A stretch of DNA of 64,000 nucleotides, taken from Pedobacter fastidiosus (GTDB taxonomy: Bacteria > Bacteroidota > Bacteroidia > Sphingobacteriales > Sphingobacteriaceae). Of this stretch, positions 1 through 64,000 are shown in pieces. The notes beneath the pieces were generated by a model. It did no database searches, had not been told where the DNA came from, and saw only the letters and a program-made list of their open reading frames with translations. The stretch's first letter is position 1. Each line of letters begins with the position of its first letter. The stretch is taken from NCBI RefSeq assembly GCF_014306625.1, contig NZ_JACRYL010000001.1, positions 398,597 through 462,596 of the forward strand, written 5' to 3'. Made by a program: the position numbers and the translations under genes.

Positions 1-62
1 CTCCTTTTGGGAATGCAAATATAGCGCTATAATCTTGTTTCGCAAATCTTTTTTATTTTTTT

Positions 63-788
63 TCAGCTTAACAATGTTTCCAAAATTTTATGCGATTGCA
101 CTTCTCCGAATGATGCGGTATGTAAGGTATAGAATACCAATATCTTATCTAAAAGAAATCTTCGTTGGGTATTGGTAAATTTTATCTCAAAAATTTTTTC
201 CAAAGGCGTATTAAATAGGGATATGAACCTTAAAGCATCCTCTAATTCTAAATAATTAGAATGAATTGGCGGTCGAGAAACAAATTCCCCTTCCTGCAAA
301 TCAAAATAAATCTGATCTGTTCTTCGCTTATCGTTTGGCGAAAACCCTAAAAAACGAGTTAATTTTAATAAAAAAGATAAGTGGAAGTTTGGGTTAAACT
401 CTTCGCTTTCATCAAACCAAGCAACAGAATTAAAAATATAATCGAACAAACTATCATCAGCAGATTGTTGACGAATACTTTTATATAAAACTTCATTTAA
501 AAAAATAACAATACTGCTTTTAACAATGTCGTAAGGAATTGTTTTAAAAACCGGTGTTTGTCTAACTTCAGAAACCCGCTGGATATTGGTGTTTATTTTA
601 TGATAAACAACCATATCCAATAGATGAAGTGATTGCAACATATTCATTTTAATCTTCGCCTTTGGCTTTTTAACACCATTAATCAGATAGGATTGCATGC
701 CGAATTTATCGGTTAAAACCTGCACAATTACACTGCTTTCGCTGTAATTGGTGGTCTTTAAAACAATCCCTCTAACCTTGTGTAGCAT
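63..788 (-). CDS. recO: DNA repair protein RecO
   Basis: The 241-residue product matches RecO in length and in its opening, where 'HKVRGIVLKTTNYSESSVIV' forms the OB-fold start typical of the family. RecO loads RecA with RecR on SSB-coated single-stranded DNA in the RecF pathway of gap repair. The rest is mostly helical, and I see no clear four-cysteine zinc cluster, which some RecO proteins have. The start at 788 follows a TACTTTTG box by 20 nt. The gene is transcribed divergently from the exporter at 913. Identification rests on the N-terminus and length. Confidence 0.9.
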   Translation of the reverse strand: MLHKVRGIVLKTTNYSESSVIVQVLTDKFGMQSYLINGVKKPKAKIKMNMLQSLHLLDMVVYHKINTNIQRVSEVRQTPVFKTIPYDIVKSSIVIFLNEVLYKSIRQQSADDSLFDYIFNSVAWFDESEEFNPNFHLSFLLKLTRFLGFSPNDKRRTDQIYFDLQEGEFVSRPPIHSNYLELEDALRFISLFNTPLEKIFEIKFTNTQRRFLLDKILVFYTLHTASFGEVQSHKILETLLS

Positions 789-808
789 TCTTATTAAAAC
801 AATTTTTT

Positions 809-816
809 CAAAAGTA
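809..816 (-). promoter_or_regulatory. Predicted -7 box of recO
   Basis: On the minus strand this reads TACTTTTG, a perfect match to the Bacteroidota -7 consensus TAnnTTTG, 20 nt before the recO start. A TTTG element at the usual 18-bp spacing was not found, so the promoter is probably weak or uses another upstream contact. Confidence 0.5.
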
Positions 817-871
817 TGTTATTTGTGCAAATTTAAATGTGTAAAAAGTAATCACCATTTATAAATAAGAT

Positions 872-879
872 TAGTTTTG
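872..879 (+). promoter_or_regulatory. Predicted -7 box of the RND exporter gene
   Basis: TAGTTTTG matches TAnnTTTG perfectly. Transcription would start around 884, downstream of the in-frame TTG at 877 and upstream of the ATG at 913. This is the main reason for choosing 913 as the start of the exporter gene. Confidence 0.5.
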
Positions 880-912
880 CCCTTAAATATTATTATTAAA
901 ACTAAGCTGCAC

Positions 913-3264
913 ATGTGGGTTAAGCTATCGAGATTTATTCTTCAGAACCGTATCGCAATCATCGTATTTTTTTTATTGGGCACCATATTCATGGCTTATC
1001 AGGCTAAGAATGTAAAACTCTCTTATACAGGAAGTAAAATTTTGCCCGTTACCGACAGTGCCTTCATAAAATACAATGCTTTTAAGAAGCAGTTTGGGGA
1101 AGATGGGAGTGTAATGGTTATTGGAATTCAATCTCCAGATATTTTTAAAAAAGATGTTTACAATCAGTGGGTTCAGCTTTCTAACGACATCCAGAAACTA
1201 AAAGGCATTAAACAAGTATTGTCTTCTGGTCGGATTTTCCAACTGGAAAAGGATACGGTTAACCAGAAATTCACTTTAAAAGCCATTCCAAACGGCTTGG
1301 TTAAATCGGATGTAGAAATGGATTCGATTAAGAAAATATTATACAATACACCATTTTTTGAAGGACTGGTTTACAATAAACAAAACGCTACCTTAATGGC
1401 GATTACGTTTGATACCAAAATTTTAAATACAGCACAACGAAATCCGATTTTAAAACAAATCGAACAAAAGGCCAAAGACTTTCAAGCATCTACTAAAATC
1501 CATGTACACATTTCTGGTTTGCCTTACATCCGTACTGCGGTTAGTAAATTGGTGAGTAATGAATTTGTGCTTTTTCTTGGATTATCAATCTTGGTTTCGG
1601 CAATTATTTTGTTAATTTTCTTTAAAAAGTTTTACGCTGTCTTTTTCCCGATTTTAGTGGTTGTAATGGGTGTAATCTGGAGTATTGGAACGCTGGTTTT
1701 ATTCGGATTCGAACTTACAATTTTGACCGGATTAATTCCGCCTCTTATCGTAATCATCGGGATTCCGAACAGTATTCTATTGCTCAATAAATATCAAAAT
1801 GAACTCAGAAAACATGGCGATAAACAAAAGGCACTTAGCTTAACAATAGAGCGAATTGCGGTTACAACGCTTATTGCGAATATTACGGCGGCAATTGGAT
1901 TTGGTGTTCTATACTTTACTGGCAGTGAACTTTTAATGCAGTTTGGGAGCGTAGCTTCTATAAACGTGATGATTACCTGGTTAATGTGTCTGTGTTTAAT
2001 TCCGATAATTTTCAGCTACTTGCCAGCGCCAAAACTTAAAGCACAAACGCATGTTGAAGAAGGCTTCTTACACAAGTTATTGGTTAAAACGGATGTTTTA
2101 GTACAACAAAAAAGTTCGTTAATTTACATAGGAACAGTAATCATTGCCATCATTGCTTTTATCGGAGTTTTAAAAATCAATGTAAATGGTTATGTGGTTG
2201 ATGATTTGCCAAAAAACTCTGAAATTTTAACGGATTTAAAATTCTTCGAGAAAAACTTTGAAGGAATTTTACCTTTAGAAGTTAGTGTAGATACCAAAAA
2301 GAAGAATGGCGTTTTCAATTTAACAAACCTAAAAAGAATGGAGAAGATGGAAAAAATGATTTCTGCTTATCCAGAATTCTCTCGCTCCATTTCAGTAAAT
2401 ATGGGTTTGAAATATGCCACCCAAGCGTTCTATAATAATGATTCTGCCTTTTTTAGACTGCCAGATAATTTAGAAAAAAACTTTATTTTGGCTTATATCG
2501 CCAATGGCGGAAAAGGAAATGCCAGTCTTTTAACCAGTTTTGTAGGTAGGGGAAATCAAAGTACAAGAATTAGTTTCCAAATGGCCGATGTTGGTTCTAA
2601 ACGTTTGGATGCAATTATGAAAGAACTTAAACCTCGAATTGATAGTATTTTGCCCCCATCGAAATTTGATGTTGAATTAACGGGTTCGAGTGTAATCTTT
2701 TCTAAAGGGACAGATTATATGCTAAAACATTTATTCGAAAGTATTGGTTTGGCCATCATCTTGATCTCCTTACTTCGCCTTGCACAATTTAAAAGTTTGG
2801 GCATTATGTTTATATCGCTGTTGCCAAACATTGTCCCTTTAATTATTACGGCTGGAATTATGGGTTATTTTGGGATTTCATTAAAACCATCAACCATTTT
2901 AATTTTTACAATTGCATTTGGATTGGCATCCGATCAAACGATATATTTCTTAACACGTTATCAGCAAGAGCTAAATTTAACCAACTTCAGTGTTCCGAAA
3001 GTAGTAACCGATACCATTACGGAAACAGGAGTAAGCATGACGCACATTGCCTTAATTTTGTTCTTTGGTTTTGGAATTTTTACCGCCTCAACATTCGGCG
3101 GAACTGTAGTACTCGGATTACTACTTTCCATTACTTTATTTGTAGCGCTAATTTTTAATTTAACCCTATTGCCTGCACTGGTTTTATGGCTAGATAAAAA
3201 GAAAGTTAGAAAGATAATTTCGGATGAGGATTCTGCCAAGAACATTGGAGAATTTGATCATTAG
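913..3264 (+). CDS. RND/MMPL-family exporter
   Basis: The product has 783 residues and the two-repeat topology of MMPL-type RND permeases: one membrane helix, a large periplasmic loop, a cluster of five to six helices, then the same pattern again. The first cluster contains 'GIPNSILLLNKYQNE' and the second 'ASDQTIYFLTRYQQE', the regions holding the proton-relay helix. The acidic residue is kept in the second repeat but is Asn in the first. Such proteins export lipids or hydrophobic compounds using the proton gradient; the substrate here is unknown. ATG 913 is preferred over TTG 877 because the latter lies within the predicted promoter. A shared terminator separates it from the convergent cupin gene. 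Confidence 0.85.
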   Translation: MWVKLSRFILQNRIAIIVFFLLGTIFMAYQAKNVKLSYTGSKILPVTDSAFIKYNAFKKQFGEDGSVMVIGIQSPDIFKKDVYNQWVQLSNDIQKLKGIKQVLSSGRIFQLEKDTVNQKFTLKAIPNGLVKSDVEMDSIKKILYNTPFFEGLVYNKQNATLMAITFDTKILNTAQRNPILKQIEQKAKDFQASTKIHVHISGLPYIRTAVSKLVSNEFVLFLGLSILVSAIILLIFFKKFYAVFFPILVVVMGVIWSIGTLVLFGFELTILTGLIPPLIVIIGIPNSILLLNKYQNELRKHGDKQKALSLTIERIAVTTLIANITAAIGFGVLYFTGSELLMQFGSVASINVMITWLMCLCLIPIIFSYLPAPKLKAQTHVEEGFLHKLLVKTDVLVQQKSSLIYIGTVIIAIIAFIGVLKINVNGYVVDDLPKNSEILTDLKFFEKNFEGILPLEVSVDTKKKNGVFNLTNLKRMEKMEKMISAYPEFSRSISVNMGLKYATQAFYNNDSAFFRLPDNLEKNFILAYIANGGKGNASLLTSFVGRGNQSTRISFQMADVGSKRLDAIMKELKPRIDSILPPSKFDVELTGSSVIFSKGTDYMLKHLFESIGLAIILISLLRLAQFKSLGIMFISLLPNIVPLIITAGIMGYFGISLKPSTILIFTIAFGLASDQTIYFLTRYQQELNLTNFSVPKVVTDTITETGVSMTHIALILFFGFGIFTASTFGGTVVLGLLLSITLFVALIFNLTLLPALVLWLDKKKVRKIISDEDSAKNIGEFDH

Positions 3265-3269
3265 AAAAG

Positions 3270-3302
3270 ACAAAGCCTTTCAGGAATTTTGAAGGGCTTT
3301 GT
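3270..3302. terminator. Bidirectional terminator between exporter and cupin genes
   Basis: ACAAAGCCTTTC (3270-3281) pairs with GAAGGGCTTTGT (3291-3302) with a single G-T wobble and a 9-nt loop. It sits between two convergent stop codons. Confidence 0.7.
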
Positions 3303-3304
3303 TG

Positions 3305-3811
3305 TTATTTGTCTTTTAAATAATCTGGCGGATATAATTTCTGGCCATGTTTCTCCGCAATGGCTTCAAATTTTTTAATCAGTTCTGGATTCATTTCTGG
3401 TGGAGGTAAAAATACATTGGCTTCAACGGGTGTTCCAATTTCTTCAAACATTTCTTCCATTCCGGCAGGAGTAACAATGCAAAGCATGTGCGTTAAATTT
3501 TCGCTTAAATTTTTAAATTGATGCACTAAGCCACCTTTCGGGATGTTTACAAACGAACCAGCGGTTGCAGTGTAAGAACCCTCTTCTGTGGTAATTTCGA
3601 TTTCTCCTTCTAAAATGTAAAATGCTTCTTGAATATCTGGGTGTGCATGAGGACCAGGCCCACCCAAAGATGGGACAAGCATATCGATAATTGCATATTC
3701 TCCATTGGTTTCCTTACCCGTAATTACGATTCTGTACGTGTCGCCAACAACCGAAAAGTTTTTGCCTTCTTTCCTATTAACGGTAGTTAGTTTATTAAGC
3801 ATATTCATCAT
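3305..3811 (-). CDS. Cupin-domain protein
   Basis: This 168-residue protein is a single small cupin barrel. Motif 1 is seen as 'GPGPHAHPDIQEAFYILEG', with the H-x-H and the Glu that bind a metal. Motif 2 is 'FVNIPKGGLVHQFKNLS', with the final His. Small cupins of this type act as dioxygenases, isomerases or sensors, and the sequence does not settle which. There is no signal peptide. Starts at residue 1, 2 or 4 are all possible. Confidence 0.8.
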   Translation of the reverse strand: MMNMLNKLTTVNRKEGKNFSVVGDTYRIVITGKETNGEYAIIDMLVPSLGGPGPHAHPDIQEAFYILEGEIEITTEEGSYTATAGSFVNIPKGGLVHQFKNLSENLTHMLCIVTPAGMEEMFEEIGTPVEANVFLPPPEMNPELIKKFEAIAEKHGQKLYPPDYLKDK

Positions 3812-3943
3812 AATATTTCACTTAAGTTTTAATTATTAACAGTGGTTTGGTCAGCTTGTTTTTTATTGTTGTCTTGGTTCTTTAAACCTTTCCTAAAAAA
3901 GATACTCAAACGACCAAAACGAACTAAAACTAAACTGAATTTT

Positions 3944-4831
3944 ATGAAACTATTTTACGCAAAACTTGTGTTTTTATGTGTTTTGTTAACTTTTTCTCTA
4001 CATCAAAATATCCTAGCTCAAACCACTAACGACAGCACTTCAAGTAAAAAATCTCATTTTCGAGCATCGCTTGGCTATCTAACAAATTCGGTTTATAATG
4101 GCAGAAAAGATACTGTGGCAAATCCCTATCTTAATGCCGAAATTGGTTATTATCACAAAAGTGGATTTAACATTAGTGCGAGTGCATCTTATCAGCCAAA
4201 CAATAAAGTGTTTGATGTTTTTTCTATTGATGCAGGTTACAATCTAGAAATTTCTGATCAATTAAGTGCAACTTTCCTTGCCGATAAGCCATTCTATAAT
4301 AAATCGAGCACAACAGTTTCTTCTGGAATTAAGGGGAGTATAGATGCTGGTTTAACTTACGACCCAGGTTTTATTTCTATTGATGCGTCAATTGGCACTG
4401 TATTTTCAAAAAAGACCGATATTTTAATCAGCGGTTCTTTGAGCCATTTGTTTTTGTTGGATGGTTTTGATGATGAATCTTTTTGGGGAATTGCTCCAAG
4501 TTTTAGCACAAACTTCGGTACACAGAATTTTTATCAAGATTATAAAACCAGAAGCAGTAAAAAGAAATTGCTTTCTGCAAGTAGCTCTACAGTTGGCGGA
4601 AATAGCCACATTCAACTGTTAGATTACGAATTTTCGCTTCCAATTAGTTACGACACAAAACGATGGGGATTAACAGTTTTGCCCATTTATGCCATACCAA
4701 GAAATCCTGTAACCACCACAACCACTACTATAATTACGACCATAAATAAAACAAGAACGTTTGTAAGCACCGATACTGAAAAACTCCAGAATGTATTTTA
4801 TGCGCAGTTTACTGTTGATTTTAAGTTTTGA
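3944..4831 (+). CDS. Secreted outer-membrane beta-barrel protein of unknown function
   Basis: From ATG 3944 the product is 295 residues with a clear signal peptide (MKLFYAKLVF... ending near 'NILAQ'). An upstream GTG at 3842 is in frame, but it would bury the signal peptide behind 34 basic residues. The mature part has alternating hydrophobic strands, Ser/Thr-rich turns and an aromatic C-terminal strand ending 'FTVDFKF', as in outer-membrane beta-barrels. I do not recognise the family. A Thr-rich run near residue 260 is probably a surface loop. Confidence 0.7.
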   Translation: MKLFYAKLVFLCVLLTFSLHQNILAQTTNDSTSSKKSHFRASLGYLTNSVYNGRKDTVANPYLNAEIGYYHKSGFNISASASYQPNNKVFDVFSIDAGYNLEISDQLSATFLADKPFYNKSSTTVSSGIKGSIDAGLTYDPGFISIDASIGTVFSKKTDILISGSLSHLFLLDGFDDESFWGIAPSFSTNFGTQNFYQDYKTRSSKKKLLSASSSTVGGNSHIQLLDYEFSLPISYDTKRWGLTVLPIYAIPRNPVTTTTTTIITTINKTRTFVSTDTEKLQNVFYAQFTVDFKF

Positions 4832-4938
4832 TAAAATATCAACCATTTAAAAATAAACCAAATCCGTATTTGTTGGTTTTTATATCGAAATTGGCCTTCA
4901 GTTCTAAGTCAGTTTTAATTAAAACCGCCGTTTAATTA

Positions 4939-5850
4939 ATGGGAAATAAAATTATCCGTTTCATTTTTTTTGGAAATTATTTTGTGGGCTTGTTGGCCGT
5001 GGCGCTTACTTTGGAAGCTACTCAACAACTGCGCTTACCATATAATTCACTAAATTATTTTCTGTTACTTTTTCTTGCGCCAACCATTTATTACACCTAC
5101 GCATACAATAGGGTGTCAACAAAACCGTCGGCTACCAACCCAAGAAATCAATGGTATTTTGTACATAAAAAATTTATAAACTGGAGTCAGGGGATTCTAT
5201 TTACCATTTGTATGTTGCTTGCCATCAACCTACTTTATCAAAATTTTAACAATTTTTTGAAACTTCCTGCAAGTTATTGGATAGCAATTTTAATTATCGT
5301 AATTGCCGGTGGCTTATATTACGGACTATTACCAAAGTCTTTTTTGAAATTCAATTTGCGCAGTACGGGTTGGCTCAAAGCATTTGTAATTGGCTTTGTT
5401 TGGGCTTGTTGCGCCAATGTTTTGCCTCTTATCATGCTCAAAATAGAGACTGGAATTGGCTATCACGATTCTGTTTTGTGGACTTGGCTTTTCATTAAAA
5501 ATTGGATGTTTTGCACCGTAAATGCAATTATTTTTGATATTAAAGATTACCCAACAGATAGCAATAAACACCTTCGAACTTTTGTAGTTCGATATGGCTT
5601 GCGCAGAACAATTTTTAACATATTAATTCCCCTATTAATTATTGGATTGATATCTCTCGGTATTTTTACCTACTTTAAAGGCTTTGGTTTTCCACAGGTT
5701 TTCTTTAATGTTTTGCCGTTTATGCTCACCATTTATGTAGCTTATTCCATGCATCGCAGAAAAAATATTCTTTATTATTTAATGGTAATTGATGGCCTTA
5801 TTTTATTTAAAGCAATTTGCGGAATTATTGGAATGCAGTTTGTTCTTTAA
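4939..5850 (+). CDS. UbiA-like polytopic membrane protein
   Basis: This 303-residue protein has about eight to nine predicted membrane helices. After the middle helices it carries 'DIKDYPTDSNKHLRT', which resembles the second Asp-rich motif of UbiA-superfamily prenyltransferases. The first motif (NDxxDxxxD) is not recognisable in the corresponding early loop, where 'YAYNRVSTKPSATNP' stands. It may therefore be a divergent or non-catalytic UbiA relative. A methyltransferase gene follows 66 bp downstream on the same strand, a pairing that recalls quinone or lipid modification, but this is only an inference. Confidence 0.6.
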   Translation: MGNKIIRFIFFGNYFVGLLAVALTLEATQQLRLPYNSLNYFLLLFLAPTIYYTYAYNRVSTKPSATNPRNQWYFVHKKFINWSQGILFTICMLLAINLLYQNFNNFLKLPASYWIAILIIVIAGGLYYGLLPKSFLKFNLRSTGWLKAFVIGFVWACCANVLPLIMLKIETGIGYHDSVLWTWLFIKNWMFCTVNAIIFDIKDYPTDSNKHLRTFVVRYGLRRTIFNILIPLLIIGLISLGIFTYFKGFGFPQVFFNVLPFMLTIYVAYSMHRRKNILYYLMVIDGLILFKAICGIIGMQFVL

Positions 5851-5916
5851 AGCATAAAAACCAAATTGTAAGTAATTTATCCAATTGATAATATAAGTCA
5901 TTTAATCCAAAAAATC

Positions 5917-6546
5917 TTGTTCAATAACTACGATAAAATAGCCAATCACTACGATACTTTAAGTCGATTGGTGTTTTTTAAATCGCAGGTAAATGCACAG
6001 ATTAATCAGTTAAAGTATCTCCCAAAAGATAGGATGGTTTTAATTGTTGGCGGAGGCACAGGCTGGATTCTCGAAGAAATTGCTAAAATCCATTCAAGTG
6101 GATTAAAGATTGTTTATGTGGAGATCTCTGAAAAAATGATTCAACTTTCGCAAAAAAGAAGTTATGCTGAAAACGATGTGCAATTTATAAACCAGGGGAT
6201 AGAAGACTTTGAATCGTCAATTTTATTCGATGTTATCCTTACACCATTTTTGTTCGATAATTTTTCTGAGCAAAGAGCTGTAATGGTTTTTGAAAAATTG
6301 AATGGTTTTTTAGAACCTAACGGACTTTGGTTTTTGGTCGATTTTAGTTTGGGCAATGGGATAGGAGATTGGTGGAAATCATTATTGCTCAACTCCATGT
6401 ACCGCTTCTTTAAGCTTTTATCAGTTGTAGAGGCATCGCAACTTGTAGAAATGAGACCTTATTTTTCTAAGCAATATGAACTTTTACGCGAAGATTTTTA
6501 TTATTCCAATTTTATAAAAGCATCCATTTTCCGAAAAAACCGCTAG
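5917..6546 (+). CDS. Class I SAM-dependent methyltransferase
   Basis: The 209-residue product shows the Rossmann-type SAM-binding motif 'LIVGGGTGWILEEIA' near residue 45 and a following acidic strand end ('VYVEISEKMI'). It begins with TTG at 5917, since no ATG fits the conserved 'YDKIANHYD' start found in many methyltransferases of this fold. The substrate cannot be told. It probably shares a transcript with the UbiA-like gene upstream. Confidence 0.75.
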   Translation: MFNNYDKIANHYDTLSRLVFFKSQVNAQINQLKYLPKDRMVLIVGGGTGWILEEIAKIHSSGLKIVYVEISEKMIQLSQKRSYAENDVQFINQGIEDFESSILFDVILTPFLFDNFSEQRAVMVFEKLNGFLEPNGLWFLVDFSLGNGIGDWWKSLLLNSMYRFFKLLSVVEASQLVEMRPYFSKQYELLREDFYYSNFIKASIFRKNR

Positions 6547-6630
6547 TACAATTTAAAATATGACAATTTTTTAATGCAATTATGTTGCGTTTAAAAATTA
6601 AAATCAGATTTTTGTTCAAAAGGTATTGAT

Positions 6631-7527
6631 ATGGATTTTGATGTAATTATTGTTGGGGGCAGTTATGCTGGTTTATCTGCAAGTTTAAGTTTGGGTAGAG
6701 CTTTACGTAAAGTTTTAATAATTGACAATAACAAGCCTTGCAATGCACAAACGCCACATTCGCACAATTTTTTAACACATGATGGAGAGAAGCCATCTGA
6801 TATTTCGGCCCAGGCAAGAGCAGAAATTTTAAAATACCCAACGGTACAATTCTTTACTGGCAAAGCAATATCTGCGAAACAAATTTCAGGTGGATTTAAC
6901 GTCACTCTAAAATCCGGTGAAGTTTTTACCACTCGAAAAATTCTATTATCGACTGGGTTAAAAGATGTAATGCCAGATATTAAGGGGTTTGATGCTTGTT
7001 GGGCAATCTCCATAATCCATTGTCCATATTGCCACGGTTACGAAGTAAAAAATGAAAAGATTGGTTTATTAATGAATGGCGACCATGCTTTTGAGATGGC
7101 CTCAAATCTTTACAACTGGAATAAAGATTTGACTATTTTAACCAATGGGAAACCGCAGTTTACGGATGTTCAATTGGATAAACTTAAATCAAAATCTATT
7201 TCGGTGGTAGAAAATGAAATTGTTGAAATGGAGCATGAGAATGGACATTTAAAAAATGTTGTATCTCAAGGTGGAAAAAGGTTAAAGTTAAAAGCTATTT
7301 ATGCTCGACCTGAAATTCAGCAACACTCAAATCTTTATCAAAACTTAGGTTGTGAGTTAACGGATTTGAAAACTATAAAAATTAACGATTTTGGCAAAAC
7401 GACAATTGAAGGCGTTTATGCAGCAGGAGATTGTGCGTCATTATTCAGATCGCTATCTATCGTAGTCGCATCTGGTACAATAGCTGGAGTAGCTTTGAAC
7501 AGAGAAATGATTGCAGAGGAGTTTTGA
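6631..7527 (+). CDS. NAD(P)/FAD-dependent oxidoreductase, thioredoxin-reductase-like
   Basis: The 298-residue protein begins with a dinucleotide-binding motif 'VIIVGGSYAGLSASLSLG' and ends with a second FAD-contact motif 'GVYAAGDCAS'. Between them is 'CPYC' (near residue 131), the position of the redox-active CxxC of thioredoxin reductase. It is therefore a flavin disulfide reductase of the short TrxB-like type. The NADPH-domain GxGxxA/G motif is poorly conserved ('IGLLMNGDHAFEMA'), so it may use a different electron donor or differ in function from true TrxB. Confidence 0.8.
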   Translation: MDFDVIIVGGSYAGLSASLSLGRALRKVLIIDNNKPCNAQTPHSHNFLTHDGEKPSDISAQARAEILKYPTVQFFTGKAISAKQISGGFNVTLKSGEVFTTRKILLSTGLKDVMPDIKGFDACWAISIIHCPYCHGYEVKNEKIGLLMNGDHAFEMASNLYNWNKDLTILTNGKPQFTDVQLDKLKSKSISVVENEIVEMEHENGHLKNVVSQGGKRLKLKAIYARPEIQQHSNLYQNLGCELTDLKTIKINDFGKTTIEGVYAAGDCASLFRSLSIVVASGTIAGVALNREMIAEEF

Positions 7528-7544
7528 TTAATCACCTTGTGCCA

Positions 7545-7709
7545 TTAAAATAAAATAGCACCAGCAATTGTGGCGATAAACATTGTTGCAATTACAATTC
7601 TATCTGCAGTAATCCACTGTGCTCTAGTTAAGGGCTCAGATACTTTTGTTATAGTTTCTGCTTTCTGTCTGGCAAGCCTGAAAACTGATGTGTCTAATTT
7701 AATAATCAT
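7545..7709 (-). CDS. Small single-span membrane protein (54 aa)
   Basis: An ATG at 7709 opens a 54-codon frame ending TAA at 7545. The N-terminal half is polar and basic ('RLARQKAETITK'); the C-terminal third, 'IVIATMFIATIAGAILF', is one hydrophobic helix ending at the stop. There is no gene on the other strand here and no sequence repeat. The composition is typical of small inner-membrane proteins, but I recognise no family. Confidence 0.45.
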   Translation of the reverse strand: MIIKLDTSVFRLARQKAETITKVSEPLTRAQWITADRIVIATMFIATIAGAILF

Positions 7710-7942
7710 GGCAAATGTTTTAAGTAGGTAGTTTTCTTAAAACAAATCCTAAGCCAAAAAAATAAAAAATTGTTGAATTGTGGATAACTTTTGTTTTTTG
7801 TTAAATAACTGATATTTATACGGTTATAAACCAGAATTTATACATCTATCTGATTATTAAAGTTGTAAACACAATCTGTTATTTAAGACAGCCTATCTGT
7901 ATAGTGCACAGTCTGTTAGCTTTCATATTTAATTTATTCTTC

Positions 7943-9370
7943 CTATTTTAACTTGCTGTGTTTTTTGCCGTACCAAAAGTAAATCGCCAATCCTATAATT
8001 AACCAAACGGCTAAACGTAACCAAGTTTCCCAGGGTAAGAAAACCATCATAGCAATACAGGTTAGAATCCCCAATATTGGGATTAGCGGAACCCATGGCA
8101 CTCTAAAAGGACGTTTGGCATCAGGATCAGTTTTACGAAGAATTAAAATTCCTACACAAACCATCAAGAAGGCTAGAAGTGTACCAATGCTGGTCATTTC
8201 ACCAACAACATTCATGGGCACAAAAGCGGCGAATAATGTAATGAAAACACATAAAATGATATTTGATTTCCATGGCGTTTTAAATTTAGAATGAACGTCA
8301 GAAAACATTTTAGGAAGTAATCCATCTTTGCTAATCGAATAGAACATCCGCGATTGAGCCATTAAATCAATTAAAATTACTGAAGTATAACCAATAAGAA
8401 TGGCTAAAATAATAGCCTGACTTAACCAGCCGTATGGTGTTTTTTCGATTGCAATTGCAACTGGAGCACCACTATTTGCAAATTCCTTATAATTTGCTAA
8501 ACCTGTCATAACATGCCCAAACAAGCCAAACAGAATAGTGCAGACCACCAAAGAGCCAATAATTCCGATAGGTAAATCTCGAGCTGGATTTTTAGTTTCC
8601 TGAGCAGATGCGGCAACAGCATCAAAGCCGATAAAAACGAAAAATACTAATCCAGCCCCACGTAAAACACCACTCCAACCAAACTGACCAAAGGTTCCTG
8701 TGTTTTCTGGAATGTATGGGTGATAATTTGCCGGATCAATATATTGCCAACCCAAAGCGATAAAAACCAAAACAACACCAACTTTTAAGAAAACTATAAT
8801 TCCATTAACAATTGCCGATCCCTTTGTACCGCGGATTAAAATGGCTGTCATTAAAACAACCACCAAGGCAGCAGGGATATTTATAATTCCATTTACGGTA
8901 GAACCGTCTGCAAGCTTGGCGGTTTCTAAAGGCGAAAGCGTTAATTGAGGAGGTAAATAAAGCCCCAAGCTTGCTAAAAATTTAGTTAAATATTGCGACC
9001 ATGAAATGGCAACTGTTGCACAGCCTACAGAATATTCAAGAACTAAATCCCATCCGATAATCCAAGCGAAAAGCTCGCCCATTGTTGCATATGAGTAGGT
9101 ATAGGCACTTCCGGATACCGGAATCATTGAGGCAAACTCTGCATAACACAAAGCAGCAAAGCCACAGCCTAAAGCAGCAATTAAAAAAGATAATGTTACT
9201 GCAGGGCCAGAATGATTGGCGGCCGCTAAGCCCGTTATTGAAAATAAACCAGCACCTAAAGTTAAACCAACGCCAATTAAAATTAAGTTAATTGGGCCGA
9301 GTGTTCTTTTGAGCGTGCCCTCGCCACTTTGGTTTGCCTCTGCAACAATGCTCGCAATAGATTTTTTCAT
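7943..9370 (-). CDS. APC-family amino acid permease
   Basis: This 475-residue protein has about 12 membrane helices. The opening 'GPINLILIGVGLTLGAGLF' is the unwound helix 1 of the APC fold that binds the substrate backbone. 'GFDAVAASAQETKNPARDLP' is the conserved helix 6-7 loop of the cationic amino acid transporter (CAT/YfnA) branch. It most likely imports an amino acid by proton symport; the specificity is not readable. It stands alone and has its own -7 box 20 nt upstream. Confidence 0.88.
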   Translation of the reverse strand: MKKSIASIVAEANQSGEGTLKRTLGPINLILIGVGLTLGAGLFSITGLAAANHSGPAVTLSFLIAALGCGFAALCYAEFASMIPVSGSAYTYSYATMGELFAWIIGWDLVLEYSVGCATVAISWSQYLTKFLASLGLYLPPQLTLSPLETAKLADGSTVNGIINIPAALVVVLMTAILIRGTKGSAIVNGIIVFLKVGVVLVFIALGWQYIDPANYHPYIPENTGTFGQFGWSGVLRGAGLVFFVFIGFDAVAASAQETKNPARDLPIGIIGSLVVCTILFGLFGHVMTGLANYKEFANSGAPVAIAIEKTPYGWLSQAIILAILIGYTSVILIDLMAQSRMFYSISKDGLLPKMFSDVHSKFKTPWKSNIILCVFITLFAAFVPMNVVGEMTSIGTLLAFLMVCVGILILRKTDPDAKRPFRVPWVPLIPILGILTCIAMMVFLPWETWLRLAVWLIIGLAIYFWYGKKHSKLK

Positions 9371-9390
9371 GAAAATAAATTAGGGTTGCG

Positions 9391-9398
9391 CAAAATTA
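9391..9398 (-). promoter_or_regulatory. Predicted -7 box of the APC permease gene
   Basis: The minus strand reads TAATTTTG, a full match to TAnnTTTG, 20 nt upstream of the permease start codon. Confidence 0.5.
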
Positions 9399-9498
9399 TT
9401 AAAATATATTAATTCTATAGCGTTTGTAGGGTAATTGTTTTTAATCTTTGGTTATTTATTAATTTTGCTTGAATGGGTTTCAACCGGATATTAAATTT

Positions 9499-9690
9499 CT
9501 ATCGGTCGGTGAGACACCAACCGATAGAAAAAAGTGGACTACCTAATCTCTTAATTTCCTCCCGCTGATTTAAGGGATTTCCGCAGAAAAGATAGATTTA
9601 ATTCCAGACGATTAATAGTGATTTGACTTCCTTTTATATAAATCTTAAGACTTTTTTTAACCTATCTGTTGGTGTCTCACCGACCGAAAA
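9499..9690. repeat. Inverted-repeat element, about 190 bp
   Basis: The segment 9503-9527 (core GGTCGGTGAGACACCAACC) recurs in inverse orientation at 9662-9686 with one mismatch over 25 bp, with about 134 bp of AT-rich DNA between. The left copy is itself nearly palindromic (9499-9527, 13-bp arms with one mismatch around AGA). The GTGTCTC/GAGACAC core is shared with the TTCGTGTCTCCACGAA repeats elsewhere in the window. No transposase lies inside. The rest of the 9399-9944 gap shows only AT-rich DNA with no credible gene. Confidence 0.7.
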
Positions 9691-9944
9691 ACCCAGTACA
9701 ACTGGTCAGTAATCTAAACCTGAAAGAGCTAAATAGCACCTGTTTTTTCTACGAGACTATCGGCGAAAGCAGGACTACTGCAACTGAAGAATTACTAAAA
9801 TTGTTCCAAATAAACTCCTTCGGAGCTTTCAAAAAAATAGAAATTGGTACATTTTATCAGCTTAAAAATCAAATATTCAAATTCTATATTAAAATTAATG
9901 CATTGATATGCAATTGTTTAAGTACTTTTTATGATTTATTTTAG

Positions 9945-9963
9945 TACTATGTATTGCATAGTA
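9945..9963. promoter_or_regulatory. Palindromic operator upstream of padR
   Basis: TACTATG-TATTG-CATAGTA is a perfect 7-bp inverted repeat around a 5-bp centre. It ends 14 bp before the -7 box of the padR-pspC operon, so it overlaps the -33 region. PadR-family repressors bind palindromes of this size and commonly repress their own operon. Confidence 0.6.
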
Positions 9964-9977
9964 TTGTATAAAACATA

Positions 9978-9985
9978 TATCTTTG
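9978..9985 (+). promoter_or_regulatory. -7 box of the padR operon, 4 nt from the start codon
   Basis: TATCTTTG matches TAnnTTTG. Only four bases (TTTT) separate it from the ATG at 9990, so the transcript is predicted to begin at or within the start codon. Confidence 0.55.
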
Positions 9986-9989
9986 TTTT

Positions 9990-10325
9990 ATGATAGCAGA
10001 AAATACGCAAACACAAATGCGGAAAGGAATTCTGGAATACTGTGTTTTATCAATCATCTCGAGAGGAGAAATTTACGCCTCTGATATTATTGCTGAATTA
10101 AGGTCGGCAAAACTGTTGGTGGTTGAGGGCACACTATATCCATTATTAACCAGGCTTAAAAACAATGGTTTGTTAAGCTACAACTGGGTAGAATCTACCT
10201 CAGGCCCACCGCGTAAATACTATACCTTAACTGAATTAGGGAAAGAAATTTTATCTCAATTAGATCAAACCTGGCAGGAGCTGGCTTATGCTGTAGGTAT
10301 TTCACAAAAAGGAGCCAATTCATAA
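9990..10325 (+). CDS. PadR-family transcriptional regulator
   Basis: The 111-residue product is a compact winged-helix PadR protein of the short subfamily 2 type. It shows 'ILSIISRGEIYASDI'-like helix 1, then 'EGTLYPLLTRLKNNGLL' (recognition helix), and the wing 'SGPPRKYYTLTELGK', the best conserved part of the family. PadR repressors release DNA on binding small ligands or on envelope stress. It is followed 17 bp later by pspC, so it most likely controls its own operon through the 9945-9963 palindrome. Confidence 0.92.
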   Translation: MIAENTQTQMRKGILEYCVLSIISRGEIYASDIIAELRSAKLLVVEGTLYPLLTRLKNNGLLSYNWVESTSGPPRKYYTLTELGKEILSQLDQTWQELAYAVGISQKGANS

Positions 10326-10342
10326 ATATTAGTAAAAAGGAA

Positions 10343-11965
10343 ATGGAAAAGACCATCATCATAAATATAGGCAACACCATCATTCATATTGAGGAAAGTG
10401 CTTACGAACTCTTAAAGGCTTATTTAATTGAGGTAAAACAACATTTTGCAAATCATGCGGATGATTTGGAAATTGTAACCGATATAGAAAACCGAATTGC
10501 CGAATTGCTTACGGAGCAATTGGAAGAACAGAAAAAACAAGTTGTAGATTCTAGCAATGTAAACTTGGTAATTGGCCAAATGGGTCGCGTTCAGGATTTT
10601 GATTCCACTGAAGAGCAAGAAGAGGAGGAGCCTATTATCAATACAACTTATCAGCACCAATACGCGGAGAAAAAATTATACCGCGATATGGATGAGCGTG
10701 TAATTGCTGGTGTTTGTGCCGGTATTGCACATTACGTAAATACAGAAGCGAAATGGATTAGATTGGCAATGTTGTTGATCATTTTTCTTGGAGGAGCTGG
10801 AATTTTAGTTTATGCCATTCTTTGGGTGATTATGCCAAAAGCAAAATCTCGTATCGAAAAAATGGAGATGAAAGGTGAGCCTGCAAATTTACAGGGTTTC
10901 CAGAAAAATTTAGATGAGGAATTACAGGCTGTTAAAGAGCGTTTATCAGAAGTAAATAAACATGCTCAACCTTTATTTACTCGTTTTGGAATTTTTATCG
11001 GCGAATTCTTCGAGTGGCTTGGTCACTTTATTGGAGGCACTGGAAAGGTAATTTTTAAAATTATAGCTGGTGTTATTATCATCTTCGGGGTTTTATTCTT
11101 GCTTTCCTTAATTATTGGGTTCGCGGCCTTTCAAGGGTTTTGGGATGAAAGTATTTACGAATATTTCCCCTTTTCTATTGTAAGCGATAGTAATAGAGGT
11201 ATAATTTTATTGAGTGCTTTCGTGGTGTTTTTCATCCCGATTTTGGCGCTTGTACTTTTCTCTATCCGTGTTGCTTTTAACAAACAAGCAATTAATAAAA
11301 CACTTTCTTTTGCCTTGCTAATTATTTGGTTAGCAGGTGTTGCAACAGCAGGATATCAAGCTGCAAAAATCTCTACTGAGTTTAAGCAGCATGCAGAATT
11401 AACCCAAACTACTGATTTGAAAATACTTCCAAGTTATGTTATTGACATAGATAAAAGCAAATATTTTAGCAAGGAAGACAGCGTTGCTTATCACATCAAT
11501 TCGAATCAGAAAAATCAAATTGTTGTAGAAGATTTTGAAAATGGACCTTTTGTTTCGCCTAATAATATTCGGATCAACATTAATAAAAGCGAAACTGGTA
11601 TCACCAGATTAACCCAAAAATTCGAATCGCAAGGCAAAACATTTCCAAGTGCGTTGCAAAATGCGCAAAATATAAGTTACGCCTACGAAGTAAAAGAATC
11701 TTCGCTGATTTTCAGTCCTCGTTTTCAGCTTAGAAAAGGAACTATTTGGAGAAACCAAGAAGTTTGGTTAAACCTTGAAGTTCCGGTTGGCACCAAATTA
11801 ATTTTAAAGCAGGATGCTTATAGGTACATTAATAATTACTGGTCGTGGAGCTGTGATAACAATGAACACGACGGTAACGATTATAGCGTTTGGATTATGA
11901 CTGATGAGGGTTTGAAATGTCAATACGAATTAAATCATCCAACGGAAAACAAAGAAAATCAATAG
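10343..11965 (+). CDS. PspC-domain membrane protein
   Basis: The 540-residue protein begins with a soluble region that ends in an acidic stretch (residues 1-105). A PspC domain follows at about 110-175, with 'KLYRDMDERVIAGVCAGIAHY' and the hydrophobic 'LVYAILWVIMPK'. Four or so further membrane helices lie at about 215-340. The C-terminal 200 residues look like an extracytoplasmic beta domain. PspC-type proteins sense or stabilise the stressed cytoplasmic membrane. In this phylum a PadR gene in front is common. It is probably co-transcribed with padR and the beta-barrel gene downstream. Confidence 0.88.
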   Translation: MEKTIIINIGNTIIHIEESAYELLKAYLIEVKQHFANHADDLEIVTDIENRIAELLTEQLEEQKKQVVDSSNVNLVIGQMGRVQDFDSTEEQEEEEPIINTTYQHQYAEKKLYRDMDERVIAGVCAGIAHYVNTEAKWIRLAMLLIIFLGGAGILVYAILWVIMPKAKSRIEKMEMKGEPANLQGFQKNLDEELQAVKERLSEVNKHAQPLFTRFGIFIGEFFEWLGHFIGGTGKVIFKIIAGVIIIFGVLFLLSLIIGFAAFQGFWDESIYEYFPFSIVSDSNRGIILLSAFVVFFIPILALVLFSIRVAFNKQAINKTLSFALLIIWLAGVATAGYQAAKISTEFKQHAELTQTTDLKILPSYVIDIDKSKYFSKEDSVAYHINSNQKNQIVVEDFENGPFVSPNNIRININKSETGITRLTQKFESQGKTFPSALQNAQNISYAYEVKESSLIFSPRFQLRKGTIWRNQEVWLNLEVPVGTKLILKQDAYRYINNYWSWSCDNNEHDGNDYSVWIMTDEGLKCQYELNHPTENKENQ

Positions 11966-11972
11966 AAACTTG

Positions 11973-12008
11973 GCTTTAATCGTTGTTTTTGATGATGACG
12001 ATTAAAGC
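11973..12008 (+). promoter_or_regulatory. Intercistronic hairpin between pspC and the beta-barrel gene
   Basis: GCTTTAATCGT (11973-11983) pairs perfectly with ACGATTAAAGC (11998-12008) around a 14-nt loop. There is no T-run after it, so it is more likely an mRNA stability or attenuation structure than a strong terminator. It ends 16 nt before the ATG at 12025. Confidence 0.5.
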
Positions 12009-12024
12009 TTAACCCAACAAAATC

Positions 12025-14475
12025 ATGAAAAAGTTATTAATGCTAATTGCGTGCCTTTTGGTGTGTGGGGTTTCCTTTGCCCAAAAATTGAACAAAATCT
12101 CCGGTAAAATCGTAGATGAAAAAGCGGAGGTTGTGCCTTTTGCAATCGTAAGAGTTTTAACTTTTCCAGATACTGTTCTAGTTAAAAGTATTGCGACAAC
12201 GCCTGATGGAACATTTGCTTTTGATCAGATAAAAAATGGAGATTATATACTCTCCATTTCCATGATGGGATTCAAAAACAAGAAAACAGATAAATTTTCA
12301 ATTTCGAGTGATTTAGTATTGCCAAACATAACGATAGAAAGTAGCTCGAAACAACTTAAAGAAGTAAGTGTATCAGGAAGAAAACCTTTTATCGAACATC
12401 AAATTGATAAAACCGTTTTGAATGTCGAAAATAGCATTACTGCTTCAGGAAGCACGGCTTTAGAGGTTTTGGAGAAAGCGCCGGGCGTACAGATTGATCG
12501 ACAAAACGATCAAATAAAGTTGAATAACAAATCGGGTGTTATGGTAATGATTGATGGGAAAACAAATTTTCTTTCAGGCGCAGATGTAACCACTTTGCTA
12601 AGCAATATGAGCAGTGATCAAATTTCTACAATTGAATTGATTACCAATCCATCTTCAAAATATGATGCAGCTGGAAACGCTGGAATTATAAATATAAAAC
12701 TGAAAAGAAATAAAGCCTATGGTACAAACGGTACGGTTTCTTTTAACGGCGGACAAGGAATTATGCCAGATTCGCCAAGCGATTTATACCGGGGTGGATT
12801 AAATTTAAACCTAAATCATAGAGAAGGAAAATGGAATATTTTTGGAAACGGAGCAATAGCTAGGAAATCGAATTTCAACAATACATATTTAAATAGAACA
12901 ACATTATCAAACGGTTTGGCAAGTTCATTAACCCAAAATTTCGATCGTAAAAATAAAGGAGTAGGTTTTCAAGGAAAATTGGGAGCAGATTATTATGCAT
13001 CAGAAAAGACAGTTTTTGGTGTAATGGTTGATGCGAATACCGTAAATACAAAACTGACCAATTTTAGCAATACAAATATCAATGCAGTTCAAAATGGAAG
13101 CGCTAGCTTAAGTTACATATTACAAGATGCAAATTCAAGTTCGCCGGCGAGTAATTTAACGGCAAACTTTAATATGAAACACGATTATAATAAGGATGGT
13201 AAAAGTTTAACTTTCGATGTAGATTATTCTGGTTTCAGCAATAAGAAAGATGAAAACTTTTTGGCAAACTATTTGAATGCGTCAGGCAGTTCGACCAACA
13301 AAACCAGCTTAAGGAATATTACGGATGCAAAGATTAATGTTTATGCTGCAAAAACAGACTTTACATTGCCTTTATCCAAAACCATGAAAATAGAAACGGG
13401 TTTAAAAAGTAGCTATGTTGTAACCAACAACGATTTCCTTTCAGAACAATTTGTTTCTGGGGTTTGGCAAAACGATTTGGGTAAATCCAATAATTTTGTT
13501 TACAAAGAAAACATTAACGCAGTTTATGCTAATTTTTCGAAAGAATGGAAGGTTTGGCAAATTCAATTGGGATTAAGGGCAGAGCAAACACACTCTAATG
13601 GGAACTCAATCACCGATAATAAAGAAGTAGATCGAAATTATGTATCGCTTTTTCCTACAATCTTTGTAAATCAAAAATTAAACGAAAATAATAACATCCG
13701 CTATTCTTATGGCAGAAGGGTAGATAGACCAAATTATCAACAGCTAAATCCTTTCGTTTTTTATATGGACCCATTGGCTGTAGATCAAGGAAATCCGTAT
13801 TTGAAACCCCAATTTACAACCAACTACGAGGTAAGTTACAGTTATAAAGAAGCATCGATAAGTTTAAGCTATTCTGATACCCGAGATATGATTACGCAGA
13901 TTAGCAAACAGGATGATGCAACTCGTGTCATTAGCGTAATCAGAGAGAATTTTGGTAGATTTCAAAACTACTCTGCCGATTTAAATTACCCTGTAAAAAT
14001 TACAAACTGGTGGAGCCTGCAAAATAACATCAGCATTTTCTATAATAAGTTTGAAGATGGAAACATTGAAGGTGCAGCTTACAACGCAAGTAAAGTAGCT
14101 GTAAATTTATATAATTCTAACTCTTTTACCTTACCTGGCAATGTTTTGCTTGAAGTGAGTTTCTGGTTAAATTCTCCACGAATTTCTGGAGTAGAACAAA
14201 CAACAATCTATCAATATGCTTTAAACGCAGGAATTCAAAAAAGCATGTTAAATAAAAAGCTTAAGCTTAGGTTAAATATGGATGATATTTTATTAACCAA
14301 TCGATGGGAAGGGAAGTTGGTTTACCAAAATATTAACATGAATGTGGTTAATAAATACACAAGCAGAAGAGCAAATTTTAGTGTGAGCTATAGTTTTGGA
14401 AACCAGAATGTAAAATCTGCAAGATCAAGAAATACTGCTACCGATGATATTAAAAATAGAGCTGGAGGCAATTAA
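12025..14475 (+). CDS. TonB-dependent-receptor-like outer membrane beta-barrel protein
   Basis: This 816-residue protein has a signal peptide (ending 'CGVSFAQ') and a carboxypeptidase-regulatory-like domain at about 25-110 ('ISGKIVDEKAEVVPFAIVRV'). A plug-like domain at about 115-235 contains 'VLEKAPGVQIDRQNDQIKLN'. A long beta-barrel with many aromatic strand ends follows. This arrangement is the outer-membrane beta-barrel (OMP_b-brl_3) class related to SusC/TonB receptors; no Sus-specific SusD partner follows. Its place after padR-pspC suggests an envelope-stress or transport role under PadR control. The C-terminus is Asn/Arg-rich and polar rather than aromatic. Confidence 0.85.
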   Translation: MKKLLMLIACLLVCGVSFAQKLNKISGKIVDEKAEVVPFAIVRVLTFPDTVLVKSIATTPDGTFAFDQIKNGDYILSISMMGFKNKKTDKFSISSDLVLPNITIESSSKQLKEVSVSGRKPFIEHQIDKTVLNVENSITASGSTALEVLEKAPGVQIDRQNDQIKLNNKSGVMVMIDGKTNFLSGADVTTLLSNMSSDQISTIELITNPSSKYDAAGNAGIINIKLKRNKAYGTNGTVSFNGGQGIMPDSPSDLYRGGLNLNLNHREGKWNIFGNGAIARKSNFNNTYLNRTTLSNGLASSLTQNFDRKNKGVGFQGKLGADYYASEKTVFGVMVDANTVNTKLTNFSNTNINAVQNGSASLSYILQDANSSSPASNLTANFNMKHDYNKDGKSLTFDVDYSGFSNKKDENFLANYLNASGSSTNKTSLRNITDAKINVYAAKTDFTLPLSKTMKIETGLKSSYVVTNNDFLSEQFVSGVWQNDLGKSNNFVYKENINAVYANFSKEWKVWQIQLGLRAEQTHSNGNSITDNKEVDRNYVSLFPTIFVNQKLNENNNIRYSYGRRVDRPNYQQLNPFVFYMDPLAVDQGNPYLKPQFTTNYEVSYSYKEASISLSYSDTRDMITQISKQDDATRVISVIRENFGRFQNYSADLNYPVKITNWWSLQNNISIFYNKFEDGNIEGAAYNASKVAVNLYNSNSFTLPGNVLLEVSFWLNSPRISGVEQTTIYQYALNAGIQKSMLNKKLKLRLNMDDILLTNRWEGKLVYQNINMNVVNKYTSRRANFSVSYSFGNQNVKSARSRNTATDDIKNRAGGN

Positions 14476-14498
14476 TCATAAACCTAATAATTAAAAAA

Positions 14499-14864
14499 AT
14501 GAACAAATTAATCTATTTAATCGCAACCATATTTATTCCATTAAGCTTTGGCTGTAATGGCAGTGCGGATCGTTTATCGGTTTCTACAATGGATTCGAAC
14601 TTCAAATTAGTTTTTAAGGCTGATTATCCAGAAGAAAAAACAGCAAAACTGGAAAAATATCTAGATAGCACTTTACATAACGATTTGCCTTTAGATCAAA
14701 ATATAGATCTTTTTGTAAACCTTAACGGAAGCGAGAAATTTAATCTAAAGGCAACAAAAGGTCATTTGGAAATTCTCTTCGACAAAAAGGGGAATTCTTT
14801 AGGCAGCTATCTGAAAATTAAACGCTTAACAGAAAATATAAGTAATAAGCTTATTGAAAACTGA
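14499..14864 (+). CDS. Small lipoprotein of unknown function
   Basis: The 121-residue product has a short signal peptide with a lipobox ending 'LSFGC' (Cys at residue 19), so it is probably lipidated. The mature part is charged, with 'DYPEEKTAKLEKYLDSTL'. I do not recognise the family. It starts 23 bp after the beta-barrel gene and ends just before a terminator, making it the last gene of the padR operon. Confidence 0.7.
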   Translation: MNKLIYLIATIFIPLSFGCNGSADRLSVSTMDSNFKLVFKADYPEEKTAKLEKYLDSTLHNDLPLDQNIDLFVNLNGSEKFNLKATKGHLEILFDKKGNSLGSYLKIKRLTENISNKLIEN

Positions 14865-14890
14865 TAGCTGAAAAAATTCGTTTCTACAAG

Positions 14891-14926
14891 GGTTGGTGTA
14901 TTTATGCATCAACCTTTTTTATTTTA
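14891..14926 (+). terminator. Terminator of the padR-pspC operon
   Basis: GGTTGGTG (14891 on) pairs with CATCAACC (ending 14914), with one wobble, followed by TTTTTTATTTT. It is a standard intrinsic terminator 25 bp after the last gene. Confidence 0.75.
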
Positions 14927-15073
14927 ATTAAATTGTAGTTAATTGCTTCTACTTAGCAAGCAATTTTAAATTTTACTTCAATTAGCTCTATTAAACATCG
15001 ACACAAAATGTGGTGTAAATAATTATCAAAGTATCTTGCAAGAATTATCCCCTATTATCTTATTACCGAGTAA

Positions 15074-18000
15074 ATGAATAAAAATGAAATAGAAAGAGTA
15101 GCTGCGTTAAAGGGCTATGAAGTACTAGATTCGTTAAGTGAAAAAGAATTTGATAGAATTACCAGATTGGCCTCCATTATTTGTGAGACGGATATTTCTT
15201 TGATTTCCCTTGTTGATGAAAAACGCCAGTGGTTTAAATCTAGAGTTGGTTTAGATGTTTCTGAAACACCCAGAAATTTAGCCTTTTGCAGATATACGAT
15301 TTTGGATGATCGAATTATGGAGGTTGAAAATGCTGTTTTAGATGATCGCTTCCACGATAATCTTCTGGTTACTGGAGATCCTAATATTCGGTTTTACGCA
15401 GGTTTTCCACTAATAGATCCAAACGGATTTGCATTGGGAACATTATGTGTAATCGATAGTAAACCGAAAGTTTTAACCGATAACCAAAAAGAAGCGCTCG
15501 AACTTTTAGCCCGAGAAACTATTTCTTTAATTGTTGAGCGACGCGAGAAGGAAGAACTTAAAAATTTTGCAAGGCTTTTTCAATTATCTGATGATTTAAT
15601 CTGCGTTGCGGATATAAATGGAAAACTGAAAAAGATTAATCCAAGCTTTGAAAAAGTTCTAGGCTGGGATCATGATAAAATACTGGGGAAATCCTTCTAT
15701 GATTATATCCACCCTGATGATTTAGCACTTACCAAAAGTAAACTGGGGAATCTTCGCGAAAACAATAAAGGCATCAGCTTTACCCATCGTTTTAAAACCA
15801 AAGGCGATACCTATAAAACGGTTCATTGGGTTGCTACGATAGAAGAGGGAACCAATAATATTTTTGCCATCGGCCGTGATATTTCGGTAGAGATAGAGCA
15901 GCAACAGCTTTTACTTACCAGCGAGCAAAAGTTTAAAACTTTTTTCGAAAACTCTCAGGGTTTAATGTGTACACACGATTTGGAAGGGAATTTTATCTCG
16001 GTAAATAGTGCTGGCGCTAAAATTTTGGGCTACACAAAAAATGAACTCGATAAAAAAGGGTTGTTCAATATTGTTCCAAAAGAACGCCATGATTTTCTAC
16101 AAGCTTACTTAGCCGAAATAAAAAATGTTGGTCATGTTCGTGGCCAAATGATTACCAATACCAAGCAAGGTGCAAAACGAATTTGGATGTTTTCTAATGT
16201 ATTGGAGCAGGATATAAATGGTGAAGCTTACGTAATTGGAAATGCTGTAGACATTACCGAACAATATAATTTAGAAATCGATCTAAAACATACCAAAGAT
16301 GTTTTGGAACAAACCAATACCGTTGCGAGAGTTGGGGGTTGGGAACTGGATTTAGTAAAGAATAAACTTTACTGGACAGCCATGACCAAGCAAATTCATG
16401 AAGTTGAGCCAGATTACGTTCCAGAATTAGCTACAGCAATTAATTTTTATAAAGAAGGCGAAAGTCGGATTAAAATAAAAGAAGCGATAGATTCTTCGAT
16501 TCAAAATGGCCCAGAATGGGATTTGGAATTGCAGGTAATTACGGCCAAGGGTAAGGAGCTTTGGGTTCGATCTTTGGGTAATTGCGATTTTGTTGATGGT
16601 AAATGTGTTCGTGCTTACGGAACGTTTCAAGATATTGACGAATATAAAAAGGCAGACATTGCTAGAAACGAATCTAAAAAACTGTTAGATGATGTTTTAA
16701 ATGCAGCATCTGAAGTGGCCATTATTGCGACCGATATTAATGGATTAATTACCGTTTTTAACAAAGGTGCCGAAAAAATGTTGGGTTACGATTGTAAGGA
16801 AATGATTGGTAAGCATACACCCGCCATTATTCACGATCAAAATGAGATGATTTCTTATGGTAATAAATTAAGTGCAGAACTTGGCTACAAAGTTGAAGGT
16901 TTTGGTGTTTTAATTGGTTATGCAAACACAAGTAAATCAGAAAAAAACGATTGGACATTTATCAAAAAGGATAAGTCGAGATTAACAGTTTCTATTGATG
17001 CGACCGCTATAAAGGATGAGGAGGGTAATGTAATTGGTTATTTGGGTATTTCTACCGATATCACCAAAAGAAAAGAGATTGAAAAAGATTTAGCCCTAGA
17101 AAAAGCCAGGCTCTTAGCCTTTATTGAACATACACCGGCTGCGGTCGCCATGCTTGATAATAATATGATCTATTTGGCGGTTAGCCAAAAATGGATGGAA
17201 GATTATAAATTGCAAGGCAAAAAAGTAATTGGAGCCTCTCATTACGAGGTATTTCCAAATTTGGATGAAGGAAGGAAATTAAGGCATGTAAAAATTCTTG
17301 CCGGGAAAGTAGATCGAAGGGAAGAAGATATTTTTACAAATCCTGAAACTGGGGTGGCACATTACATCACCTGGGAAATGCGCCCATGGTATCAATTGGA
17401 TGGAAATATTGGAGGCATGATGATGTTTACCCAAGACATTTCGCCTTTGGTAAACCAGCGAGAAGAACTTAAAATTGCAAAAATCCAAGCAGATCAAGCC
17501 AATGTAGCCAAATCTGAATTTTTGGCCAATATGAGTCACGAAATTCGTACACCATTAAATGGCGTAATCGGCTTTACGGATTTAGTTTTAAAAACTAAGT
17601 TAAACGAAACGCAACTGCAATATCTTACCATCGTAAATCAATCTGCTAATGCATTATTAAGCATTATAAATGATATTTTGGATTTCTCTAAAATAGAGGC
17701 TGGCAAGTTCGAACTCGATATTGATAAATGTGATCTGTATGAAATTGCATCTCAGGCAACGGATATTACAACCTATCAAATTCAGGCAAAAAACTTAGAA
17801 ATGTTGTTAAATATCTCGCCAGATTTACCTCGGTTTGTTTGGGCAGATTCTGTTAGGCTAAAGCAGATTTTAATTAACCTTTTAGGCAACGCATCTAAAT
17901 TTACCGAAACCGGGGAGATTGAATTAAAAATTGAATCTTTAAATCAGGATGAAGAAAATAATTTATTGAGGTTTAGTATTCGAGATACCGGAATTGGAAT

Positions 18001-19411
18001 TAAGCCTGATAAGCAGGAGAAAATATTCGAAGCTTTTGCGCAGGAAGATTCTTCTACAACAAAAAAATATGGCGGAACGGGTTTGGGTTTAACCATTTCG
18101 AATAAATTATTACGAATGATGAATAGTCGTTTGAAGTTGAAAAGTACGCCTGATGTTGGCAGTACATTTTACTTTGATGTTTTGTTAAAGGCAGAAAACG
18201 GACCGGAAATTGAATGGCAAAATTTAGAAAGTATCAAGAGCGTACTTATTGTTGATGATAACGATAACAATAGAACCATTTTAAACCAGATTCTTTTACT
18301 GAAAAATATAAAAACTGATGAGGCAAAAAGTGGTTTCGAAGCACTTCAGTTTTTATCGGAAGGTAAACGTTACGATGCTATTTTAATGGATTATCATATG
18401 CCTTACATGGATGGTTTGGAAACGATTTCTAAAATTAGAAACAGCTTTTTTAATACGCATGAAAAGCAACCAATCATTCTCTTACACAGCTCATCTGATG
18501 ATGGAACTTTGATTAAATCTTGTCAGGATTTACAGGTGAATCACCGTTTGGTTAAGCCAATTAAAATGCCCGATATTTATAGGATTTTAAGTAGACTTCA
18601 TCAAACAAAGGCAGAAATTAAAGTGGAAGAAAATGAATCAACCTTTATGCTGCCAGAAGCCAATCCACGCAAAATAATGATTGTGGAAGATAACGAGGTT
18701 AACCGATTTTTAACTAAAACGCTAATCGATAACATTTCTCCGGGAAACAAGATTATTGAAGCTAAAAACGGTTTAGAGGGATTAAAACTTTTTTCTTCAG
18801 AAGCCCCCGATTTAATTTTTATGGATATCCAGATGCCAATTATGAACGGCTATGAAACCACTGGAGAAATTAGAAAAATAGATGCTAAGAAGACACCCAT
18901 TATTGCCATTACCGCAGGTAATGTAATGGGCGAAAAGGAGAAGTGTTTGGATGCTGGAATGGATGATTTTATTACCAAACCCATAATGGAAGATACCATT
19001 GGGCAAGTTTTAAACAAATGGTTGCTTAAGGGAGAGGAAGAAAAAGCAACTACACTTCAGTTTCAAGCCAATGATGATGCCCATTTCGACCCAGGAAGAT
19101 TAAGAAGTTATTATGGCCAAAATGCCGATAAGCTCAAGAAAATAGTTACTTTAACAATTGGCCAACTTAAAGAATCTGTTGCACTTTTAGGAATCGATAT
19201 CTCTGATAAAAACCTAGAAAGTATTAATTTATTAGGGCACAAAGTTTATGGTACATCTGTTTCTGCAGGTTTAACAAAGCTATCTAAAATTGCTGCCGAA
19301 ATTGAGAAAGTAGAAACACTGGAAGAATTGAAAGGGAACAATCTTTTTGAACAGTTTACATCAGAAATTGAATATTTGATAGGTTTTTTAAGTAAACAAT
19401 ATTTAGATTAA
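15074..19411 (+). CDS. Hybrid sensor histidine kinase, GAF-5xPAS-HisKA-HATPase-REC-REC-HPt
   Basis: The 1445-residue protein has no signal peptide or membrane helix, so it senses inside the cell. Order of parts: GAF (about 20-160), five PAS/PAC units (about 165-800), HisKA with 'MSHEIRTPLNG' (phosphorylated His 822), HATPase with 'DTGIGI' and 'GGTGLGLTIS', receiver 1 (Asp 1106 in 'LMDYHMP'), receiver 2 (Asp 1251 in 'FMDIQMP'), and a C-terminal HPt domain with His 1389 in 'LLGHKVYGTS'. It thus carries a complete phosphorelay in one chain. The output partner is not encoded nearby, so it may hand phosphate to an orphan regulator elsewhere. Confidence 0.95.
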   Translation: MNKNEIERVAALKGYEVLDSLSEKEFDRITRLASIICETDISLISLVDEKRQWFKSRVGLDVSETPRNLAFCRYTILDDRIMEVENAVLDDRFHDNLLVTGDPNIRFYAGFPLIDPNGFALGTLCVIDSKPKVLTDNQKEALELLARETISLIVERREKEELKNFARLFQLSDDLICVADINGKLKKINPSFEKVLGWDHDKILGKSFYDYIHPDDLALTKSKLGNLRENNKGISFTHRFKTKGDTYKTVHWVATIEEGTNNIFAIGRDISVEIEQQQLLLTSEQKFKTFFENSQGLMCTHDLEGNFISVNSAGAKILGYTKNELDKKGLFNIVPKERHDFLQAYLAEIKNVGHVRGQMITNTKQGAKRIWMFSNVLEQDINGEAYVIGNAVDITEQYNLEIDLKHTKDVLEQTNTVARVGGWELDLVKNKLYWTAMTKQIHEVEPDYVPELATAINFYKEGESRIKIKEAIDSSIQNGPEWDLELQVITAKGKELWVRSLGNCDFVDGKCVRAYGTFQDIDEYKKADIARNESKKLLDDVLNAASEVAIIATDINGLITVFNKGAEKMLGYDCKEMIGKHTPAIIHDQNEMISYGNKLSAELGYKVEGFGVLIGYANTSKSEKNDWTFIKKDKSRLTVSIDATAIKDEEGNVIGYLGISTDITKRKEIEKDLALEKARLLAFIEHTPAAVAMLDNNMIYLAVSQKWMEDYKLQGKKVIGASHYEVFPNLDEGRKLRHVKILAGKVDRREEDIFTNPETGVAHYITWEMRPWYQLDGNIGGMMMFTQDISPLVNQREELKIAKIQADQANVAKSEFLANMSHEIRTPLNGVIGFTDLVLKTKLNETQLQYLTIVNQSANALLSIINDILDFSKIEAGKFELDIDKCDLYEIASQATDITTYQIQAKNLEMLLNISPDLPRFVWADSVRLKQILINLLGNASKFTETGEIELKIESLNQDEENNLLRFSIRDTGIGIKPDKQEKIFEAFAQEDSSTTKKYGGTGLGLTISNKLLRMMNSRLKLKSTPDVGSTFYFDVLLKAENGPEIEWQNLESIKSVLIVDDNDNNRTILNQILLLKNIKTDEAKSGFEALQFLSEGKRYDAILMDYHMPYMDGLETISKIRNSFFNTHEKQPIILLHSSSDDGTLIKSCQDLQVNHRLVKPIKMPDIYRILSRLHQTKAEIKVEENESTFMLPEANPRKIMIVEDNEVNRFLTKTLIDNISPGNKIIEAKNGLEGLKLFSSEAPDLIFMDIQMPIMNGYETTGEIRKIDAKKTPIIAITAGNVMGEKEKCLDAGMDDFITKPIMEDTIGQVLNKWLLKGEEEKATTLQFQANDDAHFDPGRLRSYYGQNADKLKKIVTLTIGQLKESVALLGIDISDKNLESINLLGHKVYGTSVSAGLTKLSKIAAEIEKVETLEELKGNNLFEQFTSEIEYLIGFLSKQYLD

Positions 19412-19456
19412 AAATTATTAATTTCAAACGTATGCGCTCCATAACATAAAATAAAA

Positions 19457-20119
19457 ATGAAAAAATATCTTTTAGCTTTTATACTTTTCCAGCTGGTTTT
19501 TATTAACTCGTTTGCTCAAAATAAACCCAATTTTTGGGATGATGTACAAACCATCAAGAATTACGATAAAATGTTTAAACCTCCAGTAAATCCTGTTTTA
19601 TTTATTGGCAGTTCATCCATTCGGAAATGGGATGATTTAACTCAGGTTTTTGCAAAATACAATGCTTTAAACAGAGGAATTGGTGGCGCAGTAACCAATG
19701 ATATTACCTTTTATTTAAATGATTTAGTATTTCCTTATCAACCTCGCCAAATTGTAATTTATGTTGGCGAAAATGATTTGCCAGATGAAAAAACTACGGC
19801 AGATAGCGTTTTAAATAGAACGGTTAGGCTTTATCAATCAATTAGAGCTAAACTGCCGAATGTACCAATTGCTTATATTTCCATTAAACCTAGCCCAAGC
19901 AGAGCGAAGTTTCAAGAAAAAGCTGTGGCTTCAAATCTATTAATCAAGAGGTTTTTGGAAGGCGAAAAAAACACGGTTTTTATAAATGTATTTCCACTAA
20001 TGCTTACTAAAGATGGCAATTTAAGACCCGAGTTATTTGTTGGAGATCTGTTGCACATGAATGCTAAAGGCTATGCAATTTGGAGAAAAGCAGTTGAGCC
20101 ATATTTGTTGAAAAAATAG
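19457..20119 (+). CDS. Secreted SGNH/GDSL-type esterase
   Basis: The 220-residue product has a signal peptide ending 'INSFAQ'. SGNH blocks are visible: 'LFIGSSSIRKW' (catalytic Ser), 'RGIGGA' (oxyanion Gly), 'VGENDLP' (block III Asn) and 'GDLLHMNAKGY' (Asp and His of block V). Such proteins deacetylate carbohydrates or cleave lipid esters in the periplasm. A GH5 glycosidase gene follows downstream, consistent with polysaccharide processing, though a repeat array separates the two. Confidence 0.88.
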   Translation: MKKYLLAFILFQLVFINSFAQNKPNFWDDVQTIKNYDKMFKPPVNPVLFIGSSSIRKWDDLTQVFAKYNALNRGIGGAVTNDITFYLNDLVFPYQPRQIVIYVGENDLPDEKTTADSVLNRTVRLYQSIRAKLPNVPIAYISIKPSPSRAKFQEKAVASNLLIKRFLEGEKNTVFINVFPLMLTKDGNLRPELFVGDLLHMNAKGYAIWRKAVEPYLLKK

Positions 20120-20139
20120 AGTCTTAATTTTATTACAAA

Positions 20140-20375
20140 GCGCATTCTTCTGATAGTTATCTGCACAAGCTGGTAATGACGAAACGCTTAGAACAGCGAT
20201 CGCACAGCCACTTCGTCCTTCCAGAGTAGGTTGAAATCTTCATACGAAAAAAATATAATTCAAACGCACTACGATTCCTTTCCGATAGTTATCTGCACAA
20301 ACTGGGAATAACTAAGCACCTAGAACAGCGATCGCACAGCCACGCCGTCTTTCCCGCGCAGGCGGGAATCTTAAT
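20140..20375. repeat. Tandem repeat array, family C, two units
   Basis: Two units share 'gatagttatctgcacaa' and 'gaacagcgatcgcacagcca', with the GCGATCGC cores at 20196 and 20328 (132-bp period). The second ends in the palindrome TTCCCGCGCAGGCGGGAA. Similar units occur at 22262-22475 and 26763-27172, always between genes and in the same orientation. The array is visibly richer in G+C than its surroundings. Confidence 0.75.
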
Positions 20376-20474
20376 GCTTTCATTTTTATAATCTTCCGGA
20401 TCATAAAATTTGAGTTACAGAATAAATCCGCATCTAGGTTTACCTATCTTGGCATAAATAAATCTCTAACCCAA

Positions 20475-22244
20475 ATGTTAATCCCGCAACTCAAATTAAA
20501 ACCCTCTCTGTGGTTTTTTATCTTCAGCATTGTTTCTTTTAATAGTTTTTCTCAAAGCTTTTTAACAGCCAAAGACAAACAAATTGTAAACGAACAAGGA
20601 GAAAATGTATTACTTCGCGGAATCGGTTTGGGTGGCTGGATGTTGCAAGAAGGCTATATGCTTAAAATTAATAAAGATGGACAGCAATATAAAATTCGAG
20701 AACGAATAGAGCAACTTATTGGCGCTCAGCAAACTTCGGCCTTTTACGATGCCTGGTTAACCAATCACACCACCAAAAAAGATCTTGATTCTTTAAAACG
20801 ATGGGGATTTAATTCTGTTCGTTTGCCCATGCATTATAATCTTTATACTTTACCAACTAATAAAGAACCAATTGCTGGCAAAAATACATGGTTGGAAAAA
20901 GGGTTTGCATTAACCGATAGTCTCCTCGCTTGGTGCAAAGCAAATAAAATGTACTTGATTTTGGATTTACATGCTGCGCCTGGCGGACAAGGAAATGATA
21001 CTAATATTGCAGATCGAGATGCTTCAAAACCTTCTCTTTGGAATAGTGAGGCCAATAAGGAAAAAACAATCGCACTTTGGGTTAAGCTTGCGGAACGATA
21101 CAAAAACGAACCATATATTGGTGCTTATGATATTTTAAATGAGCCAAACTATGGCTTTCAAAACCCAGAGGCAGATAAAAACGGAACCAAAGAAAAATTA
21201 AATGAACCCTTAAAAAAACTCATGGTTGATATTACAAAAGCCATTCGTGAGGTAGATCAGAAACACATTATAATAATTGAGGGGAATGGTTGGGGCAATA
21301 ATTACAATGGTATTTTTCCGCTGTGGGATAAGAATATGGTTTTAAGTTATCATAAGTATTGGAACTATAATGATCAGGCTTCCATTGCTGGAATGCTAAA
21401 GGCCAGAGACGAGCAAAACGTTCCGATTTGGTTAGGCGAAACTGGCGAAAATTCTAACGTTTGGTTTACAGATGCGATTGAGCTTTTAGAAAAGAACAAT
21501 ATCGGTTGGTCTTGGTGGCCATTAAAAAAGATTGGATTTAATAATCCGATGGAAATAAAATCGAACCCAAAATACAATAGCTTGGTTAATTATTTAAATA
21601 ATGGCGGAGAAAAACCAAATGCAAATGATGTGTACGAAGGCTTAATGGAGTTGGCAAAAGATGCAAAAGTAGAAAATACCATTATTCATAAAGACGTAAT
21701 TGATGCAATGATCCGTCAGCCCTTCACGGATTCGACTACACCATTCAAAGCAAATCTTATTCAGAATAATACGATTATTTATGCCGTTGATTATGATCTC
21801 GGCAGAAATAGAAAAGCCTATTTTGACTTAGATACGGCGGATTATCATGTAGCAACCAACAAAAGAGGTGCAGGAAATAAAGGAAGAATATATCGGAATG
21901 ATGGTGTAGACATTGCAAAAGATTCTTTAGAAAGCGATAAGTTTTTTGTAAACAGTATTGAAAAAGGCGAATGGTTACAATATACCGTTCAAGTTGCTAA
22001 AAAGGGGAACTATTCTTTAAAACTAAGTACTGCTTCTGATCAAAATGAGGGAAAACTTTCAATTTTAATTGATGAAGAAGCGGTAGTTAAAGGCCTTTCA
22101 ATTCCAAATACTGGTGGTTTAAAGAAATTTAGTGTTTTTGAAGTAAAGAATATTCCACTAAAGGCAGGTAAGCAAGTTGTCCGTTTTAATACCACTAACG
22201 GAGGTTATAATTTTAGTTATTTTCAGTTGATAAAATTGAAATAG
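20475..22244 (+). CDS. GH5-family glycosidase with C-terminal CBM6-like module
   Basis: This 589-residue secreted enzyme (signal peptide ending 'SFSQS') has a GH5 barrel at about 35-375. The acid/base is Glu 223 in 'YDILNEPNYG' and the nucleophile Glu 322 in 'WLGETGEN'. The opening 'LLRGIGLGGWMLQEGYML' resembles the exo-beta-1,3-glucanase branch more than cellulases. Residues about 450-588 ('GEWLQYTVQVAKKGNYSLKL' to 'GGYNFSYFQLIKLK') resemble a CBM6/CBM35 carbohydrate-binding module. It likely releases glucose or oligosaccharides from beta-glucans; exact specificity is uncertain. Confidence 0.85.
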   Translation: MLIPQLKLKPSLWFFIFSIVSFNSFSQSFLTAKDKQIVNEQGENVLLRGIGLGGWMLQEGYMLKINKDGQQYKIRERIEQLIGAQQTSAFYDAWLTNHTTKKDLDSLKRWGFNSVRLPMHYNLYTLPTNKEPIAGKNTWLEKGFALTDSLLAWCKANKMYLILDLHAAPGGQGNDTNIADRDASKPSLWNSEANKEKTIALWVKLAERYKNEPYIGAYDILNEPNYGFQNPEADKNGTKEKLNEPLKKLMVDITKAIREVDQKHIIIIEGNGWGNNYNGIFPLWDKNMVLSYHKYWNYNDQASIAGMLKARDEQNVPIWLGETGENSNVWFTDAIELLEKNNIGWSWWPLKKIGFNNPMEIKSNPKYNSLVNYLNNGGEKPNANDVYEGLMELAKDAKVENTIIHKDVIDAMIRQPFTDSTTPFKANLIQNNTIIYAVDYDLGRNRKAYFDLDTADYHVATNKRGAGNKGRIYRNDGVDIAKDSLESDKFFVNSIEKGEWLQYTVQVAKKGNYSLKLSTASDQNEGKLSILIDEEAVVKGLSIPNTGGLKKFSVFEVKNIPLKAGKQVVRFNTTNGGYNFSYFQLIKLK

Positions 22245-22261
22245 TAAAACGAAATTTAAAT

Positions 22262-22475
22262 GCATTAAGACTCCCTACCGATAACTTCCGGAACAATTTG
22301 GGACTGACGAAGCACCGAGAATAACGATCGCATAGCCACTTCGTCTTTCCCGTGCAGGCGGGAATCTTAATACACCTTTATTTAAACAAAAGCATAGCTA
22401 AAGCATTACGATTCCCAATTAGATTGGGAATGACGAGGCGCCGAGAATAACGATCGCAGGAAGGAACTTTAATGC
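22262..22475. repeat. Tandem repeat array, family C, two units
   Basis: Two units with ACGATCGC at 22324 and 22450 (126-bp period). The first contains the hairpin TTCCCGTGCAGGCGGGAA, and the second holds 'attcccaattagattgggaat', another hairpin. The array fills the gap between the GH5 gene and the next TonB receptor gene. Confidence 0.7.
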
Positions 22476-22545
22476 GAAAAGAGCATATTTAAATGGAATT
22501 TATGATAAGATTTCAACTCATTTACGTAAAAGAGATTGTATTTTG

Positions 22546-22553
22546 TACATTTG
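22546..22553 (+). promoter_or_regulatory. Predicted -7 box of the TonB receptor gene
   Basis: TACATTTG matches TAnnTTTG and lies 31 nt upstream of the ATG at 22585, just downstream of the repeat array. No clear TTTG at 18-bp spacing was seen. Confidence 0.45.
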
Positions 22554-22584
22554 GAATCCAACTCTTAAATAGATTTTAGCTGGT

Positions 22585-24909
22585 ATGCCCATAAAATATT
22601 ACTTTCCTCTTCTTCTACTATTATTTCTTGTAAATTCTGCTTCGGCTCAAAATAAATATACGTTAAGTGGTACCATTCGCGATGCCGGAACTGGCGAAAC
22701 CTTAATTGGTGCAACAGTTAAAATTACAGGCGCAACAACTGCTGGTACATTGACAAATGCTTATGGTTATTTTGCTTTAACTCAGGCCGAAGGAAATTAT
22801 ACCGTTACCATTAGCTACACAGGTTATCTTTCTATTAATAAGACCATTAATTTAACTAAAGATCTCAAGTTAAATGAAGAGCTAAAAACGGCAAACGATT
22901 TAGCAGAAGTAACTGTAAGCGCCAATAATCGCAAAAATGAAAATGTAAAAAGCGCTCAAATGGGCTTGGAGCGAGTAGATATGAAATCGCTGAATAGTAT
23001 TCCAGTATTGTTGGGCGAAAAAGATATTCTTAAAACCATTCAGTTACTTCCAGGAGTAAAATCGGGAGGCGAAGGAAACACAGGTTTTTATGTTCGTGGT
23101 GGCGCCGCCGATCAAAATCTAATTATTTTAGATGAAGCAGTCGTTTACAACTCGTCACATTTACTTGGTTTCTTTTCTACATTTAATGCCGATGCCATTA
23201 AAGATGTAAGCCTTTACAAAGGTGGAATGCCAGCACAATACGGCGGTCGGTTATCTTCTGTTTTAGATGTTAAAATGGATGATGGAAACAATAAAGAATT
23301 TAAGTTTCAGGGCGGAATCGGCTTAATTGCTTCGCGTTTAAAAGCCGAGGGACCAATTGTAAAAGATAAAGGTTCTTTTATGGTGAGTTTCCGAAGAACC
23401 TATATTGACTTATTTTTAAGGGCTTCGCCAGATTCATCTATCAACGGAAGTACATTAAATTTTTACGATATTAATGCAAAAGCGAATTATAAAATCAACG
23501 ATAAAAATACCATTTACATTTCCGGTTACTTTGGGAAGGATAATATAGGAGTTAAAGATTTATTCGAGAACAATTGGGGCAATGTAACGACAACCATTCG
23601 TTTAAACCACATTTTTAGTGATCGCTTATTTTCTAATACATCATTAATTTACAACAACTATAATTACACGGTTCGGTTGCTTAATGATGTAACCAATTTC
23701 AAGGCAACATCTTTAGTTCGCGATTTTAATTTTAAGGAAGATTTTCAATATTTCAGTAACAAGCATACCCTTCGTTTTGGTTTAAATGCTACACATCATC
23801 GTATATCTCCAATTGATATTACTACCAGTCAAGAATCGCAAGTAAATTCCTTAACACAAGAGAAACGTTATGGCCTGGAAACCGCTGCTTATGTGTCTGA
23901 TGAATGGGCAGTAACAGATAAACTTAATTTCCTTTACGGCGTTCGTTTGGCTGCATTTTCATTATTAGGTCCAGGCAATTTTAGTCAGTATAGCGCTTCA
24001 GGAAATATCCTTTCTACAGAAAATGTTGCTAGCGGAAAATTCTATAAAAACTACTTTAATTTGGAGCCTCGCTTTTCGGTAAGTTATTTATTTAACGAGG
24101 AAAATTCTGTTAAAGCATCTTATAATCGCAATACTCAAAATATCCACATTTTAACTAATGCCACATCGAGTTCGCCTACAGATCAATATGTATTGAGCAG
24201 CAACAACATCAAGCCAGAAATTGCAGATCAGGTTGCTTTGGGATACTTCAAAAATCTAGACGAAAATAATTATGAATTTTCTGGTGAGGTGTATTATAAA
24301 TGGCTTCAAAATCAAATCGATTATAAAAACGCGGCACAACTGTTGGCCAATTCAAATGTAGAATCTGAGTTGCTTTACGGATCGGGCAGAGCTTATGGTT
24401 TAGAGTTGTTTTTTAAAAAGAAGTTTGGGAAACTTAACGGTTGGGTAGGTTATACCTTATCCCGAACGGAACGGAAATTTGCGGCGTTGAATAACGGAAA
24501 TTACTTCCCGGCGAGACAGGATAGAACCCACGATATATCTGTAGTGGGTATTTACAATCTAAACAAACGGTGGACATTCTCTTCCAGCTTTATCTACAGT
24601 ACAGGTAATGCGGTTACTTTTCCGGCAGGAAAATATGTTATTAATAATCAAACTGCCTATTACTACACAGAGCGAAACGGAGGTAGAATGCCCTATAACA
24701 TGCGTTTAGATTTGAGTGCAACACTCGAAGGGAAAAATACGGGTAGATTCCAATCCAGCTGGAACTTTGGAGTTTATAATGCATTGGCTCGTAAAAATCC
24801 GTATTCCATAGAGTTTATAAATGACCCAAAAGATCCAAGTAGAACTGTTGCAGAGCAAACCTCATTGTTTGGTTTAATTCCTTCTGTTACCTGGAATTTT
24901 AAATTTTAA
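22585..24909 (+). CDS. TonB-dependent receptor
   Basis: The 774-residue outer-membrane receptor has a signal peptide ('NSASAQ'), a carboxypeptidase-regulatory-like domain (about 25-110, 'LSGTIRDAGTGETLIGATV'), a plug (about 115-235, with 'FYVRGGAADQNLIILDEAVV') and a barrel ending 'SLFGLIPSVTWNFKF' with an aromatic last residue. It imports a large ligand with energy from TonB-ExbBD. The gene 6 bp downstream encodes a DUF4249 lipoprotein, a usual partner of this receptor class. The ligand is unknown. Confidence 0.92.
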   Translation: MPIKYYFPLLLLLFLVNSASAQNKYTLSGTIRDAGTGETLIGATVKITGATTAGTLTNAYGYFALTQAEGNYTVTISYTGYLSINKTINLTKDLKLNEELKTANDLAEVTVSANNRKNENVKSAQMGLERVDMKSLNSIPVLLGEKDILKTIQLLPGVKSGGEGNTGFYVRGGAADQNLIILDEAVVYNSSHLLGFFSTFNADAIKDVSLYKGGMPAQYGGRLSSVLDVKMDDGNNKEFKFQGGIGLIASRLKAEGPIVKDKGSFMVSFRRTYIDLFLRASPDSSINGSTLNFYDINAKANYKINDKNTIYISGYFGKDNIGVKDLFENNWGNVTTTIRLNHIFSDRLFSNTSLIYNNYNYTVRLLNDVTNFKATSLVRDFNFKEDFQYFSNKHTLRFGLNATHHRISPIDITTSQESQVNSLTQEKRYGLETAAYVSDEWAVTDKLNFLYGVRLAAFSLLGPGNFSQYSASGNILSTENVASGKFYKNYFNLEPRFSVSYLFNEENSVKASYNRNTQNIHILTNATSSSPTDQYVLSSNNIKPEIADQVALGYFKNLDENNYEFSGEVYYKWLQNQIDYKNAAQLLANSNVESELLYGSGRAYGLELFFKKKFGKLNGWVGYTLSRTERKFAALNNGNYFPARQDRTHDISVVGIYNLNKRWTFSSSFIYSTGNAVTFPAGKYVINNQTAYYYTERNGGRMPYNMRLDLSATLEGKNTGRFQSSWNFGVYNALARKNPYSIEFINDPKDPSRTVAEQTSLFGLIPSVTWNFKF

Positions 24910-24915
24910 TTAGAG

Positions 24916-25716
24916 ATGAAGAAATTAATTATATACTTTTCTATTTTAAGTTGCTTATTTGCTTCCTGTAAAAAGATTATCGAAGTAGATACTAATAATG
25001 CAGAAACCCAAATTGTAATTGAAGGTAAGATCACTGATAAACTTGCTGATCAGCAGATTTTGATTACCAAAACTGTAGGATATAGTGATCAAAATATTTT
25101 CCCGAAGGTTTCTGGTGCAACAGTTATTGTTACAGATGATAAAGGCAGTAAATATACTTTTATAGAAAAAGCTGCGGGGGTTTATGTTCAAGCTATGCGT
25201 GGAATTCCAGGCAATACTTATAGCCTAAATGTTAATGTGAATGGCAAAATTTACACAGCAAGCTCTAAAATGCCAAACAATGTAAAACTCGATTCTATTG
25301 GCGTAACGACCAATTCTTTTTTTGGAAATGAACGTAAAATAGCCGCTGCTTATTTGGTTGATCCAGTAAATGAGACCAATTTTTATCACTTCAATTTATA
25401 TGTTAACGATTTATTTTCGAAGCGCATTTATGTAAGCAACGATCGGTTAACGAATGGGAATAAACTGCGAACACAATTGTATTACTCAGAAAACGATGAC
25501 GATGATAAGGGATTAAAAACGGGTGATAAAATTAGTATTGAAATGGAGTGTATAGATAGCAACATTTTCGATTATTGGTATGCACTTAGTCAGCAATCGG
25601 GTCGTGGGCCAAATCAAGGTACTACTCCAGCAAATCCAACCTCTAACATTTCTAACAATGCTTTAGGTTATTTTAGTGCGCATACTTTTCAAAAATTGAA
25701 TGTTACGGTGCCTTAA
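24916..25716 (+). CDS. DUF4249-family lipoprotein
   Basis: The 266-residue product has a lipobox 'LFASC' (Cys 18). The N-terminal domain is beta-rich: 'IVIEGKITDKLADQQILITKT', then a carboxypeptidase-like 'VSGATVIVTDDKG'. This is the signature of DUF4249 proteins, which sit beside TonB receptors in Bacteroidota and probably act as surface partners. It is co-transcribed with the receptor (6-bp gap). Confidence 0.85.
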   Translation: MKKLIIYFSILSCLFASCKKIIEVDTNNAETQIVIEGKITDKLADQQILITKTVGYSDQNIFPKVSGATVIVTDDKGSKYTFIEKAAGVYVQAMRGIPGNTYSLNVNVNGKIYTASSKMPNNVKLDSIGVTTNSFFGNERKIAAAYLVDPVNETNFYHFNLYVNDLFSKRIYVSNDRLTNGNKLRTQLYYSENDDDDKGLKTGDKISIEMECIDSNIFDYWYALSQQSGRGPNQGTTPANPTSNISNNALGYFSAHTFQKLNVTVP

Positions 25717-25789
25717 TTTTGATGATGTATCTATTTTATCATAATTCAGATTATTAAAAACAGCTTAAAAATTACATTGTTAATTCAGG

Positions 25790-26749
25790 ATGAAAGTATT
25801 TATCAGCGGAAATATAGCGCCAATTGGTTTAAAGCAATTGGAAGAAAATAACATCGAAGTAACGCAGTGGAAAGAAAATCGACAAATCACTTCGGAAGAA
25901 TTAATTGAGGCTTGTCAAAATCAGGATGGTTTAATTAGTGTAGGTCCGAATAAAATTAATGCAGACTTTTTAAATGCCTGTAAACATTTAAAGGTAATCG
26001 CTTTACATTCAGTAGGTTTTGATCAAGTAGATGTTAAAGAAGCCAATAAATTGGATATTGCAATTGGCAATACACCGGGTGTTTTAAGTGGAGCAACTGC
26101 AGATACTGCTTTTTTGTTAATGTTAGCTGTATCTAGAAAAGCATTTTATCTGCACAAGAAAATTTTAAAGGGAGAATGGAAAAATTATGAGCCCACTCCA
26201 GAACTTGGAATTGAGCTGAATGGAAAAACCCTTGGTATTTTCGGAATGGGAAAAATAGGTTTAGAAATGGCGAAAAAATGTATTGGAGCTTACCAAATGC
26301 CTGTTATTTATCACAACCGAAGCAATAATGAGGAAGCTGAAAAAGCAATTGGTGCCAAGTATGTTTCTTTTGAAGAACTTTTGGCACAAAGTGATGTGTT
26401 GTCTATTCATACCGCTTTAACAGATGAAACGAAAGATAAATTTAATCTGGACGTTTTTAAACAAATGAAGCGAGAAGCTATTTTTATCAACACGGCAAGA
26501 GGCGGTATTCATAATGAGCATGATTTAACGGAGGCTTTGGAGCAAGGTATTATTTGGGGAGCTGGTTTAGACGTAACCAATCCCGAGCCTATGTCCGCAG
26601 ATAATCCTTTGTTAAATATGGAAAATGTAGCGGTGTTGCCTCATATTGGTTCGGCAACTCAAGAAACTAGAAATGCCATGGCAGAAATTATTGTTAAAAA
26701 TATTCTTGCTGGTATAAAAGGCGAACCACTTCCACATCAGGTTAACTAA
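25790..26749 (+). CDS. D-isomer-specific 2-hydroxyacid dehydrogenase
   Basis: The 319-residue enzyme shows the NAD(P)-binding motif 'GIFGMGKIGLEMAKK' near residue 150, the catalytic Arg in 'INTARGGIHNE', and the His in 'VLPHIGSATQET'. The overall pattern is that of glyoxylate/hydroxypyruvate reductases (GhrB-like). An Arg after the nucleotide motif ('IYHNRSN') favours NADPH. The likely role is reduction of glyoxylate or a related 2-keto acid. Confidence 0.88.
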   Translation: MKVFISGNIAPIGLKQLEENNIEVTQWKENRQITSEELIEACQNQDGLISVGPNKINADFLNACKHLKVIALHSVGFDQVDVKEANKLDIAIGNTPGVLSGATADTAFLLMLAVSRKAFYLHKKILKGEWKNYEPTPELGIELNGKTLGIFGMGKIGLEMAKKCIGAYQMPVIYHNRSNNEEAEKAIGAKYVSFEELLAQSDVLSIHTALTDETKDKFNLDVFKQMKREAIFINTARGGIHNEHDLTEALEQGIIWGAGLDVTNPEPMSADNPLLNMENVAVLPHIGSATQETRNAMAEIIVKNILAGIKGEPLPHQVN

Positions 26750-26762
26750 TCTCTTGGTAGCA

Positions 26763-27172
26763 GATCGCACAGCCATATTGTCATTCTTGCGTATGCGGGA
26801 ATCTTAACGCGAAATAAAAGCAGAGTTAAATCATTCTTCCCAAGGAACTCCTGCAGGAGCGATTGCCAGTTAAAGTTGAGAATGACGTGGCATTGAGAAC
26901 GGCGGATCGCACAGCCACATCGTCATTCTCGCGTATGCGGGAATCTTAATGCGAAATAAAAGCATGGTAAATAATTATCCCAAAGTGACTCCTGCGGGAG
27001 CGATTGCTAGTTAAAGCTGCGAATGACGTGGCGTTTAGAACGCAATCGCACAGCCTCGCCGTCTTTCTCGCATATGCGGGAATCTTAATGCGAAATAAAG
27101 CATAGTCAAAATTATTAACCTAAAGTGACTCCTGCGAGAGCGATTGCCATTAAAAGCTGAGAATGACGAAGT
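26763..27172. repeat. Tandem repeat array, family C, three units
   Basis: Three units start at 26763, 26905 and 27044 (periods 142 and 139 bp). Each holds, in order, 'gatcgcacagcc', a hairpin of the type TCTCGCGTATGCGGGA, 'atcttaatgcgaaataaa', the hairpin CTCCTGCGGGAG, and 'gagaatgacg'. The array lies between convergent genes and stops four bases before the stop codon of the gene at 27176. Confidence 0.8.
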
Positions 27173-27175
27173 ATT

Positions 27176-29902
27176 TTACTTCACCGTATATCTAAAAATA
27201 GATCTTCCCACGTTTCCGCTTGCATCAATACCTTCTACAATTACTTTGTATTGTCCGCGTCCGTCTGCATTGTAGAACTCGAATGATGAATTTCCGGTTG
27301 CATCGGTAACTACCTTCGGATTCCAATAAATAGTGGTTCTTAAATCATTTCTATTCATGCTTGCTGGTGCATCATATTTTGGCGAATAGAATTGTTTTTC
27401 TTTGCTATAACCTTGTGGAGAGAAAGTTACCTCGTAATTTTTTGGTAACATATCCATCAGCTGTGCCTTAGAAATTTTGGTTCCCTTTGGTGCTTTTTTC
27501 TGGTTGATCACAATTACGCCATTAATGTTGTTTGCTCTATTTACCAAGCCAAGCTCATCTCTCAAAAATACTTCAATTGATTCTATTTCATTTGGATTTA
27601 GCGTGTTGATTTGGTTGGCATCAACGTTCATTCCGTTAATAAAAATCCCCATCGGAATTCTTCCACCTGCATTATAATCTCTCGTTACATAAAAAATGTT
27701 ATCTATATAGGTAACGCCAGGAAGCATGGTTGATAAGCAGTTTATCAGCAGATTACAACCCTGTAAACGATCGCCAGAAATTTCATGATCGGCCATTTGG
27801 CTTAATCCAGAAAGTGCCGGATAATCTTTATGACTTACCTTCGGGATAGCTGCGGCCTTAATAACTACATCTTTCAAAGTATGTAAATAAGCGTATTGTC
27901 TTTTACTGTTATCAAGATAGGTATTTAGTGCGCTATCAATGTTTAATACTTCATCGGGGGCGCTAAAATTTCCGCTAATTGCAGGAACTGGCGAGCCGGT
28001 AAGACTAACCACCATGGCTTTATAATTTACATTGTACTTCGCCGAAATGGTCACTTTGGAAGAATCATTGAAAACCAGATTCTGAAATTTAAAATTCCCA
28101 ACTGGATCTGTCGTGCCTTCTAAATTAAAGCGCTTATCTGGAATGGTTAACAGCAAAGCGCCTTTTCTAACAGGAATTCCATTCGCCATTCTCAAAATAC
28201 CTGCAATCTGAATTCCCTGCTCAGGCAAGAAATCTATTTTGGGCAACTTATTGGCTAATACATCGGTATAGGCAAAACTGCGGAAACCTTGGGTAAGTAA
28301 GAGCACATCAAGATCGGCGTTTTTCTTTGCATCAGGTGCATTGAAATAATAATTTGGTTTTTCTACATAACCTTTAACATCGCTACTTAACAATAAGCCT
28401 GTTAAAATTGTGCTTGAAGCATCATCATTAAAAGGAACCTTTGTTTCATCAATAACTGCTACAGAGAAACTGCCTTCTACGGGAGCGCCATCTTTTTTTG
28501 CCGAAACATTTATTTTAACTTTTTTCTTGATTCCATAGCTGGCAACAGGACTCGTTACACCAATTGTTAAACCTGTTTTGTGTTGTACAAATACAATCCG
28601 CTCACTCAATGGTTTCCCGTTTTCGGTAAATAGAGTAAACTGCGCAATTCGGGCTGGAAATTTAGATTTTAATATAGACGTTGTATATTCTTTATTGGAT
28701 AAAGCAGTTTGTGCGCCATAACAGATTACACCTTTACTTTGAGCAACCAAATAAAACTTTTTGCCTTGATTTTGCTGAAAGAAGCCATCATTGGAAGCAA
28801 TTTTTACAGTGATATTATCAGGATTGCTATTGTCTATATTAATGCCGATTCCACTTTCTGTAACGGCTGGTAAATTGTAGTTCTGTGTAGTGCCATCAGC
28901 ATAAGTAACGCTGGCTTTATATGTTTTTCCGGCTTCTGCTAAAAGTTGAAAAGAACCCATCCCTAAATGCTGTGCAGTAAAAGTAGCAACCTGTTTCCCA
29001 TCATTATCGGTTACAGTTCCTTTGGAACTTATTCCAAGTCCATCGCTTTTTATAGCTTTAAATGCAACTTTGGTGGTAAGCCCTGCAATTAAACTTCCAC
29101 CCTCTGGGAAGAATTGAAAATCTTTATTAATAATGGCATTTTTAAGTTGGAAACTCGTGCTTGCAATATCTTTGTCAGTTGTATTGATACTTGTAACCAA
29201 CTCGCCTTTTTGTAATTGATATTCTGCCTTCTGCGCTGTGCTCATCGAGATGGTTAAAAACCCATTTGCATCAGTTGTTCCGCGTCCTTTTGCAATTACG
29301 GTATAGCTGGTAACAACCTGCCAGGTTACATTTTTATTAGCATAAGGTTTATTGTTGGCATCCTTAAACTGGACTCTTGCATCAATTTTTTCTTGTTTAT
29401 CAGTCGAAGTATTTTTGTATGAAATCTGTGTTTTTAGTTCTTTATCAATTGCTTCTCCTATGAAGAAAGTTTTATTAAAAAAAGCTGGGTTTTCAAAGTT
29501 CAGCATCCACAAGGTGTAGGCTCTAATGTGATAATTGCCCTGTTTATAATTTATTTGATCCAGTGGGAAGTTGCCATAAGCCAATCCGCCTACAATTGGA
29601 AGTTTCAAAGTTTGGATTAAGGAATCGTGCTGGTTAATTACATCGACATAAATAATTTTACTAATTCCCGATAAAAAATTCTGGTTCTCGGTAACGTAGG
29701 CTTTGAACCAAACTGTATCGGCTACGGCATAATACGGTTTATCAAAATGGAGGTAAATTTTCTCGGCTGGATAGTCGTTTAAAACTTTATTGGTTTTTGC
29801 AATTAGCGAATTAATGCTAATGGTATCGGTTTGAGCCGATGAAGAAAAGTTTAGTACAGATAAAAGAGAAAGTATTATAAACGATATTCTAAAAATCTTC
29901 AT
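27176..29902 (-). CDS. Large secreted MG2-like / TonB-plug-domain protein
   Basis: From ATG 29902 (13 codons inside the longest frame, where the signal peptide MKIFRISFIIL... begins) the product has 908 residues. Its N-terminal part has 'EKIYLHFDKPYYAVADTVWF', the start of the MG2 domain of macroglobulin-like proteins. Further beta-sandwich repeats follow. At about 710-800 is a plug-like segment ('MGIFINGMNVDANQINTLNP' then 'NEIESIEVFLRDE'). The end is another beta domain. There is no barrel, so it is not a receptor itself. Proteins of this kind are common in Bacteroidota; their role is unclear. Confidence 0.75.
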   Translation of the reverse strand: MKIFRISFIILSLLSVLNFSSSAQTDTISINSLIAKTNKVLNDYPAEKIYLHFDKPYYAVADTVWFKAYVTENQNFLSGISKIIYVDVINQHDSLIQTLKLPIVGGLAYGNFPLDQINYKQGNYHIRAYTLWMLNFENPAFFNKTFFIGEAIDKELKTQISYKNTSTDKQEKIDARVQFKDANNKPYANKNVTWQVVTSYTVIAKGRGTTDANGFLTISMSTAQKAEYQLQKGELVTSINTTDKDIASTSFQLKNAIINKDFQFFPEGGSLIAGLTTKVAFKAIKSDGLGISSKGTVTDNDGKQVATFTAQHLGMGSFQLLAEAGKTYKASVTYADGTTQNYNLPAVTESGIGINIDNSNPDNITVKIASNDGFFQQNQGKKFYLVAQSKGVICYGAQTALSNKEYTTSILKSKFPARIAQFTLFTENGKPLSERIVFVQHKTGLTIGVTSPVASYGIKKKVKINVSAKKDGAPVEGSFSVAVIDETKVPFNDDASSTILTGLLLSSDVKGYVEKPNYYFNAPDAKKNADLDVLLLTQGFRSFAYTDVLANKLPKIDFLPEQGIQIAGILRMANGIPVRKGALLLTIPDKRFNLEGTTDPVGNFKFQNLVFNDSSKVTISAKYNVNYKAMVVSLTGSPVPAISGNFSAPDEVLNIDSALNTYLDNSKRQYAYLHTLKDVVIKAAAIPKVSHKDYPALSGLSQMADHEISGDRLQGCNLLINCLSTMLPGVTYIDNIFYVTRDYNAGGRIPMGIFINGMNVDANQINTLNPNEIESIEVFLRDELGLVNRANNINGVIVINQKKAPKGTKISKAQLMDMLPKNYEVTFSPQGYSKEKQFYSPKYDAPASMNRNDLRTTIYWNPKVVTDATGNSSFEFYNADGRGQYKVIVEGIDASGNVGRSIFRYTVK

Positions 29903-30056
29903 GAAATGGAAATTAAATACTGATGATGTAAATATATCCAATTATAAATAGAGCGCCTAGAATGTGCAGATGTTTAACATTTTTTTACATAAAAATCTCT
30001 TACATTTTTACAATCTAAGAAGATTAAAAGTTTTGATAAATCTTGCAGGCATCCAA

Positions 30057-30317
30057 AGCTTTGACAACTTTTATTGGCAGAGTGCTCAAAAGTTGTCGAA
30101 GCTAAAATAATCAAGAATTTCTAGCGTAAAGTTGCCATCAAAATTTTTGGTAAATTTTTTACGTATCCAAAGCTTTGACAACTTTTATTGGCAAAGCGCT
30201 CAAAAGTTGTTAAGCTAAAATAATCAAGAATTTCTGGCATAAAGTTTTGATAAATTTTGCAGGCATCCAAAGTTTTGACAACTTTAATAACCAAAATGCT
30301 TAGAAGTTGTCAAAGCT
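30057..30317. repeat. Hairpin repeat array, family A, three units
   Basis: Three copies of a hairpin with arms AGCTTTGACAACTTTT / AAAAGTTGTC(A/G)AAGCT and a 15-16 nt loop lie at 30057-30103, 30171-30216 and 30271-30317. The DNA between them ('aaaataatcaagaatttct') is also repeated, giving periods of 114 and 100 bp. The same arms recur at 39699-39995 and 48634-48690. The remainder of the gap 29903-30357 is AT-rich with no gene seen. Confidence 0.8.
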
Positions 30318-30357
30318 GAACATTGATATAATTTGTTCGTAATGATTTCTAAAAACA

Positions 30358-30383
30358 AAACGAGCCAATAAATTGGCTCGTTT
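30358..30383 (-). terminator. Terminator of the nitroreductase gene
   Basis: AAACGAGCCAAT (30358-30369) and ATTGGCTCGTTT (30372-30383) form a perfect 12-bp stem with a minimal loop. On the minus strand it is followed by TTTTGTTTTT. It lies 29 bp after the nitroreductase stop. Confidence 0.85.
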
Positions 30384-30411
30384 ATAAATGGTACATTGGG
30401 ATGTAAATTTC

Positions 30412-31044
30412 TTATTTAAATTCGATAACGAATTCGTTCATTGGTGTACGTACTTTTTTAAGGTTTACCAACCAATCTCCAGCTTCGTCTCTATTACCTA
30501 AAGGCAATAAAGTTACACTGCGTAATCCTAGTTTATTTAAGCCTAAAAGTTCATCTAAAGCTGGTCCGTTAAAGCCTTCCATTGGTGTAGAATCAACTTT
30601 AAGCAATGCCGCTTCAGCAATAGCAATTCCAAAACCAATGTAAGCCTGACGGGCAGCATGGTTAAAGTTTTCTTCGGCAGATTTAGATAAAATCATACCT
30701 TTTAGTTGCGTTTTATAAGCATCTGTTGCATCCAATGGTAAACCGCGTTCAGTATTCATTCTATTAAAAACAGCATCAATACCTTCTTCAGTATAATTTT
30801 CTTGTGCAGCAAAAACTAACAAGTGAGAAGAATCTACAACCTGAGACTGATTGAAAGCGATTGGAGCAATTTTTTCTTTAAGCTCCTGGTTAGTCACCAC
30901 GATAACTTTGAAAGGCTGTAACCCAGAAGAAGTGGGCGCTAATAAAGCGGCTTGTAAAATTTTATCTACTTTATCTTGGTCAACCGGCTGACCATTCATT
31001 TTTTTTACGGCATAACGCCAGTTAAGGGCATCTATTAAGCTCAT
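30412..31044 (-). CDS. Nitroreductase-family NAD(P)H oxidoreductase
   Basis: From ATG 31044 the product is 210 residues, starting 'MSLIDALNWRYAVKKMNG', the FMN-phosphate binding start of NfsB-like enzymes. 'LLAPTSSGLQPFKVIVV' and the C-terminal 'LLPLGNRDEAGDWL' support the family. It is an FMN flavoprotein reducing quinones, nitro compounds or similar electrophiles. An earlier in-frame start at 31077 would add 11 residues but overlaps the predicted -7 box. Confidence 0.88.
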   Translation of the reverse strand: MSLIDALNWRYAVKKMNGQPVDQDKVDKILQAALLAPTSSGLQPFKVIVVTNQELKEKIAPIAFNQSQVVDSSHLLVFAAQENYTEEGIDAVFNRMNTERGLPLDATDAYKTQLKGMILSKSAEENFNHAARQAYIGFGIAIAEAALLKVDSTPMEGFNGPALDELLGLNKLGLRSVTLLPLGNRDEAGDWLVNLKKVRTPMNEFVIEFK

Positions 31045-31061
31045 ATTTATGATATTTTTTT

Positions 31062-31069
31062 CAAATTTA
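31062..31069 (-). promoter_or_regulatory. Predicted -7 box of the nitroreductase gene
   Basis: The minus strand reads TAAATTTG (TAnnTTTG), 17 nt upstream of the ATG at 31044, which supports that start over the longer reading frame. Confidence 0.45.
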
Positions 31070-31134
31070 TGAAGCAAATATCAGTATTAACTTAAAACTG
31101 TTTGTTGATGTATGGTAAGAAAATGCGAATTATG

Positions 31135-32244
31135 CTATGGAGTTTTAAACTTCAAATCGCTTCTAACTGGAAAATGATCTGATAATTTTGCTTGTGTAAT
31201 GTTGTAATTTAAAACATCCAAATCCTTGCTTGTGGCGATATAATCAATCTGGAAATTCGGGAATTTACCATTATAGGTTTTTCCGAAGCCTGAGCCTTTT
31301 ACGGTAAATGTATTATTTAAACCTTTTGTAATCTGATTAACTACATAAGATGCTGGTGTATCGTTAAAATCTCCAGCTATAAAATATGGGGTTTTGCAAT
31401 TGGCCATTTCCCTTTTCATTACATCAACTTGGCCACTGCGTTCTTCAAATGCATATTTTAACATTCCCAAAATCCGCTTAGAAGCATATAGTTTTCCTCT
31501 CGTTTTTTTAGTCAGTTGATCTATAAATTCATAATCCTGTGGCTGAAAACTAATCGACTGAAAATGAACGTTAAAAACTCGCATAGTTTTGCCGTTGATA
31601 TCAATATCGGCGTAAATGCTCATGTTATCGCCATTGGCTTTAAAAAGAATTTCACCTTTATCTTTAATTGGATATTTAGAAAATATTGCCAATCCGAATG
31701 CTTCGTAATCATTTTTAATGGCCGGACGGAAATAATAATACTTCGCATTAAGTAACCGTTTTAAACTATCTATTGTATTAAAATCGCCTTTATAGCGAGT
31801 ATAAAACTCTTGAAAACAGATTACATCGGGATTTTGATCTTTAACAACTTGGAGCATTTTCTCTTTTGCCGAAACGGTGTTGGTTTCTCCAAAAAGTTTA
31901 AAGCTATGTACGTTATAAGTCATTACCCTAACGCTGCCCTCAACCTTTTCTGAAGTTCCGGTATCGCCACCAAATCCAAAAGTAGAATGAACGGTTTTGT
32001 AGCCAATGGCGATGATGAAGAATGTGATCAATGCAAAAACCCACTTCTTGCTTAAAACCCACCAAACTAAAAAGATTACATTAAAGAAAAGCATAAAAGG
32101 ATAGGCAAGGCCGAAATAAGCAACAAGAATGCTTTTTCGAGGATCTATACCTGCCGCTAAAGTTCCTATGAAAAGAGAAATTGCCAATATTACTGCTATT
32201 GGTAAAAGTATTTTATCTAAGAAATTGTATTTCCGTTTTGCCAT
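31135..32244 (-). CDS. Membrane-anchored endonuclease/exonuclease/phosphatase-family protein
   Basis: The 369-residue product has three N-terminal membrane helices (about 10-85) and an EEP domain at about 105-365. Visible are 'VMTYNVHSFKLFG' (Asn), 'VICFQEFYTRYK' (catalytic Glu), 'FIAGDFNDTPAS' (Asp-Asn) and 'LSDHFPVRSDL' (Asp-His). These residues are intact, so a metal-dependent phosphodiesterase facing outward is likely. The substrate is not known. It is the last gene of the mutL operon; its ATG overlaps the rhomboid stop codon. Confidence 0.85.
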   Translation of the reverse strand: MAKRKYNFLDKILLPIAVILAISLFIGTLAAGIDPRKSILVAYFGLAYPFMLFFNVIFLVWWVLSKKWVFALITFFIIAIGYKTVHSTFGFGGDTGTSEKVEGSVRVMTYNVHSFKLFGETNTVSAKEKMLQVVKDQNPDVICFQEFYTRYKGDFNTIDSLKRLLNAKYYYFRPAIKNDYEAFGLAIFSKYPIKDKGEILFKANGDNMSIYADIDINGKTMRVFNVHFQSISFQPQDYEFIDQLTKKTRGKLYASKRILGMLKYAFEERSGQVDVMKREMANCKTPYFIAGDFNDTPASYVVNQITKGLNNTFTVKGSGFGKTYNGKFPNFQIDYIATSKDLDVLNYNITQAKLSDHFPVRSDLKFKTP

Positions 32245-33098
32245 TAATCTTTACTTGCCTTGAATAATTTTTCTTTTTCTACAGGGGTTAAAGTGTCGTA
32301 TCCTGATTTTGATATTTTATCTAAAATCGAATCGATTTCCTGTTGCGAAACACCCGTAAAAGCTTGTTTTTTTATCGGCTGATCATTTTTTACAACCCTT
32401 AATTTTGGTTTCCGCTCAAATAATTTACTCCAGTCATTTCCGTTCTGCAAGCTTTTTATAAATACGAAGCCTAATATTGCGCCACCAATGTGAGAAAAAT
32501 TTCCACCTTCATTACCAGAACCAATACTAATAAAATCTAACACGAAATAAACAATTGCTATCCACTTAATTTTTACTTCTCCAATAAGCAAAAGCATAAT
32601 GGTGTAGTTTGGAACCAAAGTTGCAGTTGCGGTTATAATTGCCATAACAGCTGCAGAAGCACCAATAATGGTCGCATCAGTTAAACTTCCGTTAAACACC
32701 GGGAATAAATTTAATGCAGCTACGGCAAATAAGCCTCCAAAAATGCCACCTGCCAAATAAACAAAATGAAACTGACGGCTTTTTAAAAAGTTCATAAATA
32801 TGCTTCCGAACCAAAAAAGCCCAAGCATATTAAATAAGATATGGAAAATGCCAGCGTGGAAAAACATATAAGTAGCCACGGTATAAAAATGGGTGGGAAG
32901 CTTTGAAAATTCTGCAGGTAAAGCAACGTAATCTGCAATCAAAACCTCGGTGCTTAAAACTCTGCCGCCGAGATAAAATACAACAGAAGTTATGGCAACC
33001 AACAAAAATACAATGGTATTTAACCCAATGTAAAAATATAGCGGATTACCCGAACGGAATACTTTGAAAATTAAATCTTTAAAAAAATTATTATTCAT
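32244..33098 (-). CDS. Rhomboid-family intramembrane serine protease (second copy)
   Basis: The 284-residue protein has the six-helix rhomboid core plus a cytosolic C-terminal tail of about 70 residues. It shows 'FFHAGIFHILFNM' (His 81/86 and Asn 90), catalytic Ser 148 in 'IIGASAAVM' and His 203 in 'FSHIGG'. The usual GxSG is GxSA here, a tolerated change that may alter activity. It overlaps the upstream rhomboid gene by 8 bp and is translationally coupled. Confidence 0.88.
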   Translation of the reverse strand: MNNNFFKDLIFKVFRSGNPLYFYIGLNTIVFLLVAITSVVFYLGGRVLSTEVLIADYVALPAEFSKLPTHFYTVATYMFFHAGIFHILFNMLGLFWFGSIFMNFLKSRQFHFVYLAGGIFGGLFAVAALNLFPVFNGSLTDATIIGASAAVMAIITATATLVPNYTIMLLLIGEVKIKWIAIVYFVLDFISIGSGNEGGNFSHIGGAILGFVFIKSLQNGNDWSKLFERKPKLRVVKNDQPIKKQAFTGVSQQEIDSILDKISKSGYDTLTPVEKEKLFKASKD

Positions 33099-33828
33099 AA
33101 AGCGTATAAAATGTATCGTTCTTGTCTTTCCAAATTTTAACTAATATAAAACCAATTAAGGCCCCGCCTAAGTGTGCATAATGAGCAATTGAATCTCCTT
33201 GTATTTGTGCAACTCCTAAAGATAATTCAACTAAAATATAAATAGGAATAATATATTTTGCTTTTACAGGTACGGGAATAAACATAATCAACAATTCTGC
33301 ATTTGGATAAAGCATCCCGAAGGCAACCAATAGACCAAAGATTGCACCCGAAGCACCAACCATTGGGCCGAAATATATCCCAGCCAAAGTTGCGGATTGT
33401 GATTCATTAAAAAGATTGGGATTATATTGGCCCCTAAATAACATTTCTAGTGGAATCTGCCCTTGATCTAATATATGCCCGGTTATTTGATACACCTCAA
33501 AAGCCTGAACCGCCCATTGTAATAATAGCGCCCCTAAACCAGTTATAAGATAAAATATAATGAATTTTTTAGTACCCCATTTAGATTCTAAGATTGTACC
33601 GAAAGAATATAAAGCAAACATGTTAAAAAATATGTGCGCTATACCGCCATGCATAAACATGTATGTTATCGGTTGCCATATCTCAAATTTGGGCGAATTG
33701 AAATAGTATGCACCTAAATAAGTGCCCAAATCGATTCCTTTTTGCCCCAATAACCAAGTTGCAATAAAAAATAAGATGTTAATAATTAGTAGGTTTTTAA
33801 CTACTGGTGGAATATATATATTGTTCAT
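33091..33828 (-). CDS. Rhomboid-family intramembrane serine protease (first copy)
   Basis: The 245-residue protein is a six-helix rhomboid with 'MHGGIAHIFFNMFAL' (His 60/65, Asn 69), a canonical 'GASGAIFG' with Ser 160, and His 219 in 'YAHLGGA'. All catalytic residues are present. It cleaves membrane proteins within their transmembrane helix; the substrates are unknown. It follows mutL by 28 bp. Two rhomboid genes after mutL is a recurrent order in this phylum. Confidence 0.9.
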   Translation of the reverse strand: MNNIYIPPVVKNLLIINILFFIATWLLGQKGIDLGTYLGAYYFNSPKFEIWQPITYMFMHGGIAHIFFNMFALYSFGTILESKWGTKKFIIFYLITGLGALLLQWAVQAFEVYQITGHILDQGQIPLEMLFRGQYNPNLFNESQSATLAGIYFGPMVGASGAIFGLLVAFGMLYPNAELLIMFIPVPVKAKYIIPIYILVELSLGVAQIQGDSIAHYAHLGGALIGFILVKIWKDKNDTFYTLYE

Positions 33829-33856
33829 TTAGTGTATTTCTATTTTGTCTTTAAGC

Positions 33857-35692
33857 TTACTTTTCAAACTTTTTATCTAGCTCTGCCAAAGTGATGGTTT
33901 GAATAATCGGCTTTCCACTAACGCTAAAGTTAGGCGTTTTACAAGCAAAAAGCTCATCAATTAAAGTATTGATTTCTTCTTGACCCAATGCCGTACCTGC
34001 TTTAATGGCACTGTTTTTTGCTAAACTTCTTGCTAAGCTATCGCGTTTACTTAATTTTAATTCTTGTTGCGAATTTTTAAAACCCTCAATTAACTGCTCA
34101 AATAGTTGGGTTTCATTCACATTGCTACTGCCTAAATCAACAGGAATGCCTTCTACCACCAACGTGTTTTTGCCAAATTCGCGTACATCAAAGCCTAAAC
34201 TTTTTATATCATCCAACAAGCTTTTTGCCAATTCAAAATCGTTGGCATTTAGGGTAACGGTTTGCGGAAACAAGCTCTGTTGCGAAGCGCCTTTTCGATC
34301 ATCGAGATGTACGAGAAAACGTTCGTAAAGGATTCGCTCGTGCGCCATTTGTTGATCGATTACCATTAAGCCAGATTTTATTTGCGAAACAATATAACGA
34401 TTGTGCAATTGCATATATTGCTTTTGCTTGGTTTCTAAAACGGCATCATCAGCATAAAACGAAGTTTGTTCGATAACAGGTTCTTGGGTAATTTCATAAA
34501 GCGAACCCCAATTTTTTGCGCTTGGTTTTGCCTCGTAATTTCTGCTCGAAGATGAATATCCTGAAACCGAACTTTTATCTGTAGCAAAAGGATTAAAGTC
34601 TGGATTAAAATTTATGCTCGGTGGTACAATATCTTCAACAGCTTTTTGCGTAATCATATTGCTGAAACCAGTTTCCTGATCAAAATCTAAAGTTGGAGAA
34701 ATGTTATATCTGCCAATTGATCTTTTAACAGCTGATTTTAAAATGGCATAGATAGATTTTTCATCTAAATATTTAATCTCCGTTTTTGTAGGATGAACGT
34801 TTACATCAATTTTTGCCGGATCAATTTCGATAAACAAAACGTAAAGTGGGTAGCTATCATCAGGCAGTAAATCATCAAAAGCCGAACTTACTGCATGGTT
34901 TAAATATGGATCTTTTATAAATCGATTATTTACGAAAAAGAATTGTTCGCCACGGGTTTTCTTGGCAAAGGCAGGTTTTCCGATGTATCCTTTTAGGTTG
35001 ATAATTGTGGTTTCTTCTTCAACTGGAACTAAGCGTTCGTTGTAGTTATTACCGAAAAGATGAACAATCCTTTGTTTTAAATTGCCTTTCGGGAGATTAA
35101 AAATTTCCAATCCATCGTGGTGCAAACTAAAAAATACGGTAGGGTGGGCAAGCGCAATACGTTGAAATTCATCAATAATGTGGCGCATTTCTACCGGATT
35201 GCTTTTTAGAAAATTCCTCCGTGCTGGGGTATTAAAAAATAGATTTTTTATGGCAATCTGCGTTCCTGGTGATGTGGCAACAGGTTCTTGAGAAGTTACC
35301 TGAGCACCTTCTATCGTAATACAACTTCCAATTTCATCCTCATGCCTGCGGGTTTTCATTTCTACCTGAGAAATTGCGGCGATAGAAGCCATTGCTTCAC
35401 CACGAAAGCCCATGGTACGGATGGCAAACAGATCTTCAGCCTTTTTTACTTTTGATGTTGCATGGCGTTCAAAACACATTCTTGCGTCGGTAACACTCAT
35501 GCCACAGCCATTATCAATAATCTGAATCAGCGCTTTACCAGCGTCTTTTATCACCAATTGAATTTTATCTGCGCCAGCATCGATCGAATTTTCGAGCAAT
35601 TCCTTTACCGCAGAAGCAGGTCTTTGAACAACTTCTCCGGCAGCAATTTGGTTGGCAACAGCATCAGGCAATAGATGAATAATATCAGTCAT
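33857..35692 (-). CDS. mutL: DNA mismatch repair protein MutL
   Basis: The 611-residue protein has the GHKL ATPase motifs in order: 'LPDAVANQIAAGEVVQRPAS', 'ENSIDAGA', 'DNGCGM', 'RHATSK' and 'GFRGEAMASI'. The C-terminal dimerisation domain begins near residue 415. MutL couples MutS mismatch recognition to strand removal. No endonuclease motif DQHAxxER is intact: the corresponding part reads 'DQQMAHERI', which keeps DQ and ER but breaks the HA. I chose ATG 35692, which gives the usual 'MTDIIHLLPD' start. Confidence 0.96.
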   Translation of the reverse strand: MTDIIHLLPDAVANQIAAGEVVQRPASAVKELLENSIDAGADKIQLVIKDAGKALIQIIDNGCGMSVTDARMCFERHATSKVKKAEDLFAIRTMGFRGEAMASIAAISQVEMKTRRHEDEIGSCITIEGAQVTSQEPVATSPGTQIAIKNLFFNTPARRNFLKSNPVEMRHIIDEFQRIALAHPTVFFSLHHDGLEIFNLPKGNLKQRIVHLFGNNYNERLVPVEEETTIINLKGYIGKPAFAKKTRGEQFFFVNNRFIKDPYLNHAVSSAFDDLLPDDSYPLYVLFIEIDPAKIDVNVHPTKTEIKYLDEKSIYAILKSAVKRSIGRYNISPTLDFDQETGFSNMITQKAVEDIVPPSINFNPDFNPFATDKSSVSGYSSSSRNYEAKPSAKNWGSLYEITQEPVIEQTSFYADDAVLETKQKQYMQLHNRYIVSQIKSGLMVIDQQMAHERILYERFLVHLDDRKGASQQSLFPQTVTLNANDFELAKSLLDDIKSLGFDVREFGKNTLVVEGIPVDLGSSNVNETQLFEQLIEGFKNSQQELKLSKRDSLARSLAKNSAIKAGTALGQEEINTLIDELFACKTPNFSVSGKPIIQTITLAELDKKFEK

Positions 35693-35984
35693 GTAATGTG
35701 GCAAAGTGAATGCGCTAAATTATGCAAAATAAGCTTAAAGAACCCTGTTTGTTTAAAACTCAACACGTAAATGACTGTATATTATCGCAAATAAGTTGTA
35801 ACCTTCTCCAGTTTATATAATTAATATTTATTTTAGAAAAGCAGGCTTCGGTGCTTATCGGTTCCGAAAGTCCTGTGCCAAAGGCACTCCCTTTGAGCCA
35901 TACACTTTACTCGTCCAATAAAAAATTGTCCTCGTGCTCGTTTCTGTCAGGTTTAAATTACTTAAGCAATCTGTTATTACACTC

Positions 35985-36144
35985 AACCACCCCCAGCCCC
36001 TTTTTGAAAATAAGGAGCGGAGTTAGGTCGTGCAAGATTATTGGCTTGTGCTACTATTTAATCATTGCACACAAATTCCTTTCAGTATTTCCTGTTTTGC
36101 ACGAACGACTCCCCTACTAATTTAGGAGGGGCAGGGGGGTGGTT
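35985..36144. repeat. MITE-like element with C-rich/G-rich inverted ends
   Basis: AACCACCCCCAGCCCC at 35985-36000 is matched in inverse orientation by GGGGCAGGGGGGTGGTT at 36128-36144, enclosing about 127 bp. Elements with such ends are frequent between genes in Bacteroidota. No transposase lies inside. The rest of the 550-bp gap (35693-36242) has no credible gene. Confidence 0.55.
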
Positions 36145-36242
36145 ATTTTACACTTGCCAACCAAAAACTTTACAATTATTCTTATTTATTGTAAAGTCGA
36201 ATTTACAAACATGAGTAATTACATTTTTCTATCTTTATCAAT

Positions 36243-37877
36243 ATGAAATCCTTTTTAACTGCATTAGTTATTGTAGCCACACTTGCATCTTGTAGCAACA
36301 AAAAGCAAGTTGATGTAATCGTTTACAATACAAAGATTTATACCGTTAATTCAAAGTTTGATACTGTTGAGGCCTTTGCAGTAAAAGACGGAAAAATTTT
36401 AGCGCTTGGTAAAACCGATGAAATCAAAAGCAAATATGCTGCAAAAGATGAAATTGATGCCAGTGGTAAAGCAGTTTATCCAGGTTTTATAGATGCGCAT
36501 GCACATTTCTTTGGTTACGGAAAAAGCTTGCAAACAGCAGATTTAAGAGAAACAAAATCGTGGGATGAAGTGCTTAAACGGTTAACTGATTTTGCTAAAA
36601 CACATCCCGATGGCTGGTTAATTGGTAATGGTTGGGATCAAAATGATTGGGCAAATAAAGCTTTTCCAACTAACGAGCAACTTACTTCGCTCTTCCCTAA
36701 TCGACCAGTATTTTTAAACAGAATTGATGGACATGCTGCAATCGCCAATCAGAAAGCGCTTGATGAAGCTGGAATAAAGCAAGCCAAAGTTTTAACCGGT
36801 GGCGATATGCTTACTCAAAATGGAAAGCTAACGGGTGTTTTAATCGATAATGCAGTTAGCTTGGTAGAAAGCAAAATTCCATCTCCCGATGCCAAACTTG
36901 CAGAAAAGATTTTTACTGATGCACAGAAAAACTGTTTCGCTGCGGGTTTAACTACCATTGATGATTGCGGTTTGGATTGGAGAGCGGTAGAATTTGTAGA
37001 AAAACTTCAAAAGGAGAATAAGCTAAAAATGCGTTTATACATTATGCTTTCTGATAATCCAGAAAACTACGATTATCTTTTTAATCGCGGCGCAATAAAA
37101 ACACCTCGTTTAAATGTTCGGGCTTTTAAAGTTTATGCAGATGGAGCATTAGGCTCTCGTGGTGCTTGCTTATTGCATCCATATAGCGATATGCCTAATA
37201 AAAGCGGTTTTCTTTTAAAGGATGTTAAACATTATGAAGAAGTAGCTAAGAAAATTGCATCTGGCGGTTTTCAAATGTGTACACACGCCATCGGTGATTC
37301 TGCAAATCGGGTAATTTTAAAGATTTATAATGCTGTTTTGAAAGGCAAAAACGATAAGCGCTGGAGAATAGAACATGCGCAGGTTGTAAACGAAAACGAT
37401 TTCGATTTATTTGGAAAATCGAGTGTTATACCTTCAGTTCAGCCAACTCATGCCACATCAGATATGTATTGGGCTGGCCAGCGGTTAGGCGAAGCTAGAT
37501 TAAAAGATGCCTACGCATATAAACAATTATTAAAACAAAACGGCTGGATTCCTCTGGGTACCGATTTCCCTGTTGAAAACATTAATCCATTATTAACGTT
37601 TTATGCAGCAACGGTTCGACAAGATTCGAAAGCATTTCCGAAGGGAGGCTTTCAAAAGGAAAATGCATTAACGCCAGAAGAAGCTTTACGTGGAATGACC
37701 ATTTGGGCTGCCAAAGCAAATTTTGAAGAGAAAGAAAAAGGAAGTTTGGAAGTTGGCAAACTTGCCGATTTTGTAATTTTAGATCACGATATTTTAAAAT
37801 CGAACCCACAGAACATATTAAAAACCAAAGTATTAAAAACCTATCTGAACGGAGAAAAAGTATATGAAGCGAAATAG
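36243..37877 (+). CDS. Secreted amidohydrolase (YtcJ-like) lipoprotein
   Basis: The 544-residue product has a lipobox 'LASC' (Cys 17), then an amidohydrolase fold. 'VYPGFIDAHAHFFGYG' gives the HxH metal motif. 'MCTHAIGDSANR' supplies a further His, 'RIEHAQVV' another, and 'PLGTDFPVENI' the catalytic Asp. It is closest to the YtcJ/exoenzyme-regulatory subgroup, metal-dependent hydrolases of amide bonds whose substrates are mostly undefined. The next gene overlaps its end by 14 bp. Confidence 0.85.
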   Translation: MKSFLTALVIVATLASCSNKKQVDVIVYNTKIYTVNSKFDTVEAFAVKDGKILALGKTDEIKSKYAAKDEIDASGKAVYPGFIDAHAHFFGYGKSLQTADLRETKSWDEVLKRLTDFAKTHPDGWLIGNGWDQNDWANKAFPTNEQLTSLFPNRPVFLNRIDGHAAIANQKALDEAGIKQAKVLTGGDMLTQNGKLTGVLIDNAVSLVESKIPSPDAKLAEKIFTDAQKNCFAAGLTTIDDCGLDWRAVEFVEKLQKENKLKMRLYIMLSDNPENYDYLFNRGAIKTPRLNVRAFKVYADGALGSRGACLLHPYSDMPNKSGFLLKDVKHYEEVAKKIASGGFQMCTHAIGDSANRVILKIYNAVLKGKNDKRWRIEHAQVVNENDFDLFGKSSVIPSVQPTHATSDMYWAGQRLGEARLKDAYAYKQLLKQNGWIPLGTDFPVENINPLLTFYAATVRQDSKAFPKGGFQKENALTPEEALRGMTIWAAKANFEEKEKGSLEVGKLADFVILDHDILKSNPQNILKTKVLKTYLNGEKVYEAK

Positions 37878-39681
37878 ATTATTTATTCTGGCTGCCGCAA
37901 GTTTCTTTAATGTTTTATGTTTATTGGCCTGTGCCCAGGAGCATGTTACCAACGAGAAAAAATTATCAATAACAAATGCCATTACCCAAACTACAGTTTT
38001 ACTGAATAATCAAGATTCTATTATTCCGCTTAAAAATCTTGAGAAAAAGAGCATCGCTTCTGTAAGTTTAAGTTTTGCTTACAGTTCTGTTTTCGATAGT
38101 TTGGCCAATAAGTACGATAAAATCACTTCTTTTTCAGCTGATTCTTACAAAGACAGCGTTAACTTAAATGATTTGGAGGATGATCTGAAATATTACAGTA
38201 CGGTAATCATTTCGATAGATGATCAGAGTATTAACAAAGCAAAATACATTAATTTTATAAACAGCATTAGTAAAAGTAAAGAAGTTATCGTCGCCTTTTT
38301 TGGAAATGGAACAGCTTTGAAATCGCTTGATATTTTAAAATCACCCTTGATATGGACGGCCCAAAATAATGCTGATGCCGCATCGGTTATCCCACAATAT
38401 ATTTTTGGAGGCATTGCAGCAACCAACAAACTCAAAACTAATTTTTCAGTCCGTTATACCATCGGTTCGTGTTTTACAACTTCTGTAACTAGATTAAAAT
38501 ATACCGTTCCGGAAGATGCTGGTATAAACTCCAATAGTCTTAAAGAAATTGATGCCATTGCTGCTGAAGCTATTGGACAAAAAGCCACGCCCGGTTTGGT
38601 GGTTTTGGTTGCAAAAGATGGTAAAGTGATTTTTAACAAAGCTTATGGTAACCATACTTATGATGATAACATTTCAGATAAGGTAACAGATATTTTCGAT
38701 TTGGCATCTGTAACCAAAGTTACCGCGACAACGCCATCGGTTATGCGCCTTTTTGAAGAGAACAAATTAAAACTCGATACAAATATTGGTGCTTACATTC
38801 CAAAGGCTCGTACAACCCCAATGAACAATATCCAGGTTCGGGAAGTAATGTTGCATCAAGCTGGTTTTATCCCATACATTCCTTTTCATGATTACGTGAA
38901 AACTGGAGATTACAGTCGCGATTCTTCTGCAGCTTTCCCAACTAAAGTTGCGGACAACTACTACATAAAAAAGGGGTTTTTCAAGGATTTTATGTGGCCT
39001 AAAATGCTCAATTCGCCGATTAAAACCCGTGGCCAATATGTGTATAGCGATATTAGTATGTATGTGATGAAGGATATTGTAGAGCATATTAGCGAAGAGC
39101 CTTTAAACCAATATGCTTATGAGAATTTTTATAAACCGTTGGGGATGCAAACTGCTGGTTTCTTGCCTAGAAATCGATTTAAGCAAGATCAAATTATCCC
39201 AACGGAAGATGATAAATATTTTAGAAAAACCTTATTGGTTGGCTACGTTCACGATCAAGGTGCGGCGCTTGCAGGAGGTGTTTCTGGCCATGCGGGATTA
39301 TTTGCTAGCAGTAATGATATGGCTATTTTTTATCAAATGTTATTAAATCGAGGTACTTATGGCGGAAAGGAATATTTTAAAACCTCAACCGTTGATATGT
39401 TTACTTCGAAACAATCGAATGTAAGTCGTAGAGGTTTAGGCTTCGATCGTTGGGATCCAGATAGCACCAAACATTATCCATCTAACTTGGCTTCGCCACA
39501 AACTTACGGGCATACGGGTTATACAGGAACTTGTATTTGGGTAGATCCATCTCGAGGTTTGGTTTATGTGTTTTTGTCAAATCGAGTTAATCCAACAGTA
39601 ACCAATAAACTATCTGATTTAAAAATTAGAGGCCGAATTCAAGATGTAGTAAACAAGGCTATTGATGAATCAAAAAAATAA
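37864..39681 (+). CDS. Serine hydrolase (beta-lactamase fold) with a GH3 C-terminal-like leader domain
   Basis: The 605-residue protein starts with a signal sequence ending 'LLACAQ' (possible lipobox). Residues about 35-205 ('TTVLLNNQDSIIPLKNLEKK') resemble the C-terminal sandwich domain of GH3 glycosidases. Residues about 215-600 form a class C beta-lactamase/DD-peptidase fold with Ser 282 and Lys 285 in 'SVTK', Tyr 394 in 'YSD' and 'HTG' at 550. In this phylum such proteins usually carry a GH3 catalytic domain in front (NagZ-like); that domain is absent here. It starts inside the amidohydrolase gene and is translationally coupled. A role in cell-wall recycling or peptide/ester hydrolysis is inferred. 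Confidence 0.8.
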   Translation: MKRNRLFILAAASFFNVLCLLACAQEHVTNEKKLSITNAITQTTVLLNNQDSIIPLKNLEKKSIASVSLSFAYSSVFDSLANKYDKITSFSADSYKDSVNLNDLEDDLKYYSTVIISIDDQSINKAKYINFINSISKSKEVIVAFFGNGTALKSLDILKSPLIWTAQNNADAASVIPQYIFGGIAATNKLKTNFSVRYTIGSCFTTSVTRLKYTVPEDAGINSNSLKEIDAIAAEAIGQKATPGLVVLVAKDGKVIFNKAYGNHTYDDNISDKVTDIFDLASVTKVTATTPSVMRLFEENKLKLDTNIGAYIPKARTTPMNNIQVREVMLHQAGFIPYIPFHDYVKTGDYSRDSSAAFPTKVADNYYIKKGFFKDFMWPKMLNSPIKTRGQYVYSDISMYVMKDIVEHISEEPLNQYAYENFYKPLGMQTAGFLPRNRFKQDQIIPTEDDKYFRKTLLVGYVHDQGAALAGGVSGHAGLFASSNDMAIFYQMLLNRGTYGGKEYFKTSTVDMFTSKQSNVSRRGLGFDRWDPDSTKHYPSNLASPQTYGHTGYTGTCIWVDPSRGLVYVFLSNRVNPTVTNKLSDLKIRGRIQDVVNKAIDESKK

Positions 39682-39698
39682 TCAAATTGATTAATTTA

Positions 39699-40044
39699 GA
39701 TTTGACAACTTTAATAGCCAATAGGATAGAAAGTTGTCAAATCTTACCCTAATTATAATACTATGGTGCCTGAGTTCGTTTCTCCACGAAACAACTTAAT
39801 CTTTAGATTTTGAACAGTTTTTTAGATTTGATAACTTTAAGAGCCAATAGGATAGAAAGTTGTCAAATCTTACCATAATTATAATATTATGGTGCCTGAG
39901 TTCGTTTCTCCACGAAACAACTTAATCTTTAGATTTTGAACAGTTTTTTAGATTTGACAACTTTAATAGCCAATAGGATAGAAAGTTGTCAAATCTTACT
40001 ATAATTATAATATTATGGTGCCTTGGTTCGTGTCTCCACGAAAC
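39699..40044. repeat. Compound hairpin array, families A and B, three units of exactly 126 bp
   Basis: Family A hairpins (GATTTGACAACTTT ... AAAGTTGTCAAATC) lie at 39699-39743, 39825-39869 and 39951-39995. A family B hairpin (GTTCGTTTCTCCACGAAAC, in the third unit GTTCGTGTCTCCACGAAAC) follows each at 39774-39792, 39900-39918 and 40026-40044. Every unit is 126 bp and the copies differ by only a few bases. The array fills the space between two convergent genes. Confidence 0.85.
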
Positions 40045-40059
40045 AAAACAATTTGAGAT

Positions 40060-40659
40060 TTAATCCTCCAACAGCGTTACACAATCACTACTTAAAGCTT
40101 TCAGCCGATCACTAATTGTTGCTAAAGCTTTATCGTCCTTCATGTTTTTATAAAGGTTTTTAATCATAGCTAAAGTTTCATCATCTGGATCGCAAGCCTG
40201 AGACTTTTCTAAATATTTTGCTGTTTTCAAGCTTGATTTCTTTAGCTCATCCAACGCTTTTTTGTAACCATCGCTATCTTTTGCTTTATCAATCCCGCTT
40301 AACTTTTGGTTCAGCGCTACACATTTTTTATAGTACATAAAACCCAATGCACGATAAGGAACATAGTATCCTGGAGTAATTTTTATCGATTCTTCATAGT
40401 AAGGAACAGCTTTTTCTATTTCACCATCTTCTTCGTATAATCGCCCAAGGTGATAGGTTACATTTCCAAGTTGGGTTTTCGTCAATTCCGAAGAACGTTG
40501 CAATAAAGCAATGGCCTTGACCTTTGCTTCGGGCTTTTCATCAGCATCCATTCTCACTTGAAGATAATCGAAATAAAGATCTTTGATGTCTTGCTTTTGA
40601 GCATAAGTAATTTGCGTAATCAAGAGTGCAAAGAAAGTGGTTAAAAGTATGTTTTTCAT
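40060..40659 (-). CDS. Secreted tetratricopeptide-repeat protein
   Basis: The 199-residue product has a signal peptide (ending 'ITYAQ') and TPR-like helical pairs, e.g. 'LGRLYEEDGEIEKAVPYYEE' and 'YRALGFMYYKKCVALN'. It probably serves as a protein-interaction scaffold in the periplasm. No enzyme motif is present. It lies at the downstream end of the 40-46 kb minus-strand row. Confidence 0.75.
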   Translation of the reverse strand: MKNILLTTFFALLITQITYAQKQDIKDLYFDYLQVRMDADEKPEAKVKAIALLQRSSELTKTQLGNVTYHLGRLYEEDGEIEKAVPYYEESIKITPGYYVPYRALGFMYYKKCVALNQKLSGIDKAKDSDGYKKALDELKKSSLKTAKYLEKSQACDPDDETLAMIKNLYKNMKDDKALATISDRLKALSSDCVTLLED

Positions 40660-40686
40660 AAAGTATATTTTCAGGTGTATAATTTT

Positions 40687-41220
40687 TTACAATAGATTGA
40701 AGGTTAAAAAATACCAATATCCACCTTGATTTATTATTGACCACGCTAATAATTTATGTGTTTTGGGTTCAAAAAGTAATGCTCCAAGTGGCTCTTTTTT
40801 TGGATTTCGTTTATCATAAAATGTAAGTGTAAAAGGACGTACCTCATTTAATTCTCCATCTTTGTCAAAGTGCTTGTAAAAGGATGTATGATCCTTAAAA
40901 AAACTAGTAGATATTAAGTCTAAATTCTCAATACCTACAGAGTCTGCATATCTAAAGATTTTTGGGAAAATCATATCAAAAAACTTTATCCGTCCTGTAA
41001 TTCTGTTCTTAGCTGTATCGGCTAACACATTATCAAAGTAAACAAAATTTTTAAATACAAAATCTCTTTGTGTGGTATCATATTTCTTGTTTTTGAAATA
41101 TTTAAACATGGCTTCCATAGTTTTATAATTCTTTTCTTCGGCGCTAGTTTTAGATTGTGCAAAACAGTAAGATATTGACGGAAGTAGAAATAGGATAATT
41201 ATTATCTTTTTTACAAACAT
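40687..41220 (-). CDS. Secreted protein of unknown function
   Basis: From ATG 41220 the product is 177 residues with a signal peptide ending 'CFAQS'. The mature part is charged and rich in Lys, Phe and Asp ('MFKYFKNKKYDTTQRDFVF'), with a C-terminal beta-rich segment. I recognise no family. The longer frame from 41247 would put nine residues before the signal peptide and is less likely. Confidence 0.6.
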   Translation of the reverse strand: MFVKKIIIILFLLPSISYCFAQSKTSAEEKNYKTMEAMFKYFKNKKYDTTQRDFVFKNFVYFDNVLADTAKNRITGRIKFFDMIFPKIFRYADSVGIENLDLISTSFFKDHTSFYKHFDKDGELNEVRPFTLTFYDKRNPKKEPLGALLFEPKTHKLLAWSIINQGGYWYFLTFNLL

Positions 41221-41244
41221 AATTTTTAGATATACAATATGGCT

Positions 41245-41252
41245 CAAATTTA
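41245..41252 (-). promoter_or_regulatory. Predicted -7 box of the secreted-protein gene
   Basis: The minus strand reads TAAATTTG, 24 nt before the ATG at 41220. It lies close to the end of the sterol-desaturase gene (stop at 41262). Confidence 0.4.
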
Positions 41253-41261
41253 AAATAGTTA

Positions 41262-41978
41262 TTACTTATGTACATCCCTAAATTTAAGCATATCCATTAA
41301 ACGTTGCTCTTTTTCATTGTCGAAACCACACGATGTTTTAAACTCTTTAGGATTTTCATAAGTGCCAAATAACATATCCCACCAAACTATATCCCCATAA
41401 TTATTAGAGTGTTTTTCATATTCGTGATGAACTCTATGCATTTCTGGTCGTTGAAAAATATAACCGATCCATCTCGGAGTTTTAACGTTAGTATGATAAA
41501 AAAATTCTCCTAAGGCGGTGCATAAAGTATAAAATCCTCCCGCTTCGGGGTTTAAGCCTAATAAAGTATAAACCAGAAGACTTCCAATAATTGAATTTAC
41601 AGTCATTTCCAAAGGGTGTTTATAAAATGAAGTAATTACTTCCAAACGTTGTGGACTATGGTGAATTTGATGAAAACCTAACCATAAAAAATCGAATGTA
41701 TGTCTCCAACGATGCCACCAATAAAAAATAAAGGTTGCAATAAAGTATGCGATTATTCCACCTAGCCAATTGGGAACATAATTAGATAAATGAAATAAGG
41801 AAGCAGAAGAAAACCATTTTTCCCAGGTAAAACCTGCTAAAACTACAATGCCAAGTTGAATGAAGTTAACGCCTAAAACTCTGATTGTCCAAGTAGGAAC
41901 GCTAGGCAGTTTCCAGCCCGGTTTTAACCGCTCAATGAGAAAGCAAAAACCGAATGTGATGAAGATTATAAGTAACAT
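41262..41978 (-). CDS. Sterol desaturase / fatty acid hydroxylase-family membrane protein
   Basis: The 238-residue protein has about four membrane helices and the His-rich motifs of the di-iron hydroxylase superfamily: 'WWHRWRHTFDF', 'GFHQIHHSPQ' and 'HRVHHEYEKHSNN'. The iron ligands look complete. These enzymes hydroxylate or desaturate lipids such as sterols, carotenoids or fatty acids. Its promoter carries the shared FNR-type palindrome module. Confidence 0.88.
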   Translation of the reverse strand: MLLIIFITFGFCFLIERLKPGWKLPSVPTWTIRVLGVNFIQLGIVVLAGFTWEKWFSSASLFHLSNYVPNWLGGIIAYFIATFIFYWWHRWRHTFDFLWLGFHQIHHSPQRLEVITSFYKHPLEMTVNSIIGSLLVYTLLGLNPEAGGFYTLCTALGEFFYHTNVKTPRWIGYIFQRPEMHRVHHEYEKHSNNYGDIVWWDMLFGTYENPKEFKTSCGFDNEKEQRLMDMLKFRDVHK

Positions 41979-41997
41979 AGATTTTGAATTTGTTATT

Positions 41998-42043
41998 CAA
42001 AACTACATCCATTAAATCACCCAACTTTTGACAAAAGTCAAAA
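41998..42043 (-). promoter_or_regulatory. Crp/Fnr-type promoter module, copy 1
   Basis: On the minus strand a perfect palindrome TTTTGAC-TTTT-GTCAAAA (42043-42026) precedes the -7 box TAGTTTTG (42005-41998). The start-to-start spacing of 28 bp is the same in all three copies. With a start of transcription about 5 nt after the box, the palindrome centre lies near -41.5, the usual class II activator position. It is 19 nt upstream of the sterol-desaturase gene. Confidence 0.7.
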
Positions 42044-42250
42044 AATCATTTAAAAGAAGCGCCTAAGATTTTTTAAGTGTCAGTCGGTCTGAAATTATCT
42101 TTCTAGTTTAAGATTGATTCTTACGTAATGCTGATGTATGAGGTTTTTATGTGTTTTTTTTGCTTTATTTCCATTCAAAGTGCTGGTTTTTATTTTAGTG
42201 ACCGCTGGAAAACGAACACTAATACTAGAGTGAGAGGTTAATTGGTTTTA
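42044..42250. other. Non-coding stretch, nothing recognised
   Basis: About 200 bp of AT-rich DNA between the promoter module and the next gene end. I see no open frame, repeat or clear terminator in it. Confidence 0.4.
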
Positions 42251-42913
42251 TTAATTCCAAAGCCTATTTTCTCGTTGTATTTTCAAAATATCAATCATCT
42301 CATTCTGGAAATATTTAGGGTCGTTTTCGAGTATTTCTTTTAAGAATGGCTTTTTTTCTATTAGAGAATTGAGGTATTTATAAACAGAATCACTTTTCTT
42401 TGAGTTGGCACACAAAGACGTTTTTGCACTAGCACCAGCAAGAAATAAATTTCTATCAGTTCGATTTTCCACGTATTGTATATTTTCAATAATATGATCA
42501 AGGTATTTTGTGTTTCCTGTTGCAAAAAATGAAGACCAATTCATGGTATTTAACGTTATAGATACTTTAGCTTTTGAATAAACGGTATCAATATTGGACG
42601 ATAAAAGGAAAATCATTAATCGTTTGATCTTTGGTTTCTTTAAAAGGGTTATTTTATTGCCGAAATCTTTTTTTATAGCTTCATCATTTAAAAATACTGC
42701 ACCATAGAATCCGGTTACAATGGAGCTTAATATCTCATAGTCCATTTGCGTTTTGTTCAAATAATCAATGCTCTTTTCAACAATGCCACTGTCTTTGGAT
42801 AGGTGATAGTTGCTTAATATCTCACTAAAATCTTTGTCGATATTCTGTGCCAAGACTTTTTTTGATGAAAATAAGATAATAGATAAAAGGAGCGTAATCA
42901 GTAAATTTTTCAT
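42251..42913 (-). CDS. Secreted helical protein of unknown function
   Basis: From ATG 42913 the product has 220 residues with a signal peptide ending 'KKVLAQ'. The mature chain is helical and charged, with no Cys pair or catalytic motif that I recognise. Starting at 42988 would place the first codons within the promoter module, so 42913 is preferred. It is controlled by copy 2 of the FNR-type promoter. Confidence 0.6.
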   Translation of the reverse strand: MKNLLITLLLSIILFSSKKVLAQNIDKDFSEILSNYHLSKDSGIVEKSIDYLNKTQMDYEILSSIVTGFYGAVFLNDEAIKKDFGNKITLLKKPKIKRLMIFLLSSNIDTVYSKAKVSITLNTMNWSSFFATGNTKYLDHIIENIQYVENRTDRNLFLAGASAKTSLCANSKKSDSVYKYLNSLIEKKPFLKEILENDPKYFQNEMIDILKIQRENRLWN

Positions 42914-42951
42914 ATTTTTTTTATTTGATTTTAACTGTAATGTGTGTTCTT

Positions 42952-42997
42952 CAAAACTACGACCATTAAATCGCCCAACTTTTGACAAATGTCAAAA
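42952..42997 (-). promoter_or_regulatory. Crp/Fnr-type promoter module, copy 2
   Basis: The palindrome TTTTGAC-ATTT-GTCAAAA (42997-42980, minus strand) precedes TAGTTTTG (42959-42952) with the same 28-bp spacing. It lies 38 nt upstream of the gene starting at 42913. Confidence 0.7.
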
Positions 42998-43002
42998 AAC
43001 AA

Positions 43003-43029
43003 AAAAGCTGACGATTTTCGTCAGCTTTT
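43003..43029 (-). terminator. Terminator of the small membrane protein gene
   Basis: AAAAGCTGACGA (43003-43014) and TCGTCAGCTTTT (43018-43029) form a perfect 12-bp stem with a TTT loop. Minus-strand T-run TTTTTTGTTTTTT follows. It lies between the stop of the gene at 43055 and promoter copy 2, insulating the latter. Confidence 0.85.
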
Positions 43030-43054
43030 GAACTTCTATCTTGATAATCATTAT

Positions 43055-43468
43055 TTAAATATCAGTTTGAGTTATTTGTATTTTTGCCTTGAAACCTTTA
43101 ATGATTAGTGCTGTAGAACTTATTAGAAACACAAGCAATGGGAAAAGAAAATATGGCTTTAATTTTTGATAATTTAATATGTTAGATAAAAACACTTCGT
43201 TTGCCAATAAGATAACCAAAGCAATAGCTAATTGATAACGATCGTTATATTTTTTCGCGAAACATACTATTGAAATTGACGCTGTTACTGAAATACCAAC
43301 AAAACCCAATAACCATGATATTTCATATCCACCTGTAAATGAATCAATAATATCAATAAAAAATTGGTATAAACACAAGAGAATACCAGCAAAGTTGGGA
43401 ATCCCATGTGGACCTAATCCGTTGATAAGTAAAAATGAGATTATTGAAATTATTTTTAGGTATTTCAT
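43055..43468 (-). CDS. Small polytopic membrane protein of unknown function
   Basis: The 137-residue protein has about four predicted membrane helices and a short basic C-terminal tail ('KGFKAKIQITQ'). No family motif is recognisable. It follows the NlpC/P60-like lipoprotein gene by 38 bp and probably shares its transcript, ending at the terminator at 43003-43029. Confidence 0.6.
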   Translation of the reverse strand: MKYLKIISIISFLLINGLGPHGIPNFAGILLCLYQFFIDIIDSFTGGYEISWLLGFVGISVTASISIVCFAKKYNDRYQLAIALVILLANEVFLSNILNYQKLKPYFLFPLLVFLISSTALIIKGFKAKIQITQTDI

Positions 43469-43506
43469 AATATTAATTAGTTGTTTTTTGGTCTAATTAT
43501 TATGTG

Positions 43507-44949
43507 TTATCTATCGCGAGTGCTTGGGCTATTACATGTTCTTTTGGTTTGAGGAGCATTTCCGTCATTACTCGTAGCATAGGGTTGGATGAGTTTCCAT
43601 ATTGTATCAGGCATGGTAATCCCCTTTGTATCAGTGACACCAATGATATTTAATGTGTCTAAAACTGGATTGGCGCAGTTATTTGTTGCTAAATTATAAT
43701 CAGTTAAAGAGTAAGCAATGAACACATTCATAATTTTTTTCAATTGATCTGCTGTAATGTCCCCATAATTAGTTGCTACAGTATATCGATGGCCACTATC
43801 ATCACCCATTATTCCTGGGCCACTAATAGTTGCAGGAAATTCATTCCTTGGATAAAAGCCAACTGTCATAACATTGGCTCCTTGCTTAATTGTAATAAAG
43901 GCATGCCCTGGTAACGATTTAAAGGTTTTTTGTGCATAAACCGTTAACTTAGCCGGTCTACTTTGATCAAAGCAACTAAAAAATTTTTTCATGTTTACTA
44001 TTGGACTCTCAGGTGGTGGAGGCAATAAGTAATTGCTATCTGTACCTCCCTCTGCATCATCACCTCCTCCACTACCTCCACCACTGCCACCATTGTCTTC
44101 TGGATTTGTTGGTGGGTCTGGAAACCAAACGTTTTCGCAAACCTGTTGTTCACTATACTCTACTAAAGACCAAGTTACCCCACACCAGTTTGGGTTCATG
44201 TTACAATTAACAACCATTACAGCTCCTAGTGAACCACCGCAAGCATAACTGTCAGGCAAATAAACGCAATAACTCATTTCTGTATGGCAAATTGTTTCTA
44301 TTGAAGATAGTAATTGCCTATTTGCACCAACTTTTTTTAATATTTCTACTCCTCTTTTTTTATAAGCTTCGCTTACAACTCCGTTTTTATAATCAATAAT
44401 AAAAGATTCTGTTTTCTCTAGATTTCTGAGTAACAAATTTCCTGTGAAATTTTTCAAAGAAATTCTTCCGGGTGGATTATTAGGGATAGGATCATTTTGA
44501 TTTACAGGTAGATAATACATTCCACAATAGAAGTTTTTCTCATTTTTTATTATTAAATATGATTTCGAGCCTTGTTCTTCAACAATAAGAAGTTTGCCAT
44601 CTTTTGTTAAATTTCCAATAAGTGGATAGAAAACATAAGACACGCTATCACTTACAACCTGAGCGCTCGGGTGGCTCCAGTCTGGAACCCAATTTAAGTT
44701 TGGATTTACTTTTGCCCTAAGTTTTTTATCAAGTTTTTTTAAATAGAAACTCTTTTTAATTGCTTCCAGTCTACTTTCAAAATCAGGCGAAGATTTTAAG
44801 AGTACATTTTTCTTTGTCGAGACAGGCTCAAGTTGTTCTTTTTCTCTTGCATCCTTCTTACAAGAGTTTGCAAAAAGAAGCAATAGACATAAAAATAATA
44901 TTGTTGTTTTCGATTTAGGGTGATTGTTAAGTTTAGATTTTAAGTGCAT
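43507..44949 (-). CDS. Lipoprotein with C-terminal papain-like (permuted NlpC/P60-type) domain
   Basis: The 480-residue protein has a lipobox 'FANSC'. Residues 35-260 are of unknown type, with a Cys-rich part at about 220-275. A Gly-rich linker follows (about 285-305). The C-terminal domain (about 325-450) has 'LPGHAFITIKQG' (His 349), 'VGFYPRNEF' and 'NNCANPVLDTL' (Cys 425). His before Cys is the order of circularly permuted papain-like hydrolases. Such domains cleave peptides, amides or acyl groups. It is controlled by promoter copy 3. Confidence 0.6.
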   Translation of the reverse strand: MHLKSKLNNHPKSKTTILFLCLLLLFANSCKKDAREKEQLEPVSTKKNVLLKSSPDFESRLEAIKKSFYLKKLDKKLRAKVNPNLNWVPDWSHPSAQVVSDSVSYVFYPLIGNLTKDGKLLIVEEQGSKSYLIIKNEKNFYCGMYYLPVNQNDPIPNNPPGRISLKNFTGNLLLRNLEKTESFIIDYKNGVVSEAYKKRGVEILKKVGANRQLLSSIETICHTEMSYCVYLPDSYACGGSLGAVMVVNCNMNPNWCGVTWSLVEYSEQQVCENVWFPDPPTNPEDNGGSGGGSGGGDDAEGGTDSNYLLPPPPESPIVNMKKFFSCFDQSRPAKLTVYAQKTFKSLPGHAFITIKQGANVMTVGFYPRNEFPATISGPGIMGDDSGHRYTVATNYGDITADQLKKIMNVFIAYSLTDYNLATNNCANPVLDTLNIIGVTDTKGITMPDTIWKLIQPYATSNDGNAPQTKRTCNSPSTRDR

Positions 44950-44969
44950 AGATTTTGTTTAAGTGAAAC

Positions 44970-45015
44970 CAAAACTACACCCATTAAATCACCCAACTTT
45001 TGACAAAAGTCAAAA
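44970..45015 (-). promoter_or_regulatory. Crp/Fnr-type promoter module, copy 3
   Basis: The palindrome TTTTGAC-TTTT-GTCAAAA (45015-44998, minus strand) precedes TAGTTTTG (44977-44970), spaced as in copies 1 and 2. It lies 20 nt upstream of the lipoprotein gene and only 2 bp after the stop codon of the Crp/Fnr gene. Confidence 0.7.
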
Positions 45016-45017
45016 AA

Positions 45018-45611
45018 TCATTTTTGCTTTCTAATCCTGCTTAATGTTTCCTGAGAAATCCCTAAGTAAGATGCAATGTGCCCTAACGACACTCTATTGA
45101 ATAATTTGGGATTATGCAACATCAGCTGATCGTAGCGTTGCTTGGCACTTAACATTCTTAAATTATTGGTTTGTTCCTCGTTGCGGATGTAATAATATTC
45201 TGTGAGTTTCCTGCCCGAATAATTAAACTCCATAAACTGAAGATACATTTCATCTAATTTATCTCGCTTAACAGCAATCAACGTAGAATCTTCAAGCGTT
45301 TCTATATATTCAAAACTTGGCTGACCGGTAAAAAAACCATAAACAGAAATAAGCAGTTCGTTTTCAAACAGAAACCAAGTATTAGTTTCCTTGCCTTCTT
45401 TATCAAGATAATAAACCCTTGCGCCACCGTTTACAATAAAATATATGGTATTGCTATGGTCTCCAGCATTTAATAAAATGGTTTTCCTTTTAACTCCAAC
45501 AACCTCGCTATTCTTAATTATGGCAACTTTTATTTCTTCGCTAAGCGGATAAATTGAATTAAAAACTGCAAATATTCCCTGATAATGAGCTGGATAAGTT
45601 TCGTTAGGCAT
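45018..45611 (-). CDS. Crp/Fnr-family transcriptional regulator
   Basis: The 197-residue product has a cyclic-nucleotide-binding-like beta-roll (about 25-125, with 'ILLNAGDHSNTIYFIVNGGA') and a C-terminal helix-turn-helix 'LGHIASYLGISQETLSRIR'. The recognition helix has Glu 188, Ser 191 and Arg 192, the E--SR pattern that in FNR reads TTGA half-sites. There is no N-terminal Cys cluster, so it is not an oxygen-sensing FNR, and the ligand is unknown. It lies directly upstream of one of three TTGAC-N4-GTCAA promoters and is the natural candidate for their activator. Confidence 0.9.
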   Translation of the reverse strand: MPNETYPAHYQGIFAVFNSIYPLSEEIKVAIIKNSEVVGVKRKTILLNAGDHSNTIYFIVNGGARVYYLDKEGKETNTWFLFENELLISVYGFFTGQPSFEYIETLEDSTLIAVKRDKLDEMYLQFMEFNYSGRKLTEYYYIRNEEQTNNLRMLSAKQRYDQLMLHNPKLFNRVSLGHIASYLGISQETLSRIRKQK

Positions 45612-45657
45612 AGCTAAAATTTATAACGGGATGTTATTAAGAAACAGGGAGAATATT

Positions 45658-45665
45658 CAAATATA
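45658..45665 (-). promoter_or_regulatory. Predicted -7 box of the Crp/Fnr gene
   Basis: The minus strand reads TATATTTG, 46 nt upstream of the regulator's start. It has no palindrome of the TTTTGAC type, so autoregulation through that site is not indicated. Confidence 0.45.
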
Positions 45666-45668
45666 GAA

Positions 45669-46511
45669 TTATGAATTTAAAGTACACTTATAAATAGTAG
45701 TATTCAATTCTTCAGTATCTCGATCTTCGCAAAGCAAAAATTCAATTTTATTTTCGTACTCTTTCAGTACTGTAATGCCCTCAAATTTTTGACTGTTTGA
45801 GATCTTATGGATGAAGTTAAGCTTCAATGTGTCTAAATCTAGGCAACCTAAAAAGCTTCCCAGTATTTCTCCATCGTTATAGGTTGAGCTTGTATCTTCG
45901 GCAGTAGAGATGAAATAGATTTTGTTTTTATGTAAAACCGCATCGGTAAAAGATGAGGCGATATGATTAATGTTTGGAAGCAAAATTCGAATGAATGAAG
46001 TTTTTTCAGCCTTAGCCAAACTAGATCCCGCTATTTTAAAAATGCCATTTGTTGCAGATTCTCCATTTCCACGATTAAAAAGCAACCATTCAGATCCAGT
46101 AAAAATGGCGCCTTCGATATTAAAGTTTTCATGATTTATGGAAGATGCTGATCTTAGTTTATTGTAAACATCTGTTAAATCTGTCTGCGTAATTTTTTTA
46201 TTTACCAGATCATATTGAACCATCAAATTTCGCTTGGCTGTTGATCCAGACCCTAAAATATACAGTACATTTTCATGTTGACATAATACCTCGAAATCGG
46301 GTTTTAAGGCTTTCGGAATATTCTCTGATGGAACAGATGGCCCTCCAAAAAACAGTTGAATTTTGTTCAGGCTTTTGGTGCTTATGTTGTATTCATAAAG
46401 ATAACTACTATTGTCGCCAATAACATAAAGCAGGTTATTGGATAGAAATAAACCCGAAGCTGAGCCAATCCCTTTAATCTGTGCAAAAGTTTCTAAATGT
46501 ATATTATGCAT
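45669..46511 (-). CDS. Predicted beta-propeller protein of unknown function
   Basis: From ATG 46511 the product has 280 residues made of repeating beta-strand blocks such as 'GSASGLFLSNNLLYVIGDNS' and 'NVLYILGSGS', suggesting a propeller fold (DUF6929-like in my recollection). No signal peptide is seen, so a cytoplasmic location is likely. Function is unknown. The longer frame to 46535 would run into the terminator of the upstream gene. Confidence 0.6.
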   Translation of the reverse strand: MHNIHLETFAQIKGIGSASGLFLSNNLLYVIGDNSSYLYEYNISTKSLNKIQLFFGGPSVPSENIPKALKPDFEVLCQHENVLYILGSGSTAKRNLMVQYDLVNKKITQTDLTDVYNKLRSASSINHENFNIEGAIFTGSEWLLFNRGNGESATNGIFKIAGSSLAKAEKTSFIRILLPNINHIASSFTDAVLHKNKIYFISTAEDTSSTYNDGEILGSFLGCLDLDTLKLNFIHKISNSQKFEGITVLKEYENKIEFLLCEDRDTEELNTTIYKCTLNS

Positions 46512-46527
46512 GGTTTTAAGGTAATAA

Positions 46528-46556
46528 AAAAGCATCGGGTTTTGGCCGATGCTTTT
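46528..46556 (-). terminator. Terminator of the 2OG-Fe(II) oxygenase gene
   Basis: AAAAGCATCGG (46528-46538) pairs with CCGATGCTTTT (46546-46556) as a perfect 11-bp stem. On the minus strand it is followed by TTTTTTATT. It sits right in front of the propeller gene, leaving very little room for a promoter of its own. Confidence 0.8.
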
Positions 46557-46620
46557 ACTTAATTGGTTTTTTTTGAGGTGCCAGACTTCAAACTCCCGAC
46601 TCCTGACATCCGTCTAAAAT

Positions 46621-47583
46621 TTATTTCTTCAATCCAATTTCTCTTAATCTTTCATCAAGATATTCTCCAGCCGTCATATCGCTATACACTTTAGGGTGTT
46701 CAGCATCAATGGTTGAGGGTAAACTTGCCAAATCCATATCACTTCGTGGATGTAAGAAAAATGGAACCGAGAAACGAGAAGTTTTCATCAATTCGCGAGG
46801 CGGATTAACCACTCTGTGCGTGGTCGATTTTAATTTGTTATTGGTTAAGCGTTGCAACATATCGCCTACGTTTACCACAATATCAGTGTGATGCGCTTTG
46901 ATTGGCAACCATTCGTTACTTCGGGTTAAAACTTCCAAACCATCGGCACTAGCGCCAATTAATAAAGTAATCAGGTTAATATCTTCATGTGCACCCGCAC
47001 GAACTGCATCATCTGGAATAGTTTCGGGATTTTCTATCGGGAAGTAATGGATTCCTCTTAAAATAGAATTTCCGTTGTGTACGTGTTTGTCAAAATAATC
47101 AATAGGTAATTCTAAATAAGTTGCAATGGCACGTAAAAGATGCGTTCCGTTTTCTTCTAGCTTTTTGTAAATGCCACCTGTTACCTTATTAAAATCTGGA
47201 AGTTCTTCTAAGATTTCATTGTCCGGATATTGATTTTTAACAGGATCACCGTCTGTAACTTCTTGCCCAATTTGCCAAAATTCCTTTAAATCTGGAGTTT
47301 TAGCGCCCTTTGCTGTTTCTTTTCCTGCACTTGTATATCCACGCTGACCAGCAAGCTCTGGTTTTTCGTATTTTCTTTTTGTTTCTACTGGTAAGGAAAA
47401 AGCTGCTTTAATGTTTTCATAAAGTTTGTCAATCAAATCCTGACTTAAACCATGATTTGTGATCGTTACGAAACCAGAATCGTTGAATGCTCTTCCAAGT
47501 TCATCAGAAAATTTCTTGCGTTCTTCTTCAGTTCCGTTAATGTACGAGCCTAAATCTAAACAGGGAATATACGGTGTAGACAT
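46621..47583 (-). CDS. 2-oxoglutarate/Fe(II)-dependent oxygenase, isopenicillin-N-synthase type
   Basis: The 320-residue enzyme has the DIOX_N start ('IPCLDLGSYINGTEEERKKF'), then the double-stranded beta-helix core with H-x-D in 'AGAHEDINLITLLIG', the distal His in 'KSTTHRVVNPP', and Arg-x-Ser in 'RFSVPFFLHP' that binds 2-oxoglutarate. All cofactor residues are present. It likely hydroxylates a small molecule; bacterial relatives act in diverse pathways, so the substrate is open. Confidence 0.88.
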   Translation of the reverse strand: MSTPYIPCLDLGSYINGTEEERKKFSDELGRAFNDSGFVTITNHGLSQDLIDKLYENIKAAFSLPVETKRKYEKPELAGQRGYTSAGKETAKGAKTPDLKEFWQIGQEVTDGDPVKNQYPDNEILEELPDFNKVTGGIYKKLEENGTHLLRAIATYLELPIDYFDKHVHNGNSILRGIHYFPIENPETIPDDAVRAGAHEDINLITLLIGASADGLEVLTRSNEWLPIKAHHTDIVVNVGDMLQRLTNNKLKSTTHRVVNPPRELMKTSRFSVPFFLHPRSDMDLASLPSTIDAEHPKVYSDMTAGEYLDERLREIGLKK

Positions 47584-47879
47584 GTTTTTTAATTTTAATG
47601 TAGTACGAATTTAAAAAAGAATTGTTAATAAGTGTATTCTAGGTTGAAATTATAGATTCAATAAATTAAAAATCAATAATTTAAGTTATTAACACTAACA
47701 AGAGATTCCACAAAATGTTAGATTGTCATGTAAAATCCATTATTAATCTCCCAGAAACTTTAGGTGATTTTATTTCGTAATATAGTAGAGATTTGCCACA
47801 GAGACTCAGAATACACGGAATTAATACACCATTCTCCGTGTTTTAATCCATGTTTCGGTGGTATAAACATACACACAAT
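47584..47879. other. Intergenic region between divergent genes
   Basis: About 300 bp with no gene. Near 47800 a degenerate 'ccacagagactcaga' stretch is followed by ACACGGA ... TCCGTGT (a 7-bp stem with a long loop). It resembles a decayed dispersed repeat. Promoters are not clear. Confidence 0.35.
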
Positions 47880-48479
47880 ATGAAAAAAATAATTTTAATT
47901 TTATTATCAGTATTGGCTTTAAATCAAGCTAATGCGCAAGGGAAGAAAACCGAAAAGGCAACTTTCGGAATGGGATGTTTTTGGTGTACAGAAGCTATAT
48001 TTCAGAAATTGAAAGGCGTTGTTTCCGTTAAATCTGGTTATGAAGGCGGACAGTTGGAAAACCCTACTTATGAAGAAGTTTGTACTGGCTTAACCGGTCA
48101 TGCCGAAGTTTTGGAAATTACTTATAATCCAATGGAAATTACATATTCCGATTTATTGGAAGTTTTTTGGAAAAGCCATGATCCAACAACATTAAACCGT
48201 CAAGGTGCAGATAGCGGAACGCAATATCGTTCGGTTGTTTTTTACCATACACCAGAGCAGAAAGCTTTAGCCGAAAAGTATAAAACAGAGTTGAACAAAA
48301 CTAATGCCTATGGCAAAAAAGTGGTAACCGCTATTGAATCTGCTAGGCCTTTTTATGTTGCCGAAAATTATCATCAGAATTATTACCTAAAAAATGGTGA
48401 TGCCCCATATTGCAGATTGGTAATTTTACCGAAGCTAGAAAAGCTTGAGAAAGTTTTTAAAGCAAAGCTGAAGAATTAA
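47880..48479 (+). CDS. msrA: Peptide-methionine (S)-S-oxide reductase, secreted
   Basis: From ATG 47880 the product has 199 residues, with a signal peptide ('ALNQANAQG') in front of the MsrA core. 'GMGCFWCTEAIF' carries the catalytic Cys, with 'GYEGG', 'GHAEVLEITY' and 'YRSVVFYH'. The enzyme repairs oxidised methionine; export means it protects periplasmic proteins. A downstream GDAPYC gives a candidate resolving Cys. An upstream ATG at 47850 is less likely since it precedes the signal peptide. Confidence 0.93.
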   Translation: MKKIILILLSVLALNQANAQGKKTEKATFGMGCFWCTEAIFQKLKGVVSVKSGYEGGQLENPTYEEVCTGLTGHAEVLEITYNPMEITYSDLLEVFWKSHDPTTLNRQGADSGTQYRSVVFYHTPEQKALAEKYKTELNKTNAYGKKVVTAIESARPFYVAENYHQNYYLKNGDAPYCRLVILPKLEKLEKVFKAKLKN

Positions 48480-48504
48480 TATTGAGAAGGATATATAATT
48501 TTCT

Positions 48505-48543
48505 AAACCCCGTTTCTTATTTGATAAATAGAAACGGGGTTTT
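48505..48543 (+). terminator. Terminator of msrA
   Basis: AAACCCCGTTTC pairs with GAAACGGGGTTT over 12 bp with a 14-nt loop, followed by TTATTT. It begins 26 bp after the msrA stop. Confidence 0.85.
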
Positions 48544-48633
48544 TATTTGCTCCGTTTGCTAATCCGGATGGTTTAAACTGCTGTGGATAGCATGGAATTA
48601 ATTTATTTAAACCGTATTGGAGCGATATACTTT

Positions 48634-48690
48634 TTTAAAGTTTTGACAACTTTAATAGTAATATAGAAAGAAAGTTGTCAAAACTTTAAA
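48634..48690. repeat. Single perfect hairpin of family A
   Basis: TTTAAAGTTTTGACAACTTT (48634-48653) and its exact reverse complement (48671-48690) flank a 17-nt loop. This is the longest perfect arm pair of family A. It lies between the msrA terminator and cysS. Confidence 0.8.
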
Positions 48691-48851
48691 GCGAAAATCT
48701 CTTCTTTATCGAAGCGAAAAGTTTTGTTGATGTTTCATTTTTTCATTGCCAGATCCTTTCCAAAAAACCCACTTTCATTTAACAATTGTCAATTAACCAA
48801 TTTGAACAATTAAACAATTAACCATTTCTCAAACATTCCGATGCTAAATAT

Positions 48852-48859
48852 TACATTTG
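48852..48859 (+). promoter_or_regulatory. -7 box of cysS, 4 nt from the start codon
   Basis: TACATTTG matches TAnnTTTG; the four bases CAAT separate it from the ATG at 48864. A leaderless or nearly leaderless cysS mRNA is predicted. Confidence 0.55.
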
Positions 48860-48863
48860 CAAT

Positions 48864-50324
48864 ATGAATACTGGCTTACAGCTTTATAATACGCTTTCTC
48901 GTAAAAAAGAACTTTTTCAACCATTAAATGCACCCAATGTTGGGATGTATGTTTGTGGTCCAACTGTATATAGCGATGTGCATTTGGGCAATTGTCGCAC
49001 TTTTATGTCGTTCGATTTAATTTTTAGATACCTTAAATATTCGGGTTATAAAGTTCGCTATGTACGTAATATTACCGATGCTGGTCACTTAGAGGGCGAT
49101 AGAGATGAGGGTGATGATAAATTTGCGAAAAGAGCGAAGTTAGAACAGCTCGAGCCAATGGAGATTGTACAAAAGTACACTTTGGGTTTCCATGATGTAA
49201 TGCGGATGCTGAATACTTTATCACCGAGTATAGAACCAACAGCTACAGGTCATATCATCGAGCAGATTGAAATGATCAAGGTTATAATCGCCAATGGGTA
49301 TGGTTATGAGATTGATGGAAACGTTTATTTTGATGTAGAAAAGTACAGCGAAAAGTACAACTATACCATATTAACCAATCGTAATTTGGAAGATATGTTG
49401 GCAAATACCAGAGAATTGGGTGGACAGAATGAGAAACGCGGTCGTTTGGATTTTGCCCTTTGGATTAAAGCTAAACCCGAAACTTTAATGCAATGGCAAT
49501 CGCCTTGGGGCATGGGTTTCCCGGGCTGGCATATAGAATGTTCGGCAATGAGCGCCAAATATTTGGGTGCGGAATTTGATATTCACGGCGGTGGAATGGA
49601 CTTGGCGGCAACGCACCATACCAATGAAATTGCACAATCTGAAGCGTGCAGTCATCATCAACCTGCACGTTATTGGATGCACACCAATATGCTTACGGTA
49701 AATGGAACACGAATGTCTAAATCGGCAGGGAATGGTTTTCTTCCTTTAGAGTTATTTACAGGAGATCATCCGCTTTTGAAGAAAGGTTATAGCCCGATGA
49801 CGGTTAAATTTTTCATGTTGCAGGCACATTATCGCAGCACGTTAGATTTTTCTAATGAAGCTTTAGAGGCATCGGAAAAAGGTTTCAGAAGGTTAATGGC
49901 TGCGGTAAATTTATTGGATAAGTTATCCGTTTCGGATCAAAGCGATTTTGGGATAGATGCTTTAAAAGAGAAGTGTGTTAACGCAATGAATGATGATTTT
50001 AATAGCCCGGTTTTAATTGCCGAGTTGTTTGAAGCGGTAAGAATTATCAATACCGTTTACGATGGTAAAGGTAAAATCTCTGCAGAATCATTAGAGAAAT
50101 TAAAGCAGTTAATCAATGATTTCGTTTTTGATATTTTGGGTTTAAAAGATGAAGAAACCAGAAATTTAGAAATGAATAGCGTTTTAGAAATGGTAATCGA
50201 ATTGCGTAAAGAAGCAAAGGAAAATAAAGATTATGCAACTTCTGATAAGATTAGAATCGGTTTGCAAGAATTGGGAATCCAACTAAAAGATGGTAAAGAA
50301 GGCACAACTTGGAGTAAGGCATAA
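48864..50324 (+). CDS. cysS: Cysteine--tRNA ligase
   Basis: The 486-residue enzyme shows the class I HIGH-type motif in 'SDVHLGNCRTFMSFD', the zinc Cys in 'YVCGPTVYSD', the ligands 'WHIECSAMS' and 'THHTNEIAQSEA', and the KMSKS motif as 'GTRMSKSAGN'. The C-terminal DALR-like helical domain is present. It charges tRNA-Cys. The M28 peptidase gene follows 19 bp later, so the two are probably co-transcribed. Confidence 0.97.
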   Translation: MNTGLQLYNTLSRKKELFQPLNAPNVGMYVCGPTVYSDVHLGNCRTFMSFDLIFRYLKYSGYKVRYVRNITDAGHLEGDRDEGDDKFAKRAKLEQLEPMEIVQKYTLGFHDVMRMLNTLSPSIEPTATGHIIEQIEMIKVIIANGYGYEIDGNVYFDVEKYSEKYNYTILTNRNLEDMLANTRELGGQNEKRGRLDFALWIKAKPETLMQWQSPWGMGFPGWHIECSAMSAKYLGAEFDIHGGGMDLAATHHTNEIAQSEACSHHQPARYWMHTNMLTVNGTRMSKSAGNGFLPLELFTGDHPLLKKGYSPMTVKFFMLQAHYRSTLDFSNEALEASEKGFRRLMAAVNLLDKLSVSDQSDFGIDALKEKCVNAMNDDFNSPVLIAELFEAVRIINTVYDGKGKISAESLEKLKQLINDFVFDILGLKDEETRNLEMNSVLEMVIELRKEAKENKDYATSDKIRIGLQELGIQLKDGKEGTTWSKA

Positions 50325-50343
50325 TTTAAACTTTTAGCTTAAA

Positions 50344-51321
50344 ATGAATAAAAAACTTTTAATCTTTTTTGCAATTGCACTAATTGGTTTTCAGGCTTGT
50401 AGAAATGATAAAAAAGATTCGAGCGAAACCAGCAATCAAGAAATTAAATTAGTTTCACCAGATTTTAATGCAGATAGTGCTTATGCGTATGTTAAAACTC
50501 AGGTAGATTTTGGGCCTCGAATTCCTGGAACAATGGCGCACCAAAAATGTGCAGAGTATCTTGTTTCGAAGTTAAAATCATTTGGTGCAGAAGTTAAAAT
50601 TCAAGGCGCTAAAACAACAACTTTTGATGGGAAGATTTATCAGCTGAAAAATATTTTGGCAAGCTTTAATTCTGGCAATAAGAATAGAGTTTTGATAACT
50701 GCCCATTGGGATGCTCGTCCATTTTCTGATCAAGATGCTGATCCTGCAAATCACAGCAAATCGTTCGATGCGGCTAATGATGCTGGAAGCGGTGTTGCCG
50801 TAATTTTAGAAATGGCCCGTCAAATTCAGCAAAAACAACCAAATGTAGGGGTAGATTTTGTTTTATGGGATTTAGAAGATTATGGTAAAGCGAAAGATGA
50901 AACTCCCGATGAAATAACTTGGTGCTTAGGTTCTCAGTATTGGGCGAAAAATGCAGTCAGTACAGGTTATAAAGCACTTTATGGAATTAATCTGGATATG
51001 GTTGGTAGTGGAAATGCGCAATTTTCACAAGATGAAATTTCTCGTCAATCTGCGCCGGATGTTGAAAAAAAAGTTTGGGACATTGGTAATGAAATTGGTT
51101 ATCCATCATTTTTTGTAAATCTTCCAAGCGGAAGAATTGTTGATGACCATGTTTGGATGAATAAGGCAGGCATTCCATCTATAGATATTATTCATTACAA
51201 TGACAATAGCGGTTTTTATATAAATTGGCATACCCAATTGGATAATTTAGCCAATATTGATAAGAATACGCTAAAGGCAACAGGACAAACTGTTCTTGAA
51301 ACCATTTATAGAGAGAAATAA
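50344..51321 (+). CDS. M28-family peptidase lipoprotein (glutaminyl-cyclase-like)
   Basis: The 325-residue product has a lipobox 'FQAC' (Cys 19). Zinc ligands of the M28 fold are visible: 'ITAHWDARPFSD' (His, Asp), 'NDAGSGVAV', 'WDLEDYGK' (Glu, Asp), 'NLDMVGSG' (Asp) and 'WHTQLDN' (His). The 'AHWDARP' and 'WHTQLDN' forms match bacterial glutaminyl-peptide cyclotransferase-like proteins better than aminopeptidases. It acts on peptide N-termini in the periplasm. Confidence 0.88.
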   Translation: MNKKLLIFFAIALIGFQACRNDKKDSSETSNQEIKLVSPDFNADSAYAYVKTQVDFGPRIPGTMAHQKCAEYLVSKLKSFGAEVKIQGAKTTTFDGKIYQLKNILASFNSGNKNRVLITAHWDARPFSDQDADPANHSKSFDAANDAGSGVAVILEMARQIQQKQPNVGVDFVLWDLEDYGKAKDETPDEITWCLGSQYWAKNAVSTGYKALYGINLDMVGSGNAQFSQDEISRQSAPDVEKKVWDIGNEIGYPSFFVNLPSGRIVDDHVWMNKAGIPSIDIIHYNDNSGFYINWHTQLDNLANIDKNTLKATGQTVLETIYREK

Positions 51322-51451
51322 TTTCTCCAATTTGGTAATCTTTAAGGCAGCTCTATGCTGGATTTCCATACAGAATGTGCAATTGTTAATTACTTTTGAG
51401 TGCATGAATTGAAGAATATTTTATATTCGCCAAACATATATCTAAACCATA

Positions 51452-52309
51452 ATGAAACAATTACTTTCAACTACAATAGCTGTTGCTTTAACATTAAGTG
51501 CTTTTGCACAAAAGAGCGATGGAACCACAAAATCATTAGTAAACGCAGAAAAAGAATTTGCTAAATCTATCGCAAAAAATGGTGATAAAGATTCGTATTT
51601 AGATTATTCACTTAGTAGTGCATTGGTGTTCAGACCAAATCCTGTAAATGCAAAAACTTTTTATGCAAGCCAAACAAAAGGGATGAATGAAGTTACTTGG
51701 GAGCCAACTTTGGCTAAAGTATCTCGCAGTGGCGATTTGGGTTTCACAACTGGTCCTTACGCAATAGGGGCAGATGATAAAAAATATGGTCAGTATTTAT
51801 CTATTTGGAAAACAGAAAACGGTAAATGGAAATTGGCAATCGATTTAGGTACATCTAGTAATAAACCACTAAGTAAAGTAACCACACAATTTGTTGAACC
51901 AAAAGACCATGTTGCGCCAAAATTCCTTAATGAAAGAGAAATTAAGGCAGGTAAAGACATCATCTTAACCACCGAAAAAACCTTAAATACTTTATTGAAA
52001 ACACACGGGATTGCTGCTTTCGGAGGTTTCTTAACGGAAGATGCAAGATTGCTTTTCCCCGGTAATGATGCCATAAACGGTAAAGGCAAAATCATTTCTT
52101 ATTTTAATGGAATGATTAGTAAAATAAGCTTAAAAACTAATGGTGTAGATAAAGCAATAGGTAGCGATTTGGCATACACGTATGGCGTTGCAACGATAGA
52201 TTATAAAGCCGATTTAAGAGAAAGCTTTAATTATGTTTTTGTTTATGAAAAAGCTGCAGATCACACCTGGAACTTAATTGTACAGGCATTTGTGCCTGCT
52301 GAAAGATAA
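51452..52309 (+). CDS. Secreted protein with two NTF2/SnoaL-like domains
   Basis: The 285-residue product has a signal peptide ('LSAFAQ'), then two similar segments with 'GDLGFTTGPYAIG' / 'YLSIWKTENGKWKLAIDLG' in the first and 'GSDLAYTYGVATIDY' / 'NYVFVYEKAADHTWNLI' in the second. This is the pattern of DUF4440/NTF2-like alpha+beta barrels. No enzyme motif is clear; a ligand-binding role is possible. Confidence 0.65.
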   Translation: MKQLLSTTIAVALTLSAFAQKSDGTTKSLVNAEKEFAKSIAKNGDKDSYLDYSLSSALVFRPNPVNAKTFYASQTKGMNEVTWEPTLAKVSRSGDLGFTTGPYAIGADDKKYGQYLSIWKTENGKWKLAIDLGTSSNKPLSKVTTQFVEPKDHVAPKFLNEREIKAGKDIILTTEKTLNTLLKTHGIAAFGGFLTEDARLLFPGNDAINGKGKIISYFNGMISKISLKTNGVDKAIGSDLAYTYGVATIDYKADLRESFNYVFVYEKAADHTWNLIVQAFVPAER

Positions 52310-52331
52310 TTATAATGTGAATTTTTGAAGA

Positions 52332-52362
52332 GGGCGCTCCTAAAAAGAGACGCCCTTTTTTG
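52332..52362 (+). terminator. Terminator of the NTF2-like gene
   Basis: GGGCG-CTC pairs with GAG-A-CGCCC (one bulge) and is followed by TTTTTTT. It starts 23 bp after the stop codon. Confidence 0.75.
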
Positions 52363-52423
52363 TTGATCTTTTTTTTGCAAGCTTTAGCTAAAATACTTTT
52401 TTCCCAATTCCGAAGAATATAAT

Positions 52424-52539
52424 GTCAATCTGAGGAACGAAGAATCCCTAGCCTATCAACCCCAAACCAGCTATTTGGATTGTACCCTGTTTTAAGCCCA
52501 GCTTTCATCATTTGGGGATTCTTCGTTCTTCAGAATGAC
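52424..52539. repeat. Long inverted repeat, family D
   Basis: The arm 52424-52448 (core GAACGAAGAATCCC) recurs inverted at 52515-52539 (core GGGATTCTTCGTTC) with three mismatches over 25 bp and a 66-bp loop. Such 'GTCATTCTGAGGAACGAAG' elements are frequent in Bacteroidota genomes. The remaining gap to 52737 shows no gene. Confidence 0.65.
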
Positions 52540-52737
52540 AAAAAGTCAAAAAAAGAGGTCTCTTTCATTGTTAACGCTAGCAAATTTTTAAAGTAATTAA
52601 TCAGCCCCATAAGAAATATAAGAACAACACGCTAATAGTTTCTAGCATTCATTTTTATGGTAAATTAAACGTATTTATTATCCGCACAGGTTAGTAACTT
52701 AATTCCTATTTTTACGTTTATTCCTAAAACGAATTAC

Positions 52738-53622
52738 ATGCATAAAAAATTACTTACACTCTCTACACTTATTTTATTTTTTCTAGGTGTCTCCGCTCAA
52801 AAGCAAAAATTTGATATTCAGGGAAAAGCTGGTGCCAGAGGTATTATGCCAGAAAACACAATTGAAGGAATGCTAAAAGCTCTGGATCTGGGCGTAACCA
52901 CTTTGGAAATGGATGCTGTAATTTCTAAAGATAAGCAGGTTGTGCTTTCTCAAGAACCATATTTTAACAACGAAATTTCTTTAATGCCAAATGGGAAGCC
53001 GATTAGTTTCAAAGATCAGAAGAAATACAACATCTATAAAATGGATTATGATGAAGTTAAAAAGTTTGATGTTGGAAGTAAAGTACATGCCCGTTTTCCT
53101 GGTCAAATGAAATTTAAGGCGTATAAGCCATTGCTTTCTGAAACGATTGATGCCGTTGAAGCCTATGCAAAAGAACATAAGTTGGCCAAGCCAGTTTACA
53201 GCATCGAAACAAAAACCATTAAAAACGGCGATAACGAATTCCAGCCAGAGCCTGCAGAATTTGTGGATCTGATAATGGATATTGTTAATGCTAGAAAGAT
53301 TTCTAAACGTGTGATTATCGAATCTTTTGATATGCGAACTTTACAATATCTGCATGAGAAATATCCTAAAATACAAACCTCCTTGTTAATTGATGAGAAA
53401 GAACCTTTCGAAGATTATATTGAGAAACTGGGTTTTAAACCAACAATTTATAGTCCGTATTCTGTTTTGGTTGGAAAAGGTTTGGTAGATCGTTGCCACG
53501 ATATGGGCGTAAAAATTATCCCGTGGACGGTTAATACGGTAAAGGAAATTAAATATTTTATGAGTTTGGGAGTAGATGGTGTAATTACCGATTATCCAAA
53601 CTTAATGGGGCAATTGAAATAG
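52738..53622 (+). CDS. GDPD-family protein lacking both catalytic histidines
   Basis: The 294-residue secreted protein ('LGVSAQ') has the glycerophosphodiester phosphodiesterase barrel: 'GARGIMPENTIEGMLKALD', 'TLEMDAVISKDKQVV' (Glu 57, Asp 59 kept), 'YSIETKTI' and 'GVDGVITDYPN'. Relatives of this type read GHRGARG and SHEP at the two active-site His positions. Here they read 'GKAGARG' (Lys 30, Ala 31) and 'SQEP' (Gln 72). Both catalytic His residues are therefore gone, and the protein is probably not an active phosphodiesterase. It may be a binding or regulatory pseudoenzyme. Confidence 0.8.
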   Translation: MHKKLLTLSTLILFFLGVSAQKQKFDIQGKAGARGIMPENTIEGMLKALDLGVTTLEMDAVISKDKQVVLSQEPYFNNEISLMPNGKPISFKDQKKYNIYKMDYDEVKKFDVGSKVHARFPGQMKFKAYKPLLSETIDAVEAYAKEHKLAKPVYSIETKTIKNGDNEFQPEPAEFVDLIMDIVNARKISKRVIIESFDMRTLQYLHEKYPKIQTSLLIDEKEPFEDYIEKLGFKPTIYSPYSVLVGKGLVDRCHDMGVKIIPWTVNTVKEIKYFMSLGVDGVITDYPNLMGQLK

Positions 53623-53640
53623 AAAATCTATTTATAAAAG

Positions 53641-53667
53641 AAATGCGCTGAGTTACTCAGCGCATTT
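53641..53667. terminator. Bidirectional terminator, perfect 12-bp stem
   Basis: AAATGCGCTGAG-TTA-CTCAGCGCATTT, followed by CTTTTT on the plus side and CTTTTATAAAT on the minus side. It serves the GDPD-like gene and the convergent small gene at 53697. Confidence 0.88.
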
Positions 53668-53696
53668 CTTTTTACATCATTATACGTGCAAAAGGC

Positions 53697-53891
53697 TTAG
53701 TGATTCGCTCCCATAGGTTGCTCAGTATGTTTTGCTTCAGTTTTTTCATGTGATGAAGATTCTTCCTCATGGTGGAAAATTGGTCTGGTAAAAGCCACAA
53801 CAAGGATTAAAACAATAATCCAAGCAGTTAATGGTAATGCCCAAATGCCGTTTGTTTGTTGAACTGGTGCGTGTGTGTCGTGACCTGACAT
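53697..53891 (-). CDS. Small membrane protein, His-rich (64 aa)
   Basis: The 64-residue product has one membrane helix ('WIIVLILVVAFTRPIF') flanked by a His-containing N-terminus ('MSGHDTHAPV') and a C-terminal tail rich in His, Glu and Ser. I recognise no family. The His-rich tail could bind metal, but this is conjecture. It ends at the shared terminator. Confidence 0.6.
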   Translation of the reverse strand: MSGHDTHAPVQQTNGIWALPLTAWIIVLILVVAFTRPIFHHEEESSSHEKTEAKHTEQPMGANH

Positions 53892-53999
53892 ATCTAAATA
53901 TTTTGAGTTAAAAATTTTGTGCTTTAAAGTTGCAATAAAGATAGTAACAAAGTTTAAAATTAAAAGATTGATTTGATGTTTTCTGGCAACAGAATAAAA

Positions 54000-54027
54000 A
54001 GGGATAAAAGGCTAACCTTTTATCCCT
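54000..54027 (-). terminator. Terminator containing the TPR gene stop codon
   Basis: AGGGATAAAAGG-CTAA-CCTTTTATCCCT is a perfect 12-bp stem with a 4-nt loop; minus-strand T-run TTTTTATT follows. The TAA stop of the TPR gene (54022-54020) lies within the stem itself. Confidence 0.85.
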
Positions 54028-54541
54028 GTAAATTGTAAATCATTGCTTTTGAGCTATTCAACTTATTTTCTACGCGTTTTTGATGCTCTAATAAAAGACT
54101 TTCTTCATTTTGATCGGCATTTAATAATGTTGCCTTTTTAAAATAAATACCCGCTTCAGCAAAATTTTGCTGCTGTTCTGCGCTTAAACCTAAACTTTCG
54201 TAAATCCGAGCTTCGCAAACTCCAGGCACCAATAGTGCTTTTTCAGCCAGTTGTTTAACTAGTTTGTGCATTTTTAGTGTAATGACCAATTTTAAATAAC
54301 ATTCGTAAACATCAGGAAATTCGCTATCCAATTCCACACATGTTTTATAATAGTAACCAGCGGTTTGGTAATTTTTCAAATGATCATGATAAATATTTCC
54401 CAAATGAAAATACGCTCTTGCATAAGTTGCATCAAACGCAATAATTTCGTTAAAATATTGAAGTGCCTTAGGCAGTTCGCCCCATTGCAATTCTTCAACG
54501 GCCTGTAGATATTTTTCTTCTACAGTTGTGTATATGTCCAT
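54020..54541 (-). CDS. Cytoplasmic tetratricopeptide-repeat protein
   Basis: The 173-residue protein has no signal peptide. It carries at least three TPR units, e.g. 'ALQYFNEIIAFDATYARAYF', 'HLGNIYHDHLKNYQTAGYYY' and 'SLGLSAEQQQNFAEAGIYFK'. It is a protein-protein interaction module; the partner is unknown. A perfect promoter lies about 210 nt upstream, giving a long leader. Confidence 0.8.
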   Translation of the reverse strand: MDIYTTVEEKYLQAVEELQWGELPKALQYFNEIIAFDATYARAYFHLGNIYHDHLKNYQTAGYYYKTCVELDSEFPDVYECYLKLVITLKMHKLVKQLAEKALLVPGVCEARIYESLGLSAEQQQNFAEAGIYFKKATLLNADQNEESLLLEHQKRVENKLNSSKAMIYNLQG

Positions 54542-54758
54542 AATGGATATAATTAATTTGATAAGTGCTCAAAAAATAAGCCTCATCGTGTTTTGATAAA
54601 TAATTGATTTTGAATTCGGCTTTTACTTTTTGTTGCAAGTAAATGCCTTTTGGCTAGGACGAAAACCTAAATCATACCCGAGCCATTTAGCCAATAAGAC
54701 GGGCTAAAGCTTAAATTTTGGATATGTTGTTGACGTAGCATTATTGTTTATTTTGATG

Positions 54759-54788
54759 CAAATATATTTATTTTCAGCGAATTGCAAA
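54759..54788 (-). promoter_or_regulatory. Full Bacteroidota promoter of the TPR gene
   Basis: On the minus strand TTTG (54788-54785), an 18-bp spacer and TATATTTG (54766-54759) match both consensus boxes at ideal spacing. It predicts a leader of about 210 nt before the TPR start at 54541. That leader (54542-54754) contains no gene and a possible stem around 'GGCTAAATGGC'. Confidence 0.65.
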
Positions 54789-54816
54789 TTTTTTATTTGG
54801 ATAAGCTAAATTGGAT

Positions 54817-55293
54817 CTATTTTTTGATTAGGTTTTCAATCTGCCTTCGATGTCTTAGGATGTGAACAATTGCATGCTCTAACAGTTGTTCAATATCATA
54901 TTGCTGACCCCATTTTGTATTTATTTTTCTTGAATTTTCGAGTTCTTCCAGTCGCAAATCAGGGTTCTACTCGAATACATTTCTACAATAATTAAATGCT
55001 TGATTCAGTTTTTCTATGTAAAGTTCAACATTATTTAAAAGGGATCGTTCCGGTCGAACGGTTTTGAGCCCGAGATGGTTTTCGATGTAAACGGAATAAC
55101 TAAAACAAGAAGCCAGAACATGTGTTAAGATTCCCTGAATAGATTTGGAATCTGGATCTTCGCTATCTTGATCAATAATCGAAATGAGACTTTGCTGCGA
55201 TATTGGCTTTATAACATTGATTAACTCATCAATTGCCTTTTTGTATTCATCCAAAAGCGCTGCAATTGCACCGGTAAGATTTGAATTGTTCAT
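54817..55293 (-). pseudogene. DinB-family protein, broken by an in-frame TAG
   Basis: The frame from ATG 55293 reads 108 codons to a TAG at 54969-54967. It continues in the same frame for 49 more codons (NPDLRLEELENS... QLLEHAIVHILRHRR) to the TAG at 54819-54817. The segment after the stop holds the C-terminal His motif (H..HILRH) typical of DinB-fold metal proteins, and the first part holds the matching His in 'ILTHVLASC'. The gene is therefore a full-length DinB homologue of 157 amino acids interrupted by a single nonsense codon. A read error or stop readthrough is the alternative. Confidence 0.75.
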
Positions 55294-55388
55294 CGATAGC
55301 GAAGATAAATTTTAACCATCAGATAATAAAGCCCAAAAGTAGAAACCATTTACAAATTGTTCAAATTTCTAGCGAAATGAATCGTTTT

Positions 55389-55451
55389 GTTTCGTGGAGG
55401 CACGAACCAATGCATCAAGCTCCAATACCGAGGTTCGCGTCTCCACGAACC
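55389..55451. repeat. Family B hairpin pair, inverted
   Basis: GTTTCGTGGAGGCACGAACC (55389-55408) and GGTTCGCGTCTCCACGAACC (55432-55451) are each palindromic and are inverted copies of each other. They share the GTGTCTCCAC core with the 39.7-40.0 kb array. The 270-bp gap (55294-55563) contains no gene. Confidence 0.75.
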
Positions 55452-55563
55452 TAAAGCTGAATATAACTTAATTGAATATGCTGTATCGTTATTGCCTGTG
55501 ATTCGGGTAATGCAGGATTGGGCTTTAAAGATTTAAACGGAGAGTTGGTTTTAAAATAGCTGT

Positions 55564-55953
55564 TTATAGTTTAATCATTACACTTCCGGAAACCAAATCA
55601 TGAATTGCTCTGCGTTCATCATTCGTGTTAATCGTTAAAAAGGAAATCCAGCCTAAGCCAATTTTTAGTGGATACCTAAGAACAGCCTGAAAAATATTTA
55701 TTCTTCTGCTAGAGTCGGAATATTTTCTAACTCTAATCCCTTTTACATAATTACCAATGGTGCAACCAAAAGTCATTAACAAAGGTTCATACGCAATAAA
55801 GATGCTCACAAATAACGTAATTCTGACCCAATCTGGAACGTTTTGGAAGCGATTTAAAATATTTGAAAATATAATCATGAAAATAATCAACATGATGGTG
55901 TCGATAAAAGTCGATTGAAATCTTTGAACTAGATTTGGGTATTTTTCTTCCAT
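55564..55953 (-). CDS. RDD-family membrane protein
   Basis: The 129-residue protein shows the RDD pattern. The N-terminal membrane segment begins with 'VQRFQSTFIDTIMLI', in which RDD is replaced by the diverged 'RFQSTFID'. It then has 'GCTIGNYVKGIRV' and 'DERRAIHDLVSGSVMIKL', a classical RDD end. About three membrane helices are predicted. The function of the family is mostly unknown. Confidence 0.8.
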   Translation of the reverse strand: MEEKYPNLVQRFQSTFIDTIMLIIFMIIFSNILNRFQNVPDWVRITLFVSIFIAYEPLLMTFGCTIGNYVKGIRVRKYSDSSRRINIFQAVLRYPLKIGLGWISFLTINTNDERRAIHDLVSGSVMIKL

Positions 55954-55980
55954 GGGAGCGGTTGATATTTAATTTTACAA

Positions 55981-55988
55981 CAAATATA
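55981..55988 (-). promoter_or_regulatory. Predicted -7 box of the RDD gene
   Basis: The minus strand reads TATATTTG (TAnnTTTG), 27 nt upstream of the ATG at 55953. Confidence 0.45.
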
Positions 55989-56063
55989 TATTTAAATGGA
56001 ACATGATGTTTCCATCATTCTAAATATGAATTTAGTTCGAGAAATTAATAGAGAAAATGTTGC

Positions 56064-57026
56064 CTAAAGCAGATCTTTAATAATCTTTTCTATGGATAAA
56101 CCTTCAGCCTCTGCACGATAGTTTCGTACAATACGATGGCGTAAAATAGGCTCGGCTACGGCTTGAACATCTTCAATATCCGGAGCGTATTTTCCAGTAA
56201 CTGCAGCATGGCATTTAGCACCTAAAACTAAAAATTGTGATGCACGAGGGCCAGCGCCCCAGCTAATGTATTTATTTACAGCATCAGTTGCAAACTCGCT
56301 ATTCGGACGTGTTTTTGATGCCAATTTAACGGCATATTCCAAAACATTATCCGTTATAGGAATGTCGCGAATTAATTTCTGGAAGTACTGAATATCATCT
56401 GCATGAATAATTTTCTGCAGTTGAACGGTTTTATTGCTAGTTGTGTTTTTTACAATATTCAATTCATCTGCAAAAGCAGGGTAATTTAATTGAATGTTGA
56501 ACATGAAACGATCTAATTGAGCTTCGGGTAGGGGGTATGTTCCTTCTTGCTCGATTGGATTTTGTGTTGCCAAAACAAAGAAGGGTTTGGGCAGGGTATG
56601 GGTTTGACCGGCGGCGGTTACCGATTTCTCCTGCATGGCTTCAAGCAAAGCAGCCTGCGTTTTTGGAGGCGTACGGTTAATTTCATCAGCAAGAATAATA
56701 TTTGAGAAAACAGGGCCTTTTATAAATTTAAAGTGCCTGTCTTCTCCTAAAATCTCTGCGCCAATAATATCACTGGGCATTAAATCTGGTGTAAATTGAA
56801 TGCGATTGAAATCTAAATCAAGAACTGCAGCAACGGTTTGAACAAGTAAAGTTTTAGCTAAACCAGGTACGCCAACCAACAGACAATGTCCGTTACTGAA
56901 AATGGCGATAAGAACTGATTTAATTACATCATCCTGTCCAACTACTACTTTGCTTATTTCGGCTTTAATATTGTTGAAAGATTGATGAAGTGCATCAACA
57001 GCTTCTACTTCGTTCTTGTACTGCAT
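56064..57026 (-). CDS. MoxR-family AAA+ ATPase
   Basis: The 320-residue protein has Walker A 'GVPGLAKTLLVQT', Walker B 'IILADEINRTPPKTQ', a sensor region 'FVLATQNPIEQEGTYPLPEA' and the C-terminal lid with 'DVQAVAEPILRHRIVRNYRA'. MoxR ATPases remodel or activate partner proteins, often with von Willebrand A domain proteins. None of these lies nearby. It is 5 bp behind the SurA-like gene and so probably belongs to the same transcript. Confidence 0.94.
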   Translation of the reverse strand: MQYKNEVEAVDALHQSFNNIKAEISKVVVGQDDVIKSVLIAIFSNGHCLLVGVPGLAKTLLVQTVAAVLDLDFNRIQFTPDLMPSDIIGAEILGEDRHFKFIKGPVFSNIILADEINRTPPKTQAALLEAMQEKSVTAAGQTHTLPKPFFVLATQNPIEQEGTYPLPEAQLDRFMFNIQLNYPAFADELNIVKNTTSNKTVQLQKIIHADDIQYFQKLIRDIPITDNVLEYAVKLASKTRPNSEFATDAVNKYISWGAGPRASQFLVLGAKCHAAVTGKYAPDIEDVQAVAEPILRHRIVRNYRAEAEGLSIEKIIKDLL

Positions 57027-57031
57027 TCGTG

Positions 57032-58396
57032 TTATTTTGCGGCTGTAGTTTTAGTCCAGATTTTTAATTCATCGCAGGTGTTAAATTCGTCGTCAATTTT
57101 AATGTAAGTGCTTTCACGACGTTTCTCGAACCACTCGCTCAAAGTACGATTAATTTTATCACTTTGTGCAGCATCTCTAATTTTTGGAAAATCTTGAGCT
57201 AAATTTGCTTTGTGTGGTGGAATTTTCGATTTCAAATATAAAATGCGGTATCCTTGTTTTCCATCAGGAGAAGAGAATAAATCTGGTTTAGCAATGCCAC
57301 CAACTTTCATGGTATCGATTACTAAAAACACTGTAGGGTCTAATTTATCAACCGGGATAAAAGTACTCCTTGCTTGAACGTTTTCTGCATTTAGCATCAT
57401 ACCGCCATTAAATTTAGTTTCCTTATTATCCGAATATAAATTTGCAGCAGCAGCGAAAGTTAATTTTTTCGCTATTAAGTTGTTGTAAATACTATCTGCG
57501 TGAGCTTTAAGTCTCACTAAACTTTCTGGAGTTGTTGCAGGTCTAATTAAAATATGACGGGCGTGAACTTGCTCTCCACGACGTTCAATTACTTGCAAAA
57601 TATGAAAACCGAATTCAGTTTCGAAAACTGGCGACATTTCTCCAGCTTTAAGTTTAAAAGCCCAAGCGGTAAATTCTTTAGCCATCGTACTTCTATCAAA
57701 GAAACCTAAATCGCCACCATCTGCAGATGATCCTGGATCTTCAGAATAAGTTTTTGCCAGTACACCAAAATCATCGCCACCTTTTACCCTTAAGCGTAAA
57801 GCCTCAATTTTATCGCGAAATCTCTGCTTTTCAGCTCTCGTTAATTGAGGATCTAAAATTACCTCTCCAACTTCTACTTCTGTATTAAATTGCGGAATGC
57901 TATCGCCTAATGTTTTGAAATACTTTTCTACTTCCATCGGGGTAACATTAATATTCTCTGTAATTTTCGCCTGCATTTTTTGAGCAATTAGCTCATCTTT
58001 TACCGATGGCCTAATCTCATCTTTATATTGAAGTAAAGATTTATTTAAAAATTGCTCCAAACGCTCTTGTCCACCGGCACGTTGCATGCTAAAACGCATC
58101 CGTTTGTTCACTTCATCATCAACCTGGCTATCTTCAACCATAACAGAGTCGATCTCTGCCTGTTGTTTAAGCAATTTCTGGGTTAACGTGTTTTGTAAAA
58201 TCTTACACTTAATTTCTGGATTTGCAGGGTTTCCCTGATAAAGATATTGTGTGTATTGTTGGTTTAAATCTGACAGTAGGATAATATTATTACCTACAAC
58301 AGCAGCAACTTTATCGATGTTATGTTTGCCTGGTTGGGCATAACTATTTAAAAACAAGCAAATTAAAGCGGTTGCTACTAAAAAAACTTTCTTCAT
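57032..58396 (-). CDS. SurA-like periplasmic peptidyl-prolyl isomerase
   Basis: From ATG 58396 the product has 454 residues with a signal peptide ('LNSYAQPG'). It has an N-terminal chaperone part ('DKVAAVVGNNIILLSDLNQQ'), two parvulin domains at about 165-270 ('EVILDPQL...GEMSPVFETEFGFHILQVIE') and about 275-385 ('ARHILIRPATTPES'), and a C-terminal helix. It folds outer-membrane proteins in the periplasm. The gene has its own -7 box 18 nt upstream and is followed by MoxR. Confidence 0.9.
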   Translation of the reverse strand: MKKVFLVATALICLFLNSYAQPGKHNIDKVAAVVGNNIILLSDLNQQYTQYLYQGNPANPEIKCKILQNTLTQKLLKQQAEIDSVMVEDSQVDDEVNKRMRFSMQRAGGQERLEQFLNKSLLQYKDEIRPSVKDELIAQKMQAKITENINVTPMEVEKYFKTLGDSIPQFNTEVEVGEVILDPQLTRAEKQRFRDKIEALRLRVKGGDDFGVLAKTYSEDPGSSADGGDLGFFDRSTMAKEFTAWAFKLKAGEMSPVFETEFGFHILQVIERRGEQVHARHILIRPATTPESLVRLKAHADSIYNNLIAKKLTFAAAANLYSDNKETKFNGGMMLNAENVQARSTFIPVDKLDPTVFLVIDTMKVGGIAKPDLFSSPDGKQGYRILYLKSKIPPHKANLAQDFPKIRDAAQSDKINRTLSEWFEKRRESTYIKIDDEFNTCDELKIWTKTTAAK

Positions 58397-58414
58397 TCTA
58401 TTTATTGTATTTTG

Positions 58415-58422
58415 CAAATTTA
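58415..58422 (-). promoter_or_regulatory. Predicted -7 box of the SurA-like gene
   Basis: The minus strand reads TAAATTTG, 18 nt before the ATG at 58396. The site lies between two genes of the operon and may be an internal promoter. Confidence 0.4.
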
Positions 58423-58460
58423 ATATTAATGCTCAGATTATATTAAAACACATTGATTTA

Positions 58461-59045
58461 CTATTTCGCAAGTTTTCTCAATTCGTTTTCGTTAATCTTA
58501 ATCTGGTACTTTTCCTTAAGGCTTTTAAGCCAATTTTCTTCCAATGATTGTTGATAATCGGCAATAACTTGGCCTTTTATTTCACTCAAAGGTTTATTGT
58601 AGTTTTGTTGGTTTTTATTATAAAAATCTATTATTGCCTGTTCATCATCTTGAGCTTTGTTCCATATTTTTTGTTCGGAAACATTAAACATCAAAACACC
58701 TTCGCGGTATTCATTTATTAAATAATCGTGGTCTTTACCAATATTATTAATCTTTTTATGGGCGGTTAAAGCCTCTTCGTAGGTTTTAATTTCTTCTTGA
58801 TAAATTGGATTTTTATCTAATCCCATTTCGCGAGCATCTAAAACCTTCAATTTAAAATTCACATACAAATTCAAATAAGCTTCTAAATTGCTGTAATCCG
58901 CAGTTGTATTTCCGTTGTGGCTTTTTTTGTAAGCCCAAAGAAACTCTTTGCTACTTAAAGGTTTACCGTTTATAACAGCTACGTTTTGCGCAAACGAAAA
59001 ACTGTAAATAAAGCTGAAAACGAATAAGCAATAAGCCTTTCTCAC
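58461..59045 (-). CDS. SurA-like chaperone without a parvulin domain
   Basis: From GTG 59045 the product has 194 residues with a signal peptide ('FSFAQ'). It has the SurA/PpiD N-terminal helical part ('VAVINGKPLSSKEFLWAYKK' to 'YREGVLMFNVSEQKIW') joined directly to a C-terminal tail ('IKGQVIADYQQSLEENWLKS'). The parvulin isomerase domain that lies between these parts in longer relatives is absent. It may act as a chaperone only. It precedes the SurA-like gene by 64 bp. A TTG at 59084 is in frame, but GTG gives the better signal peptide. Confidence 0.7.
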   Translation of the reverse strand: MRKAYCLFVFSFIYSFSFAQNVAVINGKPLSSKEFLWAYKKSHNGNTTADYSNLEAYLNLYVNFKLKVLDAREMGLDKNPIYQEEIKTYEEALTAHKKINNIGKDHDYLINEYREGVLMFNVSEQKIWNKAQDDEQAIIDFYNKNQQNYNKPLSEIKGQVIADYQQSLEENWLKSLKEKYQIKINENELRKLAK

Positions 59046-59149
59046 GCAGATGAGTCTGTAAATTTTAAGGGATAAAAGTAACAATTAGCGACGCTATTAT
59101 AAGATATTTAACTAATTTTAACAGAAATTATTATACCGCAAAAATACGA

Positions 59150-59803
59150 ATGGAAAACCAGGTTACCAACAATGAGAACGCTTTACGCTTATTTTTTACT
59201 GAAGATGTTTTTCTTGTTGAGGATAAATCTGTAAAAATAGCACCTACAGTTATCGAAAAACCTGTTTTTGTGGATGCCAACATTCCTGTAAATGATCTTG
59301 CGGAATCTGAATCTATTGTTCAAAAGCCATTAATTATAGCCAATATCCCTTTGACAGAAGCTAAGATTTATCCTAAAGCTGTTGATATTCCGCAGATTAT
59401 GGAAGAACCAACTGCACCAAAAGTGTTTAAATATTTGGGTGGAAACAAAAAATCCGTTTTAATTTTGGTTCACGATAATGCCAACGATGTAAGTACAGAA
59501 CAGGGAAGAGAATTGCTCCGTAAAATTGTAAAAGCTGTAGAGCTTGGAACGGCCGATTTTGCCCTGCTGAACTATGCAAATTATCTGGGTGCCGATTTTA
59601 TCGAGCTTCATCAATTTTTTAAGCCTCAAATTTTACTTTCTTTTGGAGTAGATATGCTGAACTTAAAGCTAAATTTAATTTGGAAAAATGAAATTATTCT
59701 TCATGAAAGTACCAAGATGATTTTTGCACCAAATCTTCATGACTTGGACAGTGATCTAAATGCAAAAAAATCACTTTGGGGCAATCTTCAAAAATTGAAA
59801 TAG
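59150..59803 (+). CDS. Protein with possible uracil-DNA-glycosylase-like (HolD-like) fold
   Basis: The 217-residue protein has an N-terminal region of low complexity (1-95) and a C-terminal domain of about 120 residues. The latter reads 'SVLILVHDN', 'GRELLRKIVKAVEL', 'FFKPQILLSFGVDML' and 'DLDSDLNAKKSLWGNLQKL'. The last motif (K..LW..L) and the pattern of strands and helices recall the uracil-DNA-glycosylase superfamily, which includes the DNA polymerase III psi subunit. No catalytic residues are visible. This is a fold guess only. It is followed 24 bp later by rdgB. Confidence 0.5.
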   Translation: MENQVTNNENALRLFFTEDVFLVEDKSVKIAPTVIEKPVFVDANIPVNDLAESESIVQKPLIIANIPLTEAKIYPKAVDIPQIMEEPTAPKVFKYLGGNKKSVLILVHDNANDVSTEQGRELLRKIVKAVELGTADFALLNYANYLGADFIELHQFFKPQILLSFGVDMLNLKLNLIWKNEIILHESTKMIFAPNLHDLDSDLNAKKSLWGNLQKLK

Positions 59804-59827
59804 GCGCATAAAAAAATCTAACTTTTA

Positions 59828-60403
59828 ATGAAAAAACTTGTATTTGCTACAAATAATCAACATAAAACAGAAGAAATTCGTTTTGCTCTTGAAGGAAAAT
59901 ATGAAGTTTTAAATTTAGAAGATATTGGGTGTTTCGTAGATATTCCAGAAACTGCTGATACTTTTGATGGTAATGCAACACTTAAAAGCAGTTATGTTGT
60001 GGAGCATTATCATTTAGATTGTTTTGCAGATGATAGCGGTTTGGAAGTAGAAGCTTTAAATAACGAGCCAGGAGTTTATTCTGCCCGTTATTCTGGGAGC
60101 AGAGATAGTTTAGAAAACATAAATCTAGTTTTAGAAAAACTTAAAGGGAATAGCAATCGTAAAGCTAGATTCAAAACCGTGATCTCTTTAATGCATAATG
60201 GGAAAAATCATTTATTTGAAGGTGTTGTAGATGGTGTACTTCGTGAAGAATTAAGTGGCACGAAAGGTTTTGGTTATGATCCAATTTTTCAACCAAACGG
60301 TTACAATGTTACTTTCGCAGAAATGGGCATGGAAGAAAAAAATAAAATTAGCCATAGAGCCATAGCGCTAGGTAAAATGATTGCTTTTTTAAAGAATAAT
60401 TAA
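59828..60403 (+). CDS. rdgB: Non-canonical purine NTP diphosphatase (RdgB/HAM1)
   Basis: The 191-residue enzyme shows 'LVFATNNQHKTEEIRFAL', 'FADDSGLEVEALNNEPGVYSARYSG', 'GFGYDPIFQPNG' and 'FAEMGMEEKNKISHRAIAL'. These are the nucleotide- and metal-binding motifs of HAM1. It hydrolyses dITP and XTP to keep them out of DNA. The family length is about 190-200. Confidence 0.96.
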   Translation: MKKLVFATNNQHKTEEIRFALEGKYEVLNLEDIGCFVDIPETADTFDGNATLKSSYVVEHYHLDCFADDSGLEVEALNNEPGVYSARYSGSRDSLENINLVLEKLKGNSNRKARFKTVISLMHNGKNHLFEGVVDGVLREELSGTKGFGYDPIFQPNGYNVTFAEMGMEEKNKISHRAIALGKMIAFLKNN

Positions 60404-60425
60404 AAGATTTGTTATTCTGATTTCA

Positions 60426-60551
60426 GTTCGTGGAGACACGAACCAAGGCTTGATACTATTGAAAAGGTCGCCGTGTGTCATCGAACTAAAACAGTAAAAA
60501 CTTTAAAATAATTTTCAAACACTGATGCCCTGGTTCGTGTCTCCGCGTACC
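60426..60551. repeat. Family B hairpin pair, inverted, with a decayed middle copy
   Basis: GTTCGTGGAGACACGAACC (60426-60444) and GGTTCGTGTCTCCGCGTACC (60532-60551) are inverted copies. A degenerate version ('ggtcgccgtgtgtcatcgaac', around 60466) lies between. The element separates rdgB from the toxin-antitoxin pair on the opposite strand. Confidence 0.7.
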
Positions 60552-60584
60552 ATTCCGCTCAAAAAAATAATTAGCATAGATAAT

Positions 60585-60887
60585 TTAGAAGCTCGCTTTT
60601 CGTTTCTTATTGCTTTGTCTGTTATCAATGAAAGTCACTATTTCTAATAATTCTTTTCTTGGCTTAACACGATAAACTACTGAAATGTGAGGAATTATTG
60701 TGCCTATATAAGTATGTTTGGTTTTGTAAGTTTTTCGCCCAATAAGAGGCTCTTGTGAAAGAGTTTCGAGGTATGAGAAGACCCTATTTAAAAATTTTTT
60801 TACTTCAACTTCAGTCCAGTTTTCTTTTAAATAATCAATGTTTTTTTGAAAAGTTTCTCCTGCTTTCTTTGACCAGATGATAGTCAT
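60585..60887 (-). CDS. RelE/ParE-family toxin
   Basis: The 100-residue protein has the ParE-type pattern 'WSKKAGETFQKNIDYLKENW', 'FLNRVFSYLETLSQEPLIGR' and 'ISVVYRVKPRKELLEIVTFID'. It probably poisons gyrase or cleaves mRNA; which is not decidable from sequence. It directly follows the antitoxin gene on the minus strand, with no gap. Confidence 0.82.
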   Translation of the reverse strand: MTIIWSKKAGETFQKNIDYLKENWTEVEVKKFLNRVFSYLETLSQEPLIGRKTYKTKHTYIGTIIPHISVVYRVKPRKELLEIVTFIDNRQSNKKRKASF

Positions 60888-61109
60888 TTAAAAATTGAAT
60901 CTCTTTTTTGCATCCTCATGACTGAAATGGTCATCATGATCGAGTTGCTTAATGCCCTCAAGCACATCGTCTTGTTGTTTTTTGGTTAATCCATCAAACC
61001 AATCTAGTTCTCTATTTGATATTATTGCTTTAATGTCTTTAATTAAACTCAAATCATCAGAATTGATGATTGTATTAATAACATTTAATTTTTCTGCCTG
61101 TAAATCCAT
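60888..61109 (-). CDS. Antitoxin of the RelE/ParE pair
   Basis: The 73-residue, acidic protein has 'DGLTKKQQDDVLEGIKQLD' and ends 'HEDAKKRFNF', a toxin-binding tail seen in many addiction-module antitoxins. It lies immediately upstream of the toxin, in the usual order. No DNA-binding domain is obvious in its N-terminal half. Confidence 0.7.
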   Translation of the reverse strand: MDLQAEKLNVINTIINSDDLSLIKDIKAIISNRELDWFDGLTKKQQDDVLEGIKQLDHDDHFSHEDAKKRFNF

Positions 61110-61142
61110 CAGATTAAATTTACTAATTAAATTCTAGAATAT

Positions 61143-63467
61143 CTACTGTTTCTCAATCACTTTTTGAGTCTTATTTAAGGAATCTTTCTTTGGTAAAATT
61201 GGCTTAATATCAAGCTTAGAGGTATCTGCTTTTAAGGTTTGTTTTAATACTTCTACTTTCTTAATCGACCCATCTTTTAGGGCTTCCAAGCCTGGAGGTA
61301 AAATAGATGTCGGAGTTTTTACAGATTTGGTTGTGCTGGCAATTGGAGTTTTTGGTTTAGCCTTTGGCTTTGCCTTACCTGACGATCCTACTGCATCTTT
61401 TTTTGATTTCGGTCTTTCCGTTGGTTTCCAAGAAAATCCTTTTAAAACATTGTCTTTTGCTACTTTTACTTCAGGATTTAACGCACCTTCAACACCTTTT
61501 ATATAAACAATATCATCTATATCATTATCCTTAAAAATAAACTTTATCCGGCTACTCAGCGTTTGGTTCATCTCTTTATAAACCTTTGTGCTGTCATCTT
61601 GTGTATAATAGATGCTTTCTGCATTACCATCTACATAGAGATTTTTCAGTTTTCCATCGTTAAAGAAACCAGTCATTAACCGTCCTTTAATCTGGTTAAA
61701 ACGAAGAGAATCTTTTGGTGTATTTACCAAAAATGCATTCCGAAAGGCCTGAAGATTATTTAGCTTATTCTTTTTAAACTGAACATAAATGGTATCCCCA
61801 ATTTGTTGTGAACCTTCCGACCAAATAATAGGATTGATAAAACACCGTAACGTAGAATCGGCACTGGTGTAAAACAAACTATCTGTTTTCGCTTGAATGT
61901 TGCTTTTAAAGATTTTAACGCCATGATAAGCCCTAATCACTCTAGCTTGAACGGTGTCAGCTGGATTAAATTTTGCTGTATCGTTTTTCAAACTATCTGT
62001 TTTCAACTTAGATAAAATAGTATTGATCCCATTTTTAACCGTTTTTTTATTGATGGTTTTAGCAAGGCTATCCACATTAACTTTGGGAATGTTTTTAGGA
62101 ATTGCAGAAGCTTTCGTTACTAATTTTTTCTGCAAACTATCGGTTTTTATCTTCGGGAGATTTTTAATTAAGGAATCGGCCTTCGCCTTTAATATATTGC
62201 TTTTAACCAAGCTGTCTGGCTTAATCGATAAATTCTTGGCAAGCGAATCTACCTTAGTTTTTAGGCTATCAGGAATGTTGTCTGGCAAAATGGTTTTACT
62301 GTCATCCGCTTTATTTCCCTTTCTATTTTTCCTCGAACTTCTTGGGTCAATCGCTTTATCTATTAGAGTAGATTTATCGGTGTTGGCGCCACGTTTGGGA
62401 GCACCAATTTTTTCGTTTCCAGCTGATTTTCTTTCCTTGGCTCCACCATCTTCATCATCTTCTCCAACTTGATTATCGGCCTTAATGGAGATTTTTGGAA
62501 TCAGCTTTATTGTTTTTTGTAAAACCATTTGCGTCTCCAATGTATCTGCGCCAAGCCATAAACTATCAGGACGTTTTTTATTTTTCACCAAAATAGAATC
62601 CTCAGTTCCGATGCCTAAATATGCATTTCTGGTGACTAACGTTCGCTGATCTTTTTTGTAATAGTAGCCTAAATCGCCGAACATCTTCATCTTATCTTTT
62701 GAATCAGAGAAAACGATGTTTTTTACTGCTTTACCATATCCAATTTTCCCGAAGTAATATAAGCTGTCGCCTTTTAAAGATCTAGTGCCTTGAGTATATA
62801 AATTTTTCTTCCCGAAGTAAGCATCTTCAGTCATGGTATTATAAGCACCATTTTCGGTGTAAAGATTATCGTCTTTGCCCTTTATATTGGTTGGGCCATA
62901 AAAATAAGTCCATTTTGTTTGCGTATTGTATCGAAGCGTATCCGATTTAATTGTTACCTGAGGCGTAACCACAACCACATTATGCCTAAAATAAGCATCG
63001 TTACTGGTGCTAAAGTAGTAACCGTTCTTACTGGTTAGCGTAACTTCTTGATTAACAATTTTACCACCACTGGTATAAGTTCCAATTTTGCTTAGCGTAT
63101 TGTAATCTAAAATATTTGTGGTTAGGATGGCTGTTGGATCTTCCATTTTAACATTTCCAGTTAAATGGGCATGTTTTTTATTCCCATCATATTGTAATTG
63201 ATCAGAATAAATATTAGTTTGAAGTTGAGTGATATGGACATGATTGTAGGCTTCAAAGTAATTTCGCTCACTGTAATAAACGGCACTATCACAACTTAAT
63301 GTGGCATTATCTTGTTGGAAAACAGGTTTGCGCAGATAAGACACCTTTGATTTTGGAGCACCTGTAATTTGCTCAAAGGAGATGATTTTAATAATAGAAG
63401 GTTTTTGCTGACCGAATAAAATTGCGGGGCAAATCAATAAAAATAAAAAGACAAATATTTTTTGCAC
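61143..63467 (-). CDS. OstA/LptA-like envelope protein with a DSL-rich repeat insertion
   Basis: The 774-residue secreted protein (GTG start, signal peptide ending 'AILFGQ') has OstA-like beta-jellyroll repeats at about 25-300 ('NIYSDQLQYDGNKKHAHLTG', 'ILDYNTLSKIGTYTSGGKI'). It resumes them at about 505-660. Between them is a basic, Ser-rich stretch that contains about six copies of a K-x-DSL-x-K motif (about 400-490). OstA-like proteins carry lipopolysaccharide across the periplasm. It is transcribed divergently from tilS. Confidence 0.82.
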   Translation of the reverse strand: MQKIFVFLFLLICPAILFGQQKPSIIKIISFEQITGAPKSKVSYLRKPVFQQDNATLSCDSAVYYSERNYFEAYNHVHITQLQTNIYSDQLQYDGNKKHAHLTGNVKMEDPTAILTTNILDYNTLSKIGTYTSGGKIVNQEVTLTSKNGYYFSTSNDAYFRHNVVVVTPQVTIKSDTLRYNTQTKWTYFYGPTNIKGKDDNLYTENGAYNTMTEDAYFGKKNLYTQGTRSLKGDSLYYFGKIGYGKAVKNIVFSDSKDKMKMFGDLGYYYKKDQRTLVTRNAYLGIGTEDSILVKNKKRPDSLWLGADTLETQMVLQKTIKLIPKISIKADNQVGEDDEDGGAKERKSAGNEKIGAPKRGANTDKSTLIDKAIDPRSSRKNRKGNKADDSKTILPDNIPDSLKTKVDSLAKNLSIKPDSLVKSNILKAKADSLIKNLPKIKTDSLQKKLVTKASAIPKNIPKVNVDSLAKTINKKTVKNGINTILSKLKTDSLKNDTAKFNPADTVQARVIRAYHGVKIFKSNIQAKTDSLFYTSADSTLRCFINPIIWSEGSQQIGDTIYVQFKKNKLNNLQAFRNAFLVNTPKDSLRFNQIKGRLMTGFFNDGKLKNLYVDGNAESIYYTQDDSTKVYKEMNQTLSSRIKFIFKDNDIDDIVYIKGVEGALNPEVKVAKDNVLKGFSWKPTERPKSKKDAVGSSGKAKPKAKPKTPIASTTKSVKTPTSILPPGLEALKDGSIKKVEVLKQTLKADTSKLDIKPILPKKDSLNKTQKVIEKQ

Positions 63468-63471
63468 TCTA

Positions 63472-63479
63472 CAAAGTTA
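63472..63479 (-). promoter_or_regulatory. -7 box of ostA-like gene, 4 nt from the start codon
   Basis: The minus strand reads TAACTTTG; four bases (TAGA) separate it from the GTG start, so the mRNA is predicted to be leaderless. Confidence 0.5.
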
Positions 63480-63487
63480 GTTTTTTG

Positions 63488-63503
63488 TTCCGAACGTTCG
63501 GAA
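63488..63503. promoter_or_regulatory. Perfect 16-bp palindrome between ostA-like gene and tilS
   Basis: TTCCGAACGTTCGGAA is fully self-complementary without spacer. It occupies the space where the -33 contacts of both divergent promoters would be. Its shape is that of a TetR-type operator, but no TetR gene is in the window. Confidence 0.6.
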
Positions 63504-63520
63504 TACCAGTTAAAATTAAA

Positions 63521-63528
63521 TATTTTTG
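63521..63528 (+). promoter_or_regulatory. -7 box of tilS, 4 nt from the start codon
   Basis: TATTTTTG matches TAnnTTTG; GTGG then separates it from the ATG at 63533, so a leaderless mRNA is predicted. Confidence 0.5.
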
Positions 63529-63532
63529 GTGG

Positions 63533-64000
63533 ATGTTACCCTTAACGCAATTTCAAGATTTTATTGAACATAATAAGCTTTTTACTCCAGGTAACAAGAT
63601 TCTTTTGGCCGTAAGTGGTGGTAAGGATTCCGTTTTAATGTTGCATCTTTTTAAGGCGATTGGAATTGATGTTGGAGTAGCGCATTGCAATTTTAATTTA
63701 AGGGCAGATGAAGCACAGCGTGATGAGAATTTTGTTAAAATGCTCGCCTCTAGCTTAAACTTACCTTTTTATGTAACGCATTTTGATACAAAAAAATATG
63801 CCATTGAAAATAAAATTTCTACGCAAATGGCCGCACGCTCATTGCGTTACCAATGGTTCGAAGAGTTGAGGGCAAAAGAAAATTACGATTACATTGCTTT
63901 GGCTCAACATCAAAACGATGCTGTAGAAACTGTACTGATCAATTTAACAAGAGGCACCGGAATTAGCGGTTTACATGGTATTTTGCCGAAAAGAGATCGA
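63533..64000 (+). CDS. tilS: tRNA(Ile)-lysidine synthase, N-terminal part (cut by the window end)
   Basis: The ATG at 63533 opens a frame of 156 codons that runs off the end of the window. It contains the PP-loop 'LLAVSGGKDSVLMLHLF' and 'VAHCNFNLRADEAQRDENFV', plus 'LAQHQNDAVETVLINLTRGTG', all typical of TilS. The enzyme converts C34 of tRNA-Ile(CAU) to lysidine. It is divergent from the ostA-like gene. Confidence 0.95.
   Translation, partial: MLPLTQFQDFIEHNKLFTPGNKILLAVSGGKDSVLMLHLFKAIGIDVGVAHCNFNLRADEAQRDENFVKMLASSLNLPFYVTHFDTKKYAIENKISTQMAARSLRYQWFEELRAKENYDYIALAQHQNDAVETVLINLTRGTGISGLHGILPKRDR

Follow-up and report, generated by a model that had tools for sequence, protein, structure and literature searches.

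A Crp/Fnr-type regulator in Pedobacter fastidiosus, the three local promoters it is predicted to activate and the variable genes behind them

Among the closest described systems, FNR of Escherichia coli combines TTGAT-N4-ATCAA operators, class II promoters and an E--SR recognition helix. The locus analysed here, within a window of 64,000 nucleotides (the whole stretch of DNA that was studied) from Pedobacter fastidiosus, resembles it in its TTGAC/T half-sites, N4 spacing, E--SR helix and an operator predicted at -41.5, but differs in having a regulator without cysteines, three local promoters only and a Bacteroidota -7 box. CprK of Desulfitobacterium is described, in passages of PMC2610375, as carrying a natural Val at the Glu-209 position and using TTAA half-sites, the residue at this position being what sets the half-site base in FNR versus CprK. 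Val-type relatives of the window regulator likewise pair with TTAA-type half-sites, whereas the regulator itself is Glu-type, and CprK, by the same passages, responds to chlorinated phenols and governs operons for halorespiration. The third system, SitA/SitI of Myxococcus, bears on the genes behind the promoters and consists, in the relevant parts of PMC5562445, of lipoprotein toxins whose N-termini are related and whose C-terminal domains are not, followed by a small gene. The family of cargo 1 (see below) has related N-termini, unrelated C-termini and a small gene behind, a likeness by architecture, but unlike in the described parts of SitA/SitI its recognisable C-termini are peptidase-like rather than nucleases, its operon is tied to a Crp/Fnr regulator and the toxin is putative.

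The features of the locus, all on the minus strand, are the following.

45018..45611 (-): Crp/Fnr-type regulator, 197 aa, with a cNMP-binding domain and recognition helix ISQETLSRIRKQK in its C-terminal part
44998..45015 (-): operator copy 3, TTTTGACTTTTGTCAAAA, 2 bp past the regulator stop codon
44970..44977 (-): -7 box TAGTTTTG of promoter 3, predicted transcription start ~44965
43507..44949 (-): cargo 1, a lipoprotein of 480 aa
43055..43468 (-): small membrane protein of 137 aa that immediately follows cargo 1, with homologues in related loci
43003..43029 (-): terminator-like hairpin with a T tail, just upstream of module 2
42980..42997 (-): operator copy 2, TTTTGACATTTGTCAAAA, an exact palindrome match
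42952..42959 (-): -7 box TAGTTTTG of promoter 2, predicted transcription start ~42947
42251..42913 (-): cargo 2, a secreted protein of 220 aa
42026..42043 (-): operator copy 1, TTTTGACTTTTGTCAAAA, an exact palindrome match
41998..42005 (-): -7 box TAGTTTTG of promoter 1, predicted transcription start ~41993
41262..41978 (-): cargo 3, an FA_hydroxylase (sterol desaturase-like) enzyme of 238 aa (PF04116, E 1e-29)

Taken together, the sequence evidence makes it very probable that the regulator binds the three palindromes and activates the three promoters from a class II position (centre at -41.5), as a private three-promoter regulon. A regulator dimer would bind, each E--SR helix reading one TTGAC half-site, and would recruit RNA polymerase through a contact next to the -7 box, the three promoters presumably being weak without the activator.

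A coordinate check of the window recovered what a first-pass annotation of this DNA had described: three perfect TTTTGAC-N4-GTCAAAA palindromes on the minus strand, the TAnnTTTG-type box at a constant offset downstream of each (3/3 copies, the gap being exactly 20 bp) and the regulator gene directly upstream of copy 3. The near-identity over about 50 bp holds as well, copies 1 and 3 having one difference between 8 bp before the palindrome and the end of the box, and copy 2 having four differences from both over the stretch that begins 2 bp ahead of the palindrome and ends with the box. Those predictions of the annotation that could be computed were all borne out. If the box lies at -12 to -5, the position given for Flavobacterium in passages of PMC9723704 and used here to predict the starts of promoters 1-3, the fixed 20-bp gap places the palindrome centre at -41.5, the same value as had been proposed, and the palindrome at -50 to -33, wholly upstream of the -7 box.

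The annotation had also called the -33 element poor. In the footprint set of 27 cassettes (those passing the cassette test among 32 regulators at >=55% identity), the commonest reading right after the palindrome is GTTG, each base of which occurs in only 13-15 of the 27, a weakness that fits dependence on an activator but does not prove it. Some Crp/Fnr proteins are repressors, and in about half of the orthologous cassettes GTTG could be a -33 element, which would suit a regulator that binds the palindromes and represses by blocking RNA polymerase. We regard this as improbable, since the predicted operator lies entirely upstream of the -7 box and the gap is 20 bp in nearly every scored cassette, whereas changes in the gap ought to be tolerable at a repressor site.

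Part of the case for activation by the adjacent regulator, the preferred reading, comes from what is retained in relatives. Among 27 named loci with relatives of the regulator (56-92% identity), 25 carry palindrome and box after the regulator stop (palindrome with <=3 mismatches, box with <=2, gap exactly 20 bp, beside the stop codon); elsewhere in these loci only 6 of 300,695 other same-strand positions match, and four of the six are extra modules (0-1 mismatch) downstream of the regulator. In both loci that have no module the regulator is truncated or fused. A gap scored as 21 bp, with a weaker box, is seen in L112, L118 and L120. Information in the 27 footprint cassettes amounts to 1.1-2.0 bits in the half-sites, 1.6-2.0 at the six defined box positions and 0.02-0.72 in the 20-bp spacer, values among which conservation of the box and of the pairing is partly due to selection of the set and that of the TTTTGAC sequence and the spacer is not. 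The spacer sequence thus drifts between species while both ends are kept. In the wider family, palindrome and box at 20 bp are found in 53 of 145 non-redundant homologue loci, with 0.35 expected from Markov sequences and 7 positives among 509 control ORF ends (two of these seven being module-like). Only these 53 homologues pass the strict cassette test and whole clades have no cassette, one with the helix ETLSRIRAKI and another with MCHQTQN-like tails, in which a lipoprotein often begins 4-48 bp past the regulator stop. The arrangement of regulator and module recurs in much of the regulator's family. Autoregulation left no sign: a near-copy of the operator (<=3 mismatches) was found upstream of the regulator in 10 of 53 cassettes versus 8 of 53 for the reversed operator.

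The proposal that the E--SR helix reads TTGA half-sites gains support from a family-wide covariation between the recognition-helix residue and the operator base. In a more permissive scan, G occupies half-site position 5 in 100 of 102 half-sites beside regulators with a Glu helix (51 loci) and in 0 of 12 beside those with a Val helix (6 loci), the operators being TTGAC/T for the former and TTAAC/TTTAC for the latter; at least one of the two misfits is L111, which is probably a mis-scored site. The pairing is the rule published for FNR versus CprK, although the contrast represents few independent events, since an operator could be scored in only 6 of 17 Val-type rows and the Val rows form only two clades as drawn. 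This covariation also bears on whether the palindromes might be read by another Crp/Fnr paralogue, the adjacent gene being a bystander. Crp/Fnr-like proteins are abundant in this genome, with 26-27 candidates on a first look and 8 matches at E 1e-20, but operator and adjacent regulator are retained together, a different helix residue in the adjacent regulator is accompanied by a different operator base, and the two named loci without a module are those in which the regulator is truncated or fused, which leaves such a paralogue distinctly unlikely.

The regulator's own sequence says something about its signal. Its N-terminal part has a cyclic-nucleotide-binding-type domain (PF00027, E 3.3e-12, above the cut-off), and although Pfam HTH models give no match to its C-terminus at E 0.001, the closest solved structure by sequence, the Crp-type chain PDB 3dn7 (a cyclic nucleotide binding regulatory protein; E 1.7e-14), aligns over residues 37-196 and includes the C-terminal winged helix-turn-helix. 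Where 3dn7, for which we know of no operator, has the helix PEYLSEIR, the window regulator has QETLSRIR. The 197-aa translation contains no cysteine, and hence no FNR iron-sulfur cluster is expected. FNR in the strict sense is rejected on this ground and on score (23 bits versus a model cut-off of 228). The phosphate-binding cassette of CRP holds cAMP with the Arg-Ser pair R82/S83, at which the window regulator has Ser and Phe (its GQPSFEY aligns under GQERSAW); with 27 bits versus a cut-off of 266, it is not CRP, the cAMP receptor, either. Both cAMP and an FNR-type iron-sulfur cluster are improbable as the basis of its sensing.

The annotation had proposed a scan of the whole genome, which found the exact palindrome at three sites in 5,270,233 bases, all at this locus, and its reversed pattern at none; the exact module likewise occurs three times in 5.27 Mb, always beside the regulator. 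Looser palindromes are not enriched, as one mismatch gives 6 places in the genome versus 12 for the reversed control, and in the window <=3 mismatches give 11 matches versus 12.1 expected from shuffles, these three alone having none. The full module (palindrome, 20 N and TAnnTTTG) with <=3 mismatches has 8 matches in the genome versus 1 for the control: three with no mismatch, none with one, two with two (one of them copy 1 on the opposite strand) and three with three. Near-identity of the three copies within the genome, spacer included, might suggest a small mobile or repeated element that landed three times by a Crp/Fnr gene, an idea we consider very improbable. There is no additional exact or one-mismatch module in the genome, each of the window copies (3/3) precedes a gene start and points the same way as that gene, spacers have diverged between species with both ends kept, and in 25 of 27 named loci the module comes after the regulator. 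Confinement to this locus, together with that association, contradicts a dispersed repeat; duplication of the module within the locus is still part of the best explanation. That the palindrome is instead the intrinsic terminator of the regulator gene, as the start of copy 3 so close to the stop codon could suggest, is hardly credible, as copies 1 and 2 are not behind the regulator, the minus-strand palindrome is followed by GTTGGG and no T run, it is not among the terminator-like sites found, and a constant distance to a -7 box serves no purpose in termination.

The genes under the three promoters had been described as having no known link to one another, but a link does exist: for each of the three target families, another species has a member in first place after an orthologous regulator. 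FA_hydroxylase-family enzymes like cargo 3 (below the cut-off of the OlsE model) are the first cargo in 6 of 25 named module-bearing loci, and the family of cargo 2, whose named members are mostly from Pedobacter, has one directly behind the module in P. aquatilis. Cargo 1, for which Pfam gives no match, consists of an N-terminal domain, a Gly/Pro-rich linker and a C-terminal permuted-papain-like domain, with His349 and Cys425 invariant across 17 aligned proteins. Its N-terminus is joined elsewhere to papain-like, SprT/HExxH-type and other C-termini, and its papain-like domain is also found on unrelated N-termini, so that, by domain composition, cargo 1 has the architecture of a polymorphic toxin (a conserved N-terminal part with unrelated C-terminal domains, and the converse). 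The 137-aa membrane protein is a candidate partner or immunity protein. In L081 and L083 a homologue follows a lipoprotein gene of the same C-terminal type (broken in L083), and in P. paludis one lies directly behind the module with no lipoprotein; small-gene families go with C-terminal types in the few cases at hand (c19 in the window, L081 and L083; c29 in L087 and L090).

What is new here is the presence of variable genes behind the module at a conserved site. Among their products are fatty-acid-hydroxylase-type enzymes, and also lipoproteins whose N-termini are shared while their C-terminal domains are swapped, and which have small partner genes. The lipoprotein and small-partner pattern resembles polymorphic toxin-immunity systems, and for some of these genes a role as weaponry against rival bacteria is predicted. 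The regulator and its 3' operator may form a fixed anchor behind which cargo would be exchanged or, through module duplication, stacked, with three units stacked in this genome: the toxin-like lipoprotein with its candidate immunity protein, the 220-aa secreted protein and the lipid-hydroxylase-type enzyme. A tentative extension, for which the odds are slightly unfavourable, is that the site is a docking point where cargo, including lipoprotein toxins with immunity partners, is swapped or stacked when the duplicated 50-bp module recombines, in the manner of a cassette array without an integrase; a newcomer gene would therefore fall immediately under the same regulator.

These bacteria have numerous Crp/Fnr proteins, and to our knowledge the present group has no assigned targets. 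Owing to the operator on the regulator's own 3' end, its fixed geometry and a helix residue that predicts the base, a target promoter can here be recognised in the genome sequence. If this is true, it would (i) open to simple assays some fifty uncharacterised regulators of the sample together with the genes next to them (hydroxylases, small multidrug-resistance-type transporters, FAD oxidases and toxin-like lipoproteins) and (ii) provide a natural series for regulator-operator co-evolution and the entry of new genes into a regulon.

Two smaller observations concern the surroundings of module 2. The hairpin just upstream of it is an argument by its position and not by its presence, since two terminator-like hairpins were found in the region versus 3.7 expected in shuffles. 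For cargo 2, a start at 42913, giving the secreted protein of 220 aa, is more likely than the listed TTG at 42988, which falls within the palindrome.

As far as sequence can tell, the first-pass annotation was right to read this stretch as a local Crp/Fnr regulon, with three near-identical promoter modules beside the regulator gene. Judged on the same grounds, the locus exemplifies a wider architecture, of which we found no description in the literature searched. Its known part would be ordinary class II Crp/Fnr logic; its unusual part would be the fixed anchoring of a module to the 3' end of a regulator gene (together, a cassette), followed by a variable, partly toxin-like cargo. Each of the three modules, which lie on the minus strand exactly where they had been placed, consists of a palindromic operator (TTTTGAC-N4-GTCAAAA), 20 bp and the box TAGTTTTG, and the regulator does sit directly upstream of copy 3.

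Gene order of the locus, in minus-strand reading direction (window positions)
45611-45018, minus: regulator gene, first in reading order
two bases past the regulator stop codon, minus: operator 3
44949-43507, minus: lipoprotein gene, behind operator 3
43468-43055, minus: small membrane protein gene, behind the lipoprotein gene
43029-43003, minus: terminator-like hairpin, between the small membrane protein gene and operator 2
42913-42251, minus: gene for a 220-aa secreted protein, behind operator 2
41978-41262, minus: FA_hydroxylase enzyme gene, behind operator 1

The regulator combines a cNMP-binding domain (PF00027) with the recognition helix ISQETLSRIRKQ. Unlike FNR, which carries an iron-sulfur cluster, it contains no cysteine, and it aligns Ser-Phe to the Arg-Ser pair with which the catabolite activator binds cAMP; it is therefore neither an iron-sulfur FNR nor an obvious cAMP receptor.

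What is distinctive about the operator is its exact form, since looser matches are no commoner than in controls: palindromes with up to three mismatches number 11 in the window (12 expected by chance), and those with at most one mismatch occur at six places in the genome (12 for the control). The only perfect palindromes, in the window as in the whole 5,270,233-base genome, are the three module copies (reversed control, 0). A genome-wide scan for the full module found three copies with zero mismatches, none with one, and eight matches with up to three (one in the control), so the module is confined to this locus. Between species the spacers diverge, yet the three copies here have almost the same one, suggesting that the module was recently duplicated or converted locally. 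Elsewhere in the genome, at L173 (G000:C15:63019-63064), TCTTGACCGAAGTCAATG and TAATTTTG set 20 bp apart form a class II-like but weaker module; it precedes a small gene, and a further gene of Crp/Fnr-like appearance is close by.

Regulator and module are kept together in relatives. A regulator at >=68% identity is present in six of 59 genomes (own genome counted), with an exact palindrome beside its stop codon in five and a one-mismatch palindrome in the sixth; exact palindromes occur anywhere in only four of the remaining 53. One unrelated genome of the class (G048) has three, differing in their central bases, on three contigs (C34:19696, C123:7178, C189:3051). A further scan, covering 84,980 species by one genome apiece and sensitive only to close relatives, yielded 27 loci, the majority from Pedobacter. 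In 25 of these the palindrome (up to three mismatches) and the box (up to two), exactly 20 bp apart, lie behind the regulator, starting 2-14 bp past the stop codon except in L098 (66 bp), whose regulator frame stops early. The same criterion matched six of 300,695 other same-strand positions in these loci, four of them being additional modules, each with at most one mismatch, that L080, L085, L087 and L089 carry downstream of their regulators; multi-module loci thus recur. In the two loci without a module, the regulator match stops at residue 170 while the frame runs on (L099), or at residue 108 with the frame entering an apparent FA_hydroxylase gene end (L105). In the latter (L105:6001-6483, P. 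ghigonis) the module is missing, as if the sequence separating regulator and cargo had been deleted. In L098 and L066 the frame stops short of the recognition helix, with operator and box intact 66 bp on, probably a recent loss.

For the wider family, 171 homologue loci were scored (145 after merging identical tails or downstream sequence) by a motif-free test, which requires an 18-mer inverted repeat with >=6/7 pairs and a box with at most one mismatch, between -25 and +80 of the stop. The cassette was found for 27/32 regulators at >=55% identity, 10/24 at 45-55%, 7/32 at 40-45% and 9/57 below 40%, versus 0.35 expected in Markov sequences and 7/509 among other ORF ends (one of these seven being the second module of L008 and another a Val-type operator near L026). 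Among palindrome-box gaps of 8-35 bp, 20 bp was scored in 53 loci, 21 bp in four, 32 bp in ten, 33 bp in six and each remaining gap in 0-2; 14 of the 16 scores at 32 and 33 bp are second readings of loci with a 20-bp module. Operator near-copies upstream of the regulator barely exceed reversed operators (10 versus 8 of 53 cassettes), so autoregulation is not indicated. Regulator clades without the cassette are real. A sister clade (L014, L016, L126, L129, L130, L132, L133, L136-L138), with helix SRETLSRIRRKK and MCHQTQN-like tails, has no palindrome and carries a lipoprotein gene, papain-like in most, 4-48 bp behind the regulator, with which it is probably cotranscribed.

In the 27 cassettes passing the test among the 32 non-redundant regulators at >=55% identity, information content is 1.1-2.0 bits at half-site positions, 1.6-2.0 at the six defined positions of the box and 0.02-0.72 in the 20-bp spacer. 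The set was chosen for inverted repeat and box, so the conservation is in part a product of that choice; neither the half-site identity TTTTGAC (not required by the test) nor the spacer drift is. The commonest reading of the -33 region is GTTG directly past the palindrome (each base in 13-15 of 27). A constant gap over a drifting spacer is the pattern expected if a protein contacts both ends. With the box at -12 to -5, as in Flavobacterium psychrophilum (PMC9723704), the gap would span -32 to -13, which places the palindrome at -50 to -33 and reproduces the proposed centre of -41.5; by this transfer from another genus, transcription is predicted to start at 44965, 42947 and 41993.

Helix and operator co-vary. 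In a laxer scan (>=5/7 pairs; site obtained in 67/145 loci), position 5 of the half-site is G in 100/102 half-sites with a Glu helix (51/111 loci), and A or T in 12/12 with a Val helix (6/17 loci; TTAAC, TTTAC and one TTAGC). His helices go with TTGCC (6/6 half-sites, 3/3 loci) and Ser helices (6/9 loci) mainly with TTGAC or TTGCC, some cases being weak. The Val and Glu groups follow the CprK/FNR rule (PMC2610375): Val-192 of CprK, the counterpart of FNR Glu-209, goes with TTAAT, and FNR-type sites have C instead of the CprK-site T at the contacted position. The regulator tree draws the Val rows as two clades separated by Glu rows, so the number of independent events behind the contrast is small. 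Val-type regulators with such operators occur in L020, L022, L023, L032, L162 and L191; in the first five, the following gene, SMR transporter-like (PF00893 assignment tested in L022 and L162), starts 70-78 bp behind the regulator.

As for cargo, 28 loci were compared, a stretch of the window counted. A serine-hydrolase-like gene (PF00144) downstream is common to 17 and a 2-oxoglutarate oxygenase gene (PF03171) upstream to 16, the compared part of the window stopping short of the latter; between regulator and PF00144 flank, gene content varies. In the 25 named loci, the module is followed first by a lipoprotein gene in 15 cases (classed by eye on the lipobox; some broken, cut by contig ends or reduced), by an FA_hydroxylase gene in six (PF04116 in all), and in one locus each by a gene for the small membrane protein, the 220-aa protein, an FAD oxidase (PF01565) and an unassigned 382-aa protein. 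All three window target families thus have members as first cargo elsewhere. Behind distant regulators the same spot holds FA_hydroxylases (L110, L111, L114), SMR transporters (PF00893; L019, L022, L145, L162, L164) and FAD oxidases (L070, L071). Runs of small genes behind lipoproteins (L103:8093-9462, L081:9781-10663, L052:3508-4924) resemble immunity-gene arrays, and in L103 and L081 the small genes of a run are related to one another.
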